In this document: piece by piece, positions 1 to 64,000 of the stretch
Layout: each line of letters starts with the position of its first letter
Position numbering within the stretch: the stretch's first letter is position 1
Source: Collinsella sp. MSK.8.10
GTDB lineage: Bacteria; Actinomycetota; Coriobacteriia; Coriobacteriales; Coriobacteriaceae
Reading direction: 5' to 3'
NCBI RefSeq assembly: GCF_019041915.1
Contig: NZ_JAHPYF010000007.1
Coordinates: 76,287 to 140,286 of the forward strand
DNA length: 64,000 bases
The notes under the pieces: model-generated
Told to the model about the DNA's origin: nothing
What the model saw: the letters and a program-made list of their open reading frames with translations, nothing else
The model's database searches: none
Position numbers and translations under genes: made by a program

Positions 1-472
1 AAAACGGTCGGCGCAAGAGGCCCATGCGCGGGGAGTGGCGAAGCGCTGCGATGCCGCTGCCGGCGCAGATGGCAACGCCGCCACACCACGTTAGTTTACG
101 GAGCTCGCAAGCTTCCCGCAGGCGCTTGACGGGCATGTGCGCCCCCTCGGTGCTTCTGTGGGCAACCTGCACGACGACATAGACGCGTGTCTCTGCATTC
201 CCAAGGCGATCGAGCATCTGCTCGACAGTGATCATCGCCCCGTCATCAAATGCATCATCAACGGCGAGCACGAGGCCATCGGCGGCAGCATCGTCATCAT
301 CCGCCTTCAAGTCGACCGGTCGGGGGAGTACAGTGCCGGAAAGCTGTGCATAGGCGGCGATGGCATCCTGCAGGTCCCAGAGCAAAAACTCAAGATCGGC
401 GCTCTCGGGAATGCTGATATACGCAATGGTTTGCAACGTCTTGGGCTTATCGCCGCGCGCGATCGTCTCCAT
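1..472 (-). CDS. Unrecognised protein, N-terminal 157 residues (partial)
   Basis: This frame stays open from an ATG at 470-472 leftwards to the window edge, so the C-terminus is missing. A strong Shine-Dalgarno AGGAGG lies just upstream on the minus strand, which supports this strand over the overlapping plus-strand frame. The protein begins METIARGDKPKTLQT. It has an acidic stretch rich in Asp and Ala around residues 55-75, then a segment with WCGGVAICAGSGIAAL and SPRMGLLRRPF near the break. The Gly-rich C-terminal part loosely recalls flavodoxin-fold NAD(P)H oxidoreductases, but this is a guess. It is divergent from the aminotransferase at 566, so the 93-bp gap probably holds promoters for both. 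Confidence 0.6.
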   Translation of the reverse strand, partial: METIARGDKPKTLQTIAYISIPESADLEFLLWDLQDAIAAYAQLSGTVLPRPVDLKADDDDAAADGLVLAVDDAFDDGAMITVEQMLDRLGNAETRVYVVVQVAHRSTEGAHMPVKRLREACELRKLTWCGGVAICAGSGIAALRHSPRMGLLRRPF

Positions 473-565
473 GCCGCCTCCTTTCCGGTTGGTTTCCGTT
501 TAGGTTACACCGTCTGGTGGCGCCTCGCCGCGCTATCCTAGTGCAACCCTTACGAAAGGAACGCC

Positions 566-1702
566 ATGCGCCTGCCCATGAATACCTCGCTTGCCACGCT
601 CAAGCCCTCCGGTATCCGCCGAATCAACGCGCTCGCCGCTCAGCATCCGGGATGCATCGCGCTTGCGCTCGGCGAGCCTGATTTTCCCACGCCCGACGTG
701 ATTAGCGCCGAGGTGACCGCCGCACTGGGCCGCGGTGACACGCACTATCCGCCCAACAACGGTCGCCCTGCCCTGCGCGAGGCGCTATCCGCATATATGG
801 GCGAAGCGGGCCTTGCGTTTTCGGCCGACGAGGTCATCCTGACCGACGGCGCGACCGAGGCCCTGTCGGCAACATTCATGGCTATGCTCAACCCCGGCGA
901 CGAGGTTATTATTCCCACGCCGGCCTTTGGTCTGTACGAGAGCATCGTCGTAGCCAATCACGCCAAAGCGGTCTTTTTGGATACGGAGCCTGCGCAATTT
1001 CAGATTGACGAAGACGCGCTTCGCGCCTGTGTGACCCCGGCGACCAAAGCCATCGTCATCTGCTCGCCCAACAATCCCACGGGCTGCATTCTCAACGCGG
1101 CATCGCTCGACGCCGTGGCGCGCGTGGCAGAACAGGCGGGCATCTACGTAGTCTGCGACGACGTATACAACCGTCTGGTCTATGTGGATGGCTACGAGCG
1201 CTTTGCCCAGCGTCACCCGGAGCTGCACGAGCAGACAGTAGTCATCGAGAGTTTCTCCAAGCCATGGGCTATGACCGGCTGGCGCTTGGGTTGGCTCGCA
1301 GCGGCAGCCCCCGTCATCGCCGAGATTGCAAAAGCTCACCAATACCTAGTATCGAGTGCCGTCTCCTTCGAAATGGACGCCGCAGCTCGAGCCCTCACCG
1401 TCGACCCAACCCCCATGCTCGAAGTCTACCGAGCCCGCCGCGAACGCGTACTCGCAGCTTTAGATGCCATGGGCCTGGACGTCGTAGAGCCCGCAGGCGC
1501 CTTCTACGCCTTCCCCAGCATCAAAAAGTTCGACCTAACAAGCGAAGCCTTCTGCATCAAAGCCATCAAAGAGGCAAACGTAGCCCTAGTCCCGGGCGAC
1601 TGCTTCGGCACCGAAGGCCACATCCGCCTAAGCTATTGCGTTTCCGATAAAGACCTGGACGAAGGCCTAAATCGCCTGTCCACCTTCATTTCAACCTTAT
1701 AG
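566..1702 (+). CDS. PLP-dependent aminotransferase, class I/II
   Basis: A fold-type I aminotransferase of 378 residues, the usual size for aspartate/aromatic aminotransferase relatives. It transfers an amino group between an amino acid and a 2-oxo acid using pyridoxal phosphate in the cytoplasm. Visible motifs are the SPNNPTG substrate loop (about residue 170), CDDVY and the PLP-lysine motif SFSKPWAMTGWRLGW (Lys near residue 232). The ATG at 566 has AGGA five bases upstream. A second ATG lies four codons in. From about 1330 to the stop the codon choice changes to CTA, GTA, TTA and CGA codons that are rare in neighbouring genes. Substrate specificity cannot be read from sequence. Confidence 0.85.
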   Translation: MRLPMNTSLATLKPSGIRRINALAAQHPGCIALALGEPDFPTPDVISAEVTAALGRGDTHYPPNNGRPALREALSAYMGEAGLAFSADEVILTDGATEALSATFMAMLNPGDEVIIPTPAFGLYESIVVANHAKAVFLDTEPAQFQIDEDALRACVTPATKAIVICSPNNPTGCILNAASLDAVARVAEQAGIYVVCDDVYNRLVYVDGYERFAQRHPELHEQTVVIESFSKPWAMTGWRLGWLAAAAPVIAEIAKAHQYLVSSAVSFEMDAAARALTVDPTPMLEVYRARRERVLAALDAMGLDVVEPAGAFYAFPSIKKFDLTSEAFCIKAIKEANVALVPGDCFGTEGHIRLSYCVSDKDLDEGLNRLSTFISTL

Positions 1703-1740
1703 CCCAACGGGACGCAACACATCAGCCCACCGACCCAAGC

Positions 1741-1991
1741 ATTATGAGTGGGGACGTCGGTCAACGAAAACCCGGGCTGCCCAAAGTCAACGCAGGCACG
1801 CTCCGCCGAAGGCCAGGCGCAAGGTTTTCGTAGATTCCGCACGAGCCGAAGAGCACTTAATGTGCTCTTCGTGCGAGCCAGGACTTGACCGAACGAAAAC
1901 CTTGCGCCTGGCCTTCGGCGGAGCGTGCCGGATGGTGGAATTGTGTGCAGCCCGGTTTTCCGTTGACCGACGCCGGGGTCCCCGCCATAAT
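1741..1991. repeat. 251-bp imperfect palindrome between the aminotransferase and rplJ
   Basis: Perfect 36-bp arms (1795-1830 and 1894-1929) flank a centre containing GAGCACTTAATGTGCTC. Outer arms (1741-1780 and 1947-1991) pair again with a few gaps. The core from AAGGTT (1821) to AACCTT (1903) is related to the core of the palindrome at 31811-31987, but the outer arms are not. The right outer arm contains the rplJ promoter. The left arm holds a mirror copy with the -35 and -10 only 12 bp apart. No other terminator was seen after the aminotransferase gene. Function is unknown: mobile palindrome, terminator or cruciform insulator are all possible. Confidence 0.85.
1963..1991 (+). promoter_or_regulatory. 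Promoter of rplJ-rplL
   Basis: TTGACC (1963-1968), a 17-bp spacer, then CATAAT (1986-1991). Each box matches the sigma-70 consensus at five of six positions. It lies inside the right arm of the large palindrome and immediately precedes the L10 leader. Confidence 0.7.
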
Positions 1992-2009
1992 ACTTTCGGT
2001 TCACGCACG

Positions 2010-2092
2010 AATCCGCTGCCAGAGACAGCCGGTGCAAACGGGCATCGCCCGCAAGCTTAATGGGATATCCCGCCAGCCGAGGTGGTCGAGTA
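2010..2092 (+). ncRNA. Ribosomal protein L10 leader
   Basis: The segment contains AGACAGCCGGTG, then GCTTAAT and a CCCGCC...CCGAGGT element in the order and spacing expected for the bacterial L10 leader. In that family the L10(L12)4 complex binds the RNA and represses its own operon. It sits between the promoter at 1963-1991 and an intrinsic terminator at 2106-2142, so regulation is probably by attenuation. Confidence 0.75.
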
Positions 2093-2105
2093 GATATGTC
2101 TTCTC

Positions 2106-2142
2106 GCCCCCGTCGCTCATGCAGCGCGGGGGCTTTCTTTTT
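2106..2142 (+). terminator. Attenuator terminator of the L10 leader
   Basis: GCCCCCG and CGGGGGC arms enclose a short loop and are followed by a T-rich run. It lies upstream of rplJ, so it must be read through for rplJL expression. Confidence 0.75.
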
Positions 2143-2207
2143 GGACATGCCCCCGTCACGTCCTTGTGGCGGACCGTGCCCGGAAAGAATTCGAGGAGGT
2201 GTAATTC

Positions 2208-2729
2208 ATGCCCCAGCAGTACAAAATCGACAAGGTTGCAGAGATCGAGTCCCGTATCGCCGAGAACGCCGGTCTGTTCGTCGTCAACTACAACGGTCTG
2301 ACGGTTAAGCAGGCTCAGGAGCTGCGTCATCAGCTTCGCGAGTGCGGCGCCGAGATGAAGGTCTACAAGAACAACCTGGTCAAGATCGCTCTCAAGAACC
2401 AGGAGCAGCCCGAGCTCGACGAGATCCTCGCCGGCCCCGTCGCTTATGTGTTCTACGAGACCGAGCCGGTCGAGGCCGCTAAGGCCCTCAAGGACTTCTC
2501 TGCTAAGTCCAAGGGCGTCCTTGAGATCAAGGGCGGTATCTCCGACGGCAAGGCCGTTTCCGCTGATGATGTTAAGGCTATCGCCGAGCTGCCCACCAAG
2601 GATCAGCTTCTCGGCCAGATCGCCGGTCTCATCTCCGGTTTCGCTCGCGACATCGCTGTCTGCGTCAACGGCGTTTCCTCTGGTCTCGCTCGTTCGATCC
2701 AGCAGGTCTCCGAGCAGAAGGCAGCCTAG
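2208..2729 (+). CDS. rplJ: 50S ribosomal protein L10
   Basis: A 173-residue L10, which anchors the L7/L12 stalk to 23S rRNA and represses its own operon by binding the leader. The N-terminal part reads VAEIESRIAENAGLFVVNYN and continues with the family motif LRHQLRECGAEMKVYKNNL. Length is normal (165-180). A strong GAGGAGGT lies eight bases before the ATG at 2208. It is followed by rplL after 102 bp. rplK and rplA, which often precede rplJ, are not in this window. Confidence 0.97.
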   Translation: MPQQYKIDKVAEIESRIAENAGLFVVNYNGLTVKQAQELRHQLRECGAEMKVYKNNLVKIALKNQEQPELDEILAGPVAYVFYETEPVEAAKALKDFSAKSKGVLEIKGGISDGKAVSADDVKAIAELPTKDQLLGQIAGLISGFARDIAVCVNGVSSGLARSIQQVSEQKAA

Positions 2730-2831
2730 TTGCTGTTTTCACCCGCGGCGGCAACGCCGCACCCCTGGCGCATTCGCGCCGTGTTTTAACTGATCTCCGT
2801 GCACAGACACGGAAACCGAAAGGACTTAGAA

Positions 2832-3209
2832 ATGGCTAAGCTTACCACCGATGAGATCATCGATGCTCTTAAGGAAATGACCCTTCTCGAGGCTTCCGAG
2901 CTCGTCAAGGCTATCGAGGACACCTTCGGCGTTTCCGCCGCTGCTCCTGCCGCTGTTGTCGCCGCTCCTGCTGCTGGCGCTGCTGAGGCCGAGGAGAAGA
3001 CCGAGTTTGACGTCGTGCTCGAGGGCTTCGGCGACAACAAGATCCAGGTCATCAAGGCCGTCCGTGAGCTCACCAACCTTGGCCTGAAGGAGGCCAAGGA
3101 GGTCGTCGAGGGCGCTCCCAAGGCTGTTCTCGAGGGTGCCAAGAAGGAGGACGCCGAGGCTGCCAAGGAGAAGCTCGAGGCTGCTGGCGCTGCTGTCACC
3201 CTCAAGTAA
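2832..3209 (+). CDS. rplL: 50S ribosomal protein L7/L12
   Basis: A 125-residue stalk protein that recruits translation factors. It has the N-terminal dimerisation domain ([20 protein letters not shown]), an Ala-rich hinge (residues 38-55) and the conserved C-terminal domain with [20 protein letters not shown]. The ATG at 2832 was chosen because GAAAGGA lies just upstream and the protein then begins at the usual family position. An upstream ATG at 2799 would add 11 atypical residues. It closes the rplJL operon, with a terminator 29 bp after the stop. Confidence 0.97.
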
Positions 3210-3237
3210 TCAGGCTTTCTCGCCAGATTTCTTTGCA

Positions 3238-3273
3238 GACGGGACTCGCTATGCGAGCCCCGTCTTTTTTGTT
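3238..3273 (+). terminator. Intrinsic terminator after rplL
   Basis: GACGGGACTCGC pairs with GCGAGCCCCGTC around a TAT loop, followed by six T. The rest of the gap up to galU (3274-3522) shows no convincing promoter or gene. Confidence 0.9.
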
Positions 3274-3522
3274 TTGGCCTCTCATTCCCATTGCTCGGCA
3301 CGCAGAACACCGTTGTCTTCGCCGTGTCAATCCCGTTACCGCTGGGGCGTAAAATTGCACCATTCGAGCAATAATTTGCGTTGACCTGCTGAAGAATTGC
3401 GTTTGCCTTACGGTGACGTATGTCTTCGGCGGTAAGATACTTCGGTATCGCAATTTGGTCTGCGGCCGCCGTGCCGCACGCACAGGGCGCATTCTGCGCC
3501 TGCGAAAGGATCCTTGAATAAC

Positions 3523-4431
3523 ATGAAGGCAATCATCCCCGCCGCCGGTCTTGGCACGCGTTTTCTGCCTGGCACTAAGTGCACGCCCAAAGAGATGCTG
3601 CCGGTGCTCGATAAGCCGGTCATTCAGTATGTCGTTGAGGAGGCACTCGACCCCGAGGAGGTCGACGACGCCATCATCGTTACCTCTCCCGGTAAGCCCG
3701 AGCTGCTGAGCTACTTCCAGCCCGACCGTTCGCTCGAGAACCTGCTGCGCGAGCGCGGCAAGAACGCCTATGCCGATGCCGTTGCCCACGCTGGCGGTAT
3801 GCCGGTCGACTTCCGTTATCAGTACGAGCCCAAGGGCCTCGGTCACGCCATTCGCTCTGCTGCCGACGCCGTGGCAGGGGAGAACTTCCTGGTTCTTCTG
3901 GGCGACTACGTTGTGCCTAACCGCGACATCTGCGACAAGATGCTCGCCGTTTCCAAGGAGCACGGTGGCGCTTCGGTTATCGCCGTCGCTGCTTGCTCGC
4001 CCGAGGAAGTCAGCCGCTACGGCGTTATCGCCGGCGATCGCGTGGGCTCTCTCGAGGGCTTCGAGAATGCCGCTGACGACGAGCCCGGTGCCGTTTGGCG
4101 CATCGGCGGCCTGGTTGAGAAGCCCGCTCCCGAGGCGGCTCCGTCCAACCTGTACATCGTCGGTCGCTACCTGCTGAGCCCGCTGGTCATGGACCTGCTC
4201 GCTGATCAGCAGGCCGGTAAGGGCGGCGAGATTCAGCTGACCGACGCCATGGCACGTTCGCTCGACCGCGAGGCTATGTACGCTGTCGTCATCGACCCGC
4301 TGTCGGGCTACGATACCGGTACCCCGTCTGGCTGGATGGCCACCAACGCCCTCATGGCCGCAAGCGATCCTCGCTTTGCCAGCGCCTTCTGGGACGCCAT
4401 CGACGAGCGTGGCGGTTTGATGCGCAAGTAA
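3523..4431 (+). CDS. galU: UTP--glucose-1-phosphate uridylyltransferase
   Basis: Makes UDP-glucose from UTP and glucose-1-phosphate for cell-envelope sugars and galactose metabolism. About 302 residues, normal for GalU. The N-terminal nucleotide-binding signature AAGLGTRFLPGTK is at residues 6-18, followed by the sugar-binding segments VEKPAPE and DTGTPSGWM. The ATG at 3523 gives the canonical start MKAIIPAAGLGTR. A TTG at 3514 in the same frame is only three bases from the AGGA and is less likely. It is monocistronic, with a terminator just downstream. Confidence 0.93.
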   Translation: MKAIIPAAGLGTRFLPGTKCTPKEMLPVLDKPVIQYVVEEALDPEEVDDAIIVTSPGKPELLSYFQPDRSLENLLRERGKNAYADAVAHAGGMPVDFRYQYEPKGLGHAIRSAADAVAGENFLVLLGDYVVPNRDICDKMLAVSKEHGGASVIAVAACSPEEVSRYGVIAGDRVGSLEGFENAADDEPGAVWRIGGLVEKPAPEAAPSNLYIVGRYLLSPLVMDLLADQQAGKGGEIQLTDAMARSLDREAMYAVVIDPLSGYDTGTPSGWMATNALMAASDPRFASAFWDAIDERGGLMRK

Positions 4432-4451
4432 GCCTTCGGGCATCGACATTT

Positions 4452-4484
4452 ACGGGTGCGGACTTCGGTCTGCACCCGTTTTTT
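4452..4484 (+). terminator. Intrinsic terminator after galU
   Basis: ACGGGTGC...GCACCCGT stem with a TTCG tetraloop inside and a six-T tail. Confidence 0.9.
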
Positions 4485-4509
4485 ATAAGAGCTGCGATTG
4501 CTGGCTCCC

Positions 4510-4532
4510 TGTTCACATAAAATATATGAACA
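4510..4532. promoter_or_regulatory. Inverted repeat upstream of rpoB
   Basis: TGTTCACAT and ATATGAACA are inverted arms with one mismatch, separated by five bases. It lies 108 bp before the rpoB promoter and 30 bp after the galU terminator. It may be an operator. The regulator is unknown. Confidence 0.4.
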
Positions 4533-4617
4533 GGTGTTCGATACATACCTATCTACCTGCACCTTTTCTGTCGAAAAACTTTGCTACTCCAAAAACTCAA
4601 TCGCGTCAAGGCTTTTC

Positions 4618-4645
4618 TTGCCCAACGGTCGGTACCTGATAAACT
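4618..4645 (+). promoter_or_regulatory. Candidate promoter of rpoB-rpoC
   Basis: TTGCCC (4618-4623), 16-bp spacer, TAAACT (4640-4645). It lies in an AT-richer gap 70 bp upstream of the rpoB start and is the best match in the gap. Confidence 0.5.
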
Positions 4646-4718
4646 ATTAGGTTGCGATAACTGGCGAAGCTATGCCTCGCCAACCCACCGAGCATTTCCG
4701 TGAAGGAGGAAAAACCTG

Positions 4719-7700
4719 GTGACCTACGCATACACTGCCACTGAGCGCAAGCGCGTCAGCTTCGGGAAAATCCCGGAGGCCATGGAGCTCCCCAACCTTA
4801 TCTCTGTTCAAAGGGAATCCTTTGAGCGTTTTAAGGACGAGGGTCTTCGTGAGGCGTTCAAGGAATCCAGCCCCATCCAGAGCCAGAACCATGTTCTCGA
4901 GGTTACCTTCGGCGAGCATCAGTTCGGCGACCCCGCGCACACCGTCGAGGAGTGCCGCGAGAAGGATATGACCTATCAGGCTCCGCTTCTGACCGACGTC
5001 CGTCTCACCAACAAGGAGACCGGCGAGATCAAGGAGCAGCTCGTCTTCATGGGCGACTTCCCCATGATGACCGATCAGGGCACCTTCATCATCAACGGTA
5101 CCGAGCGTATCGTCGTCTCGCAGCTCGTCCGCTCCCCGGGCGTGTACTACAGCTCCGAGATGGATTCGGGCAAGCAGATCTACAAGGCCCAGATCATCCC
5201 GTCCCGCGGTGCCTGGCTTGAGTTTGAGGTCGACAAGCGCGACCAGCTCATGGTCTCCATCGACCGTAAGCGCAAGCAGAGCGCCACGATGTTCCTGCGC
5301 GCCCTTGGCATCGCCGTCACCAACGACGACATCATCGAGCTGCTCGGCAACTCCGATGTGATCAAGCGCACCCTGGAGCGCGACACCGCCCTCACTCGCG
5401 AGGACGCCCTCATCGAGATCTACCGTCGTCTGCGCCCGGGCGAGCCTCCCACCGTGGACGCTTCCCGCAGCCTGCTCGAGGGTCTGCTCTTTAACCCGCA
5501 GCGCTACGACCTGGCCCGCGTCGGTCGTTACAAGGTCAACAAGAAGCTCAACCTCACCACCGAGGAAGAGGTCACGGTGCTCACCGACGAGGATATCGTC
5601 GCGACGCTGCGCTACCTCCTGTCCCTCGCTGCCGGCGAGCAGGGCTTCAAGGTCGATGACATCGACCACTTCGGCAACCGCCGCATTCGTACCGTCGGCG
5701 AGCTCGTCGCCAACCAGTTCCGTATCGGCATGAGCCGTATGGAGCGCGTCGTCCGTGAGCGCATGAGCTCCCAGGACATCGACGAGATCACCCCGCAGTC
5801 GCTCATCAACATCCGCCCGATCGTGGCCTCCATCAAGGAGTTCTTCGGTTCCTCGCAGCTCTCGCAGTTCATGGACCAGGCGAACCCCCTGACGGGTCTG
5901 ACCCACAAGCGCCGTCTGTCCGCACTCGGCCCTGGTGGTCTTGCCGGCCACAAGTCCGGCTCCAGCCGCCGCACCAACGTGCCGACGGCCGTCCGCGACG
6001 TTCACAACTCGCACTACAGCCGCATGTGCCCGATCGAGACCCCCGAAGGCCCCAACATCGGCCTGATCGGCTCGCTCGCCCTCTACGCCCGCGTCAACGA
6101 GTACGGCTTCATCGAGGCCCCGTTCCGTCGCGTCGAGAACGGCGTTGCCACCGACCAGATCGACTGGATGACCGCTGACGAGGAAGAGAAGCACGTCATC
6201 GCGCCGGCCAACACGCCGCTCGATCCCAAGACCAACGAGTTCATCACGACCGATGCCGAGGGCAAGATCGTCCGTCCCCACACCGTGATCGCCCGTACCC
6301 GCGACTTCGACGGCTCCTTCGGCGCACCCGCCGACGTGCCTGTCGAGGACGTCGACTACATGGACGTCTCGCCGCGTCAGATGCTCTCCGTCGCAGCCAC
6401 GCTGATCCCGTTCCTTGAGCACGATGACGCCAAGCGTACGCTGATGGGCGCTAACATGCAGCGTCAGGCCGTGCCGCTGGTTCACCCCGCCGCTCCCTAT
6501 GTCGGTACCGGCATGGAGCGTCGCGCCGCTCTGGACTCCGGCGAGGTCACCCTGGCCAAGAACGCCGGCGAGGTCATCTTTGCCGACGCCGCCAAGATCA
6601 TCGTCAAGCATGCCGGCGGCATGGACGAGTATCACCTGGCCAAGTACCAGCGCTCCAACCAGTCCACCTGCATCAACCACCGTCCGCTCGTGCGCGTCGG
6701 TGACACCGTTGAGCAGGGCGAGCCCCTGGCCGACGGTCCTTCGACCGATCACGGCGAGCTCGCACTGGGCCAGAACCTCACCGTGGCCTACATGCCGTGG
6801 GAAGGCTTTAACTACGAGGACGGTATCGTCGTGTCCGAGCGCCTGGTGGCCGAGGACCTGCTGACGACCATCAACATCACCCGCCACGAGATCGACGCCC
6901 GCGACACCAAGCTCGGCCCCGAGGAGATCACCCGCGAGATCCCGAACCTCTCCGAGGACATGCTTGCCAACCTCGACGAGGACGGTATCATCCGCATCGG
7001 CGCCGAGGTCGGCCCTGGCGACATCCTGGTCGGCAAGGTCACGCCTAAGGGCGAGAGCGCTCTGACCGCCGAGGAGCGCCTGCTGCGCGCCATCTTCGGT
7101 GCCAAGGCTCACGACGTTCGCGACACTTCCCTTAAGATGCCTCACGGCGCTTACGGCCGCGTTATCGACGTCGTCCGCTTTAGCCGCGAGAACGGCGACG
7201 ACCTGGCCCCCGGCGTCAACGAGCAGGTGCGCGTCTACGTCGCCCAGCGTCGTAAGATCCAGCAGGGCGATAAGATCGCCGGCCGCCACGGCAACAAGGG
7301 TGTTATTTGTAACGTTCTGCCGGTCGAGGACATGCCCTACATGGCTGACGGTACCCCGATCGACGTTATCCTCAACCCGCTGGGCGTTCCTTCGCGTATG
7401 AACGTCGGCCAGCTGCTCGAGTGCCACCTTGGCTGGGCTGCTGCCTGCGGTTGGGATACCGAGCAGGCCGACTCCGACAAGTACGTCCCCGGTCCGTTCT
7501 TCACCGCGACGCCCGTCTTCGACGGCGCCAAGGAGGACGAGATCGCCGAGGTCATCCGTCGTGCCAACAAGAACATGCTCAACAAGGCCACCGCTGCCTT
7601 TGGCGATCACATGCGCCCCGAGTTCGTCACCCAGCTTGACGAGCGCGGCAAGACCCGTCTGTTCGACGGCCGCACCGGCGAGGAGTTCCGCGAGCCCATT

Positions 7701-8210
7701 ACCGTGGGTACGTCCTACATCCTCAAGCTCGGCCACATGGTCGACGACAAGATCCACGCCCGTTCGACCGGCCCTTACAGCCTGGTTACCCAGCAGCCTC
7801 TGGGCGGCAAGGCTCAGTTCGGCGGCCAGCGTTTCGGCGAGATGGAAGTTTGGGCACTGTACGCTTACGGTGCTTCCAACGTCCTGCAGGAGATCCTGAC
7901 CGTCAAGTCCGACGATACCGTGGGCCGCGTCAAGACCTACGAGTCCATCGTCAAGGGCGAGAACGTCCCTGTCCCGGGTATCCCCGAGTCCTTCAAGGTT
8001 CTCGTCAAGGAGATCCGCTCCCTCGCGCTGGACATCGAGCCCATGCACGATGCCGACGAGGACGCCTCCGCCCCTGTGACCGCCGAGGAGACCTCCGCTC
8101 TCGACGACCTGGCTGCGCTCGCCGGCGTTGACGCCGACGTCGAGGCCGAGGATGCCGAGACCGCCGAGGCACCCGAGGCTGTCGCCGCCACGACCACTGA
8201 TAAGGAGTAG
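4719..8210 (+). CDS. rpoB: DNA-directed RNA polymerase subunit beta
   Basis: The 1163-residue catalytic beta subunit. The GTG start at 4719 is preceded by AAGGAGGA. The rifampicin region is residues 378-408 (SQLSQFMDQ...[18 protein letters not shown]). It keeps the Asp, His and Ser at the positions most often mutated in resistance (E. coli 516, 526, 531), but has Ala instead of Asn at 518 and Thr instead of Ser at 522. Immediately after GPGGL the near-universal RERAG loop is absent. Residues 409-424 are a 16-residue Lys/Arg/Ser-rich segment where 8 residues are usual (see findings). The [15 protein letters not shown] and C-terminal [19 protein letters not shown] motifs are intact. An acidic Ala/Glu tail ends the protein. 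rpoC follows directly. Confidence 0.98.
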
Positions 8211-8216
8211 TTGACT

Positions 8217-12695
<4,479 letters not shown>

Positions 12696-12768
12696 TTAGT
12701 TCCGCCGTTCTAACGAACGGCGGCGACCTCCGTCGCTGCGCGGCCCCCAGAGCTACAATCTGTCATTC

Positions 12769-12810
12769 AAAAGGCAGGGCATGACCAAAAGGTCAATGCC
12801 CTGCCTTTTT
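12769..12810 (+). terminator. Intrinsic terminator after rpoC
   Basis: AAAAGGCAGGGCAT..GACC pairs with GGTC..AATGCCCTGCCTTTTT around an AAAA loop, giving A and T tracts on both sides. A smaller hairpin, CCGCCGTTC...GAACGGCGG (12702-12723), lies between the stop codon and this terminator and lacks a T run. Confidence 0.92.
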
Positions 12811-12929
12811 CATGCCACCTTGTACGCTCTGGGGACCGCTCGCTTGCGTATGCTCAACCTGTTGCGTTCCGTTGATCCCTTGCCAATAAGGGACGGGTTT
12901 ATGTTGGTCGGTTTTTTCCTGCTTGAATT

Positions 12930-12956
12930 TGAAACATTCCGTTCGGTCAAAGCGTA
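12930..12956 (+). promoter_or_regulatory. ECF-type (SigW-like) promoter of the sigma factor gene
   Basis: TGAAAC (12930-12935), 17-bp spacer, CGTA (12953-12956). This is the bipartite pattern known for SigW-class ECF sigma factors (AAC in the -35, CGT in the -10). It lies about 50 bp before the sigma gene start, which points to autoregulation. Confidence 0.6.
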
Positions 12957-13006
12957 TCTATGGTGAGGGCCTCAGCAAGAAACATCAGCATCACCGGGAG
13001 GTGATT

Positions 13007-13525
13007 ATGGAAGAACAAGCTTTTAGACAGGCGGTTGAAGATCACAGGGATGTCGTGTTTCGAATCGCGTTGACGTACCTGCGTGATCGCGCCGACGCCG
13101 ACGATGTCGCTCAAGACGTCTTTCTGAAGTTACTCAAAAACGATGCGCAATTTGAAAGCTGGGAACATCTTCGTCGATGGCTTATCCGGGTCACGATCAA
13201 TGAATGCAAATCTCTCTTTCGAAAGCCATGGAGGCGTGTGGAGGATATTGAGAACCTGGCCGATTCGCTTTCGGCGGCGCAGGATGAGACCAAGGCGGTC
13301 CTGTCAGACGTTATGCGACTTCCGGAGCGATTCCGTGTCCCCATCGTGCTCTATTACTATCTGGGCTTTTCGACCTCAGAGATTGCCGAGTTGTTGCATG
13401 TACCAGCCGCGACCGTTCGAACGCGTTTAGCTCGCGGCAGATCGAAACTCAAGTTCATCCTAGAGGAGGGCGACCGTGAAATCCAATCAAATCAAGCAGG
13501 CCTTCGAGTCCGTCCAAGCCGATAG
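13007..13525 (+). CDS. ECF RNA polymerase sigma factor
   Basis: A 172-residue sigma-70 family factor with region 2 (FRIALTYLRDRADADDVAQDVFLKLL, residues about 25-50) and region 4 (LPERFRVPIVLYYYLGF then a helix-turn-helix at STSEIAELLHVPAATVRTRL). No region 1 or 3 is present, so it belongs to the extracytoplasmic-function group. The ATG at 13007 follows GGGAGGTG. Upstream in-frame ATG codons lie over the predicted promoter. It overlaps the next gene by 50 bp, typical of sigma/anti-sigma pairs. A SigW-type promoter upstream suggests it transcribes its own gene. The signal sensed is unknown. Confidence 0.88.
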   Translation: MEEQAFRQAVEDHRDVVFRIALTYLRDRADADDVAQDVFLKLLKNDAQFESWEHLRRWLIRVTINECKSLFRKPWRRVEDIENLADSLSAAQDETKAVLSDVMRLPERFRVPIVLYYYLGFSTSEIAELLHVPAATVRTRLARGRSKLKFILEEGDREIQSNQAGLRVRPSR

Positions 13526-14552
13526 CGATCTTGCTGACCGTGTTCTTTATGCCGCTGCTGGTGAGCCGCTTCGCCGAAAGGGTCACGCGAAGCCTCTGTA
13601 TGTTGCCGTGATCGGATGCCTTGCCGGAGTGCTGGCGACCGGAGGGGTCGCCTACGCCGTTGTCAATTCCGGCTATTTTGCCTCAGCCTGGGGAAACCAC
13701 GGCAATGGGGATTCCATTACCTGGACCAACGGTGGCTCATCGGGGACTAAATACACCTACACCAGAGAGTTTGGTGATGGCATCGCGCCCCAAAGCCTGG
13801 AGGGTGCAGTCCAGAAGGTTAATCTGTCCGTCGAGGGTAACGGTTATACGCTCGATATCCATGAGATGGCTATCGATCAAAACGGCTGCGGCGCCGTGAC
13901 GTTTACGTTGTCCAATCCAAATGGAGTTAACTGCTACAAGCCGGCAGCAGAGATCGGCGAACTTGTTCTTTATGGTGAAGAAGAACAGGGCATCGGCACG
14001 CCCGATATGAAGTTCGGCGAGGAATGGGCTGACACACGCTGCACCATTGATAAGGACACATCAAGCGATACTGTCATTAATGGCACGATGTACTTTGCTT
14101 CTATGAATCGCGAGCGAGGTTTTCAACATGCGGTCACCTGGAATATCTCGTGGACCGAGGGCGAAGGCGAGGATGCGAAGCCGTTCGAGGCATCGACGCC
14201 CGAGTTTAGCGTTGGAGCGTACGTCGATACAAAGGAACTCCGCTCCGATGACTCGACTCTTGAGATTAGCCCGTTTTCCATCCAGACGCACATCGATGAT
14301 CTGGGCTATGAAGCAGTTGATAATAAGCTGACCGTCAGCTACAAGGATGGATCGGAGCAGACTATCGAAGATGACGACGCAGGGGTGTTCAACTTATATT
14401 TTTCTTATGCGCGCAATAGCGGAGAGAACATCTGGGTGCCAACGAAGTTGATTGATGTCGACCAAGTGGTCTCAGTAACGCTTGAGGGCACGAGGTGCAC
14501 GTCAACAGGAGAGACCGAAACAGAAGTACCCTTTGCCATCGTCTATTCGTAA
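13476..14552 (+). CDS. Single-pass membrane protein, probable anti-sigma factor
   Basis: A 358-residue protein starting at GTG 13476 inside the end of the sigma gene, with GAGG nine bases upstream. Residues 1-40 are a charged cytoplasmic segment. Residues about 42-64 (LYVAVIGCLAGVLATGGVAYAVV) form one transmembrane helix. The remaining 290 residues are extracytoplasmic, rich in Gly, Thr and Asp, with no cysteine cluster or enzyme motif. The layout resembles DUF4179-type anti-sigma proteins from gut Gram-positives, but the family assignment is inferred. It probably binds the sigma factor through its N-terminal tail and releases it after an envelope signal. Confidence 0.7.
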   Translation: MKSNQIKQAFESVQADSDLADRVLYAAAGEPLRRKGHAKPLYVAVIGCLAGVLATGGVAYAVVNSGYFASAWGNHGNGDSITWTNGGSSGTKYTYTREFGDGIAPQSLEGAVQKVNLSVEGNGYTLDIHEMAIDQNGCGAVTFTLSNPNGVNCYKPAAEIGELVLYGEEEQGIGTPDMKFGEEWADTRCTIDKDTSSDTVINGTMYFASMNRERGFQHAVTWNISWTEGEGEDAKPFEASTPEFSVGAYVDTKELRSDDSTLEISPFSIQTHIDDLGYEAVDNKLTVSYKDGSEQTIEDDDAGVFNLYFSYARNSGENIWVPTKLIDVDQVVSVTLEGTRCTSTGETETEVPFAIVYS

Positions 14553-14559
14553 GATTTGG

Positions 14560-14592
14560 GGCCGCTTCCTACTAGGGGAAGCGGCCTCTTTT
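14560..14592 (+). terminator. Intrinsic terminator after the anti-sigma gene
   Basis: GGCCGCTTCC and GGAAGCGGCC arms around a short loop, then TCTTTTG. Confidence 0.85.
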
Positions 14593-14683
14593 GCGGTAAA
14601 TGGGCGGTTAAAGCGAGCGGTATTCGTCTGAATTTCGGAAGTATGCGGCAAAATCTTGATAGGCCGCCCGGGCCGGGAATCCG

Positions 14684-14695
14684 CCCCCCCCCCCC
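14684..14695. other. Run of 12 C in the gap before rpsL
   Basis: A homopolymer of 12 cytosines sits inside a hairpin whose arms are GGAATCC (left) and GGATTCC (right, followed by TTTT). The length may vary between isolates by slippage or be a sequencing artefact. The surrounding 14593-14771 holds no gene. Confidence 0.7.
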
Positions 14696-14771
14696 GCACA
14701 GGAGGGGATTCCTTTTGTGTAGGCTTTGCGGAAATGTGTCTATTTTGGGATACGCCCGGCGGCGTGGTCTG

Positions 14772-14800
14772 TTGACGGCACAGCTAACGCCACGTATCCT
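14772..14800 (+). promoter_or_regulatory. Promoter of the str operon
   Basis: TTGACG (14772-14777), 17-bp spacer, TATCCT (14795-14800), 93 bp before rpsL. Immediately upstream, at 14748-14767, lies a GGATACGCCCG...GCGTG motif shared with the rplC and rplB upstream regions. Confidence 0.65.
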
Positions 14801-14893
14801 ATCGAACTGCGTGTTTCGTAGGGGGATGCTGACCCCTCGATTCAAGCCGTTGCACTTTACAGAAAGCTGGAATCATTCGAGAAGGAGTACGCT

Positions 14894-15271
14894 TTGCCTA
14901 CTATTAACCAGCTGGTTCGCCAGGGCCGCCGTTCCGTGCCCAAGAAGTCCAAGAACGCTGCTCTGCAGCACAACTCCCAGAAGCGCGGCGTGTGCACCCG
15001 CGTCTTCACCACGAGCCCCAAGAAGCCGAACTCGGCTCTTCGTAAGGTTGCCCGTGTTCGCCTTGTCAACGGCATCGAAGTTACTGCTTACATCCCGGGT
15101 GAGGGCCACAACCTGCAGGAGCACTCCATCGTGCTCGTCCGCGGCGGTCGTGTCCGTGACCTCCCTGGTGTCCGTTATCACGTCATCCGTGGCGCCTACG
15201 ACGCTGCTCCGGTCCAGAACCGTATGCAGGCCCGTTCCAAGTACGGTGCTAAGCGCCCCAAGGCCAAATAA
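14894..15271 (+). CDS. rpsL: 30S ribosomal protein S12
   Basis: A 125-residue decoding-centre protein. It begins with a TTG codon ([12 protein letters not shown]), preceded by GAAGGAG. It carries the universal [19 protein letters not shown] and [10 protein letters not shown]...[14 protein letters not shown] segments. Lysines at the positions that confer streptomycin resistance when mutated (E. coli 43 and 88) are the sensitive type. It is the first gene of the str operon, and rpsG follows after 73 bp. Confidence 0.98.
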
Positions 15272-15344
15272 GCCAGATAACGTTTTGATACTTTCGCCGT
15301 GTGCCGCCTAAGCGCCGCACGGTAGACACTTAAGGAGATTTCAC

Positions 15345-15818
15345 ATGCCGCGTCGTGCAGCAGCTAATCGTCGTGAGGTTCAGCCTGACGCCGTTTACAA
15401 CAACCGCCTGGTGACTCAGCTCATCAACAAGGTCCTTCTTGACGGCAAGAAGGCCACCGCTGAGCGCATCGTTTACACCGCTTTCGAGATCGTTGCCGAG
15501 AAGTCCGAGGGTGGCGACGCTCTCGCTACCTTCAAGAAGGCTATGGACAACGTCAAGCCCACGCTCGAGGTTAAGCCCAAGCGTGTCGGTGGCGCTACCT
15601 ATCAGGTCCCGATGGAGGTCAACTCCCGTCGTTCCACCGCTCTGGGTATCCGCTGGATCGTCAACTTCTCCCGCGCTCGCAAGGAGAAGACCATGGCCGA
15701 GCGTCTCGCCAACGAGATCCTCGACGCTTCCAACGGCCTGGGCGCTTCCGTCAAGAAGCGTGAGGACGTCTTCAAGATGGCCGAGGCCAACCGCGCGTTC
15801 TCTCACTATCGTTGGTAA
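15345..15818 (+). CDS. rpsG: 30S ribosomal protein S7
   Basis: A 157-residue S7, the primary 16S rRNA-binding protein that nucleates the small-subunit head. The typical motifs are [31 protein letters not shown], the beta-hairpin segment near [11 protein letters not shown] and C-terminal [18 protein letters not shown] lies just upstream of the ATG. fusA begins 19 bp downstream with its own GTAAGGA. Confidence 0.98.
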
Positions 15819-15837
15819 GTTAAGGTAAGGAACTAAC

Positions 15838-17937
15838 ATGGCTAAGCCTAAGTACAAGCTTTCCGATACCCGTAACATCGGCATCATGGCCCACATCGAT
15901 GCTGGTAAGACCACCACGACCGAGCGTATTCTTTACTACACCGGTAAGACCCACAAGATCGGTGAGGTCCATGAGGGCGCTGCCACCATGGACTGGATGG
16001 TTCAGGAGCAGGAGCGCGGCGTAACCATTACCTCCGCTGCTACCACGTGCTTCTGGAACAAGGACGGTAAGGACTACCGCATCCAGATCATCGACACCCC
16101 GGGCCACGTTGACTTCACCGCCGAGGTCGAGCGCTGCCTGCGCGTCCTCGATGGCGCTGTCGCCGTCTTCGACGCCGTTGCCGGCGTTCAGCCCCAGTCT
16201 GAGACCGTTTGGCGTCAGGCTTCTACCTTCAACGTCCCCCGCATCGCCTTCATCAACAAGTATGACCGCGTGGGCGCTGACTTCTTCAACGCTATCGAGA
16301 CCATGAAGGATCGTCTCGACGCTAACGCCGTGGCCGCTCAGGTCCCGATGGGCGCCGAGGACAACTTCTGGGGCGTCATCGACCTGGTCACCATGACTGC
16401 ATGGGACTTCAAGGCCGACGAGAAGGGTATGACCTACCCCGAGCCGATGGACGAGATCCCGGCTGAGTTTGCCGACATCGCTGCCACCAAGCGCGAGGAG
16501 CTCCTCGACGCTGCTGCCAGCTTTGACGACGAGCTCATGGAGAAGATCCTCATGGAGGAGGACTTCACCGTCGAGGAGCTCAAGGCTGCTCTGCGCAAGG
16601 GCGTTCTGGCCAACGAGCTCAACCTCGTCTTCGTGGGCTCCGCCTACAAGAACAAGGGCGTCCAGGAGCTGCTCGACGCTGTCGTCGACTACCTGCCCAG
16701 CCCGCTCGACGTCGAGGCCGTCACCGGTACCGATCCGGACACCGGCGAGGAGATTCAGCGTCATCCTTCCTTCGACGAGCCCTTCTCCGGCCTGGTCTTC
16801 AAGATCATGACCGACCCGTTCGTCGGTAAGCTCACCTACGTCCGCGTTTACTCCGGCCGTGCCGAGTCCGGCTCCTACGTGGTCAACGCTTCCAATGGTC
16901 AGCGCGAGCGCCTCGGCCGCATCCTCGAGATGAACGCCGCCGAGCGTATCGACCGTGACGACGCTGCCGCCGGCGACATCGTCGCTTGCGTCGGCTTCAA
17001 GAACTCCACCACCGGTGACACCCTGTGCGCCGAGGGCAAGGAGATCGTCCTCGAGAAGATCGAGTTCGCCAAGCCCGTTATCGACGTTGCCATCGAGCCC
17101 AAGACCAAGGCCGAGCAGGACAAGATGTCCCTGGCTCTGACCAAGCTCGCCGAGGAGGACCCGACCTTCCAGGTGTCCACCAACCACGAGACCGGCCAGA
17201 CCATCATCGCCGGCATGGGCGAGCTGCACCTCGAGATCATCGTCGACCGTCTGCTCCGCGAGTTCAAGGTTGACGCTAACGTCGGTAAGCCCCAGGTTGC
17301 CTACCGCGAGACCGCTGGTCACGACGTCGAGAAGGCTGAGGGCAAGTTCGTCCGTCAGTCCGGTGGTCGCGGTCAGTATGGCCACGCCGTCATCAAGCTC
17401 GAGAAGATGGAGGAGGGCTTCGGCTACGAGTTCGTCAACGCTATCGTCGGCGGCGTCGTGCCCAAGGAGTACATCCCGTCCATCGACAAGGGCATCCAGG
17501 AGGCCCTGAACACCGGTGTTATCGCCGGCTTCCCGGTCCTCGACGTTAAGGTCACCCTGTTCGACGGTTCTTACCACGAGGTCGACTCCTCCGAGGCCGC
17601 CTTCAAGATCGCCGGTTCCATGGCTATCAAGGACGCTCTCAAGAAGTCCGATCCGCAGCTGCTCGAGCCGATCATGGCTGTCGAGGTCGAGACCCCCGAG
17701 CAGTACATGGGCGACGTTATGGGCAACCTCTCCGGTCGCCGCGGCAAGATCGAGGGCATGGAGGATCGCAAGAACAGCAAGCTCATCCGTGCCAAGGTGC
17801 CGCTGGGCGAGATGTTCGGTTACGCTACCGACCTTCGCTCCCAGACCCAGGGCCGTGCATCCTACACGATGCAGTTCGACTCTTATGAGCCCGCGCCCAA
17901 GTCCATCGTGGACGAGGTCATGAGCAAGAACGCCTAA
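15838..17937 (+). CDS. fusA: Translation elongation factor G
   Basis: A 699-residue translocation GTPase of normal length. GTP-binding motifs are [13 protein letters not shown] (P-loop), DTPGHVDFT and NKYDR (NKMDR in most EF-G, so Tyr replaces Met here). Domains II-V follow, with the domain IV hallmark [12 protein letters not shown]. It is third in the str operon. The tuf gene that normally follows is absent. The next gene is rpsJ after a 60-bp gap. Confidence 0.98.
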
Positions 17938-17997
17938 GTTCGAGCTCCCTGTTACGTAATCCGCGAGAACGTCTCTCGCACTCTTTGGAGGTTTAAG

Positions 17998-18306
17998 TTG
18001 GCTACCCAGAAGATCCGCATTCGCCTCAAGGGCTATGATCACGAGGTCGTCGATCAGTCCGCGAAGCTCATCGTCGAGACCGCTCAGAAGACCGGCGCTC
18101 GCGTTTCCGGTCCTGTCCCCCTGCCCACCGAGCGCAACCTGTACACGGTTATCCGCTCGCCGCACGTGAACAAGGACTCCCGTGAGCAGTTCGAGATGCG
18201 CACCCACAAGCGCCTCATCGACATCCTCGACCCCACCTCGGGCACCGTTGATTCGCTCATGCGTCTCGACCTTCCCGCTGGCGTCGACATCGACATCAAG
18301 CTCTAA
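17998..18306 (+). CDS. rpsJ: 30S ribosomal protein S10
   Basis: A 102-residue S10. It also has a known role as NusE in antitermination. The TTG start at 17998 has GGAGG six bases upstream. The family pattern is [20 protein letters not shown], then [31 protein letters not shown]. In most bacteria this gene heads the S10 operon directly before rplC. Here it ends the str operon and is followed by a terminator, and rplC lies about 14 kb away. Confidence 0.97.
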
Positions 18307-18329
18307 GCGATATCGCTCATAGCTTACAG

Positions 18330-18363
18330 AGCCCCGCTGCCATTACGGTAGCGGGGCTCTTTT
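18330..18363 (+). terminator. Intrinsic terminator after rpsJ
   Basis: AGCCCCGCTGCC pairs with GGTAGCGGGGCT and is followed by CTTTTG. It closes the str operon and shows that rpsJ is not cotranscribed with S10-operon genes here. Confidence 0.9.
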
Positions 18364-18422
18364 GTTCTGAGTGATGGCCTTGGGGGACCTGGTAATGCTG
18401 TAGAGCGGGTGGCTGTGGCGCC

Positions 18423-19259
18423 TTATTTACCCATGGGACGCATCGATGCCTCCTCAAAATGGAAGGATTGCAAGCCGTCTTCCGTTTCGATACACGCGCG
18501 ACCAAAGGCATCGACCGTTTGAAATATGCCACGCGCCAGCTCGTCACCGGCAGGGGAACGGGCGATAACGTGCTTCCCAATCCAATTGAGATGAGCAACA
18601 TAATCATCGTGGAAGGGCGCGATCGGACCAGCGTCTTCTCCCATGGCGTTGAGCAGATCTGCCCACGTGTCCACAGCGTTTACGACGGTGTGATAGACCT
18701 CCTTGAGCAGCGCATCGACGGTGGGAACATTCTCGTTGAGGTCTGAGAGGCCGATTGCCGGCAGGCCGCCATCGGGAACCTCCGAGGGCACATAGTTCAC
18801 ATTGACGCCAATGCCGCAGACGGCAAAGGGCTTGCCCTCGGTGTCACGAGCCGCCTCGACCAAAATGCCGCCGAGCTTGCGTCCACGCGCGACCAGGTCG
18901 TTGGGCCATTTAAGGCGAATCTCGTTTGCAAGACCCTGCCTTTCGAGCGCTTCGAGCACCGCTAGGCCGCTGACGGCGGCAAGACCAGAGTACTTTGCAG
19001 GATTAACGCATGGACGTAGGACAATCGAAAGCAATAGGTTGCCGGCGGTTGAATCCCACTTGTGGCCGCGTCGGCCGCGTCCTGCCGTTTGCGCGCGGGC
19101 GGCAAGCCCCGTGCCGTGCGGCGCTCCCTGTTTTCCTGCCTCGAGCAGGTCATCGTTGGTCGATCCGGTTACGTCGACTATCGTTAATTGGGCATCTATA
19201 GCGGCTGCTACCTCCTTAATGAATAAGTGAATGACGCAATGGTGTCGAGAGATAGACAC
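18423..19259 (-). CDS. birA: Biotin--[acetyl-CoA-carboxylase] ligase
   Basis: Activates biotin to biotinyl-AMP and attaches it to the lysine of AccB, which is encoded in the divergent operon. The catalytic domain shows TGSTNDDL, the biotin-binding AGRGRRGHKWDS, LRLKWPNDL-like IRLKWPNDLV, KLGGILVE and GIGVNVNY. The N-terminal DNA-binding domain of E. coli BirA is missing, so it cannot be a BirA-type repressor. The start is uncertain: GTG at 19259 has AAAGG upstream, ATG at 19280 has no Shine-Dalgarno, and the best Shine-Dalgarno (AAGGAGG, 19211-19217) precedes only an ATA codon at 19199. No terminator was noted directly after the stop at 18423. Confidence 0.9.
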   Translation of the reverse strand: MSISRHHCVIHLFIKEVAAAIDAQLTIVDVTGSTNDDLLEAGKQGAPHGTGLAARAQTAGRGRRGHKWDSTAGNLLLSIVLRPCVNPAKYSGLAAVSGLAVLEALERQGLANEIRLKWPNDLVARGRKLGGILVEAARDTEGKPFAVCGIGVNVNYVPSEVPDGGLPAIGLSDLNENVPTVDALLKEVYHTVVNAVDTWADLLNAMGEDAGPIAPFHDDYVAHLNWIGKHVIARSPAGDELARGIFQTVDAFGRACIETEDGLQSFHFEEASMRPMGK

Positions 19260-19294
19260 AATGTGAAGCCTTTGTCGCATTTGGACATTTTAAT

Positions 19295-19358
19295 GTTAAC
19301 ACGTCAACAAAGCGAAGAATGCGCTATCCTCTCTTGGTCGATGTAAACACGTCAACAA
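19295..19358. promoter_or_regulatory. Duplicated operator-like repeat upstream of the fatty-acid operon
   Basis: GTTAACACGTCAACAA (19295-19310) and GTAAACACGTCAACAA (19343-19358) differ at one base and are 48 bp apart. Each contains a near-palindrome of the type TTRACRYGTYAA, as expected for a dimeric repressor. A possible -10 TATCCT (19325-19330) lies between them. They sit between birA and fabH. No FabT-like regulator gene is adjacent, so the binding protein is unknown. Confidence 0.55.
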
Positions 19359-19375
19359 CTCAAAGGAGGTTAGTG

Positions 19376-20335
19376 ATGGGTTTCACGATTCTTGGAACAG
19401 GCTCGGCGCTTCCTAAGCGCAGTGTTTCCAATGACGAGCTGTCCGAGTTCCTCGATACCTCGGATGAGTGGATTTTTACCCGCACAGGCATCAAGAGCCG
19501 CCATGTGTGCACCACCGAGTCACTCGACGACCTTGCCGTAGCGGCGAGCGAGCGGGCACTCCTGGTGTCCGGAATCAACGCGAGCCAGCTGGATCTGATC
19601 GTCTGCTCGACGACGACGGGTGACCACCTTGTTCCCGCTGAGGCATGTGCCGTCGCTGAGCGACTAGGCGCGACGTGCCCTGCCTTCGATGTCTCGGCGG
19701 CCTGTGCCGGCTTCGTATTTGCGCTCGATGTTGCCGAGGGCTATATCGCCCGGGGTCGTGCCAAGCGCGTGCTTATCGTTGCTGCCGAGCAGATGACGCG
19801 CGCGCTCGACTGGACCGACCGCGCCACCTGCGTGCTCTTTGGCGATGGGGCAGGCGCCGCGGTGATTGAGGCTGGGGGAGACAGCCCCCTTGCCGTTGAG
19901 CTTTCGACGGCGCCCGACGTCGAGACATTGCGCGTTCCCGGTCTGGTCGGCACCTCGCCGTTTAAGGCTTCCGCAGATAGCGAGAGCGTGCTGTCCATGA
20001 ACGGTCGTCGTGTGTTCAAGTTCGGCGTCAATGCCATCTGCGACACGGTCCATAGGCTTGTGAGCGATGCGGGCATTTCGGTCGAAGACATCAATCATTT
20101 TGTATTCCATCAGGCTAACGAACGAATCCTGAGTCAGGCGGTCAAGCGTCTCGGCGTGCCAGACGAGCGCGTGGTTCGAACGCTGCGCGAGACCGGCAAC
20201 ATTTCGAGCGCCTGCATTCCCTTTGCGCTTGACCGGCTGGCACGCACCGACGCACTGAATGCGGGCGACACCATCGCCTTCGTTGGATTTGGCGCCGGCC
20301 TGGATATAGGTGGCTATCTGCTTCGTTGGAAGTAG
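19376..20335 (+). CDS. fabH: 3-oxoacyl-ACP synthase III
   Basis: Starts fatty-acid synthesis by condensing acetyl-CoA (or a branched starter) with malonyl-ACP. About 319 residues. The active-site triad is visible as Cys in VSAACAGF (residue 110), His in VFHQANERI and Asn in TGNISSACIP. The ATG at 19376 follows AAAGGAGG, and the protein then begins MGFTILGTGSALPK, as the family requires. It is the first gene of a ten-gene operon in the same order as the Streptococcus pneumoniae fab cluster after fabT. Confidence 0.94.
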   Translation: MGFTILGTGSALPKRSVSNDELSEFLDTSDEWIFTRTGIKSRHVCTTESLDDLAVAASERALLVSGINASQLDLIVCSTTTGDHLVPAEACAVAERLGATCPAFDVSAACAGFVFALDVAEGYIARGRAKRVLIVAAEQMTRALDWTDRATCVLFGDGAGAAVIEAGGDSPLAVELSTAPDVETLRVPGLVGTSPFKASADSESVLSMNGRRVFKFGVNAICDTVHRLVSDAGISVEDINHFVFHQANERILSQAVKRLGVPDERVVRTLRETGNISSACIPFALDRLARTDALNAGDTIAFVGFGAGLDIGGYLLRWK

Positions 20336-20387
20336 TCGCACATAGGAAATAAAAACGCCCCTAGGGCACAAACAAAGGAGAACTACC

Positions 20388-20624
20388 ATGGCAGATCAGA
20401 AGACCTTCGAGCGCGTTTGCGACGTTATCCGCGAGACCGCCGGCCTTGACGATGTCGAGATGAAGTCCGAGTCCACGCTCGAGGAGATTGGCCTCGACAG
20501 CCTGGGTACCGTCGAGATTCTCGTTGCCGTCGAGGACGAGTTTGGCATTGAGCTCGATACCGAGGAGAACCCCAAGACGGTCGGCGAGTTCGTCGATACG
20601 GTCGAGGCGGCATTGGAGAAGTAG
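20388..20624 (+). CDS. acpP: Acyl carrier protein
   Basis: A 78-residue acidic carrier. The phosphopantetheine attachment serine is in the motif GLDSLGTVEIL (Ser near residue 36). It carries the growing acyl chain between the enzymes of this operon. AAAGGAG lies before the ATG, which overlaps an NcoI-like CCATGG context. Its TAG stop overlaps the start region of fabK (TAGTGATG), indicating translational coupling. Confidence 0.95.
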   Translation: MADQKTFERVCDVIRETAGLDDVEMKSESTLEEIGLDSLGTVEILVAVEDEFGIELDTEENPKTVGEFVDTVEAALEK

Positions 20625-20626
20625 TG

Positions 20627-21571
20627 ATGCTCAAGTCTCCTCTCTGCGATCTACTCGGCATCGAAAAACCCGTGTTCCAGGGTGGCATGGCCTGGATTGC
20701 TGACGCCTCGCTGGCATCTGCCGTGTCCGAGGCGGGCGGCTTAGGGATTATCGCGGCCATGAATGCCGACGCAAACTGGCTGCGCGATCAGATTCACGAG
20801 CTGCGCGCCAAAACGGATAAGCCATTCGGCGTCAACGTTATGCTCATGAGCCCGTTTGTCGACGAGGTCGCACAAGTGGTGATTGATGAGCGGGTGCCCG
20901 TTGTGGTGACCGGCGCCGGCAATCCCACCAAGTACATGAGGACCTGGAGCGATGCGGGCATCAAGGTTATTCCCGTCGTGGCTTCGGTGGCACTGGCACG
21001 TCTCGTGGCGCGTCGCGGAGCCACTGCCGTGGTTGCCGAGGGCACCGAATCAGGCGGCCATATTGGCGAGACCTCGACGATGGCGCTTGTCCCGCAGGTT
21101 GTCGATGCGGTCGATATTCCCGTGGTTGCGGCTGGCGGTATCGCCGATGGCCGCGGTGTGGCGGCCGCCTTTATGCTCGGCGCTGCCGGCGTCCAGGTGG
21201 GTACGCGCTTTCTGGTCGCAGACGAGTGCACCGTATCGGAGCAGTACAAGGAGATGGTCCTGAAGGCCAACGACACCTCGACGCGTGCGACCGGTCGCTC
21301 GACGGGACATCCGGTTCGCGCCCTCAAGAGCCCCTTCACCAACGCCTATGCCAAGAACGAGGCGGCGGGCGCAAGCCCCGAGGAGCTCGGGGCCATGGGC
21401 ACGGGTGCGCTTCGCAAGGCCGCCAAGGACGGTAATTACGAAGAGGGTTCGTATTTGTGCGGGCAGATTGCCGGCATGGTCAACGAGCGCCAGAGCGCTC
21501 GCGAAATCGTCGACGATCTGGTCGATGGCGCCGAGCACGTCCTGAAGGGTGCGTCCGCATGGGTAGCGTAG
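20627..21571 (+). CDS. fabK: Enoyl-ACP reductase II (FMN-dependent)
   Basis: Reduces trans-2-enoyl-ACP in the last step of each elongation cycle using FMN and NAD(P)H. It has the TIM-barrel nitronate-monooxygenase fold: GGLGIIAAMNA, then VVVTGAGNP, ESGGHIGE (family active-site His) and AAGGIADGRGVAAAFMLGA. About 314 residues. It replaces the triclosan-sensitive FabI, so this operon should be triclosan tolerant, as known for FabK organisms. ATG 20627 is preferred. A GTG at 20624 overlaps the acpP stop. The 3' end overlaps fabD by 13 bp. Confidence 0.93.
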   Translation: MLKSPLCDLLGIEKPVFQGGMAWIADASLASAVSEAGGLGIIAAMNADANWLRDQIHELRAKTDKPFGVNVMLMSPFVDEVAQVVIDERVPVVVTGAGNPTKYMRTWSDAGIKVIPVVASVALARLVARRGATAVVAEGTESGGHIGETSTMALVPQVVDAVDIPVVAAGGIADGRGVAAAFMLGAAGVQVGTRFLVADECTVSEQYKEMVLKANDTSTRATGRSTGHPVRALKSPFTNAYAKNEAAGASPEELGAMGTGALRKAAKDGNYEEGSYLCGQIAGMVNERQSAREIVDDLVDGAEHVLKGASAWVA

Positions 21572-22485
21572 CGTTTCTGTTTGCCGGTCAGGGTGCCCAG
21601 CATCCCGCGATGGGCGTCGACCTCATCGAAGCATCGCCGGCGGCTGCCGAGGTGTTTGCCATTGCCGACGAGGTGCGCCCGGGGACCAGCGAGCAGTGCC
21701 GGAGCGCCTCGAAAGAGGAGCTCTCGCAGACCGAGAACACGCAACCGTGCGTGTTCGTTCACGACCTGGCAGCGGCTGCCGCCCTGCGTGAGCGCGGCGT
21801 GGTACCTGCCGCCTGTGCGGGTTTTTCGCTGGGCGAGGTCGCCGCGCTCACCTTTGCGGGGGCATTCGATACGCGAGCGGGTTTTGAGCTCGTGTGTGAG
21901 CGCGCGGCATTGATGGCCACGGCGGCCGAGCGTCACCCCGGCGGCATGCGCGCCGTCATCAAACTCGATGCGGCGCAAGTCGAGAACCTGGCAAAACAGG
22001 CCGGCGAGAACTGCTGGCCGGTCAACTACAACAGTCCGCAGCAGACGGTTGTTGCCGGAGCGCCTGAGGCGCTGCAGGCCCTCGACGTCCTGGTAAAAGA
22101 GGCTGGCGGTCGCGCCATGAAGGTCGCGGTGTCGGGTGCATTCCATAGCCCCTATATGGCCGAGGCGACTGAGGGGCTGGCGACGTATATCCAAGCCGGC
22201 CACGCGCTGTCTCCGCTGCTGATTCCGGTCATGGCAAACATGACGGCGGCGCCCTATCCGGCGGACCCGCGAGCGGCATCGGATGTCTTGGCCAACCAGG
22301 TGAGCCATGCCGTTCGCTGGGTCGACACGCTGCATGCTCTGCAAGATCAGGGCATCGACACGTTTATTGAGGTCGGCCCTGGTAAAACGCTGTCGGGCCT
22401 GGTCAAGCGTACGCTGAGCGACGTTCGCGTGTATTCGTGCGAAACGGCCGAGCAGGTCGCAGCTATTGCCGACGAGCTCGCATAG
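21559..22485 (+). CDS. fabD: Malonyl-CoA:ACP transacylase
   Basis: Moves malonyl from CoA to ACP. 308 residues. Motifs are FAGQGAQHPAMG at the N-terminus, the nucleophile serine in GFSLGEVAAL (most FabD have GHSLG, here Phe replaces His) and the catalytic His in GAFHSPYM. The start at ATG 21559 lies inside fabK and gives MGSVAFLFAGQGAQ. Longer upstream frames are Arg-rich and not part of the family. Confidence 0.93.
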   Translation: MGSVAFLFAGQGAQHPAMGVDLIEASPAAAEVFAIADEVRPGTSEQCRSASKEELSQTENTQPCVFVHDLAAAAALRERGVVPAACAGFSLGEVAALTFAGAFDTRAGFELVCERAALMATAAERHPGGMRAVIKLDAAQVENLAKQAGENCWPVNYNSPQQTVVAGAPEALQALDVLVKEAGGRAMKVAVSGAFHSPYMAEATEGLATYIQAGHALSPLLIPVMANMTAAPYPADPRAASDVLANQVSHAVRWVDTLHALQDQGIDTFIEVGPGKTLSGLVKRTLSDVRVYSCETAEQVAAIADELA

Positions 22486-22515
22486 TCCACAGGGCTGTAA
22501 CCCGAAAGGAATGAC

Positions 22516-23289
22516 ATGGGCAACTTGAACAACGGCACGCTCGAGCGCAACGACTCACGTCGCGTGGCACTGGTCACGGGCGGCTCGCGTGGTATCGGCC
22601 GCGCTTGTGCCGTGGGCCTGGCGGAGGATGGCTACGATATCGCCGTCGTCTATGCCGGCAGCGTCGATGCGGCGCGCGAGACATGCGAAGCCTGTGAGGC
22701 GGCTGGCGCCACGGCGCGCGCATATCAATGTGACGTGGCCAACCCCGATGCCGTCAACGCGTGCGTGGAGACGGTCCTCAACGACTTTGGCTCCATTTGG
22801 GCGCTTGTCAACAACGCCGGCATCACCCGCGATGGCCTGCTCATGCGTATGGGCGATGACGCCTTCGATCGCGTGCTCGATGTCAATCTCAAGGGCACGT
22901 TCAACACGACGCGTGCGCTCACCAAGACCTTTATGCGCCAGCGCGGCGGTTGCGTCATCAACATGAGCTCGGTCGTGGGCCTGATGGGCAATGCCGGGCA
23001 GGCCAACTACGCTGCCTCCAAGGCGGGTGTGATAGGGCTTACCAAAGCGGTCGCGCGCGAGCTTGCGCCCCGCGGCGTGAGGGTTAACGCGGTCGCCCCC
23101 GGGTTTGTCGAGACGGACATGACGGCAAAGCTCTCGGAGAAGGTGCGTGCGGCAACCGAGGAGCAGATTCCCCTTAAGCGCATGGCGCGCCCCGAGGAAG
23201 TGGCCGGCGTGGTGCGCTTTTTGGCGAGTGATGCGGCTGCCTACATTACGGGCGAGGTCGTACGCATTGACGGTGGAATGGCGATGTAG
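22516..23289 (+). CDS. fabG: 3-oxoacyl-ACP reductase
   Basis: An NADPH-dependent short-chain dehydrogenase that reduces 3-oxoacyl-ACP. 257 residues. The Rossmann motif TGGSRGIGRA is near residue 22, followed by NNAGITRDGLLMRM. The catalytic Ser-Tyr-Lys appears as NMSSVVG and YAASKAG. It ends in ITGEVVRIDGGMAM, typical of FabG. It starts about ten residues earlier than most FabG, with GAAAGGA upstream of the ATG. Confidence 0.94.
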   Translation: MGNLNNGTLERNDSRRVALVTGGSRGIGRACAVGLAEDGYDIAVVYAGSVDAARETCEACEAAGATARAYQCDVANPDAVNACVETVLNDFGSIWALVNNAGITRDGLLMRMGDDAFDRVLDVNLKGTFNTTRALTKTFMRQRGGCVINMSSVVGLMGNAGQANYAASKAGVIGLTKAVARELAPRGVRVNAVAPGFVETDMTAKLSEKVRAATEEQIPLKRMARPEEVAGVVRFLASDAAAYITGEVVRIDGGMAM

Positions 23290-23328
23290 AAACCAGGGCC
23301 GAAGAACGGCTTGAATGAGGAGACCAAG

Positions 23329-24576
23329 ATGGAACAGAGAGTTGCAATCACCGGCATCGGTGCCGTATCGCCGCTCGGCAACACCGCGCTTGCCACCTGG
23401 GCGGCCATGTGCGCCGGGACCTGTGGCATCGGCCCGATTACGCACTTCGATACGGATGCGTTTGCCGTCAAGGTGGCGGCCGAGGTCAAGGGCTTTGACG
23501 GCAACGACTACTTTGGCAAGCACGACGCCAAGCACCTGGACCCCTGCGTTCAGTTTGCACTGGCGGCGTCGGACGAGGCCATGCACGATGCGGGCTTTGA
23601 TGTCGAAGGCGCCATCGATCGCGAGCGCCTGGGCGTTTACGTGGGGTCGGGCGTGGGCGGCATGCAGACGCTCGTCGACAACGTCCATACGATTGCCGAC
23701 CGTGGGCCCCGCCGTGCATCGCCTTACATGATTGCGATGATGATCCCCAACATGGCATCGGGTAATATCGCGATTCGCCACAAGGCAAAGGGGCCGACCC
23801 TGCCCGTGGTGACCGCGTGCGCGACCTCGGCCCATGCGGTGGGCGAGGCGTTCCGCGCCATCAAGCACGGCTATGCCGACGCGATCCTCGCGGGTGGCGC
23901 CGAGGCGGCCATTATCCCCGATGCCGTTGCGGGCTTTACGTCCTGCCGCGCATTGACCACCAACCCCGATCCTGCGACGGCTTGCCGCCCGTTCGATGCA
24001 GACCGCGACGGCTTTGTGATGGGCGAGGGCGCCTGCGTGCTCGTGCTCGAGGGTATGGAGCACGCACAGGCCCGCGGTGCGCACATTTATGCCGAGGTCG
24101 TGGGCTATGGCAACACCGATGATGCCTATCACATTACGAGCCCCGACCCCGATGCCGCCGGCATTGCCCGTGCGATATCGCTGGCGGTGGCCGAGGGCGA
24201 CGTCAAGCCTTCCGAGGGCCTCTACATCAACGCCCACGGTACCTCGACCAAGCTCAACGATTCGTCTGAGACAGCGGGTATTAAGCGGGCGCTCGGCGAG
24301 GATGCGGCGCGCGCCGCACACGTCTCGTCGACCAAGTCGATGACCGGCCATATGATCGGCGCTACGGGTGCCATCGAGGTCATGGCCTGCGCCATGGCGC
24401 TCGAGCAGGGCGTGGTACCCCCGACCATTAACTACCACACGTCCGATCCCGCCTGCGATCTTGATTACACGCCTAATCGCGCGGTTCGCGCCGACCTTAC
24501 CTGGGCGCTTTCGACCAACCTGGGCTTTGGCGGGCACAACGCCGCCATCGCGCTGCGTAGATATGCAAGGAGCTAG
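23329..24576 (+). CDS. fabF: 3-oxoacyl-ACP synthase II
   Basis: The elongation condensing enzyme, about 415 residues. The catalytic triad is Cys in VVTACATSAHAVGEA, His in NAHGTSTKLND and His in TGHMIGATGAIE. ATG 23329 follows GAGGAG and gives the family start MEQRVAITGIGAVSPLG. A TTG 18 bases earlier also reads through. It is separated from accB by only three bases. Confidence 0.94.
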   Translation: MEQRVAITGIGAVSPLGNTALATWAAMCAGTCGIGPITHFDTDAFAVKVAAEVKGFDGNDYFGKHDAKHLDPCVQFALAASDEAMHDAGFDVEGAIDRERLGVYVGSGVGGMQTLVDNVHTIADRGPRRASPYMIAMMIPNMASGNIAIRHKAKGPTLPVVTACATSAHAVGEAFRAIKHGYADAILAGGAEAAIIPDAVAGFTSCRALTTNPDPATACRPFDADRDGFVMGEGACVLVLEGMEHAQARGAHIYAEVVGYGNTDDAYHITSPDPDAAGIARAISLAVAEGDVKPSEGLYINAHGTSTKLNDSSETAGIKRALGEDAARAAHVSSTKSMTGHMIGATGAIEVMACAMALEQGVVPPTINYHTSDPACDLDYTPNRAVRADLTWALSTNLGFGGHNAAIALRRYARS

Positions 24577-24579
24577 AGC

Positions 24580-25056
24580 ATGGATTCCAAAAGACTTGCC
24601 GAGATAGCCGATGTGATGGAGGACCGCGGCCTCACACGCGTGCGTGTTGAGGAGCCCGATGGCACCGCGGTCGAACTCGAGCGTGCGAGCGCCGCACAGC
24701 CGGTTGCCGTGCCCATGCCCATGCCGGGTGCCGTGACCGCTCCGGCGGTGGCTCCTGTCGCCATGCCTGCCGCCGCACCGGAACCCGCCGCGCAGACACC
24801 TGCCGCCGCGCCGGAGCCCAAGGGCACCGAGGTGACCGCTCCCATGGTCGGCGTGTTCTATGCCGCCCCGGCGCCGGGCGAAGAGCCGTTTGTGCACGTG
24901 GGCTCTAAGGTCAAGGCCGGCGAGACCCTCTGCATCATCGAGGCCATGAAGGTTCTCAACGAGGTGACGGCCGAGGCAGACGGTGAGGTGCTCGAGATCT
25001 GCGTGGCCGACGGCGACCTCGTGGAGTTTGGCAGCTGCCTCATGAGGATCGGATAG
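24580..25056 (+). CDS. accB: Biotin carboxyl carrier protein of acetyl-CoA carboxylase
   Basis: A 158-residue BCCP. The N-terminal region is followed by a long Pro/Ala linker (residues about 42-88) and a biotinyl domain with the biotinylation motif EAMKVLNEV (Lys near residue 124). It is the substrate of BirA encoded upstream and carries carboxybiotin between AccC and AccDA. The spacing of three bases to fabF and nine to fabZ indicates one transcript. Confidence 0.94.
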   Translation: MDSKRLAEIADVMEDRGLTRVRVEEPDGTAVELERASAAQPVAVPMPMPGAVTAPAVAPVAMPAAAPEPAAQTPAAAPEPKGTEVTAPMVGVFYAAPAPGEEPFVHVGSKVKAGETLCIIEAMKVLNEVTAEADGEVLEICVADGDLVEFGSCLMRIG

Positions 25057-25065
25057 GTGATATCC

Positions 25066-25488
25066 ATGAACAAAGAAGAGCTCAAGAGGCTGTTGCCGCA
25101 TCGCGAGCCGATGCTTTTGCTCGACGAAGCCGAGCTGGTGGGCGACGAGGCCCACGGCAAGATCACGATTACGGGCGACGAGTACTTTTTGCAGGGGCAT
25201 TTTCCGGGAAACCCGGTGGTCCCCGGCGTGATTCAGTGCGAGATGCTCGCCCAAAACTGCTGCGTGCTGCTGATGGGCGATGAGGAAGCGCGCGGTGCGA
25301 CACCGTTCTATACGAGCCTGGACAAGGTGCGCTTTAAGCGTCCGGTGCGCCCGGGCGACACGGTGGATCTGGTGTGCTCCATCACACGTGCGCGCGGGCC
25401 GTTCCGCTTTGCGACGGGCACCGCGAGCGTCAACGGCGAGGTGTGTTGCCGCGCCGATATGTCTTTTGCACTCGTGCACGAAAGTTAA
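25066..25488 (+). CDS. fabZ: 3-hydroxyacyl-ACP dehydratase
   Basis: A hotdog-fold dehydratase of about 140 residues that forms trans-2-enoyl-ACP. The active-site segment QGHFPGNPVVPGVIQCEMLAQ carries the conserved His and Glu. ATG 25066 has AGGTGA five bases upstream. A GTG at 25057 would add three residues. It lies between accB and accC, as in streptococcal fab operons. FabM is not present in the window, so the source of unsaturated fatty acids is not evident here. Confidence 0.93.
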   Translation: MNKEELKRLLPHREPMLLLDEAELVGDEAHGKITITGDEYFLQGHFPGNPVVPGVIQCEMLAQNCCVLLMGDEEARGATPFYTSLDKVRFKRPVRPGDTVDLVCSITRARGPFRFATGTASVNGEVCCRADMSFALVHES

Positions 25489-25498
25489 GGAAGGCTTC

Positions 25499-26842
25499 AT
25501 GTTCGACAAAGTGCTCATCGCCAACCGCGGCGAAGTCGCGGTCCGTGTTATCCGCGCGTGCCGCGATATGGGCATCAAGACCGTCGCCGTTTATTCCACG
25601 GCCGATGCGGACGCGCTGCACGTGCAGCTTGCCGACGAGGCGTATTGCATCGGCGGCCCGCGTCTTGCCGAGAGCTACCTCAACGACGATGCCGTGCTCA
25701 CCTGTGCCGTGAAGTCGGGAGCTAAGGCAATTCATCCCGGCTATGGCTTTTTCTCCGAGAAGGCGAGCTTCGTGCGCGACTGCGACAAGTACGGTCTGGC
25801 GTTTGTTGGTCCCTCGGCCGAGGTCATCGACAGCATGGGCGACAAGGACGCCGCACGCCGAACGGCTGCCGCGGCGGGCGTGCCCATCGTTCCGGGCTGC
25901 GATTTGCTCAAAAGCCCCGAGGAGGCGACGGCCGAGGCTGAGCGCATCGGCTGCCCCGTGCTCATCAAGGCGCGCGCAGGCGGTGGCGGCCGCGGCATTC
26001 GCAAGGTCGAGCGCGTGGAAGACGCGGCAAAGGCCTTTATTGAAGCACGTGCCGAGGGCGAGGCCGTTTTTGGCGACGGCGAGTGCTACATGGAGAAGTT
26101 CGTCGCGCCGGCGCATCACGTTGAGGTGCAGATTATGGCCGATAAGCAGGGCCATGTGTTTTCGCTCGGCGAGCGCGAGTGCTCGGTGCAGCGCCGCAAC
26201 CAAAAGCTGATTGAGGAGAGCCCCGCGCCGTGCCTCGACGGACGCGATGATATTCGCGCGCGCATGCACAAGGCCGCGCGCGACCTGGCTCGTGCCGTTG
26301 GCTATGAGGGCGCTGGCACCATCGAGTTCCTGTATTCGGACGACGGCAATTTCTACTTTATGGAAATGAACACGCGCTTGCAGGTGGAGCATCCGGTTAC
26401 GGAGTTTGTGACCGATACCGACTTGGTCAAGTGGCAGCTGCGCGTGGCAGCCGGCCAGCCTCTGCCCTTTGAGCAGGAGGATATGCCGGTCCGCAACCAC
26501 GCCATGGAGTGCCGCATCAATGCCGAAACGCCGGACTTTCTGCCGTCATGCGGAACGGTCACCGCGTTGCGTGTGCCGGGTGGTCCGCGCGTGCGCTGGG
26601 ATTCCGCCATGTTTACCGGTGCGAACGTTCCGCCGTACTACGACTCCATGCTTGGCAAGCTCATCGTGTGTGCGCCCACGCGTGACGGCGCCATTCGCAA
26701 GATGCGCTCGGCCCTGGGCGAGCTCGTGATTGAGGGCGTGAGCGAAAACAGCGAGCTTCAGCTCGACGTGCTGGCAAACGACGAGTTCTTGTCGGGCATG
26801 TATCACACCGATCTGATGGGGCATCTCTATGCTGATGAATAG
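25499..26842 (+). CDS. accC: Acetyl-CoA carboxylase, biotin carboxylase subunit
   Basis: ATP-dependent carboxylation of the biotin on AccB. 447 residues. ATP-grasp features are KARAGGGGRGIRKV, the HHVEVQIMADKQG segment, ERECSVQRRNQKLIEE and EMNTRLQVEHPVTE. The ATG at 25499, preceded by AAGGAAGG, gives MFDKVLIANRGEVAVRVIRAC, the universal start. The last 14 bp overlap accDA. Confidence 0.95.
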   Translation: MFDKVLIANRGEVAVRVIRACRDMGIKTVAVYSTADADALHVQLADEAYCIGGPRLAESYLNDDAVLTCAVKSGAKAIHPGYGFFSEKASFVRDCDKYGLAFVGPSAEVIDSMGDKDAARRTAAAAGVPIVPGCDLLKSPEEATAEAERIGCPVLIKARAGGGGRGIRKVERVEDAAKAFIEARAEGEAVFGDGECYMEKFVAPAHHVEVQIMADKQGHVFSLGERECSVQRRNQKLIEESPAPCLDGRDDIRARMHKAARDLARAVGYEGAGTIEFLYSDDGNFYFMEMNTRLQVEHPVTEFVTDTDLVKWQLRVAAGQPLPFEQEDMPVRNHAMECRINAETPDFLPSCGTVTALRVPGGPRVRWDSAMFTGANVPPYYDSMLGKLIVCAPTRDGAIRKMRSALGELVIEGVSENSELQLDVLANDEFLSGMYHTDLMGHLYADE

Positions 26843-28553
26843 AAAAGCGAAGACGGTCAACGTCCTCGAGGGACCGATGACCGAGTCGTGCGCCGAGTTT
26901 CCCGCGCGCCACGTGTTTATCAAGTGCCCGGAGTGCCGCCGCGTGATCGATGAGGCACGCCTACACGACAACCTCGAGGTCTGCCCTCGTTGCGGCAAAC
27001 ACTTTCGCGTGAGCGGTCGCGCGCGCATGCGCATGACGGTCGACGAGGGCACGTTTGAGGAATGGGATGCCAATCTGGCGTCGGAGGACTTCCTCTCGTT
27101 TCCCGGCTATGCCGACAAGCTCAAGAGCGTGAGCGAGCGTTCGGGCGAGCGCGATGCCGTTGTGTGCGGCAGGGGCAAAATCTGCGGTTGCGATACCGCG
27201 CTCTTCTTTATGGACGCCAACTTTATGATGGGCTCGATGGGCTCCGTGGTGGGCGAGAAGATCTGTCGCACATTTGAGCGTGCGACCGAGCTGGGATTGC
27301 CGGTTGTCGGCTTTACCGTTTCGGGCGGTGCGCGCATGCAGGAGGGCGTGACCTCGCTTATGCAGATGGCCAAGATTTCTGCGGCGGTTAGGCGCCACAG
27401 CGAGGCGGGCGGCCTGTATATCACGGTGCTCACCGACCCCACGACCGGAGGCGTAACCGCGAGCTTTGCCATGGAGGGCGACATTATCCTGGCCGAGCCC
27501 GATGCCCTGACGGCATTTGCCGGCCCGCGCGTGATCGAGCAGAACATGCACAAGCGCCTGCCCAAGGGATTCCAGCGCTCCGAGTTTTTGCTGGAGCACG
27601 GCTTTTGCGATGCCGTTGTTCCGCGTGGCGAGATTGCGCTCACGGTAGGCGAGCTGCTGGCGCTGCACGAAGGGCACGCGCCCGGCCTGGGGGCACCGCA
27701 TGAGATCGTGCATACGGGTCGCCGCGGCAAAAAGCTGGGATACTTGTTCAAGCGCTCGGCCGCACCAAAAACCGCGCTCGAGATTGTCAAGCAGACCCGC
27801 TCGGCAGATCGCGCCACGGCGGGCGAGATGATCTCGCTGGGCCTGGATGGATTTGTGGAGCTGCACGGCGACCGCTACTTTGGCGACGACGCCGCTGTGG
27901 TGGCTGGCATTGGCTGGAAAGACGGACGCCCCGTAACGGTCATCGCCATCGAGCGCGGCACCACGACCAAAGAGCGCATGCGTCGCAACTTTGGTATGGC
28001 ACATCCCGAGGGCTACCGCAAAGCGCGTCGCCTGATGCGCCAGGCCGAAAAGTTTGGTCGACCGGTTCTGTGCCTGGTCGATACTTCGGGCGCGTTTTGC
28101 GGCATCGGTGCCGAGGAACGCGGCCAGGGTGAGGCGATTGCCCAGAACCTCATGGAGATGAGCGGCCTTAAGACGCCGATTGTCTCGGTGGTGACAGGCG
28201 AGGGCGGCTCTGGTGGCGCGCTGGCGCTGTCCGTGGCCGACCGCATCCTGATGCTCTCGGGCTCGGCCTATTCGGTCGTGAGCCCCGAGGCCTGTGCGTC
28301 GATCCTGTGGAAGGATACCGAGCGCGCGAATGAGGCCGCCGAGGCGCTTAAGCTCACGGCCCCCGATCTGCTGGCGCTCGGCATCATCGACGGCATTGTT
28401 GACGATAAAGGCCTGTCGCATGAGGAGATCGCCGGTGCCGTCATGTCCTCGGCATTTGATGCCTTCGATGCGCTTGGGCAGCTCGACGACGCGACCCTCA
28501 CAAACCTCCGCTACGAAAAGTACCGCGCAATCGGTCGATACCGCACGATGTAA
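26829..28553 (+). CDS. accD: Acetyl-CoA carboxylase carboxyltransferase, fused beta and alpha subunits
   Basis: A 574-residue protein carrying both carboxyltransferase halves in one chain. The N-terminal half is AccD-like: zinc ribbon CPECRR...CPRCGKHF (residues about 36-60), then SGGARMQEGVTSLMQM. The C-terminal half is AccA-like: LVDTSGAFCGIGAEERGQ, then VVTGEGGSGGALALSVADRI and YSVVSPEACASILWKD. E. coli and streptococci encode these as separate accD and accA. It transfers CO2 from carboxybiotin to acetyl-CoA. The fusion should enforce 1:1 stoichiometry. It overlaps accC by 14 bp and ends the fatty-acid operon proper. Confidence 0.93.
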   Translation: MLMNRKAKTVNVLEGPMTESCAEFPARHVFIKCPECRRVIDEARLHDNLEVCPRCGKHFRVSGRARMRMTVDEGTFEEWDANLASEDFLSFPGYADKLKSVSERSGERDAVVCGRGKICGCDTALFFMDANFMMGSMGSVVGEKICRTFERATELGLPVVGFTVSGGARMQEGVTSLMQMAKISAAVRRHSEAGGLYITVLTDPTTGGVTASFAMEGDIILAEPDALTAFAGPRVIEQNMHKRLPKGFQRSEFLLEHGFCDAVVPRGEIALTVGELLALHEGHAPGLGAPHEIVHTGRRGKKLGYLFKRSAAPKTALEIVKQTRSADRATAGEMISLGLDGFVELHGDRYFGDDAAVVAGIGWKDGRPVTVIAIERGTTTKERMRRNFGMAHPEGYRKARRLMRQAEKFGRPVLCLVDTSGAFCGIGAEERGQGEAIAQNLMEMSGLKTPIVSVVTGEGGSGGALALSVADRILMLSGSAYSVVSPEACASILWKDTERANEAAEALKLTAPDLLALGIIDGIVDDKGLSHEEIAGAVMSSAFDAFDALGQLDDATLTNLRYEKYRAIGRYRTM

Positions 28554-28569
28554 CAAAGGGACAGCCCGC

Positions 28570-29808
28570 ATGTCATATTGGGAAAGGCATTCCATGCTAC
28601 AAGTTTCTAACACCTCGTTTACAACGTCGGTTTCATCAAACGCCATGGCCGTGGTGGACTATCTGTCCAAAAGCATGATGTCGGCGCTGCCGTTTATTGT
28701 CTGCGCGGCGTTGTTCCGCACCGTCGCTGTCATTATGGGCGAAGGCATGCTGGGCCTGTGGTCTGCCGATTCCGATATCTATCGCCTGTTCTACAGTTGG
28801 CTCTATAACGCCGGCTACTACTTTTTGCCCATTTATCTTGGTTGGGCGGCCGCCCGCCAGCTCGGTTGCTCGGAGCAGCTGGGCATGATGCTGGGCGGCG
28901 TATTGATTGCACCCGATTTACTCAAGCTTGTCGATGCCGCATCGACGACGGGGGCATCGATGACTTCCGTGTATGGTCTGCTTCCCGCGCCGGTCAACGA
29001 TTACACGACGACTGTTATTCCGGTTCTCATCTCGGTGCCCGTGCTATGGCGAGTGGAGTGTTTCTTTAAGCGCGTTATCCCTAAGGCCGTGGCGTTTTCG
29101 TTCGTTCCGTTTGCGACCATGCTTGTCATGGTTCCGGTTTCGCTGTGTATTACGGCGCCGGCGGGCAGCTATCTGGGCATGCTGTTGGGCCAGCTTATGT
29201 TTATGCTTGGCAATTCCGGTGGCATCGTGTCGCTGCTCACGCTCATGGGGCTTGCTGCGGGCTGGGAGTTCCTAAAGATCGCCGGCGTCAGCAACGTTGT
29301 CCTATCGCTCGCCTATGCGCAGTTTATGAGTGTGGGAACGGATTCGTGCATCCTGATCGCCGCGACGATGGCAACGTTCGCCGTTTGGGGCATGCCCTTT
29401 GGCGCGTCGCTTCGCGTTGCGGATAAGGACGAGAAGGCGCTCATGCTGGGCTATTCAATCTCGGGTGTTCTTGGCGGCGTAAGCGAGCCGGCGCTGTACG
29501 GTTGCGGCTTTAAATATGGCAGGTGCCTGACGTGCATGGCCATTGGCGGCGCCGTCGGAGGCCTTGTTGCGGCCGTGGGCCACGTTACGGCCTATACCAT
29601 CGGCATGACGAATGTCCTTATGGTCATTGGCTTTGCCACGGGCGGCATCTCGAACCTGCTGTGGTGCTGCGCTGCCGGCGGTGTGGCATTTGCGGTGTCT
29701 GCGGCGCTGAGCTACTGCTTTGGCGCGGTGCCGGCGAAGGGACAGACGACGGGGGACGGAGCCGATTCACCCGAAACCTCGAAGAGCGTGGCCGAAGTAA
29801 GCGCGTAA
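28570..29808 (+). CDS. PTS EIIC-like membrane permease
   Basis: About 412 residues with roughly ten hydrophobic segments. The motif GGVSEPALYGCGFKYGR matches the G-(I/V)-(T/S)-E-P-A signature of glucose/beta-glucoside-type PTS EIIC proteins, and NAGYYFLPIYLGWAAA is also typical. There is no EIIB or EIIA domain, so it would need partners encoded elsewhere. The C-terminus is a short polar tail. ATG 28570 follows AAAGGGA at ten bases. ATG 28594 with GGAAAGG at six bases is an equally good start. It begins 16 bp after accDA and may be cotranscribed. Substrate unknown. Confidence 0.75.
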   Translation: MSYWERHSMLQVSNTSFTTSVSSNAMAVVDYLSKSMMSALPFIVCAALFRTVAVIMGEGMLGLWSADSDIYRLFYSWLYNAGYYFLPIYLGWAAARQLGCSEQLGMMLGGVLIAPDLLKLVDAASTTGASMTSVYGLLPAPVNDYTTTVIPVLISVPVLWRVECFFKRVIPKAVAFSFVPFATMLVMVPVSLCITAPAGSYLGMLLGQLMFMLGNSGGIVSLLTLMGLAAGWEFLKIAGVSNVVLSLAYAQFMSVGTDSCILIAATMATFAVWGMPFGASLRVADKDEKALMLGYSISGVLGGVSEPALYGCGFKYGRCLTCMAIGGAVGGLVAAVGHVTAYTIGMTNVLMVIGFATGGISNLLWCCAAGGVAFAVSAALSYCFGAVPAKGQTTGDGADSPETSKSVAEVSA

Positions 29809-29846
29809 ACCTGTGCGACACAAGGACGATTCCTTTGCCATATTCC

Positions 29847-29880
29847 AAGGCCGTGGCCCGTGTGGGTTGCGGCCTTTTTT
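29847..29880 (+). terminator. Intrinsic terminator after the PTS permease
   Basis: AAGGCCG and CGGCCTT arms enclose a 16-base region that can itself pair, followed by a six-T run. Confidence 0.8.
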
Positions 29881-29959
29881 GTATCTGGGGGACAAAGTGG
29901 CTACACTACAATCCGTTTGAGCAATAGATATATAGGCAGTACCGTGGGGGCGGATGTAG

Positions 29960-31114
29960 ATGGTCGAGTGGATTGTTAAGCGTGCGCAGGGCGACCGTGC
30001 GCGCGTGGGCACGTTGACGGGCGTGGTGTGTATTCTCGCCAATGTGGCACTATGCGCTGCGAAGGGCGTAATTGGCGTGCTGTCGGGATCGGTTTCGATT
30101 GTGGCGGATGCCATGAACAACCTGTCCGATGCAAGCTCGAATATCGTGAGCGTGCTGGGCTTTAAGCTGGCGAGCAAGCCGGCCGACCCCGAGCATCCTT
30201 ACGGCCACGGTCGCTACGAGTATCTCTCGGGTTTGGTCGTGGCGGCGCTCGTGCTGCTTATTGGCATCGAACTGGTGAAGTCCTCGGTGGAGCGTATTGT
30301 CAACCCGGAGCCTGTCGAGTTCTCGCTTGCCCTGGTGGCGGTCCTGGCACTTTCGATGGTTGTAAAGCTGTGGATGGCGGCCCTCAACCAAAAGCTCGGC
30401 GATCGCATTGAGTCCGAGACGCTGCATGCGACCGCGCAGGATTCCAAGAACGATGTCCTTGCCACAGGCGCCGTGTTGGCGTGCGCAATTGTTTCGCAGG
30501 TGACGCACATCAATCTTGACGCATGGGTCGGCCTTGCCGTTGGCGCCTATATTGGCTGGAGCGGTTTTGAGCTCATCCAGGATACGGTGAGCCCGCTTTT
30601 GGGCCAGTCGCCCGATCCTAAGCTGGTCAAGCACATTCGAGACAAGATCATGAGCTATCCCGGCGTTTTGGGCGTTCACGATTTGATGGTTCACGACTAC
30701 GGCCCGGGCAGGAAGTTTGCAAGTGCGCATGCCGAGATGGCGGCCGAGGACAGCCCGTTGGAAAGTCACGACACGCTCGATAACATCGAGCAGTCGTTTA
30801 GGGACGAAGACGGCATGATCGTTACGCTTCACTACGATCCCATCGTGACCGATGACCCCAAGCTGGCGAGCATGCGCTTGCGCATTCACGCCATGGCCCA
30901 GGAGATCGATAGCCGCCTCTCGATTCATGACCTGCGCTGCGTGCCGGGTCCTACGCACACCAACGTGATCTTTGACTGCGTGCGTCCCTCGGATCTGCAG
31001 ATGAGTGCCGAAGACGTAAAGCACGCGCTGACACAACGGGTCGAATCGGAATATCCCAAGTCGATTGCCAAGATTACGATCGACGAAGACTACGTAGGGC
31101 ATACCCACGAGTAA
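29960..31114 (+). CDS. Cation diffusion facilitator family efflux protein
   Basis: A 384-residue divalent metal/proton antiporter. It has about six membrane segments in the first 200 residues. The metal-site motif VADAMNNLSDASSN and the HPYGHGRYEYLS segment are diagnostic for the family. The cytoplasmic C-terminal domain (from about residue 210) is longer than in the typical 300-residue members, adding about 80 residues with several His and Asp. The metal (Zn, Fe, Mn) cannot be assigned. It stands alone, 79 bp after the terminator of the previous operon and 39 bp before the phosphatase gene. Confidence 0.88.
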   Translation: MVEWIVKRAQGDRARVGTLTGVVCILANVALCAAKGVIGVLSGSVSIVADAMNNLSDASSNIVSVLGFKLASKPADPEHPYGHGRYEYLSGLVVAALVLLIGIELVKSSVERIVNPEPVEFSLALVAVLALSMVVKLWMAALNQKLGDRIESETLHATAQDSKNDVLATGAVLACAIVSQVTHINLDAWVGLAVGAYIGWSGFELIQDTVSPLLGQSPDPKLVKHIRDKIMSYPGVLGVHDLMVHDYGPGRKFASAHAEMAAEDSPLESHDTLDNIEQSFRDEDGMIVTLHYDPIVTDDPKLASMRLRIHAMAQEIDSRLSIHDLRCVPGPTHTNVIFDCVRPSDLQMSAEDVKHALTQRVESEYPKSIAKITIDEDYVGHTHE

Positions 31115-31153
31115 GGCTATGCCGGCAAAGCAGGTTATGCAGAAGGGGAGAGC

Positions 31154-31780
31154 ATGAAGAAGCTGTATCTACTCCGCCACGGTCAGACGGAGTTCAACGT
31201 CAAAAAGCTGGTCCAGGGCCGCTGCGATTCACCGCTCACCGACTTAGGCCGTCAGCAAGCCGGGATGGCAGCCGCATGGCTCAAAGCCCACGGCGTCGTC
31301 CCCGACAAAGTGGTCTCATCACCCTTAGGCCGAGCCATGGACACGGCAAGTCTCGTCGCATGCGAGCTCCTCGGCCCGGACGCAGCAGCCGAGCCCTGCG
31401 AAGGCATTATCGAGCGCTGCTACGGCTCCTTCGAAGAAGGCCCGCACGGCGCGCTGCCCACCGACGTCTGGGATCCGGGCGAGGACCTGGTCCCCTTCGG
31501 AGGAGAAGGAAGCCAGGCGCTGCAAGAACGTATGGTGGATGCGCTTACCAATATCATGGGCTCCGGGGGCATCGAAACCCTTCTAGCAGTAAGCCACGGC
31601 AGCGCCAGCCGCCAATTTATCAAGGCCGCAGCCCCAGAGGACTTCGAGCTCCCAACAAAACTCCCCAACTGCGCCATCATGATCTTCGATTTCGATGAGG
31701 CAAAGCCACAAGCAGAAGGCGAACCGTCCCAATGCAAGTTCACCCTCCAGCAAATAGTGGACCCCCAACAAAGTCATTAG
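31154..31780 (+). CDS. Histidine phosphatase family protein (phosphoglycerate mutase-like)
   Basis: 208 residues with the phosphohistidine motif LRHGQTEFN (His near residue 9) and the second catalytic His in LLAVSHGSASRQ. A central Glu lies in EGIIERCYGSFEEG. These are the features of cofactor-dependent PGM-like phosphatases. The substrate is unknown. GGGGAGAG lies before the ATG. Codon use differs from neighbours, with many TTA, CTA, CGA and GGA codons, as in the 3' half of the aminotransferase at 566-1702. Both genes are followed by related palindromes. Confidence 0.85.
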   Translation: MKKLYLLRHGQTEFNVKKLVQGRCDSPLTDLGRQQAGMAAAWLKAHGVVPDKVVSSPLGRAMDTASLVACELLGPDAAAEPCEGIIERCYGSFEEGPHGALPTDVWDPGEDLVPFGGEGSQALQERMVDALTNIMGSGGIETLLAVSHGSASRQFIKAAAPEDFELPTKLPNCAIMIFDFDEAKPQAEGEPSQCKFTLQQIVDPQQSH

Positions 31781-31810
31781 CCTGAGCGAGCAAGGTTTAG
31801 CAGACATCAA

Positions 31811-31987
31811 CGTGGCGTTCCCAGTGTGCGGCGGAGGGGGCGGGCCTGAGACATATTAAGGTTGTCGCGAGTTCCGCACGAACAGGAGAGCACTTAATGT
31901 GCTCTCCGTCGTGAGCAGGACTGTAGAGCAGCAACCTTAATATGTCTCAGGCCCGCCCCCTCCGCCGCACACTGGGAACGTGCCACG
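31811..31987. repeat. 177-bp palindrome between the phosphatase gene and rplC
   Basis: Perfect 48-bp arms (31817-31864 and 31932-31979) extend by a further six bases each side with a two-base bulge. The centre contains the 17-base GAGCACTTAATGTGCTC. The core from AAGGTT (31858) to AACCTT (31938) aligns with that of the palindrome at 1741-1991, including TTCCGCACGA on the left and AGGACT on the right. The outer arms are unrelated between the two loci. No T-run terminator follows. Confidence 0.9.
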
Positions 31988-32032
31988 CACTTTACCTGCG
32001 TAAACAATGTGAGTGAAATATGAATCTCGATG

Positions 32033-32056
32033 GATACGCCCGCAGCCGTGTATACT
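32033..32056 (+). promoter_or_regulatory. Candidate promoter and shared motif upstream of rplC
   Basis: GGATACGCCCG (from 32032) is followed by CCGTG and a -10-like TATACT (32051-32056). The same GGAYACGCCCG...CGTG arrangement lies before rplB (33898) and rpsL (14748). No good -35 is visible. The 190-nt stretch that follows would be an untranslated leader. Confidence 0.4.
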
Positions 32057-32167
32057 AAACAGCTGTGTGTAACCAGGGGAGTATTCTGGCTGGACAAAAT
32101 GCCTGCTTAATAGGGTTGTCAGGTAGTCCGGGCGAAATACAAGGCTGGGGAGCACGTCGTGTAAGTA

Positions 32168-32219
32168 GTGGTCCTCTAGGGGCGTACGCTCGGTGGTGTA
32201 CGCATTGTCCCAAGACCAC
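32168..32219 (+). ncRNA. Structured 5' leader of the rplC operon
   Basis: GTGGTC (32168) pairs with GACCAC (32214). Inside it GGG/CCC and GCGTAC/GTACGC can also pair, giving a long interrupted stem that ends 20 nt before the start codon. The Shine-Dalgarno of rplC is weak. The position suggests an autogenous control site for one of the operon products, but it matches no leader I can name. Confidence 0.4.
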
Positions 32220-32239
32220 GCGAGAGTTGGGATCATATC

Positions 32240-32860
32240 TTGATCAGCATGATTCTCGGCCGCAAGATTGGCATGACCCAGGTTTGGGACGAGGACGACA
32301 ACGTCGTTCCCGTCACGGTCATCCAGGCTGGCCCCTGCGCTGTCTCGCAGGTTAAAACTCAGGCAACCGACGGCTATGACGCCGTCCAGATCGGTTTCGG
32401 CGACATCAAGGCCAAGAACGTGAACAAGCCCATGGCTGGTCACTTCGCCAAGGCTGGCGTCGAGCCTGTCCGCTTCCTTCGTGAGGTCCGCGTCGAGAAC
32501 GGCGAGGAGCACAAGGTCGGCGAGGTCGTCACCGTCGCTGATTTCGCTGATGTCGAGAAGGTCGACGTCATCGGTACCTCCAAGGGTAAGGGCTTCCAGG
32601 GTCGCATCAAGCGCTGGGGTCAGCGCCGCGGTCCTATGACGCATGGTTCTCACTTCCAGCGTCACCCCGGTTCTATCGGTCAGTGCGCCTATCCTGCGCG
32701 CGTCCTCAAGGGCGTCAAGATGGCCGGTCACATGGGTAACGAGCGCGTTACCGTCAAGAACCTTTCCGTTGTCCGCATCGATGCCGAGCAGAACCTCATC
32801 TTGGTCAAGGGCGCTGTCCCGGGTGCCAAGAATGGTCTCGTCGCCATCCGTATGGCCTAA
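32240..32860 (+). CDS. rplC: 50S ribosomal protein L3
   Basis: An L3 of about 206 residues that binds near the peptidyl-transferase centre. The typical start [14 protein letters not shown] is followed by [44 protein letters not shown] marks the conserved central loop in the usual place. TTG 32240 has TTGGGA at seven bases. ATG 32249 is possible but has a worse spacing. It is the first gene of the S10-type operon here because rpsJ is elsewhere. Confidence 0.95.
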
Positions 32861-32906
32861 GGGCCCAGCCCATTTAGCCCAGCGTCATACCAAGGAGAAC
32901 ACTTAA

Positions 32907-33533
32907 ATGGCAAAGTTTGAAGTAAAGAACAGCGAGGGCAAGAAGGTCGCCGAGGCCGAGCTCGCCGCTGAGGTGTACGGCATCGAGCCGAACATCCACG
33001 TTATGCACCACATCGTCAAGTGCCAGATGGCCTCTTGGCGTCAGGGCACCCAGTCCGCTAAGGGCCGCTCTGAGGTTTCCGGTGGCGGCAAGAAGCCTTG
33101 GCGTCAGAAGGGCACCGGCCGTGCCCGCCAGGGTTCCATCCGTGCTGCCCAGTGGCGTCACGGTGGCGTTGTCTTCGCCCCCAAGCCCCGTTCCTACGCT
33201 AAGCGTATGAACAACAAGGAGGTCAAGCTGGCTATGCGCTCCGCGCTGTCCGCCAAGCTGGCCGATGGCGAGCTCGTGCTCGTCGACGACTACGGCTTCG
33301 AGAAGCCTTCCACCAAGGCTGCCGTCGCCATGCTCAAGGCTCTCGGCCTTGAGGGCAAGCGTCTGACCATCATCGTTCGCGATGAGGACGTCAACGCCTA
33401 CCTGTCGTTCCGCAACATTCCCAAGACGTTCATCATCACCGCTGACGAGGCCAACACCTACGATCTCGTCAACAACAACGCCGTGCTGATGCCCGCCGAC
33501 ATCGCCGCTCACTTCGGGGAGGTGCTTGCATAA
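32907..33533 (+). CDS. rplD: 50S ribosomal protein L4
   Basis: 208 residues. Conserved core: RQGTQSAKGRSEVSGGGKKPWRQKGTGRARQGS-type loop, read here in two parts as KGRSEVSGGGKKPW and RQKGTGRARQGSIRA. L4 represses the S10 operon in E. coli. Whether it acts on the leader here is untested. Good AAGGAGA before the ATG. It abuts rplW with no gap. Confidence 0.96.
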   Translation: MAKFEVKNSEGKKVAEAELAAEVYGIEPNIHVMHHIVKCQMASWRQGTQSAKGRSEVSGGGKKPWRQKGTGRARQGSIRAAQWRHGGVVFAPKPRSYAKRMNNKEVKLAMRSALSAKLADGELVLVDDYGFEKPSTKAAVAMLKALGLEGKRLTIIVRDEDVNAYLSFRNIPKTFIITADEANTYDLVNNNAVLMPADIAAHFGEVLA

Positions 33534-33821
33534 ATGACCGCCCACGAGATCATCATCCGTCCGATCGTGTCCGAGCGTTCCTTCTCCGGCATGGAGCTGA
33601 ACAAGTACACGTTCGAGGTCGCCAAGGATGCTAACAAGTATCAGATCAAGGACGCTGTCGAGGAGATCTTCGGCGTCAAGGTCGTTCGCGTGAACACCCT
33701 GACGGTCAAGCCCAAGACCAAGCGCGTGCGCTATGTCGCCGGCAAGACCCGTTCTTGGAAGAAGGCCATCGTCACGCTGGCCGAGGGCGACACCATCGAG
33801 GTCTTTGGCAACCAGGCCTAA
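33534..33821 (+). CDS. rplW: 50S ribosomal protein L23
   Basis: 95 residues. Family features are IIRPIVSERSF, then YTFEVAKDANKYQIKDAVE and GVKVVRVNTL. It lies at the polypeptide exit and docks trigger factor and SRP. The ATG directly follows the rplD stop, and GGGGAGG within rplD serves as the ribosome binding site. Confidence 0.96.
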   Translation: MTAHEIIIRPIVSERSFSGMELNKYTFEVAKDANKYQIKDAVEEIFGVKVVRVNTLTVKPKTKRVRYVAGKTRSWKKAIVTLAEGDTIEVFGNQA

Positions 33822-33834
33822 GACTCGCTGCTGT

Positions 33835-33877
33835 TGAGTGAGCTCATGCCTCCCAAAAAGGGGAGGCGAGAGCTCAA
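33835..33877 (+). terminator. Hairpin between rplW and rplB
   Basis: GAGCTC-AT-GCCTCCC pairs with GGGAGGC-GA-GAGCTC around an A-rich loop and is followed by AAGGTTTTGGG. The weak T run suggests a partial terminator or processing site inside the operon. A -10-like TATAAA (33889-33894) and the GGACACGCCCG motif follow at once, so rplB may also have its own promoter. Confidence 0.55.
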
Positions 33878-33888
33878 GGTTTTGGGCG

Positions 33889-33920
33889 TATAAAATGGAC
33901 ACGCCCGGAACCGTGTATAC
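33889..33920 (+). promoter_or_regulatory. Possible internal promoter before rplB
   Basis: TATAAA (33889-33894) is followed by GGACACGCCCG and CCGTGTATAC, closely matching the block upstream of rplC (32032-32056). No clear -35 was found. It sits directly after the hairpin at 33835-33877. Confidence 0.35.
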
Positions 33921-34000
33921 GTCCGGTGTCATCGCACCCGAGGCAGAACCTCGAATCCCTGTCTGCGATGGCTAACGGATTCCTATTGAAAGGGATTGTA

Positions 34001-34831
34001 ATGGCTGTAAAGCACCTTAAGCCGACCTCCGCTGGTAGGCGTTGGCAGACGATCTCCGACTTCTCCGAGATCACCTGCACCAAGCCCGAGAAGTCTCTTC
34101 TCGAGCCCCTGCCCAAGAAGGCCGGTCGTAACAACAACGGCCGCATCACCACCCGCCACCAGGGCGGCGGCGTGAAGCGTCGTTACCGCGTGATCGACTT
34201 CAAGCGCAACAAGGACGGCGTGCCCGCCAAGGTCGCCACGATCGAGTACGATCCGAACCGTTCCGCTCGCATCGCTCTGCTGCACTACGCTGACGGTGAG
34301 AAGCGCTACATCCTGGCCCCCAAGGGCCTCGAGGTCGGTCAGACCATCATGTCCGGTTCTGACGCCGACATCAAGCCGGGCAACGCTCTGCCCCTCGCCG
34401 ACATCCCCGTCGGTACGCTCATCCACGCCGTCGAGTTCCAGCCGGGCAAGGGCGCTGCTATCGCCCGTTCCGCCGGTAACTCCTGCCAGCTGATGGGTAA
34501 GGAGGGCAAGTACGCCATCGTCCGTATGCCTTCCTCCGAGATGCGCCGCATCCTCGTTACCTGCCGCGCCACCGTCGGTGAGGTCGGCAACGCCGATCAC
34601 TCCAACATCGTCATCGGCAAGGCCGGCCGTAAGCGTCACATGAACGTGCGCCCGACCGTCCGCGGTACCGTCATGAACCCTGTCGACCACCCGCACGGCG
34701 GTGGCGAGGGCAAGAACCACACCTCTGGTCGTCCCTCCGTTACCCCCTGGGGTAAGCCGACGAAGGGCCTTCGTACGCGCAAGAAGAAGAAGGTCTCGAA
34801 CCAGCACATCATTCGTCGCCGTAAGAAGTAA
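34001..34831 (+). CDS. rplB: 50S ribosomal protein L2
   Basis: 276 residues. It is a central 23S rRNA-binding protein needed for peptidyl transfer. Visible are [32 protein letters not shown] and the functional C-terminal [14 protein letters not shown], which carries the conserved His. ATG 34001 follows AAAGGGA and gives [14 protein letters not shown]. Upstream in-frame ATGs would add residues foreign to the family. Confidence 0.97.
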
Positions 34832-34863
34832 TTTCGGATACCGAGTTTTAGGAGAAAGCACTT

Positions 34864-35124
34864 ATGAGCAGAAGTCTCAAAAAGGGCCCGTTCGTGGAGA
34901 CTCGCCTTCTCTCGCGTATCACCGCGATGAACGAGGCTGGCAAGAAGGACGTCGTGAAGACCTGGTCCCGCGCGTCCACCATCTTCCCCGAGATGGTTGG
35001 TCACACCATCGCCGTCCACGACGGCCGCAAGCATGTGCCCGTGTATGTTACCGAGTCCATGGTTGGTCACAAGCTCGGCGAGTTCGCGCCGACTCGTACG
35101 TTCCGTGGCCACAAGGCCAAATAG
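34864..35124 (+). CDS. rpsS: 30S ribosomal protein S19
   Basis: 86 residues. It begins [12 protein letters not shown] and contains [23 protein letters not shown], as in all S19 proteins, and ends [10 protein letters not shown]. It binds 16S rRNA in the small-subunit head with S13. AGGAGAAAG lies upstream of the ATG. It keeps the usual position between rplB and rplV. Confidence 0.97.
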
Positions 35125-35138
35125 GGGGTTAACCGTAA

Positions 35139-35510
35139 ATGGCAACTAAGTCTATTGAAACTGAGGCCACCGAGGTTCGCGCCGTCGCTAAGTACGTGCG
35201 TGTTTCCCCCAGCAAGGCCCGCCTGGTGGTCGATCTGATCCGCCGCAAGCCTGTCGCTCAGGCCTTCGACATCCTCCACTTCTGCGACCGCGCCGTCGCC
35301 GTGGATGTCGAGAAGGTTCTCCGTTCCGCCGTTGCGAACGCCGAGAACAACAACGGTCTGCGTGCCGACAACCTGGTTGTCGCCGCTGCCTATGTTGACG
35401 AGGGTCCGACGCTTAAGCGCATCCGTCCCCGCGCCAAGGGTTCCGCTTCTCGCATTCTGAAGCGTACTTCCCACATCACCGTCGTCGTTGCTCCTCGAAA
35501 GGAGGCGTAA
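35139..35510 (+). CDS. rplV: 50S ribosomal protein L22
   Basis: 123 residues with an N-terminal extension of about ten residues ([15 protein letters not shown]) before the conserved [17 protein letters not shown]. The exit-tunnel hairpin region ends with [21 protein letters not shown]. It sits six bases before rpsC in the canonical order. Confidence 0.97.
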
Positions 35511-35516
35511 AGCTGT

Positions 35517-36227
35517 ATGGGTCAGAAAGTCTACCCCACCGGCTTCCGTCTTGGCATCACCGAGAACTGGCGCTCCCGCTGGTTCGCAGAGAAGGATTAC
35601 GCTAAGACCCTCGGTAACGATCTCGAGATCCGCAAGTACCTCGAGAAGCGTCTTTCCCGCGCAGCTGTCTCCCGCGTCGAGATCGAGCGCGCTGGCGACA
35701 AGGTGAAGGTCATCATCCTCACCGCTCGCCCTGGCGTTGTCATCGGTAAGAAGGGTGCCGAGATCGATACCCTCCGCACCGAGCTCGAGAAGGTTGCTGG
35801 CGTCTCCAAGGGCCAGCTCTCCGTCGACGTTGTCGAGATCAAGCGCCCCGAGCTCGACGCCAACCTCGTTGCTCAGTCTATCGCCGAGCAGCTCGAGGGC
35901 CGCGTTGCCTTCCGTCGCGCCATGCGCAAGGCTGTCCAGTCCGCCCGCAAGGCCGGCGCTAAGGGCATCCGTATCCAGTGCTCCGGTCGTCTCGGCGGTG
36001 CCGAGATGGGCCGTCGTGAGTGGTACCGTGAGGGTCGCGTGCCTCTGCACACCCTCCGTGCCAAGATCGACTACGGCACGGCTGTCGCCAGCACCACCAT
36101 GGGCGCTTGCGGCGTGAAGGTCTGGATCTACCTGGGCGAGAAGCTCCCGGGCCAGCCTGTTCCCAACCCTGCACTCGAGGGCTCTTCCCGTCCTCGTCGT
36201 CGTAACTCCGAGAGGAGGGGTCAGTAG
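35517..36227 (+). CDS. rpsC: 30S ribosomal protein S3
   Basis: 236 residues. [20 protein letters not shown] start, KH domain motif [15 protein letters not shown] and the C-terminal [16 protein letters not shown] and [14 protein letters not shown]. It contributes to the mRNA entry tunnel and its helicase activity. The stop TAG overlaps the GTG start of rplP by one base. Confidence 0.97.
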
Positions 36228-36730
36228 TGCTTGCCCCTAAGCGTATTCTTCACCGCAAGGTGCAGCGTGGCTCCATGAAGGGCCAGGCCAAGGGTAATAC
36301 CGAGCTGCATTTCGGCGAGTTTGGTATCCAGGCTCTCGAGGCCCATTGGATCACCAACCGTCAGATCGAGGCCGCTCGTATTGCCATGACCCGCTACATG
36401 AAGCGTGGCGGTCGTGTCTACATCACGATCTTCCCCGATAAGCCCATCACCAAGAAGCCTGCCGAGACTCGCATGGGTTCTGGTAAGGGTAACCCCGAGG
36501 AGTGGGTGGCCGTCGTCAAGCCCGGCCGCATCATGTTCGAGGTCAAGGGCGTGCCCGAGGAGGTCGCTCGCGAGGCTCTGCGTCTTGCACAGCATAAGCT
36601 TCCCATCAAGACCAAGATTGTTGCTGCCAAGAACGCTGAGCAGCGCATCGAGAAGGAGATGGCTGAGGAGGCCGCTCTCGAGGCCAAGTGGGCTGCTGAG
36701 GACGCCGCCGCCGCCAAGGAGGAGAACTAA
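36227..36730 (+). CDS. rplP: 50S ribosomal protein L16 with C-terminal extension
   Basis: 167 residues, about 30 longer than usual (137-140). The core is normal: [20 protein letters not shown], then [31 protein letters not shown] and [18 protein letters not shown]. The extra tail, from about residue 138, is Ala/Glu-rich ([19 protein letters not shown]) and is likely a charged helix. Start GTG overlaps the rpsC stop, and the stop overlaps the rpmC start (TAATG), so the three genes are translationally coupled. Confidence 0.96.
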
Positions 36731-36945
36731 TGAAGCCCGCAGAGATTCGTGAGCTCTCGGACGCTCAGCTCGTTGAGAAGCTGAAGGAAATGCGCGCCGA
36801 GCTCTTTAACCTTCGTTTCCAGATGGCCACCAGCCAGCTGGACAACACCGCTCGCGTCAACACCGTGAAGAAGGACATCGCTCGCGTCCTCACGGAGCAG
36901 CGCGCCCGCGAGATCGCAGCGGAGAAGTCCGCTGTCGCCGAGTAG
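36730..36945 (+). CDS. rpmC: 50S ribosomal protein L29
   Basis: 71 residues. [20 protein letters not shown] and the diagnostic LFNLRFQMATSQLDN motif, then KKDIARVLTEQRARE. It lies near the exit tunnel next to L23. Its start overlaps the rplP stop. Confidence 0.96.
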   Translation: MKPAEIRELSDAQLVEKLKEMRAELFNLRFQMATSQLDNTARVNTVKKDIARVLTEQRAREIAAEKSAVAE

Positions 36946-36961
36946 GACCTAAGGAGAGAAC

Positions 36962-37222
36962 ATGACTGATTCGCGTAACTCGCGTAAGGTCCGTACGGGT
37001 GTCGTTACCTCCGTCTCCGGTGCCAAGACCATTGTTGTCACCATCACCGAGCACAAGCGTCACCCCAAGTACGGCAAGATGATGACCAGCTCCAAGAAGC
37101 TGCACGCTCACGACGAGGAGTGCACGGCTGGCGTGGGCGATACCGTCCGCGTTATGGAGACCCGTCCTATGTCCAAGATGAAGCGTTGGCGCCTCATCGA
37201 GGTCGTCGAGCGCGCTAAATAA
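36962..37222 (+). CDS. rpsQ: 30S ribosomal protein S17
   Basis: 86 residues. RKVRTGVVTSVSGAKTIVVTI and the conserved HPKYGKMMTSSKKLHAHDEE, then VGDTVRVMETRPMSKMKRWRL. It is a primary 16S rRNA-binding protein. AAGGAGAGAAC precedes the ATG. It ends the S10 part of the operon. A 118-bp gap separates it from rplN. Confidence 0.97.
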   Translation: MTDSRNSRKVRTGVVTSVSGAKTIVVTITEHKRHPKYGKMMTSSKKLHAHDEECTAGVGDTVRVMETRPMSKMKRWRLIEVVERAK

Positions 37223-37239
37223 GCAGTCGCTCTTACGAC

Positions 37240-37300
37240 TTGTACGTTTCCGAAGATGTGCGTATGCCTGGCTTGCATACCACGGGCCGTATAAAGGCTG
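37240..37300 (+). promoter_or_regulatory. Hairpin and possible promoter before rplN
   Basis: TTGTAC (37240) and TATGCC (37263) are 17 bp apart, a weak promoter match. They are followed by a GTATGC...GCATAC hairpin (37262-37280) and GCCGTATAAAGG. This marks a possible start of a separate spc transcript. It is only moderately supported. Confidence 0.3.
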
Positions 37301-37340
37301 CGCACCTCTCTTCGGTTCTTAGTTCGGAGGAACATCTACC

Positions 37341-37709
37341 ATGATTCAGATGCAAACCATGCTGAACGTCGCCGACAACTCCGGCGCTCGCAAGATTCGC
37401 TGCATCAAGGTGCTTGGCGGTTCCAAGCGTCGTTATGCAGGCATCGGCGATGTGTTCATCGGTGCTGTCCAGGAGGCTACCCCTGGCGCCAACGTCAAGA
37501 AGAAGGACGTTGTCCGTTGCGTCGTCGTTCGCACCGTTAAGGAGATCCGCCGCAAGGATGGCTCCTACATTCGCTTTGATGAGAACGCCTGCGTTGTCAT
37601 CAACAACGATGGTTCGCCCGTCGGCACCCGTATCTTCGGGCCTGTCGCTCGCGAGCTTCGTGACAAGAAGTACATGAAGATCGTCTCGCTCGCTCCCGAG
37701 ACCCTGTAG
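37341..37709 (+). CDS. rplN: 50S ribosomal protein L14
   Basis: 122 residues. [31 protein letters not shown] start, read as [16 protein letters not shown] then [12 protein letters not shown]. The [21 protein letters not shown] end is typical. It forms inter-subunit bridges with 16S rRNA. CGGAGGAAC precedes the ATG. It is the first spc gene here. Confidence 0.97.
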
Positions 37710-37722
37710 TTAGGGGAGATAT

Positions 37723-38028
37723 ATGTATATCAAGAAGGGCGATAAGGTCCAGGTTCTCTCTGGTAAGGATCGCGGCAAGCAGGGCGTTATCCTGCGTGCT
37801 CTCCCCGCCGAGAACAAGGTCGTTGTCGAGGGCGTTTCGGTCGTCAAGAAGGCCGTCAAGCCCAACGCTGCCAACCAGCAGGGCGGCATCGTTTCGCAGG
37901 AGGCTCCCATCGACGCCTCCAACGTCAATCTCGTTTGCCCCGAGTGCGGTAAGGTTACCCGCGTCGGTCACGAGAAGGACGGCAAGAACAAGCTGCGCGT
38001 CTGCAAGAAGTGCGGCCACAAGTTCTAA
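37723..38028 (+). CDS. rplX: 50S ribosomal protein L24 (zinc-ribbon form)
   Basis: 101 residues. N-terminal KOW domain [20 protein letters not shown]. The C-terminal half has [11 protein letters not shown]...CKKCGHKF, a four-cysteine ribbon of the C+ type that can bind zinc. Many L24 proteins lack these cysteines. It is the last ribosomal gene here. rplE, rpsN, rpsH and the rest of spc do not follow, and a terminator comes 30 bp later. Confidence 0.96.
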
Positions 38029-38057
38029 GCTGCCCGCAACATCAAGTTGCTAGCAAA

Positions 38058-38090
38058 GGCCCGGATGCTCCACGGCACCCGGGTCTTTTT
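38058..38090 (+). terminator. Intrinsic terminator after rplX
   Basis: GGCCCGGATGC pairs with GCACCCGGGTC (one mismatch, one wobble), followed by five T. It shows that the spc operon really ends here in this genome. Confidence 0.85.
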
Positions 38091-38100
38091 CTATCCCTAC

Positions 38101-38254
38101 TCATTGGGGACAGACTTAAATGAGTGGCCGTTGAAATGCCGGCACCTGGGGGCGTTCATTTTCTGTCGGCAGCTGGGGACGACCATTCATTGGGGACAGA
38201 CTTAAATGACCAGTCGTTGGGGGGACAGTCTCTATGTGCCGGCAGTTTGGGACG
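38101..38254. repeat. REP-like short interspersed repeats
   Basis: Two exact 23-bp copies containing GGGGACAGACTTAAATGA (38101-38123 and 38187-38209) alternate with three copies of a GCCGGCA..TGGGGACG element (38137-38154, 38164-38181, 38237-38254). The GGGGACAGACTT phrase recalls REP sequences linked to RAYT transposases in other phyla. No transposase gene is present. The gap 38029-38538 holds no gene. Confidence 0.7.
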
Positions 38255-38369
38255 ATCCTTTGATGTCTGATGCCCCCAGAGGAGTGAAGTAATACAGCTG
38301 GGTCTGTCTTTTAGGGCTTTGGTGTTCCGCCCCTTTATGTTTCACAAGGATCGTCGCATGCGCATTTAC

Positions 38370-38401
38370 GCGCATAGCCTTGCGCGACAATGCGCATAGC
38401 C
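38370..38401. promoter_or_regulatory. Direct-repeat operator candidate before the oxidoreductase gene
   Basis: GCGCATAGCC occurs at 38370-38379 and 38392-38401, exactly 22 bp apart (about two helical turns). Further TGCGCAT and GCGCG words lie around it. The operon downstream encodes a DeoR regulator, which may be the binding protein. Confidence 0.4.
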
Positions 38402-38538
38402 GCGCAAACATCTGCCAACTATGGCTAAATAATGACCGATAAGCAAATAAATACGCAAACACGAGCAGATACGCGCGCAATTGTGCGACTATAGGTTTGT
38501 TAGAAATGAAGGACTTCCGATGACTCAGGAGGCACATC

Positions 38539-39618
38539 ATGGCAGATTCCAAACAGGCTCCGCTCGACGCCGAGGCAGCCGCAAAGGCGGCGTTTGCCTC
38601 GGTCCAGAATCAGCCGTTCCCAAACGACATCTTTACGGCTCCCGAGCTTCGTTGGGCTGTAATTGGGTGTGGCGTTATCGCCAACCAGATGGCTCAGTCT
38701 CTCGCCCTTGCCGGCCGAAAGCTCGCGGGCGTTGCCAACCGCACGCTGTCCAAGGCTCAGGCTTTTGCAGAGCAGTATGGCGTTGAGAAGGTCTATGGCA
38801 CGGTCGAGGATCTCTACGCCGATCCGGACATTGACGCAGTCTATATCACCACGCCGCACAACACGCATATCACCTATCTGCGAGCCGCTCTGGCAGCTGG
38901 CAAGCACGTGCTCTGCGAGAAGGCCATTACCCTCAATTCCGCCGAGCTTGACGAGGCCCGCGCCATTGCCGACGAGCACAACGTGGTCCTTATGGACGCC
39001 ACCACGGTGCTTCACATGCCCTTGTATCAGGAGCTGCGTCGTCGCATGGATGTCGGCGAGTTCGGCCGCATGAATCTCGCTCAGCTCAACTTTGGCAGCT
39101 ATAAGGAGTACGGCGACCTGACCAACCGCTTCTACAACCGTAGCCTTGCCGGTGGCGCCATGCTCGACATTGGCGTGTATGCGCTCTCCGTTATGCGCCT
39201 CTTTATGGCGAGCCAGCCCGCTGAGGTTGTCTCGCTGGGCAACACCTGTGAGACCGGTGTCGACGTTGCGGGCGGCATTGTCTGCCGTAACGCCGAGCAG
39301 CAGCTGGGTGTTGTGAGCCTTACGCTCCACTCCAAGCAGCCCAAGCGCTCGGTCATCAGCTTCGACAAGTGCTATATCGAGGTCAACGAGTATCCGCGCG
39401 CCGATCACGCGACCATCGTGTGGACTGTGGACGGCCACCGCGAGGAGGTCCACGCCGGCACCGAAGCTTACACCCTTTGCTATGAGATGGCCGATCTTGA
39501 GAAGGCCGTTGCCGGCGACGACTCCAAGCGCGAGCTGCTGGATTATGCTTCTGATGTTATGGAGCTTATGACCAAGCTCCGCGCCGATTGGGGAGTCGTG
39601 TACCCCGAGGAGGAGTAA
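38539..39618 (+). CDS. Gfo/Idh/MocA family oxidoreductase
   Basis: 359 residues. A Rossmann motif VIGCGVIANQMAQSLALAG at about residue 38 binds NAD(P). TPHNTHITYL and CEKAITLN give the Gfo/Idh signature with the lysine of the EKP-type motif (here EKA). The C-terminal alpha/beta domain includes GGAMLDIGVYALSVMRLF, as in glucose-fructose oxidoreductase and dihydrodiol-dehydrogenase-like members. A 40-residue N-terminal extension precedes the fold. GGAGG lies before the ATG. It shares an operon with the DeoR regulator three bases downstream, which suggests a sugar substrate. Confidence 0.85.
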   Translation: MADSKQAPLDAEAAAKAAFASVQNQPFPNDIFTAPELRWAVIGCGVIANQMAQSLALAGRKLAGVANRTLSKAQAFAEQYGVEKVYGTVEDLYADPDIDAVYITTPHNTHITYLRAALAAGKHVLCEKAITLNSAELDEARAIADEHNVVLMDATTVLHMPLYQELRRRMDVGEFGRMNLAQLNFGSYKEYGDLTNRFYNRSLAGGAMLDIGVYALSVMRLFMASQPAEVVSLGNTCETGVDVAGGIVCRNAEQQLGVVSLTLHSKQPKRSVISFDKCYIEVNEYPRADHATIVWTVDGHREEVHAGTEAYTLCYEMADLEKAVAGDDSKRELLDYASDVMELMTKLRADWGVVYPEEE

Positions 39619-39621
39619 GCG

Positions 39622-40368
39622 ATGCTTGCGGAAGATAGGCTCAATGCGATCGTGTCGATGGTGCAGCAGGCCGGCTCGGTTACCGTGCCGGAACTTGCCG
39701 AGGCCCTGGGCGTGACACCGTCCACCATTCGCCGTGACTTGCAAACGCTCGACCGCGCGCACCGTATCGCCAAGGTGCACGGAGGTGCGACGAGTCTGGA
39801 GCGCGCGCACGTGACGCGCGACTTGACGATCAGCGAACGCAGTGATCTCCATAACGATGACAAGGAGCGCATCTGTGCTCGTGCCGCGGCCCTGGTGGAG
39901 CCCGATAGCTTTGTGTATATCGATTCGGGCTCAACGACCCTCAAGCTCATCGAGCATCTTCCGCGTCTCGACGGCGTCACCTATGTGACCGATTCCGTGC
40001 TCCATGCTCAGCACCTTGCTTTGCGCGGCATGCGTACCGTGGTGCTGGGCGGCGAGCTCAAACCCGAGACCGAGGCGCTCGTTGGCCCCGATGCCTTGGC
40101 AACCCTGGACCGCTATAACTTCAACTGCGGCTTTTGGGGATCCAACGGCATCGCGGCCGAGCAAGGTCTCACCACACCGGATATCGAGGAAGCACAGGTC
40201 AAGCGTATCTCGATGCGCCATACCGCCAAACGCTTCGTAATCTCGGACGCCAGTAAATTTGGCATGGTGGCGCCCGTCAAGTTCGCGGACTTCCGCGACG
40301 CAACGATTATTACCGCAGGCGATGTCCCCGCCAAGTACCGGGCAATGGACAACGTCATCACGGTCTAA
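39622..40368 (+). CDS. DeoR/GlpR family transcriptional regulator
   Basis: 248 residues. The N-terminal winged helix has VTVPELAEALGVTPSTIRRDLQTLD and the following HGGATS hinge, both diagnostic of DeoR. The C-terminal sensor domain has YIDSGSTTLKLIEHLP, which binds phosphosugars in relatives. It follows the oxidoreductase by three bases and likely controls it, possibly through the GCGCATAGCC repeats upstream. The effector is unknown. Confidence 0.9.
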   Translation: MLAEDRLNAIVSMVQQAGSVTVPELAEALGVTPSTIRRDLQTLDRAHRIAKVHGGATSLERAHVTRDLTISERSDLHNDDKERICARAAALVEPDSFVYIDSGSTTLKLIEHLPRLDGVTYVTDSVLHAQHLALRGMRTVVLGGELKPETEALVGPDALATLDRYNFNCGFWGSNGIAAEQGLTTPDIEEAQVKRISMRHTAKRFVISDASKFGMVAPVKFADFRDATIITAGDVPAKYRAMDNVITV

Positions 40369-40390
40369 CAGCAGGGGACGGGCTAAGGCC

Positions 40391-40430
40391 AAAACCACCG
40401 CAAAGGGGCGGGAACCTTTGTGGTGGTTTT
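40391..40430 (+). terminator. Terminator after the DeoR gene
   Basis: AAAACCACCGCAAAGG pairs with CCTTTGTGGTGGTTTT. A and T tracts on both sides let it work in either direction. Confidence 0.8.
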
Positions 40431-40445
40431 GACGTTTGCCCAGAT

Positions 40446-40487
40446 AAAACCTGCCAAAATAAACCTGTCCCTTTTCGGCAGGTTTTA
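40446..40487 (-). terminator. Terminator of the minus-strand pseudouridine synthase operon
   Basis: AAAACCTGCC and GGCAGGTTTT arms around a 21-base loop, just after the stop of the minus-strand gene. Confidence 0.65.
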
Positions 40488-41144
40488 GGGCTCCCAGGGG
40501 CAGGGGGCTTCGATGTGGATGTGCTCACCGGTTACGGGATGCGTAAAGGACACGCTGTGGGCATGGAGCATCAGGCCGCAGGGGCGCGGCGTTCCGTACA
40601 GGTCGTCGCCAACCAGGGGATGACGCTCGCTCGCCAGGTGCACACGGATTTGGTGTTTGCGGCCGGTGAGCAGCTCGACATCGATATACGAGCGTGTGGG
40701 CAGGCCACGACGGCTCTTAAGACGCTTGAGCACCTTCACGCGCGTCTGAGACGGCTTGCCGCTGGCGCCAACGCGCATCTTGCGGCTATCGTGACGGTCG
40801 CGGGCGATGGGCTTGTCGATGAGCTTTTCGTCCCAGTCGATCTTGCCCTCGGCGAGCGCGAGGTAGTGCTTTTCGAAAGCGTGGTCGATGACCATCTGGT
40901 CAAAGGCAGGTTGCGTCTGCTTGTCGAGCGAGAACAGCACCACGCCGGTGGTGTCACGGTCCAGACGGTTGAGCGGCTGCATGTCGGTCGCGGCAAAGCC
41001 GTCGCCCATCGCCAGCAGCAGGTCGCTGGCGTAGTCGGTGAGCGTGCGCTCGCCGGTGCCGTCGCCGTGGACGATCATGCCGGCGGGCTTGTCGATGGCC
41101 ATGAGCCAGGCGTCGCAGTAGAGGACTTGAGGTTCTTCGTTCAC
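40485..41144 (-). CDS. RluA family pseudouridine synthase
   Basis: 219 residues. It isomerises uridine to pseudouridine in rRNA or tRNA. The catalytic Asp lies in LNRLDRDTTGVVLFS (most RluA have HRLD, here Asn replaces His), preceded by KPAGMIVHGDG. GRKHQIRVHLA and the C-terminal LHAHSVSFTHPVTGE also match. There is no S4 domain. The start is GTG at 41144 with GAAAGG seven bases upstream. It lies 15 bp after the U32 protein gene on the same strand, so both are one operon. The RNA target is unknown. Confidence 0.9.
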   Translation of the reverse strand: MNEEPQVLYCDAWLMAIDKPAGMIVHGDGTGERTLTDYASDLLLAMGDGFAATDMQPLNRLDRDTTGVVLFSLDKQTQPAFDQMVIDHAFEKHYLALAEGKIDWDEKLIDKPIARDRHDSRKMRVGASGKPSQTRVKVLKRLKSRRGLPTRSYIDVELLTGRKHQIRVHLASERHPLVGDDLYGTPRPCGLMLHAHSVSFTHPVTGEHIHIEAPCPWEP

Positions 41145-41159
41145 GTGTAAGCCTTTCGG

Positions 41160-43652
41160 TTAGCTGATTCCCACAAACATGCAGCCCGAGGTCGCCCCGC
41201 GCAGACGGGCGGCGGGCTTGCGGCCGGCCTGCGCGGCCTCGACGGCACGACGGACGCGGGCGACGGCACGGCCCACCTCATCCGTCTCGAGCAGCGTTCC
41301 GTCCACCATGAGACGACGCACGCCGGCATCGAGCAGCTGAGGAACCTGCGGCGTGAGGTCGATGGGGTAAGCATCGTACAGGCGAGAGCGGCCGTGGATG
41401 TCGGTACGCACCGGCATGACCTTTCCGTCGATATTCTTGAGCGAGAGCTTGCGGACACGCAGGCGGCAGTTGGCGCAATCGTGGATGCAGCCGTTGGCAA
41501 CCTGCAGAATGCAATGCTCGCTTGTCATGACGCGCGGCCGGCCAAAGACGGTGATGCCCAGAGTCGCGGGCGCGGCGGCGCCGAGCGAGACAATCTCGTC
41601 GAGTGTGATCTCGGGCGAGAGCCAAAACGCACCGGCTCCGCGCTCGGCAAGCGCCTCCATGCAGGGCGTGTTGTGCACCGGCAGGCAAGAGCGAATCTCG
41701 GCCGTGGCGCCAACCTGGGCGGCCAGGGCAAGCTCAGAGATGTTGCCAATAGCGACCGTGGCGCCGGCAACAACCCACGGGTCGACGCGCTCGTGGTCAA
41801 CGGCACGGCAGACCTCGTCGAGCACGGGCACGATGCCCTGCTCAAACGCATCGGCGGGGGAGAGCTCGGCCGCATCGAGCGCGTCGGTGGTCATGTAGAT
41901 GCGCGTTGCACCCTCCGCTCGCGCTGCCTCGGCGGCCTCGAGCGAGGTGACGGTGGCGCAGATCTGCGGCTCGTCGCGGTAGTGCTCGGGCATGGGCCGC
42001 GTACATTTGTCGAGCACCGGCAGCTCGAGCGTGCGGGCACGCTCGTCATACGGTGCCAGAATGGCCTCCTCCAGCGCCTTGCAGGCGGCGGCGCGCACCT
42101 TGTGCACAGCGGAGAAGCCCATGCCGCAGCCCTTATCGAGCGCCACATCAAAGCTCGCGGACTCAAAGGGCGAGGACCCCATGCGGCCCACATGCTCTAC
42201 CAGATCGGACGCCTCGACCGCGCGGGTCTTGGCGGCCTCGACGGTAAAGCCCGTGGCCGTGGCCGTAAGCGAAGGGGCGTCGCAGCAAGTAAGCGTGACG
42301 GCAAACGGTTCGCCCAAACGCGCCACAACGGTTACATCAACGGCGCGGCGGCGCAGCACATCGCGCTTGAGCGCGGCGCCGGCAGCGTCAATGGCGCGCT
42401 GGCTTCGAATCACGCGCACGCGGCAGCCCTCGGGCATGCTGCGAGGCACGCGGCACTCGATGATGTCACCGGCGGCGGCATCATCGGCGGCAATGGTGGT
42501 CAGGAACTGGTCAAACTCGTTATCGTGGCGAAGCTCCAGCAGGTCGCCCTTGCCCACGGGCTCAAACAACTCAATGCGGGCGATGGCGGCGCGCCGACGG
42601 CGGTCGTCGGGCTTGAGGCCGCGCACATCGCGGTTGGCCGGGCGGCTGCCCAGCACCGTGCCCACGATCTGGCCGCGGTTGTTGGAGCGCTCGTAGCTCA
42701 TCATCTCGTCACCCGAGGTACCGTCTTGGTAGGCGTGCGTAAAGTCGCGGTTAAAGCAGCGCTTGAGCTGTCGCTGGCGGGCTGCATCCTCATCCTTGGA
42801 GGTCGAAACATCGGCCAGCATGTCATCAATCTGATGACGATACACGTCGACGATGGAGTACACGTAATCGGGGGCCTTCATGCGGCCCTCGAGCTTGAGC
42901 GATGCGGCGCCGGCGTCATACAGACGGCGAACAAGCTGCGAAGTGTTGGTGTCGCGCGGGCATAGCGCACGCTCGCGACCGGCAGGGGAGAGCGAGCGGC
43001 CGTTCTCGTCGATCAGCTCGTAGGGCAGGCGGCAGGGCTGGGCGCACATGCCGCGGTTGGCCGAGCGGCCCGCCATGGCAAAGCTCGAGAGCAGGCACAG
43101 GCCCGAGTAACAAAAGCAGATGGCACCGTGGCTAAAGACCTCGAGGTCCACATCGGGTGCGGCGTCGTGGATGGCGACGATCTCGTCAATGGAGAGCTCG
43201 CGCGACAAGGTCACTCGGTCGGCGCCCTGCTCACGGCACCAAAGGGTTCCGCGGTCGTCGTGGATGTTTGCTTGGGTTGAGATGTGCGTCTCGATGCCGG
43301 GCATGGTGCGCTTGACTTCAAAGAACAGACCCCAGTCCTGGATAATGAAGGCGTCGGCGCCCAGCGTTGAGCAGCGATAGATGAGTTGCAGCGCATCGTC
43401 CATCTCGGACTGCTTGATGACGATGTTGACCGTGACGTAGACGCGCGACCCGGCTAGATGTGCGGCGCGGCAGGCTTGCTCAAAGGTCTCGTCGGTAAAG
43501 TTGGTGGCCTTGCGGCGGGCGTTGAAGCTGCCCATGCCGCAGTAGATGGCGTCTGCCCCGGCGGCGAGTGCGGCGGCAAAGGGCTCGGGTCCTCCGGCGG
43601 GCGCTAAAAGCTCGGGTCTGCGGTTGGTGGTTCGACTGGCGGTTGCGGTCAT
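41160..43652 (-). CDS. U32 family peptidase (collagenase-like / rRNA hydroxylation type)
   Basis: 830 residues. The N-terminal U32 TIM-barrel starts ELLAPAGGPEPFAAALAAGADAIYCG, with FSHGAICFCYSGLCLLSS and GMCAQPCRLPYE as the characteristic Cys motifs, known to bind an iron-sulfur cluster in RlhA. A DUF3656-like middle part follows. A second barrel-like section near the end carries a further CIHDCANCRLR motif. In E. coli the relative RlhA hydroxylates 23S rRNA. The paired RluA gene fits an RNA-modification role better than protease activity, though this is an inference. Confidence 0.88.
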   Translation of the reverse strand: MTATASRTTNRRPELLAPAGGPEPFAAALAAGADAIYCGMGSFNARRKATNFTDETFEQACRAAHLAGSRVYVTVNIVIKQSEMDDALQLIYRCSTLGADAFIIQDWGLFFEVKRTMPGIETHISTQANIHDDRGTLWCREQGADRVTLSRELSIDEIVAIHDAAPDVDLEVFSHGAICFCYSGLCLLSSFAMAGRSANRGMCAQPCRLPYELIDENGRSLSPAGRERALCPRDTNTSQLVRRLYDAGAASLKLEGRMKAPDYVYSIVDVYRHQIDDMLADVSTSKDEDAARQRQLKRCFNRDFTHAYQDGTSGDEMMSYERSNNRGQIVGTVLGSRPANRDVRGLKPDDRRRRAAIARIELFEPVGKGDLLELRHDNEFDQFLTTIAADDAAAGDIIECRVPRSMPEGCRVRVIRSQRAIDAAGAALKRDVLRRRAVDVTVVARLGEPFAVTLTCCDAPSLTATATGFTVEAAKTRAVEASDLVEHVGRMGSSPFESASFDVALDKGCGMGFSAVHKVRAAACKALEEAILAPYDERARTLELPVLDKCTRPMPEHYRDEPQICATVTSLEAAEAARAEGATRIYMTTDALDAAELSPADAFEQGIVPVLDEVCRAVDHERVDPWVVAGATVAIGNISELALAAQVGATAEIRSCLPVHNTPCMEALAERGAGAFWLSPEITLDEIVSLGAAAPATLGITVFGRPRVMTSEHCILQVANGCIHDCANCRLRVRKLSLKNIDGKVMPVRTDIHGRSRLYDAYPIDLTPQVPQLLDAGVRRLMVDGTLLETDEVGRAVARVRRAVEAAQAGRKPAARLRGATSGCMFVGIS

Positions 43653-43834
43653 ATCCTGCCTTTCAAAATGCTCAGATACTCAAAAGTATAGTGGCGTCGC
43701 TGCGGTGGGCGACGCCCGCAGCCTAAGCAGGACAAAGTCTTCAGCAGCTTGGACTGGCTGCTCCACATGAGAACCGTTCAGCGGTTCGGGGAAACCGTTG
43801 GGCGATAAAATATTCTCGCAACGTGATAATAATC

Positions 43835-43863
43835 TTGCATCGCGCGGAAACCTTGAGTACTAT
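43835..43863 (+). promoter_or_regulatory. Promoter of ridA
   Basis: TTGCAT (43835-43840), 17-bp spacer, TACTAT (43858-43863), about 90 bp before ridA. A GAACCG...CGGTTC hairpin (43771-43787) lies further upstream. Confidence 0.5.
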
Positions 43864-43952
43864 CCCAATCAAGCGCGGTGTTCAGACCGAACTGTGCCTC
43901 CCGGTGTGAACACCGCGCTCACGCTCTCTCAATTGATCGTAAGGAGAAAAAC

Positions 43953-44330
43953 ATGAGCAAGACCGTCGTGTCTTCCGATAACGCACCCGCAGCCATCGGC
44001 CCGTATTCCCCCGGTATCCAGGCCGGCAACATGGTGTTCCTGTCCGGCCAGCTGGGCATCGATCCCGCGACTGGCAAGATGCCCGAGGGCGTCGAGGCCC
44101 AGGCCAAGCAGTCCCTCGCCAACGTTGAGGCCCTGGTGACCGCTGCCGGCGCTACCTTTGCCGATGTCGTCAAGACCACGGTCTACCTGGCCGACATCGC
44201 CGACTTCGCTGCCGTGAACGAGATCTACGCTTCCAAGTTCGAGGCTCCGTTCCCCGCGCGCAGCGCTTTCCAGGTTGCCGCTCTTCCGGCCGGCGGTCTG
44301 GTCGAGATCGAGGTCGTCGCCGCTCTCTAA
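43953..44330 (+). CDS. ridA: RidA family reactive-intermediate deaminase
   Basis: 125 residues. Hydrolyses reactive enamines and imines released by PLP enzymes. Motifs are AIGPYSPGIQAGNMVFLSGQLG and the substrate-carboxylate Arg in FPARSAFQVAALP, then VEIEVVA. The ATG at 43953 follows AAGGAG. It lies beside a purine-use cluster, where RidA-like proteins are often found, but may simply be housekeeping. It has its own promoter and terminator. Confidence 0.93.
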   Translation: MSKTVVSSDNAPAAIGPYSPGIQAGNMVFLSGQLGIDPATGKMPEGVEAQAKQSLANVEALVTAAGATFADVVKTTVYLADIADFAAVNEIYASKFEAPFPARSAFQVAALPAGGLVEIEVVAAL

Positions 44331-44360
44331 GGCGTTGGCCACAACTAAACATGACATGCA

Positions 44361-44398
44361 AAAAGACCCTGCAGCGCGTGCGAGCTGCAGGGTCTTTT
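44361..44398. terminator. Bidirectional terminator between ridA and the YheO-type regulator gene
   Basis: AAAAGACCCTGCAGC pairs with GCTGCAGGGTCTTTT. The two genes converge on it. Confidence 0.88.
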
Positions 44399-44442
44399 AT
44401 CAAGTGACGGATCGCTTGTGGAGCCGCGCTCCATTTTGCCCG

Positions 44443-45099
44443 TTAGCCTTCCTTGCGGACTTTTTGCAGGTAGCGGTAGACGCTGGGCTCCGAGATGCCC
44501 AGCGCGGTGGCGGCGCAGGACACGGCGCCCTTGAGCATGAACACCCCGTTGCCGTTGAGGTGGCGAATGACGTCCACGCGGTCGCTCTGACCAAGCGACG
44601 CCACATCCAGCCCGCGCGCGCTCAGCAACTCGGCAATGCTGCGGTCGATGAGCTCCTGTGTAGACTCCGAAAGACTTTCGACCTCGATAGACGCGGGCTC
44701 CGCCTGCCTTGGCACAGCGTCGAAGCAGGCCATGAGCTGCTGAGCCATGGCGTTGATGGAGCGTACCGTGGAAAGATCGGTGTTGACGCAGAGCATGCCG
44801 ACGATCTCGTTATCCTCGCGGATAAAGTACGTCGCTGACTCCAACGTCTTGCCGCCGGCACCGCGCCCCTCGTAGCCCGTAATAAACGGCAGGTCGCGAT
44901 ACTTGGCGTCGTGCATGATCTTGAGTGCCAGATCGGTGGCGGGACCGCCGACCTTGCGGCCGCTCACGATGCCGTTGCGAATATCAACGATGGCGTGGTC
45001 GGGATCCGAGAAATCGTGCAGCACGATTTCGCTGTTTTTGCCGAGTACCTGCTCCAGAAAATCGACCATCGGCAAAAAGCGACGTACGGTCTCGTTCAC
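44443..45099 (-). CDS. YheO/DauR-like transcriptional regulator
   Basis: About 218 residues. An N-terminal PAS-like YheO domain (LPMVDFLEQVLGKNSEIVLHDF, residues about 10-120) is followed by a C-terminal helix-turn-helix (VSCAATALGISEPSVYRYLQKVRK). GTG 45099 has AAAGGAG seven bases upstream and fits the family start. An ATG 17 codons earlier lacks a ribosome site. It is divergent from the purine permease across a 350-bp gap, so it likely controls that cluster. The ligand is unknown. DauR regulates D-arginine use in Pseudomonas. Confidence 0.88.
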   Translation of the reverse strand: MNETVRRFLPMVDFLEQVLGKNSEIVLHDFSDPDHAIVDIRNGIVSGRKVGGPATDLALKIMHDAKYRDLPFITGYEGRGAGGKTLESATYFIREDNEIVGMLCVNTDLSTVRSINAMAQQLMACFDAVPRQAEPASIEVESLSESTQELIDRSIAELLSARGLDVASLGQSDRVDVIRHLNGNGVFMLKGAVSCAATALGISEPSVYRYLQKVRKEG

Positions 45100-45335
45100 G
45101 GGCAACTCCTTTGGGTGAAATCGGAAATGTTCATAACAATTTTTTCTCATGGTAACACGGTGTCTATTGATTCACATATTCGCAGGTACATTGCGTAATA
45201 CGGACGAGCGGTAGGAATTTGGCGGTAAACGGTCGACCAAAAGAAAAGTTAGATGCTATTTTGACAGGACACTTTCCTGACCTGCGGAAATGCATTGTCT
45301 CAGCTCAAGAATAGTCTGATAACAAAAAATTATTA

Positions 45336-45364
45336 TTGAGAATGAGAAAAATCTTTAATACGAT
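45336..45364 (+). promoter_or_regulatory. Promoter of the purine permease gene
   Basis: TTGAGA (45336-45341), 17-bp spacer, TACGAT (45359-45364). It lies 88 bp before the ATG in an AT-rich region. The rest of 45100-45335 holds no gene but must contain the divergent regulator promoter. Confidence 0.5.
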
Positions 45365-45451
45365 ATGCAACGAAGGCACAACCTCACCCCCGCACTGCGT
45401 CACAATAGAGCGCTAGATGCGAAAACAACTACTTCGAGGATTGGTGGTCAA

Positions 45452-46846
45452 ATGGCCCAGGAGACGGTTACGAACGGCACTGAAGCCCTGTTCACTCGCG
45501 AAGGCATGCCGCCCGTTACGGAAATGATTCCGTGTGCCCTTCAGCATGTGCTGGCATCGTTTGCCGGCATCATTACCCCGGCGGTCATCATGGCCGGCGT
45601 CTACGGCTTTAATAGCCAGCAGAGCACCGACATCATTCAGGTTGCGCTCATTCTTTCGGCAATCGACACGGCCCTTCAAGCCTTCGCTCCCTTCCGTCGC
45701 ATCGGCGGCGGCCTGCCCATCGTCATGGGCGTTTCGTTCGCGTTCCTGCCGGCCCTGCAGGCCATGGGTGCCTCGGGCTTTAGCTTTGGTGCGCTGCTGG
45801 GCGGCGAGATTGTCGGCGGTGCCGTCGCGGTCCTCTTTGGTCTGGCCTACAGCAAGATTAAGTGGCTGTTCCCGCCCGTCGTGACCGGTACGGTCATCTT
45901 CTCCATCGGCGTTTCGCTGTATCCCACGGCCGTCAAGTATATGGCCGGCGGTATGGGTACGCCGCTGTGGGGCACCCCGCAGGCCTGGTGCGTCGCTCTT
46001 ATCACCTTCGCCGTGGTCTTTGCGCTCGCCAACTTTGGCAAGGGCACGCTCAAGCTGGGATCCGTGTTCTTTGGCATGATCGTTGGCATGATTGTCTCCA
46101 TCCCCTTTGGCATGATCGACTTCTCCAGCGTCGCCACCGCTCAGGTCTTCGCCCTTCCCAAGCTCATGCCCTACGCACTCGAGTTTGATCCCGAGGTCTG
46201 CATTACCCTCGCCGTCGTGTTCCCCATGGTCGCCATCCAGGTTATCGGCGACGTCTCCGCTGCCTGCCTGGGCTCCATCGACCGTATGCCCACCGAGCGC
46301 GAGCTTTCCGGCGCTATCGTGTCCCAGGGCCTCACCTCTATGGTCGGCGGCCTGCTGGGCGGTCTTCCCACCAGCGCCCTTGGCCAGAACGTGGGCATCA
46401 TCTGCTCCAACAAGGTCGTCAACAAGTGGGTCTTTGTGATCATCGCGGCCGTCTTTGCCATCGCCGGTCTGTTCCCGCAGCTCTCTGCCGTCCTTTCCGC
46501 TATCCCGCAGCCCGTCATCGGCGGCGCGACCGTCGGCGTCTTTGGCACCATCACCATGAACGGCGTGCGCATGTTCACCCGCGAGGGCCTCACGCAGCGC
46601 ACTACCACCATCGTCGGTACCTCCGTCGTCTTTGGCCTGGGTATCTGGATGGCCAGCGGTTGCCTTGCCGGCGAGGGTATGCCCACCTGGGTTTCCACCG
46701 TCATCGGCTCCAATGCCGTAACCCCCACCGCCATCATGGCCATTGTCCTTAACCTGATCCTTCCGCAGACGCCGGTCGTGGCCCAGCACATCGATGCTGC
46801 CAAGGACGCTGCCGTGGATCTGGTCTTGCCCGAGAGCAAGAAGTAA
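45452..46846 (+). CDS. NCS2 family purine (xanthine/uric acid) permease
   Basis: 464 residues with about 12-14 membrane segments. The nucleobase-transporter signature is seen as SALGQNVGIICSNKVV (family pattern Q-N-x-G). FRRIGGGLPIVMGVSFAF is also typical. It probably imports xanthine or uric acid by proton symport, as judged from the XdhD/SsnA/YgfK genes downstream. Upstream in-frame ATG at 45365 overlaps the predicted promoter. ATG 45452 (MAQETVTNGTEALF) fits better although its ribosome site is weak. Confidence 0.88.
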   Translation: MAQETVTNGTEALFTREGMPPVTEMIPCALQHVLASFAGIITPAVIMAGVYGFNSQQSTDIIQVALILSAIDTALQAFAPFRRIGGGLPIVMGVSFAFLPALQAMGASGFSFGALLGGEIVGGAVAVLFGLAYSKIKWLFPPVVTGTVIFSIGVSLYPTAVKYMAGGMGTPLWGTPQAWCVALITFAVVFALANFGKGTLKLGSVFFGMIVGMIVSIPFGMIDFSSVATAQVFALPKLMPYALEFDPEVCITLAVVFPMVAIQVIGDVSAACLGSIDRMPTERELSGAIVSQGLTSMVGGLLGGLPTSALGQNVGIICSNKVVNKWVFVIIAAVFAIAGLFPQLSAVLSAIPQPVIGGATVGVFGTITMNGVRMFTREGLTQRTTTIVGTSVVFGLGIWMASGCLAGEGMPTWVSTVIGSNAVTPTAIMAIVLNLILPQTPVVAQHIDAAKDAAVDLVLPESKK

Positions 46847-46864
46847 CCAATTCGGTGCTATTCG

Positions 46865-46894
46865 TCGGCGGACGCATCGCCTCGTCCGCCGACG
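46865..46894. other. Perfect hairpin after the permease gene
   Basis: GTCGGCGGACG and CGTCCGCCGAC pair around a short loop with no T run. Two smaller hairpins follow before ssnA (GCGGC/GCCGC near 46900 and TCAGAGG/CCTCTGA at 46999-47024). They may reduce read-through or stabilise transcript ends. Confidence 0.5.
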
Positions 46895-47041
46895 TCATGC
46901 GGCGCCAAGCCGCACTTCAAAGGGTTTGTCCCTTTGGTGAAGCGTTGACGGGAGAGGGCCCGTTTCCGGTGTAGGCCGGCGCTTCGCACTCCGCCATGTC
47001 AGAGGTGTCAAACCCCGCCTCTGATGTCGAAGGGAGCATCC

Positions 47042-48397
47042 ATGCTTCTGGTCGCTAACGGTTCCGTCTTTACCCGCAACGCTCAGACCCCGTTTATTCC
47101 AAACGGTGCGGTCGCCATTGACGGAGATACGATCGTCGAAGTGGGCCCCGAGTGCGAGCTCAAGGCCAAGTACCCGGATGCCGAGTACGTCGACGCCCAG
47201 GGCAACCTCATCATGCCCGGACTCATCAACTGCCACACCCACATCTATTCGGGTCTAGCCCGCGGCCTTGCCATCAAGGGCTGCAACCCCACCAACTTCC
47301 TGGAGAATCTTGAGCAGCAGTGGTGGAAGATCGACGACAACCTGACGCTCGACGGCACCAAGGCCAGCGCCTATGCCACGATCTTGGACTCCATCCGCGA
47401 CGGCGTCACCACGATCTTCGATCACCATGCGAGCTTCTGTGAGATCCCGGGTAGCCTCTTTACCATTAAGGACGCAGCTCAGGAGCTGGGCATGCGTTCG
47501 TGCCTGTGCTACGAGGTCTCCGATCGCCGCGGCCAGGAAAAATGCGACCAGGCCATTGCCGAGAACGCCGAATTTGCCCAGTGGGCCGCCAAGGAGCGTC
47601 GCGATAACGACAACCATATGATCGCCGCCATGTTTGGCGGACATGCCACCTTTACGCTTTCGGACGAGACCATGGATAAGATGGCCGAGGCCAACAACGG
47701 CCTGACCGGCTTCCACATCCATGTGTGCGAGGGCATGAACGACGTGTGGGATTCCCGCCTCAACCGCGGCGGCATCAGCCCCGTCGAGCGCCTGCTGCAG
47801 CACAACCTGCTGGGTCCCGACACCATGCTGGGCCACTGCATCCACGTGACGCCTGCCGAGATGGATATCGTCAAGGAGTCCGGCACCTGGCTCGTCAACA
47901 ACCCCGAATCCAATATGGGCAACGCCGTGGGCTGCGCCCCCGTGCTCGAGTTCTTCCGCCGCGGCATCCCCGTGTGCATGGGCACCGATGCCTACACCCA
48001 CGATATGCTCGAGAGCCTCAAGGTCTTCCTGATCATTCAGCGTCACAACGCCGCTATGCCCAACGTGGGCTGGTGCGAGGCAATGACGATGCTGTTCGAG
48101 AACAACGCCAAGATGGCCAGCAAGTACTTCGATCGCAAACTCGGTGTGCTCGAGGCCGGCGCTGCCGCCGACGTCATCGTCATGGACTACAAGCCCTTTA
48201 CGCCGCTGAGCGAGGAGAATATCGACGGCCACATGCTCTTTGGCATGATGGGCAAAAACTGCCGCACCACCATCATCAACGGCCGCATCCTGTACAAGGA
48301 TCGCGAGTTCGTTGGCATTGATGAGGAAAAGATCAACGCGTGGACCATGGCTGAGTCCAAGAAGCTCTGGAGCACGCTCAACGATCGCACCTACTAA
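47042..48397 (+). CDS. ssnA: Putative aminohydrolase SsnA
   Basis: About 451 residues. Amidohydrolase-superfamily metal sites are seen as NCHTHIYSGLARG (HxH), the His in GFHIHVCEG, LGHCIHVTPAE and the Asp in MGTDAYTHDM. It is related to guanine deaminase and chlorohydrolases. In E. coli, ssnA lies with ygfK, ygfM and xdhD, and the same gene set is part of known anaerobic purine-use clusters of gut bacteria. It probably acts on an intermediate of purine breakdown. ATG 47042 has AAGGGAG upstream. Confidence 0.9.
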   Translation: MLLVANGSVFTRNAQTPFIPNGAVAIDGDTIVEVGPECELKAKYPDAEYVDAQGNLIMPGLINCHTHIYSGLARGLAIKGCNPTNFLENLEQQWWKIDDNLTLDGTKASAYATILDSIRDGVTTIFDHHASFCEIPGSLFTIKDAAQELGMRSCLCYEVSDRRGQEKCDQAIAENAEFAQWAAKERRDNDNHMIAAMFGGHATFTLSDETMDKMAEANNGLTGFHIHVCEGMNDVWDSRLNRGGISPVERLLQHNLLGPDTMLGHCIHVTPAEMDIVKESGTWLVNNPESNMGNAVGCAPVLEFFRRGIPVCMGTDAYTHDMLESLKVFLIIQRHNAAMPNVGWCEAMTMLFENNAKMASKYFDRKLGVLEAGAAADVIVMDYKPFTPLSEENIDGHMLFGMMGKNCRTTIINGRILYKDREFVGIDEEKINAWTMAESKKLWSTLNDRTY

Positions 48398-48545
48398 TTT
48401 CAAGTAGATTCACGCGCGTCGGATGTTTCGCCGCATTCGACGCGCGTATAGGCGGCCTCCGCGGGGTCGCCGGCGCCGTGCTAGCGCTACACCGTATTTG
48501 CGCCCGCCGCGCGGTCTCGCCGGGCGTTACAGAGAGGAGCTCATT

Positions 48546-51545
48546 ATGAGCGACATCATGAGGCCGATCCCGTTTTCGCAGCTGATGAACTGGATCATCG
48601 AGGAGCACAAGACCCAGGACGCCATCTTTGGCGTGCGTAAGATGGTCACGACCAACCAGGAGGGCGCGCTTCCCATTTTTGACGAGCGCATCGAGACTCC
48701 GTTTGGCCCGGCCGCCGGCCCCAACACGCAGCTGGCCCAGAACATCGTGGCATCCTACGTGGCCGGCTCCCGCTTCTTTGAGCTCAAGACCGTTCAGGTT
48801 ATGGACGGCGAGGAGCTCTCCAAGTGCGTCAACAAGCCCTGCATCGTGGCGCAGGACGAGTGTTACAACTGCGAGTGGTCGACCGAGCTCGAGGTTCCGC
48901 AGGCTTTTGCCGAGTACGTGAAGGCATGGTTCGCCTGCCACCTCATCGCTCGCGAGTACGGCCTGGGCAGCCCGGATGGCTTTGTCTTTAACATGTCCGT
49001 GGGCTATGACCTCGAGGGTATTAAGAGCCCCAAGGTCGATGCCTACATCGAGGGCATGAAGGACGCCAGCGGCTCCGACGTCTGGAACGAGTGCCGCGCA
49101 TGGGCGCTCGCCAACCTGGACAAGTTTGAGCATGTCGACGCCGCGTTTGTCGAGTCCATCCCGGCACGCGTCTCCAACTCCATCACCGAGTCCACGCTGC
49201 ACGGCTGCCCGCCCGCCGAGATCGAGCGCATCGCGACCTATCTGATCACCGAGAAGGGCCTCAACACCTACATCAAGTGCAACCCCACGCTGCTGGGCTA
49301 TGAGTTTGCCCGCCAGCGTCTGAACGAGCTGGGCTTTGACTACATCGTCTTCGACGATACGCACTTCCGCGAGGACCTGCAGTGGGCCGACGCCGTGCCC
49401 ATGTTCGAGCGCCTGATTGCCCTGTGCGCCGAGCACGGCCTGGAGTTTGGCGTCAAGCTGACCAACACGTTCCCCGTTGACGTGACCAGGGACGAGCTGC
49501 CTTCCACCGAAATGTACATGTCGGGCCGTTCGCTGTTCTCGCTGACCATCGAGGCCGCCCGTCGCATTACCGAGCAGTTCGATGGCAAGCTGCGCATCAG
49601 CTACTCTGGCGGTGCCACGGTCTACAACATCCGCGCCCTGTACGATGCCGGCATTTGGCCCGTTACTCTGGCGACCGATGTGCTCAAGCCCGGTGGCTAC
49701 GAGCGCTTTAGCCAGATGGCAGGCGAGTTTACCGACCTGGATGGTAAGCCGTTCGCGGGCGTCTCTCTCGAGGCCGTGACTGCGATTCAGACCGATTCGC
49801 TCACCAACCCGCTCTACAAGAAGCCGCTACGCCCGCTGCCCGACCGCAAGGTCGCCGGCAAGAGCCCGCTTTCCGACTGCTTTACCACGCCGTGCCGTAC
49901 GAGCTGCCCCATTCAGCAGGACATTCCCGCCTACTTGGCGGCTGTTGACGAGGGCCGCTACGAGGACGCGCTCAACATCATCATCGAGCGCAATGCCCTG
50001 CCGTTCATTACCGGCACCATCTGCCCGCATCCCTGCGGCCGTGCCTGCGAGCGTGCATTTTACGAGCCCGAGGGCGCCCAGATTCGCGCCAGCAAGCTCA
50101 AGGCCGCCCGTGAGGCCATGGCCGCCGTGCTGCCCAAGCTGCGCGCCCAGGCCATCGCAAACGACGGCGACCGCAACGTTGCCGTTATCGGCGGCGGCCC
50201 GGCCGGCCTGGCGACCGCGTTCTTCCTGACGCGTGCCGGCGTGCCCGTCACCATCTTTGAGGCTCGCGATTCGCTCGGCGGCGTGGTTCGTCGCGTCATC
50301 CCCGAGTTCCGCATTGCGAGCGACGATATCTCCCACGATGCCGAACTCTGTCTGGCCTTTGGCGCCAAGGTACAGCTCAACGCCCGCGTGGAGTCCATCG
50401 ACGAGCTCAAGGCCCAAGGCTTTACCGACGTGGTCGTTGCCACCGGTGCCTGGATGCCCGGCTCTGCGGGCCTGGGCGAGGGCGCCGAGCTCGACGTGCT
50501 GGAGTTCCTCGAGGCCGCCAAGAAGGGCGAGAAGCTCGAGCTGGGCGAGGACGTCGTGGTCATTGGCGCCGGCAACACCGCCATGGACGCGGCCCGCGTG
50601 GCCAAGCGTCTGGCTGGCGTGAAGAACGTGCGCCTGGTGTATCGCCGCACCAAGAAGCAGATGCCCGCTGACGAGGAAGAGCTTGATCTTGCTCTTGCCG
50701 ACGGCGTTGAGTTCTGCGAGCTGCTGGCGCCCAAGGCGCTCAACGGTGCCGTGCTGACCTGCGACGTTATGGAGCTTGGCGAGCCGGATGCAAGCGGCCG
50801 TCGCAGCCCTGTCGCCACGGGCGAGACCGTCGAGCTTTCCGCCACCACGGTGATCTGCGCCGTGGGCGAGGGCATCGATGCCAGCCTGTACGATGCCGCG
50901 GGCGTCGAGCACGACCGTCGCGGCCGCCTTGCCGCCACCTCCACTGGCGTCGAGGGCGTCTGGGCTGCGGGCGACTGCCGCCGCGGTCCTGCCACCGTGG
51001 TCGAGGCTATCGCCGACGCCGCCGAGGTCGCCCGTGCCATCGCCGGCGTGGACTTTAACAAGTACGCCGACTGCAACGAGCAGGCCGGCCGCGAGGACAC
51101 CTGCTACGAGCGCAAGGGGTCGCTGTGCCGCGACAAGCGCAACTGCACCAAGACCCGCTGCCTGGGCTGCGGCTCGGTGTGCGAGGTCTGCTGCGACGTG
51201 TGCCCCAACCGCGCCAACGTGGCAATTAAGGTGCCGGGCCTGGCCAAGCATCAGGTCGTCCATGTCGACGGCATGTGCAACGAGTGCGGTAACTGCGCCG
51301 TGTTCTGCCCCTACCAGGAGGGTCGTCCCTACAAGGACAAGCTCACCCTGTTCTGGAGCGAGCAGGACATGGAGAACTCCGAGAACGAGGGCTTCCTGGC
51401 CGTGGACGAGGACCACTTTAAGGTCCGCGTCGCCGGCACGGTCCGCACCGTCTCGGTCGATGCCGTCAACACCGGTCTTCCCGAGGCCGTCCGCCTGACC
51501 ATCAGGGCCGTGCGCGACAACTATTCGTACCTTCTTAAGAAATAG
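48546..51545 (+). CDS. ygfK: YgfK-type (putative selenate reductase) flavo-iron-sulfur oxidoreductase
   Basis: 999 residues. The first about 430 residues form a dihydroorotate-dehydrogenase-like barrel (GPAAGPNTQLAQNIVASY, then SGGATVYNIRALYDAGIWPV). A GltD-like part follows with CRTSCPIQQDIPAYL, the FAD motif GGGPAGLATAFFL and NADPH motif VVIGAGNTAMDAARVAKR. Near the C-terminus are CLGCGSVCEVCCDVCPN and CNECGNCAVFCPY for 4Fe-4S clusters. GAGAGGAGC precedes the ATG. A longer upstream frame is Arg-rich and not conserved. In this cluster it probably exchanges electrons between NADPH, the ferredoxin and the molybdenum enzyme. Confidence 0.92.
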   Translation: MSDIMRPIPFSQLMNWIIEEHKTQDAIFGVRKMVTTNQEGALPIFDERIETPFGPAAGPNTQLAQNIVASYVAGSRFFELKTVQVMDGEELSKCVNKPCIVAQDECYNCEWSTELEVPQAFAEYVKAWFACHLIAREYGLGSPDGFVFNMSVGYDLEGIKSPKVDAYIEGMKDASGSDVWNECRAWALANLDKFEHVDAAFVESIPARVSNSITESTLHGCPPAEIERIATYLITEKGLNTYIKCNPTLLGYEFARQRLNELGFDYIVFDDTHFREDLQWADAVPMFERLIALCAEHGLEFGVKLTNTFPVDVTRDELPSTEMYMSGRSLFSLTIEAARRITEQFDGKLRISYSGGATVYNIRALYDAGIWPVTLATDVLKPGGYERFSQMAGEFTDLDGKPFAGVSLEAVTAIQTDSLTNPLYKKPLRPLPDRKVAGKSPLSDCFTTPCRTSCPIQQDIPAYLAAVDEGRYEDALNIIIERNALPFITGTICPHPCGRACERAFYEPEGAQIRASKLKAAREAMAAVLPKLRAQAIANDGDRNVAVIGGGPAGLATAFFLTRAGVPVTIFEARDSLGGVVRRVIPEFRIASDDISHDAELCLAFGAKVQLNARVESIDELKAQGFTDVVVATGAWMPGSAGLGEGAELDVLEFLEAAKKGEKLELGEDVVVIGAGNTAMDAARVAKRLAGVKNVRLVYRRTKKQMPADEEELDLALADGVEFCELLAPKALNGAVLTCDVMELGEPDASGRRSPVATGETVELSATTVICAVGEGIDASLYDAAGVEHDRRGRLAATSTGVEGVWAAGDCRRGPATVVEAIADAAEVARAIAGVDFNKYADCNEQAGREDTCYERKGSLCRDKRNCTKTRCLGCGSVCEVCCDVCPNRANVAIKVPGLAKHQVVHVDGMCNECGNCAVFCPYQEGRPYKDKLTLFWSEQDMENSENEGFLAVDEDHFKVRVAGTVRTVSVDAVNTGLPEAVRLTIRAVRDNYSYLLKK

Positions 51546-51556
51546 GCGAGTCTCTT

Positions 51557-52036
51557 ATGGCCAAATCCATTCAACATAACGTGGCCTACGTTGCCTGCGG
51601 AAGCGGTTGCGCCTCCGCAGGCGGCGACGCCCGCTGCAGCGAAGGCTGCATTGGCTGTGGCGCCTGCGTCACGGCCTGTCCCCACGGCGCCATTTCGCTG
51701 GTCGATGGCATCGCCCGCGTGGATCGCTCCAAGTGCACGGGCTGCGGCCTGTGCGGCATGGCGTGCCCGCAGCGCGTGATTGCCTTCGTCCCCGGCTACC
51801 AGAACATTCTGGTGCGCTGCAACAACACCGATAAGGGCGCCATTGCGCGCAAGGTCTGCGACACGAGCTGCATCGGTTGCGGTATGTGCGCCAAAAAGTG
51901 CCCTGCCGGCGCTATCCGCATCGAGGACAACTGCGCCCATATCGACGGCGTGGACTGCCTGTCGTGCGGCATGTGCGCCGTCGTCTGCCCGCATGGCGCC
52001 ATCCACGACCGCACCGGCATCGCCGCCGGCGTGTAG
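51557..52036 (+). CDS. Ferredoxin with four 4Fe-4S cluster motifs
   Basis: 159 residues with four CxxCxxCxxxCP motifs: CIGCGACVTACPHG, CTGCGLCGMACPQR, CIGCGMCAKKCPAG and CLSCGMCAVVCPHG. An extra Cys-rich N-terminus precedes them. The arrangement resembles the ferredoxin part of RnfB, without its membrane helix. It lies 11 bp after ygfK and 12 bp before the Xdh gene, so it is a likely electron shuttle between the two. Confidence 0.9.
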   Translation: MAKSIQHNVAYVACGSGCASAGGDARCSEGCIGCGACVTACPHGAISLVDGIARVDRSKCTGCGLCGMACPQRVIAFVPGYQNILVRCNNTDKGAIARKVCDTSCIGCGMCAKKCPAGAIRIEDNCAHIDGVDCLSCGMCAVVCPHGAIHDRTGIAAGV

Positions 52037-52048
52037 AAGGGAATCACC

Positions 52049-54826
52049 ATGGCACAGGAATTCACTTTTACCGTTAACGGCGTCGAGTGCACGACGACTC
52101 AGAACAAGCCACTGCTGCGCTATCTGCGCGACGACCTGCACATTCACTCCGCCAAGGACGGCTGCTCCGAGGGCGCCTGCGGCACCTGCACCATTCATGT
52201 GGACGGTGCGGCCGTCAAGGCGTGCGTGCTGACCACCGCTCTTGCCGCCGGCCGCAACATCGTGACCGTCGAGGGCCTGCCCGAGGACGTGCGCGAGGCC
52301 TTTGTGTACGCCTTTGGCGCCGTGGGCGCCGTGCAGTGCGGTTTTTGCATTCCCGGCATGGTCATGGCGGGTGCGGCGCTCATCGCCGAGGACCCCGAGC
52401 CCACTGAGGAGCAGATCAAGTACGCCATTCGCGGTAACGTCTGTCGCTGCACCGGCTACAAAAAGATTATCGAGGGCATCTCGCTGGCCGCTGCGGTGCT
52501 CCGCGGCGAAAAGCAGATCGACGAGGACCTGGAGCGCGGCGATGACTACGGCGTGGGCAAGCGCGCCTTCCGTATTGACGTGCGCAAGAAGGTGCTCGGC
52601 GAGGGCAAGTATCCCGACGACATCGACGAGCTCGATCAGCCGGGCCTGACCTATGCCAGCGCCGTGCGCTCCAGGTATCCGCGCGCCCGCGTGCTCTCCA
52701 TCGACACCTCCAAGGCCGAGGCCCTGCCCGGTGTAGTGGGCATCCTGCGCGCCGAGGACGTGCCGGTCAACCAGGTCGGCCACCTTATCCAGGACTGGGA
52801 CGTCATGATCGCTCAGGGCGATATCACCCGCTGCGTGGGCGATGCCATCGTGCTGGTGGTCGCCGAGGACGAGGCGACGCTCGAGAAGGCCAAGAAGCTC
52901 GTAAAGATTGACTACGAGCCGCTGGAGCCCGTGCGCAACATTGTCGAGGCCAGGGCCGCCGATGCCCCGCGCCTGCATGACAGCTTCTTTGCCTTCGGCA
53001 ACACGGTGGAGCTCAAGGACAACGTGTGTCAGAGCCGTCACGTGACGCGCGGCGACGCCGCCAAGGCGCTGGCAGAGAGCGCGTTTACCGTGACGCAGCG
53101 CTTTACCACGCCCTTTACCGAGCATGCCTTCTTGGAGCCCGAGTGCGCCGTTGCCTTCCCGTACAAGAACGGCGTCAAGGTGCAGTCGACCGACCAGGGT
53201 GCCTACGACACGCGCAAAGAGTGTGCCCATATGTTTGGCTGGGATAGCGAACCCGAGCGCGTGGTCGTCGAGACCATGCTCGTGGGCGGCGGCTTTGGCG
53301 GTAAGGAGGACGTTTCGATCCAGCACCTGGCCGCGCTTGCTGCCTATAAGTTCCAGCGTCCTGTGAAGTGCAAGCTCACGCGTGCCGAGTCGCTCGCGTT
53401 CCATCCCAAGCGTCATGCCATGGACGGTACCTTTACGCTGGGTTGCGACGCCGAGGGCAACTTTACCGGCCTGGATTGCGAGATCAACTTTGACACCGGC
53501 GCCTACGCGTCGCTGTGCGGCCCGGTGCTCGAGCGCGCTTGCACGCATGCTGTCGGCCCCTACAAGTACCAGAACACCGACATTCGCGGTTATGGCTACT
53601 ACACCAACAACCCGCCCGCCGGCGCGTACCGTGGCTTTGGCGTCTGCCAGTCCGAGTTTGCGCTCGAGAGCCTAATCGACCTGCTGGCCGAGAAGGTCGG
53701 CCTGGATCCGTGGGAGATTCGCTACCGCAACGCCATCGAGCCGGGCGAGGTTTTGCCCAACGGTCAGATTGCCGACTGCTCCACGGCGCTGAAGGAGACA
53801 CTGCTCGAGGTCAAGGATGCCTACTATGCGCATCCCGGACACGCCGGCATTGCCTGCGCCATGAAGAACGCCGGCGTGGGCGTGGGCCTGCCCGATGCCG
53901 GCCGCTGCAAGATTCGCATCGAGAACGGCGCGGCCGTGGTCTATGCCGCCACGTCCGACATTGGCCAGGGCTGTAACACCGTCTTTTTGCAAGACGTTGC
54001 CGAGGCATGCGGCCTGCCGCTTCGCTGCATCGCCAACGGCGAGTGCTCCACCGAGAACGCTCCCGACTCCGGCACCACGTCTGGCTCGCGTCAGACGGTC
54101 GTGACCGGCGAGGCCGTGCGCGGTGCCGCCTTCCTGCTGCGCGATGCCATGCTTGATATCGAGGCCGGCAAGTCTGCGCCCGCCGCTCCCGTGAGTGCGC
54201 ATGGCGACGGCGTCAAGATCGAGTATGACGACGGCCGCGCCTATCAGCTGCACACGCAGGAACTCGTCGCCGGCCAGGGTATGCACCCTCAGGATCCCGC
54301 GGCCGCCATCAAGGCGCTCGAGGGATGCGAGTTTGGCTACGTGTACCTGGAGCCGACCGACAAACTGGGCGCCGACGTTCCCAATCCCAAGAGCCACATC
54401 TGCTACGGCTTTGCCACGCATGTGGTCATTCTGGATGATGACGGCCGCGTGAGCGAGGTCTACGCCGCGCACGATTCCGGCAAGGTGGTCAACCCCATCT
54501 CCATCCAGGGTCAGATCGAAGGCGGTGTGCTCATGGGTATGGGTTACGCACTTACCGAGGACTGGCCGCTCAAGGACTGCGTGCCCCAGGCAAGGTACGG
54601 TACGCTCGGGCTGTTCCGTGCACCCGAGATTCCGGATATCCACGCTATCTACGTGGAGAAGGACGAGCTGTTGCCCGTGGCATACGGCGGCAAGGGCATC
54701 GGCGAGATCGCAACGATCCCCACGGCGCCCGCCGTGCAGAACGCCTACCGCGCGTTTGACGGCAAACTACGTCCAGATCTGCCCATGGTGGATACGCCCT
54801 ACAGCCGCGCCCGTCGCCGCGGGTAG
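52049..54826 (+). CDS. xdhD: Molybdenum hydroxylase of the XdhD type (2Fe-2S plus molybdopterin domains)
   Basis: 925 residues. Residues 1-160 have two 2Fe-2S sites: CSEGACGTCTIHVDG and QCGFCIPGMVMAG...CRCTGY. From about residue 175 the molybdopterin-binding part includes GGGFGGKEDVS, PPAGAYRGFGVCQSEFA and near the end the catalytic Glu in GGKGIGEIATIP. There is no FAD domain, and no separate FAD subunit (YgfM-like) gene is in the cluster. E. coli XdhD has the same two-domain design and 956 residues. It probably hydroxylates xanthine or hypoxanthine, or runs in reverse on urate. Confidence 0.9.
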   Translation: MAQEFTFTVNGVECTTTQNKPLLRYLRDDLHIHSAKDGCSEGACGTCTIHVDGAAVKACVLTTALAAGRNIVTVEGLPEDVREAFVYAFGAVGAVQCGFCIPGMVMAGAALIAEDPEPTEEQIKYAIRGNVCRCTGYKKIIEGISLAAAVLRGEKQIDEDLERGDDYGVGKRAFRIDVRKKVLGEGKYPDDIDELDQPGLTYASAVRSRYPRARVLSIDTSKAEALPGVVGILRAEDVPVNQVGHLIQDWDVMIAQGDITRCVGDAIVLVVAEDEATLEKAKKLVKIDYEPLEPVRNIVEARAADAPRLHDSFFAFGNTVELKDNVCQSRHVTRGDAAKALAESAFTVTQRFTTPFTEHAFLEPECAVAFPYKNGVKVQSTDQGAYDTRKECAHMFGWDSEPERVVVETMLVGGGFGGKEDVSIQHLAALAAYKFQRPVKCKLTRAESLAFHPKRHAMDGTFTLGCDAEGNFTGLDCEINFDTGAYASLCGPVLERACTHAVGPYKYQNTDIRGYGYYTNNPPAGAYRGFGVCQSEFALESLIDLLAEKVGLDPWEIRYRNAIEPGEVLPNGQIADCSTALKETLLEVKDAYYAHPGHAGIACAMKNAGVGVGLPDAGRCKIRIENGAAVVYAATSDIGQGCNTVFLQDVAEACGLPLRCIANGECSTENAPDSGTTSGSRQTVVTGEAVRGAAFLLRDAMLDIEAGKSAPAAPVSAHGDGVKIEYDDGRAYQLHTQELVAGQGMHPQDPAAAIKALEGCEFGYVYLEPTDKLGADVPNPKSHICYGFATHVVILDDDGRVSEVYAAHDSGKVVNPISIQGQIEGGVLMGMGYALTEDWPLKDCVPQARYGTLGLFRAPEIPDIHAIYVEKDELLPVAYGGKGIGEIATIPTAPAVQNAYRAFDGKLRPDLPMVDTPYSRARRRG

Positions 54827-54894
54827 GGTAGGGTGCGGACAGCATTGCTGACGGGCTGTTCGCGCTCAACACCAACTGCATATGCTGCGCCTTT

Positions 54895-54928
54895 GGCCCC
54901 AGCTCCATCGCGAGCCGGGGCCCTTTGT
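54895..54928 (+). terminator. Terminator after the xdh gene
   Basis: GGCCCC and GGGGCC arms flank an AGCTCC...CGAGC inner region and are followed by CTTTGTTTG. Confidence 0.65.
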
Positions 54929-54935
54929 TTGGAGT

Positions 54936-55046
54936 GGAAACTGCGTCCCGGATTTGGCGCTCAGAACGGGACACGCTTTCCGGATGGGATGCTTGGCGGA
55001 AACTACGGCCCAGTTTTTGGCTCCAGAACGGGATGCATTTTCCGGA
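54936..55046. repeat. Two tandem 49-bp hairpin repeats
   Basis: Units at 54936-54984 and 54998-55046 share GGAAACT.CG.CCC, AGAACGGGA and TTTCCGGA. Each unit folds back on itself: GCGTCCCG pairs with CGGGA.CGC, and GGAAA with TTTCC. They mark the boundary between the purine cluster and the accessory region. REP-type elements are likely. Confidence 0.7.
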
Positions 55047-55098
55047 ACGGTCCACGTGCGGTGGTGTACCGCCCCTTTCGTGTGCGCCGCTTGTCGAA

Positions 55099-55154
55099 TT
55101 ACGTTATAGCTAGCTATATTATAGGAAGGTATAATATAGATAGCTATAACGTAA
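55099..55154. promoter_or_regulatory. AT-rich palindrome upstream of the first ATPase gene
   Basis: Left arm 55099-55123 and right arm 55130-55154 are inverted copies of 25 bp with one mismatch around a GGAAGG loop. The arms contain TTACGTTATAGCTA and CTATATTATA. The right arm ends 14 bp before the start codon at 55169, next to the ribosome site, so it can act as an operator or a translation-blocking hairpin. Confidence 0.75.
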
Positions 55155-55168
55155 AGGAAGGATGGTCT

Positions 55169-56560
55169 ATGTTTGTCGGAAGAACAGCGGAAATGTCCGA
55201 GCTCAATCGACTGTATGGCACGGACTCCTTTGAGATGCCTGTGATTTACGGCCGCCGTCGTGTGGGTAAAACGCGCCTTATCACAGAGTTTATCCAAGGC
55301 AAGAAGGCTATTTACTTTCAAGCTCGTCGCACCAATGCAGAGGCAAACCTGCATGGCTTTAGCCAGGCGATACTTGCGGGCTCCGTTGGTGTTGCTGGCG
55401 TGTCGTTTCGTAGTTTTGACGAGGCGTTCGATGCATTGGCTACCATGGCTCGTACGGAACGTTTGATTGTCGTGATCGACGAGTATCCTTATCTCGCCCA
55501 ATCGAATCCCGAGATCAGCTCGTTGCTGCAAGACAAGATCGATCACTTGTACAAAGAGACCAAGCTTATGCTTATCCTGTGCGGGTCGTCGCTTTCGTTT
55601 ATGGAAGAGCAGGTGTTGGGCTACGAGAGTCCGCTATACGGTAGGCGTACGGCCCAGTTTAAGATCATGCCGCTCGATTTTATGACGACCCTCGGCCTGT
55701 GGCAGAGCATGGGTCGCGAAGACGCTGCAGTTTGCTATGGCATGACGGGTGGCATTCCTGCATATATCGAGAAAGTCGATCCTGCCGCACCGCTCAAGGA
55801 CAACATCAAACGTCTTTTTCTTACTCCTACGGGCTATCTCTTTGAGGAGCCGAGTAACCTGCTATTGCAGGAGTGCCGCAATCCCGAGCAATATGATGCG
55901 ATCGTGCAAGCAATTGCCCAGGGGCGCTCGAAGATCTCGGAGATTGCGAGCTCTACGGGAATCCCTGCGAGCAACGTAAAGAGCTATGTGGATAAGCTGG
56001 CGTCGCTTGGGATTGTCGAGCGCGAGCTGCCCCTAAACGAGACGAGCAATAAGCGAGCCGTGTATCTGCTGAGCGATCAGATGTTTAGGTTCTGGTACAA
56101 GTTTGTTCCGCAGAACATCGGGCTGATTCAAAACGATATGGCCGAGATGGCGTATGAGCGCATTGAGCCGCACGTATCGGATTACATGGGTACGGTCTTT
56201 GAGCTTATATGCAGACAATACGTGTACGAACTCGCGCGGGCGGGCCAGCTTGATGTGGTTCCGGCAAGCGTTGGGCGCTGGTGGGGGACGGATAATCGCA
56301 CGCATACGCAGGAAGAAATCGACTTGATTGTTGACGATGGCGAGGGCACTGCGCTGTTTGCGGAATGCAAATGGCGCAATGAACCGGTGGGCGAAGACGT
56401 GCTGCAAAAGCTCGTGCATCGAAGCGAGCTCTTTAGGCGGCAGCACAAAAGCTATGCGATCTTCTCGAAGCGAGGCTTTACGCAAGGATGTCAGGAAGCT
56501 GCGGCGAGCAGGGGAGATGCCAAGCTGATTTCGTTTGCCGAGATGTGCGAGCGGAGATAA
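55169..56560 (+). CDS. ATPase_2 (archaeal-type) ATPase with C-terminal DUF234 domain
   Basis: 463 residues. It begins MFVGRTAEMSELNRLY, with Walker A YGRRRVGKTRLI at about residue 30. A Walker B-like VIDEYPYL lies near residue 108, then a sensor-like LILCGSSLSFM. A winged-helix section (ISEIASSTGIPASNVKSYVD) precedes the DUF234 region, which ends in EIDLIVDDGEGTALFAECKW, a PD-(D/E)xK-like pattern. Function is unknown. Such ATPases are common in archaea and gut bacteria and may be mobile. AAGGAAGGA precedes the start. It is monocistronic. Confidence 0.85.
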   Translation: MFVGRTAEMSELNRLYGTDSFEMPVIYGRRRVGKTRLITEFIQGKKAIYFQARRTNAEANLHGFSQAILAGSVGVAGVSFRSFDEAFDALATMARTERLIVVIDEYPYLAQSNPEISSLLQDKIDHLYKETKLMLILCGSSLSFMEEQVLGYESPLYGRRTAQFKIMPLDFMTTLGLWQSMGREDAAVCYGMTGGIPAYIEKVDPAAPLKDNIKRLFLTPTGYLFEEPSNLLLQECRNPEQYDAIVQAIAQGRSKISEIASSTGIPASNVKSYVDKLASLGIVERELPLNETSNKRAVYLLSDQMFRFWYKFVPQNIGLIQNDMAEMAYERIEPHVSDYMGTVFELICRQYVYELARAGQLDVVPASVGRWWGTDNRTHTQEEIDLIVDDGEGTALFAECKWRNEPVGEDVLQKLVHRSELFRRQHKSYAIFSKRGFTQGCQEAAASRGDAKLISFAEMCERR

Positions 56561-56611
56561 CCAAGCACGCTCTGATGTGATGCTCGGAATGGGTCGCGCT
56601 AAGGATGCCAA

Positions 56612-56709
56612 GCGTAAAACCTTCAATGAAAATGGCGTAAAAACTACATCTGTCATGGCGTAAAAACTACATTGAAAGTAGCGTAAAATCAGCATTGAGA
56701 ATGGCGTAA
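56612..56709. repeat. Five iteron-like direct repeats with exact 23-bp period
   Basis: GCGTAA occurs at 56612, 56635, 56658, 56681 and 56704, each exactly 23 bp from the next. The consensus around it is ATG-GCGTAAAA-CTACATTGA. The array ends about 35 bp before the ATG of the ATPase gene at 56746. The spacing of 23 bp (just over two helical turns) would place bound proteins on nearly one face. There are no unique spacers, so this is not a CRISPR array. Confidence 0.8.
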
Positions 56710-56745
56710 TTTCGCATATCGCGTGATAGAGAGGGACGGCCGTCT

Positions 56746-58041
56746 ATGGATGCACCAAAGAGATTGACCCAAAAGGGATATAGGCCCCGGCTCATAGAGG
56801 AGCGCCTCGACACCCTTATGCGGGCGTTTGGCTGTGTGGAGATCAACGGCCCCAAATGGTGCGGCAAGACCTGGACGGCGCTCTCTCGCTCGGCGAGCGT
56901 CTCCAGGCTCGATGAGCCTGCGCAGCGTGCGGCGGCAGAGGTCGACCCAAGCCTGGCGCTCATCGGCGATGCGCCACACCTGGTCGATGAATGGCAGGAG
57001 GTGCCCGAGGTTTGGGATGCCGCCCGGCGTTTCGTGGACGCGAGCGGCAACGAACGGGGGACACTTTTGCTCACGGGCTCGACCGCGCTCAAAAGCGAGG
57101 AGCGCAGCCATGTTCGTCATTCCGGCACGGGTAGGATCGCCCGTCTGTCAATGCGCCCCATGGCCCTGTGTGAGTCGGGCGACGGCGAGCCGCTCGTGTC
57201 ACTGGCAAGCCTCTTTAAGGGCGAGGATTTTGCCCCTCAGCGTCGCGAGAGCACGGTGGATGACGTCGCCCGCTGGTGCTGCAGGGGCGGTTGGCCTGCA
57301 AATCTTGGGCTTTCGGAAGATCTTGCGCGAGAGACGGCAAGCCAGTACGTGCACTCGGTGCTCGACGTCAACGTGCTGGACGAGGGCATGTCGCCTGAGC
57401 TTGCACACGGCCTTTTGCGAGCTCTTGCCATGAACGAGAGCCAGGCTGTCACGTACAAGACGCTCGTAAAGGACGCCTCGTACGGTGAGGCGGGCCCCGA
57501 CGAGAGGACCATCGCTGCGTACTTGGACCTCTTCAACAGGCTCAAGCTGACCGAGGACCTGTGCGGATGGGAGCCGCCCATGCGCTCGAAGGCCCGCGTT
57601 CGCGTGCGCCCCAAGCGCTACTTCTGTGACCCGTCACTTGCGGCGGCGTTGCTGGGGGCTACCCCTGAGCGGCTGCTTGGCGATATGCAAACGCTGGGGA
57701 TGCTCTTTGAGAATCTCGTCCTGCGCGACGTGCGCGTGTTCCTTTCCACCTACGGCGGTGTCGACAACAGTGTCCATTATTTCCGAGATGAGAAGGGCCT
57801 TGAGGTCGATCTGATCGTTGAGCACGACGGGCGCTGGGGAGCCATCGAGGTCAAGCTGAGTGATGCGAAAGCAGACGATGGAGCGAGAAATCTCAAGGCG
57901 CTGGAGAGGAAAGTGCTCTCCAATCCTGCCGCCCAGAATGCCACGCCGGCGTTTTTGGCGGTCGTGGTTGGAAAGGGGAGCATTGCCTACACACGCGACG
58001 ACGGCGTGGCGGTGATTCCCATGGCGGCACTTGGGGCGTAG
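56746..58041 (+). CDS. AAA family ATPase with DUF4143 domain
   Basis: 431 residues. Walker A GPKWCGKTWT at about residue 40, Walker B HLVDEWQEVPEVW (residues about 80-92) and a sensor segment LLLTGSTAL. The C-terminal DUF4143 part has MLFENLVLRDVRVFLS, then GLEVDLIVEHDGRWGAIEVKLSD, a PD-(D/E)xK-like nuclease pattern. Role unknown. It is unrelated by close sequence to the ATPase upstream but shares the layout. The ATG lies just after the five 23-bp repeats, and a GAGAGGGA precedes it. Confidence 0.88.
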   Translation: MDAPKRLTQKGYRPRLIEERLDTLMRAFGCVEINGPKWCGKTWTALSRSASVSRLDEPAQRAAAEVDPSLALIGDAPHLVDEWQEVPEVWDAARRFVDASGNERGTLLLTGSTALKSEERSHVRHSGTGRIARLSMRPMALCESGDGEPLVSLASLFKGEDFAPQRRESTVDDVARWCCRGGWPANLGLSEDLARETASQYVHSVLDVNVLDEGMSPELAHGLLRALAMNESQAVTYKTLVKDASYGEAGPDERTIAAYLDLFNRLKLTEDLCGWEPPMRSKARVRVRPKRYFCDPSLAAALLGATPERLLGDMQTLGMLFENLVLRDVRVFLSTYGGVDNSVHYFRDEKGLEVDLIVEHDGRWGAIEVKLSDAKADDGARNLKALERKVLSNPAAQNATPAFLAVVVGKGSIAYTRDDGVAVIPMAALGA

Positions 58042-58169
58042 TGGTTTTGCGGGCGTGCCGTGCTTCCTTTACCGAAAATCCATTTGGTAAACCAGATGCT
58101 CGCGGATAGAATAAAGTTGACGGCAGCCCAAGGGTGATAGCTGGGCAGCGCCGTTGCTTGGTCAAGAGG

Positions 58170-58268
58170 TCAGTGCCTTAATGGCAGCGACTTGTTATGC
58201 TTCGAATGCTGCTTGAGTGCCTCGGAAAGTTCGATAAGCGCCGTGAAGAGCGAGACCAAAGCAACCAA
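58170..58268 (-). CDS. Possible small hydrophobic peptide
   Basis: A 32-33-codon frame from a TTG at 58268, open upstream to 58313. The translation has a central hydrophobic stretch LVALVSLFTALIELSEAL followed by a basic tail KQHSKHNKSLPLRH. It resembles small membrane toxins or holin-like peptides in shape only. No good ribosome site is visible. The rest of 58042-58490 shows no gene. Confidence 0.2.
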   Translation of the reverse strand: MVALVSLFTALIELSEALKQHSKHNKSLPLRH

Positions 58269-58291
58269 GAGCTCTGTGAGCTCTGATGGGC

Positions 58292-58327
58292 CCGGGATGA
58301 CCTCTGATTCAAGTCACCGGGCCTCAA
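58292..58327. repeat. Repeat copy 1 flanking the exonuclease gene
   Basis: CCGGG-ATGACCTCTGA followed by TCAAGTCACCGGGCCTCA. It folds into a hairpin (CCCGG/CCGGG, TGAC/GTCA). A second copy, about 32 of 36 bases identical, is at 59240-59276. Both are in the same orientation on either side of 58491-59231. Confidence 0.7.
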
Positions 58328-58490
58328 TCTTTTTCATGCATTTGAATAGAGCGGGCGACTCTCTTGGGGCCGTCTGCATGGCGTGTGCTTGGCGCATGGT
58401 ATTGCGCCCCGCTTTCATGTCCGCGCGGGCGCCTATCCTTACGGCAATGTAGCCGCCTATGTAGCAAGCGGCAGTTGACGGAGAAAGGCC

Positions 58491-59231
58491 ATGACCGTGT
58501 CAGCTGAAAAGACGCCGGGTATCTCGGCTATCGACACGACGAACTTTGCGCGCCAGATTGTGCTGGACTTTGAGTTTGCGCCGGTGCCAAAGCAGCGCCA
58601 GCGCCGTGGACTGCGCAATGAGATTATCGAGGTCGGCGCCGTCAAGCTCGATTACCACGGCAACGTTATGGGCGAGTTCTCGCAGTTTGTGCAGACGGAA
58701 TTTACCGAAGGCGTTGCGTTTCCCGTCCGCGAGCTCACAGGTATATCGGCCGTGGACACCGCGATGGCCGACCCACTCTACATGGTGATCAAAAGGCTCA
58801 GCGATTGGATCGGCCGCTACTCCGCCCAGATAGTTTGCTGGAGCGGGACGGACCGTCGACAGCTTATGACCGAGTGCCAGGCAAAGCAAATCGACCTTGC
58901 CGCATTTCCTACGGACTGGGCCGATCTGCAGGCGTTTTACACCTCGATCATGGACGTGGGCAGCCACGAGTGCGTCTCTTTGAATGACGCGGCGACGTGG
59001 TTTGGCATCGAGTTTGACGAGTCGACGGGTCACGCCCACAGTGCCCTAGCCGACGCGCGCGTGACCGCCAAGTTGCTCAAGCAGGTGATGGACGGGGACT
59101 ATCGCGTGAGTCCGCGTGCTCAGGAGATCCGCCAGCGGTGGAGGATGGGCGATCGAGCCCAGATGCGCCTTTCCAACAAGTGCCCCGAGCTGGGCGACCT
59201 GCTGCTGAAGCTGAAGGCGGAGGGGAGGTAG
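58491..59231 (+). CDS. DEDD-family 3'-5' exonuclease
   Basis: 246 residues. Exonuclease motif I is VLDFEFAP (Asp-Glu) near residue 23. The EIIEVGAVKLD segment is typical of DnaQ-like and exonuclease III-type RNase T/oligoribonuclease relatives. Motif III is GHAHSALADARVTAKLL near residue 183. Motif II is less clear. The substrate is unknown. GAGAAAGG precedes the ATG at 58491. It lies between the DUF4143 ATPase and the restriction system and is flanked by direct repeats. Confidence 0.85.
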   Translation: MTVSAEKTPGISAIDTTNFARQIVLDFEFAPVPKQRQRRGLRNEIIEVGAVKLDYHGNVMGEFSQFVQTEFTEGVAFPVRELTGISAVDTAMADPLYMVIKRLSDWIGRYSAQIVCWSGTDRRQLMTECQAKQIDLAAFPTDWADLQAFYTSIMDVGSHECVSLNDAATWFGIEFDESTGHAHSALADARVTAKLLKQVMDGDYRVSPRAQEIRQRWRMGDRAQMRLSNKCPELGDLLLKLKAEGR

Positions 59232-59239
59232 GCGGGGCT

Positions 59240-59276
59240 CCGGGAATGACCTCTGACTCAAGTCAACGGGGCTCAT
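59240..59276. repeat. Repeat copy 2 flanking the exonuclease gene
   Basis: CCGGGAATGACCTCTGA followed by TCAAGTCAACGGGGCTCA and a T-rich tail (TTTTGCTTTCTTT) that could terminate transcription of the exonuclease gene. See copy 1. The remaining 59277-59422 holds no gene. Confidence 0.7.
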
Positions 59277-59422
59277 TTTGCTTTCTTTGGAGCTTTCTCA
59301 CGGGGCTGACTTTACTTCGTCTCATTTAGTATAAAGCGGCTGCTAGATTGCATAGTGATGATAAAATTAATCAACTCAACATCAATAGCTGTCGCTTTGC
59401 GCAATGAGGGGTTCCGAGACGT

Positions 59423-61753
59423 ATGAACGAGTCTGACACACGGCTTAAACTCATTGATCCTGCGATTATGAAGTCGTGGGATCGCAATACCCAAGTCTTC
59501 ACTGAGTATTTCTTTACCAGTGGCGAGATTGTTGTGCGCGGAAGTATGGTCACCCGTAAAGACAAGAAGAAGGCTGACTACCTTCTGATGTATGCTCCGG
59601 GCATCCCTATCGCAATCGTCGAGGCTAAGGATACGGAGCACACCGTTGATGCCGGTCTCCAACAGGGGATGGGATATGCCCAGCTGCTCGATATTCCGTT
59701 TGCGTACAGCTCAAACGGAAAGGGTTTTGTTGAGCACGATTTTCTTACCGGGAAAGAGCGCGCTCTTGCCATGGACGAGTTTCCCACTCCGGCGGAACTT
59801 TGGACACGATACTCAAAAGCTAAGGGGCTTGAACATCCGTATAGCCAGGAGATTGTGACCGCTCCGTATTACCAGGAGCACGGCGGCAATCATCCTCGCT
59901 ACTATCAGTGCATCGCCATCAATCGTACGCTTGAAGCTATTGCGCGAGGTAAGAATCGCATCTTGCTCGTTATGGCAACGGGAACGGGAAAGACTTTTAC
60001 GGCTTTTCAAATCGTTCATCGCTTGCGACAGACTACCGAGGTTCGTAAGGTTCTCTATCTGGCGGACCGCAATATTCTCGTCGATCAGACCATAGACGGC
60101 GATTTCAAGCCTCTCAAGAGGGTTACAACCAAGGTCGTAGGTCGAAAGCTCGATTCTGCTTACGAGGTCTATTTCTCGCTCTACCAACAGCTTGTTGGAG
60201 AAAACGGTGAAGAAATATTCCGCGAGTTCGACTCGGAATTCTTCGATTTGATTATCGTCGACGAGTGCCATCGCGGAAGCGCCGCGGCGGACTCCGCATG
60301 GCGTAAGGTACTTGAGTATTTCAATTGTGCAATTCAAATCGGTATGACGGCTACGCCAAAGGAGACTGAAGAGGTTTCAAACATTACCTACTTCGGCGAA
60401 CCTGTCTACACCTACTCCCTTAAACAGGGAATCGAGGATGGCTTTCTCGCCCCGTATAAAGTTATTCGTCCTAAGCTGAACGTCGACATTTACGGATACC
60501 GTACTGAGGAAGGCACCATAGATGATCGCGGCGAAGCTCTGCCCAAACGTGTTTTCGAGAAGCAAGACTTCGACAGCGAGATTGTCATCAAAGAGCGCTA
60601 CGAGGAAGTTGCCAAGCGGATAACTCAATTTCTAAAGGAGACGGATCGTTACTCCAAGACCATAGTCTTTTGCGTTGACATCGAGCATGCCGAAAATATG
60701 CGACGTGCCCTTGTAAACGAGAACGCCGATATCGTAAGAGATCACCCCACCTACATCATGAAGATTACGGGTGACGACAGGGAAGGTAAGGCTCAGTTAG
60801 ATAACTTCATCGACCCCGACGAGAAATACCCGACCATCGTTACGACTTCGAAGCTTCTCACCACTGGTGTTAATTGCAAGACGTGTAAGGTAGTCGTGCT
60901 CGACAACAAGTTCGGTGAGCACGGAATGACGGAGTTCAAGCAGATTATCGGCCGCGGAACCCGTATCTGTGAGGACTACGACAAACTCTATTTCACCATC
61001 CTCGATTTTCGTGACGCATCGCGTTTGTTTGCAGATCCCGAGTTTGATGGCGAACCTGTTGTTGTGTTTGAGCCTAATCCGGGTGACCCCATTGCGGATC
61101 CGGGTCCCGGCGGCAATGGCGGCAGTCCCGTTCCGCCTCCGTCTCCGATCGTAGACCCACCCGTATTGCCGCCGGACGATCCGTCCTCCCATGTGAAATA
61201 TCACGTTCATGGGGCCGACGTCTATGTAGTGTCGGAGATGGTGCAGTATTACTCCTCCGATGGCCTTCTTGTAACTGAGAGCCTTAAGGACTATACGCGA
61301 AAAAACATTCTCGGCGAATACGACACTCTTGACCACTTCCTAGCGGCGTGGAACTCTGAACATAAGAAACAAGCGATTATCGATGAGCTGCGCGCGCGTG
61401 GCGTATTCCTGGATGAGCTGCGGCTCGAGACTGGACAGGAGCAAATGAGCGACTTTGACCTCATTTGCCACATTGCTTACGACCAGAGACCTCTTACGCG
61501 CAGCGAGAGAGCCAATAGTGTCAAGAAAAAGGGCGTGCTCTATGAGTATGCCGGCGTCGCGCGTGAGGTCCTTGAAGCGCTTCTCGACAAATATGCGACG
61601 TCGAACCTCGTAGACTTGGACGACACCCACGTCCTCGACCTCGAGGAATTCCGTCGGTTTGGCAGCCCAATGAAGATCGTCGCCGCATTCGGCGGCAAAC
61701 AACAGTACATTCAGGCAGCGCAGATGCTCGAGGACGAGCTCTACATCGCATAG
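59423..61753 (+). CDS. hsdR: Type I restriction enzyme, restriction subunit
   Basis: 776 residues. N-terminal nuclease: KKADYLLMY...IAIVEAKD (EAK near residue 67), a PD-(D/E)xK site. Helicase motor: Walker A MATGTGKTFT (about residue 185), DECH box (about 280), MTATPKETEE and IGRGTR (motif VI). A Pro/Gly-rich linker from about residue 553 (PGGNGGSPVPPPSP) leads to the C-terminal EcoEI_R_C-type domain that docks HsdM. It cuts and translocates unmodified DNA. ATG 59423 has GAGGGG upstream. Base composition is lower in GC than the preceding genes. Confidence 0.95.
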   Translation: MNESDTRLKLIDPAIMKSWDRNTQVFTEYFFTSGEIVVRGSMVTRKDKKKADYLLMYAPGIPIAIVEAKDTEHTVDAGLQQGMGYAQLLDIPFAYSSNGKGFVEHDFLTGKERALAMDEFPTPAELWTRYSKAKGLEHPYSQEIVTAPYYQEHGGNHPRYYQCIAINRTLEAIARGKNRILLVMATGTGKTFTAFQIVHRLRQTTEVRKVLYLADRNILVDQTIDGDFKPLKRVTTKVVGRKLDSAYEVYFSLYQQLVGENGEEIFREFDSEFFDLIIVDECHRGSAAADSAWRKVLEYFNCAIQIGMTATPKETEEVSNITYFGEPVYTYSLKQGIEDGFLAPYKVIRPKLNVDIYGYRTEEGTIDDRGEALPKRVFEKQDFDSEIVIKERYEEVAKRITQFLKETDRYSKTIVFCVDIEHAENMRRALVNENADIVRDHPTYIMKITGDDREGKAQLDNFIDPDEKYPTIVTTSKLLTTGVNCKTCKVVVLDNKFGEHGMTEFKQIIGRGTRICEDYDKLYFTILDFRDASRLFADPEFDGEPVVVFEPNPGDPIADPGPGGNGGSPVPPPSPIVDPPVLPPDDPSSHVKYHVHGADVYVVSEMVQYYSSDGLLVTESLKDYTRKNILGEYDTLDHFLAAWNSEHKKQAIIDELRARGVFLDELRLETGQEQMSDFDLICHIAYDQRPLTRSERANSVKKKGVLYEYAGVAREVLEALLDKYATSNLVDLDDTHVLDLEEFRRFGSPMKIVAAFGGKQQYIQAAQMLEDELYIA

Positions 61754-61772
61754 AGAAAGGTAACGATAGCAA

Positions 61773-63251
61773 ATGGCACTGGGATCTCTCGTAAAGACCC
61801 TGCAGAACATCATGCGCAAAGACGCCGGCATCAATGGCGATGCGCAGCGCATTGAGCAGATGACTTGGCTTTTCTTCCTCAAGATTTACGATGCCAAGGA
61901 GCAGGAGTGGGAGTTTCACGATGACTCCTATCAGTCCATCATCCCCGAGCGCCTGCGCTGGTATAGCTGGGCGCACGATGCGAAAGACGGCAAGGCGCTT
62001 ACTGGCGATGAGCTTCTCGACTTTGTGAACAATGATCTATTCAAGACTCTTGAGAGTCTTGAGCTTGCACCTGATGCGCCTTTGCGACACGTCGTCGTCA
62101 AGGCTGCTTTTACTGACGCCAACAACTACATGAAGGATGGGATTCTACTTCGTCAAGTCATCAACGAGATTGACGAGTCGGTTGATTTTACCGAGTACAA
62201 AGAGCGCCACGCCTTCGGTGAAATTTACGAGACCATCCTGAAAGACTTACAGTCCGCGGGTAATGCCGGCGAGTTTTACACGCCCCGAGCGGTGACTGAC
62301 TTTATGGCCCAGGCACTTGCGCCCAAGCTCGGCGAGACTGTGGCTGACTTCGCGTGTGGCACGGGCGGCTTTTTGACGAGCGCCCTCAAGATTCTCGACT
62401 CCCAGGTTCAGACTCCAGCCGATCGTGAACTCTATGCAAGATCGGTCTACGGCATCGAGAAGAAGCAGCTCCCTTACCTGCTGTGCGTGACCAACATGCT
62501 GTTGCACGATATCGATAATCCTGAAGTCTTTCACGATAACTCTCTCGAGAAGGATGTTCGCGAGTGGAAGCACAAGCCTGACGGCCAGTTTGACGTCGTA
62601 CTTATGAACCCGCCCTATGGCGGGTCCGAGAGTGCATCGGTGCAAAACAACTTCCCTGTTGCACTCCGTAGCTCCGAGACCGCAGATCTATTCCTTGGAC
62701 TCATTCTTTATCGTCTTAAGCGAGGCGGCCGCGCTGCTGTTATCATTCCGGATGGTTTTCTCTTTGGCCAGGATAGTGCAAAGACGGAGATCAAGCGTCG
62801 CCTGCTTGAGGACATGAACTTGCATACTGTCTTGCGCCTTCCACAGAGTGTTTTCGCTCCGTACACGAGCATCACTACTAACGTTCTGTTCTTCGATAAT
62901 ACGGGGGCCTCTGAGGGCGTTTGGTTCTATCGCATGGACATGCCCGAGGGGTATAAACACTTCTCTAAGACCAAGCCCATTAGGATCGAACATTTTGCAC
63001 CTGTAAAGGAATGGTGGGAGAACCGTCGGGATATCGAGGAAGACGGCAATCCCAAGGCCAAGTACTATACGGTTGACGAGTTGCGAGACGGCGGTTTTAA
63101 CTTTGACGTGTGCGGCTATCCTCACGAGGAAGAGGAGATCTTACCGCCTGACGAACTGATCAGGAACTACAAAGAAGAGCGCGCTAAGCTCGATGCCGAG
63201 ATTGACCAGAAGCTTGCTCGTATTTGCGAGATTCTTGGGATTGAGGCGTAG
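61773..63251 (+). CDS. hsdM: Type I restriction enzyme, modification subunit (N6-adenine methyltransferase)
   Basis: 492 residues. SAM motif I DFACGTGGFLTSAL at about residue 192 and the catalytic motif IV NPPYGG at about residue 279. An N-terminal HsdM_N helical domain precedes these (QIEQMTWLFFLKIYDAKEQE-type, seen here as RIEQMTWLFFLKIYDAKE). GAGAAAGG lies before the ATG. It lies 19 bp after hsdR and is directly followed by hsdS. Confidence 0.95.
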   Translation: MALGSLVKTLQNIMRKDAGINGDAQRIEQMTWLFFLKIYDAKEQEWEFHDDSYQSIIPERLRWYSWAHDAKDGKALTGDELLDFVNNDLFKTLESLELAPDAPLRHVVVKAAFTDANNYMKDGILLRQVINEIDESVDFTEYKERHAFGEIYETILKDLQSAGNAGEFYTPRAVTDFMAQALAPKLGETVADFACGTGGFLTSALKILDSQVQTPADRELYARSVYGIEKKQLPYLLCVTNMLLHDIDNPEVFHDNSLEKDVREWKHKPDGQFDVVLMNPPYGGSESASVQNNFPVALRSSETADLFLGLILYRLKRGGRAAVIIPDGFLFGQDSAKTEIKRRLLEDMNLHTVLRLPQSVFAPYTSITTNVLFFDNTGASEGVWFYRMDMPEGYKHFSKTKPIRIEHFAPVKEWWENRRDIEEDGNPKAKYYTVDELRDGGFNFDVCGYPHEEEEILPPDELIRNYKEERAKLDAEIDQKLARICEILGIEA

Positions 63252-64000
63252 ATGAAGGCAAAAGACCTGAAGAACTCAATCCTGCAAATGGCGATTGAGG
63301 GAAAGCTCGTTCCACAAGACCCGAGTGATGAGCCTGCAAGCGTCCTGCTTGAGCGTATTCGTGAAGAGAAGCATAAGCTTATTGCTGAGGGTAAGGCTAA
63401 ATTCCCGAAGGGCGGGGAGAGCATTATCTATATCGGTTCCGATGGCTCCCCCTATGAGAAGCACGTGGACACTAAGGGACGCGTTCTGAGCGACAAGTGC
63501 ATCGCGGACGAGGTTCCGTTTGGGATTCCGGAAAGCTGGGCCTGGGCGAGATTTAGTGAAGTCATTGGAATTGCAGCGCGTTTGGTCGACCCGTTGAAAT
63601 ATCAGGACTTTCCTCATATCGCGCCTGACAACATCCAAAAAGGCACCGGAAAGCTCTTGTTCTGTCATAGTGTTAAGGCCGACGAGGTTAAGAGCGCCAA
63701 TCACCTGTTCTCTGCAGGACAGATTCTCTATTCGAAGATTCGTCCAGCTCTTCGAAAGGCGGTTATCGCCCCTTTTGATGGGCTGTGTAGTGCGGATATG
63801 TATCCGCTCAACACCAAGCTGCAACCTGAATATGTCCTCACGGTTCTCCTCAGCAATTTCTTCACTGAGGAGACGCTTAAGGGTGATACGCGTGTCAAAA
63901 TGCCAAAGACTAATCAGAAGTCATTGAACGTCATTCTGGTCCCAGTTCCGCCTCTCGCCGAGCAGCGCCGCATCGTCGAGCGGGTGAACGAGCTCATGCC
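63252..64000 (+). CDS. hsdS: Type I restriction enzyme, specificity subunit (partial, 3' end missing)
   Basis: The 249 visible codons start at ATG 63252, directly after the hsdM stop. They begin MKAKDLKNSILQMAIEGKLV, a conserved HsdS opening. The first target-recognition domain includes PESWAWARFSEVIGIAARLV and ends with the central LVPVPPLAEQRRIVERVNELM motif. The second recognition domain is beyond the window, so DNA specificity cannot be judged. Confidence 0.93.
   Translation, partial: MKAKDLKNSILQMAIEGKLVPQDPSDEPASVLLERIREEKHKLIAEGKAKFPKGGESIIYIGSDGSPYEKHVDTKGRVLSDKCIADEVPFGIPESWAWARFSEVIGIAARLVDPLKYQDFPHIAPDNIQKGTGKLLFCHSVKADEVKSANHLFSAGQILYSKIRPALRKAVIAPFDGLCSADMYPLNTKLQPEYVLTVLLSNFFTEETLKGDTRVKMPKTNQKSLNVILVPVPPLAEQRRIVERVNELM

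Follow-up and report, generated by a model that had tools for sequence, protein, structure and literature searches.

The stretch of DNA analysed here (the window) comprises 64,000 nucleotides of Collinsella sp. MSK.8.10 and contains two giant palindromes, each located between the end of a plus-strand gene and a ribosomal operon, as the initial annotation had stated; rplC lies downstream of one and rplJ downstream of the other. The element at the rplC boundary (element 2; 31811..31987, plus strand, with its core in F orientation) is preceded by a gene of the histidine phosphatase family (His_Phos_1; 31154..31780, plus strand) and followed by rplC (32249..32860, plus strand, its start read from the sequence), the first gene of the ribosomal operon. 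Its left arm (31816..31864) and its right arm (31932..31980), both given on the plus strand, are 49 nt long each, 100% complementary and separated by 67 nt, and the 48-bp perfect arms first reported for this 177-bp element were therefore correct to within one base. Once a 2-nt bulge is allowed, 54 of 54 positions are paired across 31811-31987. The core together with inner arm bases (AAGGTT...AACCTT) occupies 31858..31938 on the plus strand, its invariant part TTCCGCACG...AGGACT extends over 31872-31922 on the same strand, and a short inner hairpin (31885..31907, plus strand) consists of 9 pairs and the loop TTAAT. The palindrome of element 2 is genuine and greatly exceeds what chance would produce. 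In five shuffles by a first-order Markov model the longest perfect arm measures 13, 12, 12, 12 and 11 nt, as opposed to 49 nt in the window, and the RNA fold of the element has an energy of -150.9 kcal/mol (z -18), with 0 of 200 shuffles as low.

No U-tract was found after the hairpin of element 2, and the database record examined has no annotation under it. The consensus promoter scan yielded no promoter at the rplC boundary; a TATACT sequence downstream of the element (32051..32056, plus strand), identified by eye, is a possible -10 of the rplC promoter. The window is close to C. aerofaciens (99.4% over 181 bp to NZ_OY725717). The record NZ_OY725717.1 is filed as plasmid 6 of C. aerofaciens TSDC17.2-1.1, yet the rplC operon is located on it, and it probably represents a chromosomal fragment. 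Elsewhere in the window, an AT-rich palindrome at 55099-55154 has 25-nt arms (96%) and a 6-nt loop, and lacks the core.

The element at the rplJ boundary (element 1; 1755..1972, plus strand) lies between an aminotransferase gene (566..1702, plus strand) and rplJ (2208..2729, plus strand). It has inner perfect arms of 37 nt (1795-1831 and 1893-1929) and outer arms of 29 nt that pair at 90% (1755-1783 and 1944-1972). Its core, TTCCGCACG...AGGACT (1835..1885, plus strand), aligns with that of element 2, which bears out the reported common core including TTCCGCACG and AGGACT, and the outer arms of the two elements, as had also been noticed, do not match each other. No cores besides these two were found in the window.

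An inverted promoter copy at the rplJ boundary

The native rplJ promoter (TTGACC-17-CATAAT; 1963..1991, plus strand) was identified by a consensus scan, and its -35 lies inside the outer right arm of element 1. On the left flank, TTGACC...CATAAT with a shorter spacer is present on the minus strand (1741..1764). Judging from these sequences, the outer left arm of element 1 repeats the native rplJ promoter in inverted and decayed form. The repeat finder also reports the left copy in the window (29 nt, 90%), and gapped pairing comprises 91 of 98 nt in this element and 87 of 97 nt at locus L024, and is also far-reaching at L008 (67/82) and L015 (88/108).

All 22 sequences compared (the window plus 21 strains) carry the 29-nt promoter to the right of the element without any difference, and 21 of the 22 still agree when a few flanking bases are included. 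The element itself was seen at this boundary in 20 of the 22; the core is lost in L413, and L417 is cut by the contig end. By a loose pattern, in which 5 errors in 15 were allowed, 20 of 21 sequences have an inverted -35 copy on the left side of the core (L417 does not), and 19 of the 21 have an inverted -10 copy there. The letters of the -35 copy vary, the variants being TTGACC, TTGGCC, TTGAGC, TTGGCT and TTGGGT. A loose pattern for the element itself flagged L430, where none is seen by eye. In L428, a relative without the element, the rplJ promoter follows the stop of the upstream gene at a short distance, and no inverted copy of it is seen by the repeat finder. Because this element-free site carries the promoter alone, the right-hand promoter is the native one and the left-hand one the copy. 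Genome G013 (L425) carries at this site an element of the same subtype whose arms are wholly different and in which no promoter copy was seen by eye, so that the arms have been replaced there.

A core common to many palindromes

Element 2 is a member of a widespread family of palindromes, built of a core and arms. In G001, the nearest genome compared, BLAST gave 26 matches, corresponding to 25 real copies and one 17-nt chance match, and the covariance model lists 27 copies. All 25 copies fold as long hairpins that have the core in common, each with its own near-perfect arms. The initial annotation had reasoned that identical arms in all genomic copies would indicate an ordinary repeat, and arms conserved across species an RNA gene. 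Neither pattern was found: the G001 copies do not share arms, and between species the arms differ at thrB (L014, L059, L060) as well as at rplC.

An alignment of 27 cores (25 from G001 and the two from the window) is invariant at TTCCGCACG and CAGGACT. Covariation in the inner hairpin is supported by three of five measures; 36 cells changed on both sides versus a shuffled mean of 12.1, and the covariation score is higher than in all 500 shuffles, whereas pairs with double changes (4 versus 3.3 shuffled) and pair types (6 versus 7.2) do not exceed the shuffles.

The covariance model finds core copies in 39 of 43 Collinsella genomes, at 0 to 35 per genome. The search across Coriobacteriia that the initial annotation had proposed was run with a profile of the core, and 53 of 149 genomes and 23 of 78 genera were found to carry it. 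Outside the order, matches are few and weak (11 genomes, E 0.008 to 1.9e-7), with about 1.5 false matches expected at E 0.01 over 149 genomes; in seven of the eight genomes examined among these 11 the same core is present in arms when folded, and the stretches examined for L056, L063 and L085 missed an element or did not show one. A pattern scan of named genomes returned at least 120 stretches, at least 17 of which, from at least 14 genomes, belong by record title outside Coriobacteriia and other Actinobacteria. Among the matches listed, the non-actinobacterial sources are Bdellovibrionota, Omnitrophota, Chloroflexi, Dormibacterota, Nitrospira, Gammaproteobacteria, Thauera and two Lachnospiraceae-type MAGs; nearly all of these sources are MAGs, so that misbinning is possible. 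The folded non-actinobacterial examples have the same design, with arms of up to 84 nt (81 matched), the two Lachnospiraceae-type examples being weak. Twelve genomes were reached via such loci, and the plain core order is present in 9 of them and a reversed control pattern in none; the three genomes without the plain order are those of L219, L232 and L284. The order of the two conserved strands is switched in L219 and L284, where the alternative stem bears the long arms, and a looser version of this arrangement is present in L378 (Ilyobacter). A looser pattern matched in 14 of 296 Actinomycetota genomes (13 of 26 Coriobacteriia and 1 of 270 others), and the control matched once. Some tips read GCGAAGC, GCGTAGC or GCGCAGC. 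GCGNAGC is an unusually stable DNA mini-hairpin, and as a lead we note that tips of this type would fit a fold of single-stranded DNA.

Several possible identities of the core were considered. The covariance models of Rfam 15 gave no match in the window, and in 17 loci nothing but adjacent tRNAs scored above threshold; models of microRNA precursors overlap, below threshold, with the elements of L003, L060, L078 and L268. A known structured RNA was rejected, since no Rfam family reaches threshold at an element in the window or in these loci. A phage origin was also rejected, as core matches were short or weak (best E 0.05) and the permuted core gave none; two patterns searched in viral contigs had no match. 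Likewise, a plasmid origin was rejected, the matches being Collinsella NZ_OY725717 plus short ones, such as one of 25 nt in Ilyobacter. In a search for an autonomous copy in 1.74 Mb of loci near elements, 322 of 325 arm-flanked cores are shorter than 110 bp, and no gene was found inside a core in these loci, which overlap and are centred on short cores. Longer centres (228, 181 and 144 bp) are present in three elements (L274:4981-5209, L279 and L244). The coordinates of the G001 copies show by eye no pattern that would indicate a lagging-strand bias of core orientation, and no printed description was found in open-licence PMC text among the matches listed.

Placement beside genes

The right arm lies no more than 30 bp from a gene in 76 of 119 elements, and the left arm in 9 of 119; these 119 of 161 elements are from G001, G002 and more distant genomes, with orthologues in G001 and G002 both counted, and this statistic, like those on mismatches, U-tracts and pairing decay below, omits the rplJ subtype, which the search pattern missed. 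The right-hand gene converges on the element in 76 of 119, a different set, its stop being mostly within about 20 bp. The orthologue of element 2 is an exception to the right-side rule, its near gene lying on the left side, 35 bp off. A smaller class is positioned just upstream of start regions, namely those of thrB, leuS, cysS and a serA-like gene, and also of L-serine ammonia-lyase, gatB, LysR and deaminase genes; the genes used for placement come from our own caller, and the start-class calls of L081, L082, L157, L161 and L162 look doubtful. The element positions at thrB, leuS and gatB are kept in other genera. Among 19 loci mostly from other phyla, for which distances were taken from longest-ORF gene calls, 7 have their right-hand stop no more than 15 bp away, and three of these 7 belong to one genome.

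Oppositely oriented pairs of elements, spaced about 200-290 bp apart, are present at L004/L015, L007/L020, L134, L138 and L182; at L182 one member of the pair comes after the gene that lies upstream of thrB, and its partner stands ahead of thrB itself. Many loci of family f3 (L065, L070, L160, L176, L177, L187, L192, L199 and others) contain a motif like CGCAGGTTGAA within about 25 bp past the right arm, which in L071 forms a hairpin of its own.

Giant palindromes that lack the core are present at the rplC or rplJ boundary in G041, G042 and G020 (five of nine loci, picked by eye; loci L123-L133 belong to the element pattern scan and were left out of this reading). They are located in L116 (2372-2479, arms of 54 nt), L117 (1045-1152, 52 nt), L118 (2380-2491, 40 nt), L426 (2316-2406, 44 nt) and L429 (2305-2433, 42 nt, 86% paired). 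The palindrome of L118 contains GGGGACAGGTCCC, which we take to resemble RAYT-associated repeats. Together with the closeness of the elements to genes, these core-less palindromes suggest that a palindrome at these boundaries is tolerated or useful, whatever its sequence. Their presence at the same two boundaries in other Collinsella also keeps alive the role as a cruciform insulator or boundary that had been proposed at the outset. A clean empty site with a target duplication was not found, and at L143 the whole spacer differs. Two other large hairpins occupy, in L366 and L367, the spacer in which L364, L365 and L371 carry an element.

Pairing and divergence of the arms

Over the 20 nt next to the core the arms pair at 94%, and at a distance of 40-50 nt pairing has come close to the control (0.61 versus 0.56; 161 elements). 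In 3691 arm pairs from 127 distinct elements there are 99 mismatches, of which 35 are G.U when read on the core strand, 26 would be G.U on the opposite strand and 38 are of neither kind. The corresponding numbers are 16, 15 and 23 in the gene-end class, 7, 2 and 8 in the start class, and 12, 9 and 7 in the remaining elements. If one RNA strand were under selection, one kind of mismatch should prevail, and only the small start class leans in this way; the little strand preference fits upkeep at the DNA level better than selection on RNA.

At the rplC boundary, the mean divergence among 20 strains is 1.3% in the 250 bp downstream, 5.8% in the core and 18.5% in the arm (gaps included). Nine positions have changed in both arms at this boundary, versus 1.03 expected if the arms were independent (5 haplotype pairs). 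At pnp, nine double-arm changes were likewise counted in the first element (2.47 expected, 20 haplotype pairs) and nine in the second (0.57 expected, 19 haplotype pairs). In these counts the haplotype pairs overlap, so that one event can count in several; pairs below 75% left-arm identity were dropped, which mostly removed the few haplotypes phased one base off. Single-sided changes number 7 at rplC, 63 in the first pnp element and 27 in the second. An example of a paired change is L102, where an A-G / T-C difference from the neighbouring strains is matched between the two arms. The pnp alleles L334, L348 and L350 have mismatched arms that come from two different haplotypes, and look like recombinants such as would arise by recombination in the core; these alleles indicate that perfect arms are not indispensable. 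Inner arm bases recur by eye at several loci, and exchange of the whole centre between copies may explain part of the paired change. At the 3' end of pnp, the right arm includes a canonical terminator tail, AGCAAAAGGGC, and the left arm contains the inverted copy of this tail, which is consistent with inverted copying of flanking DNA.

Possible origins of the palindromes

The best explanation, in our view, is a repeat that is seeded by its core and copies adjacent DNA in inverted orientation by fold-back synthesis, a reading that we hold tentatively and judge to be not quite evenly balanced between right and wrong. The core is an internal loop that is formed by two strands and capped by a short hairpin, on which one strand folds, and the arms would be local DNA in inverted duplicate. 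By nucleating fold-back (intrastrand template-switch) DNA synthesis, the core would allow a strand that ends or pauses there to snap back and copy the gene-side DNA, an inverted copy of which would thereby be placed on the other side of the core. Repeated events would renew the inner arms as perfect palindromes, rewriting both together, and older outer copies would decay. Palindromes would perhaps be tolerated or favoured at gene ends, between the end of a gene and the next promoter. The observations behind this reading are the constant core in arms that differ from locus to locus, the surplus of paired arm changes, an arm divergence that greatly exceeds that of the flank, the one-sided proximity to genes and the inverted promoter copy at rplJ; the fold-back event itself, the core as its cause, any movement to new sites and any benefit at the boundaries are what we infer. 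Template switching in E. coli reportedly turns imperfect palindromes into perfect ones (PMC7202029). The idea that such elements duplicate flanking DNA in inverted orientation, raised in the initial annotation, is directly supported at rplJ by the promoter copy and agrees with the data at pnp; at other loci either side might be the native one.

Several observations weaken the fold-back reading. A core that crosses phyla needs a selected or self-serving cause, and none was found; a clear inverted copy of native DNA is present at one locus, and a second locus is consistent with one; one-sided arm changes are common, and whole-centre exchange could explain the paired ones; and there is the failure to find the clean empty site mentioned above. 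In addition, the tight spacing to stops and starts is easier to explain at the RNA level, and the start class leans to G.U on its sense strand. A more specific form of fold-back copying, which we regard as unlikely, is that a single-strand folding module, common to distant phyla and able to carry its long arms on either stem, is a natural fold-back primer that mirrors gene-end DNA and keeps palindromes perfect with the help of a trans-acting factor.

The main rival is an RNA boundary element, in which the transcript would form a giant hairpin beside the coding region that stops exonucleases or serves as a site of RNase III cleavage and thereby defines mRNA ends, with a protein bound to the core and pairing under selection; we consider it somewhat unlikely. 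The closeness of the right rather than the left arm to genes, with stops and starts both served, the short stop distances in loci mostly of other phyla, the positions kept at thrB, leuS and gatB, the leaning of the start class and the two inner-hairpin measures that exceed their shuffles are in line with such a role. However, gene-end copies are read antisense and start copies sense, so that no one RNA strand is common to them; G.U and A.C mismatches are similarly frequent, both overall and in the gene-end class; the arms diverge far more than the flank; and two other covariation measures and Rfam offer no support. The hairpins might also be bidirectional intrinsic terminators, as the initial annotation had suggested, and their position just after stop codons and their great stability would suit this function. 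We consider it very improbable: a U-tract follows the hairpin in 6 of 86 gene-end elements in one direction and 4 of 86 in the other (orthologues counted), a canonical terminator is already present beside 9 of the 86 (the pnp locus of several strains accounts for eight of them), and a conserved core would not be expected. An ordinary intrinsic terminator was rejected on the rarity of U-tracts.

It is also conceivable, and in our judgement decidedly unlikely, that the core is a non-autonomous mobile repeat, REP-like or MITE-like, that was inserted in the middle of palindromes or hairpins, so that the arms would be older than the core. Such a repeat would account for the variable copy number between Collinsella genomes and could find its targets in palindromes like the core-less ones of G041, G042 and G020. 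Those palindromes, however, are of other sequence, arms of more than 60 bp are present in Bdellovibrionales, no gene was seen inside any copy in the loci near elements, and the Y1 transposase family was not found in three copy-rich genomes. Fold-back copying from the core remains the reading that we prefer.

Comparison with known systems

REPs share stems, whereas here the centre is common to the copies and the stems are locus-specific, with some inner arm bases recurring. Our elements are otherwise reminiscent of REP, BIME and REPIN sequences, which according to PMC3733652 are short palindromes that recur many times in the intergenic regions of a genome and often abut stop codons with their ends. 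The intergenic placement near stop codons is a trait that our elements have in common with REPs and REPINs. The fixed GTAG/CGTC tag at the stem foot is not, as the feet of the arms differ; GTAG is present in one core subtype, and others have GTCC, GCCC, GTTC or TTGA. The Y1 transposase (PF01797) is present in 45 of 149 genomes, G001 included, and had no match in G077, G111 and G107, which contain 28, 23 and 12 copies, respectively. A Y1/RAYT transposase as obligate partner was rejected, because it had no match in these copy-rich genomes. The shared terminal inverted repeats of MITEs are lacking as well, since the outer arm ends differ between loci.

RNA internal-loop modules, such as k-turn-like motifs and ribozyme cores, have two conserved strands between variable stems, as our elements do. 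Some core subtypes have GA opposite GA by eye, the switched strand order of L219, L284 and, loosely, L378 is a further point of resemblance, and the core may bear some likeness to a k-turn. In contrast to these modules, no Rfam family was found here, the stems measure about 20-80 bp and there is little strand preference.

Fold-back products are expected to have an arm that is the inverted form of native adjacent DNA, which was found at rplJ and is consistent with the data at pnp, and arms that change together, as observed at three elements, along with many single changes. They resemble the products of quasi-palindrome correction, in which, according to PMC7202029, the nascent strand serves as template and imperfect palindromes become perfect. 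Quasi-palindrome correction is an accident at any palindrome, whereas here a conserved core recurs in the centre and a native promoter has been copied across it. Perfect inverted repeats near terminators are likewise enriched downstream of stop codons, according to PMC13155455; that survey describes variable spacers and conserved arms, while here the spacer is conserved and the arms vary.

The giant palindromes described here are placed at gene boundaries of gut Coriobacteriia, and they offer many natural, alignable cases in which the formation and upkeep of palindromes can be followed between strains, and the question whether template switching can be directed by a sequence can be addressed concretely. 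Known bacterial palindromic repeats have conserved stems; the present elements are the reverse, with a conserved centre and stems that are rapidly rewritten.
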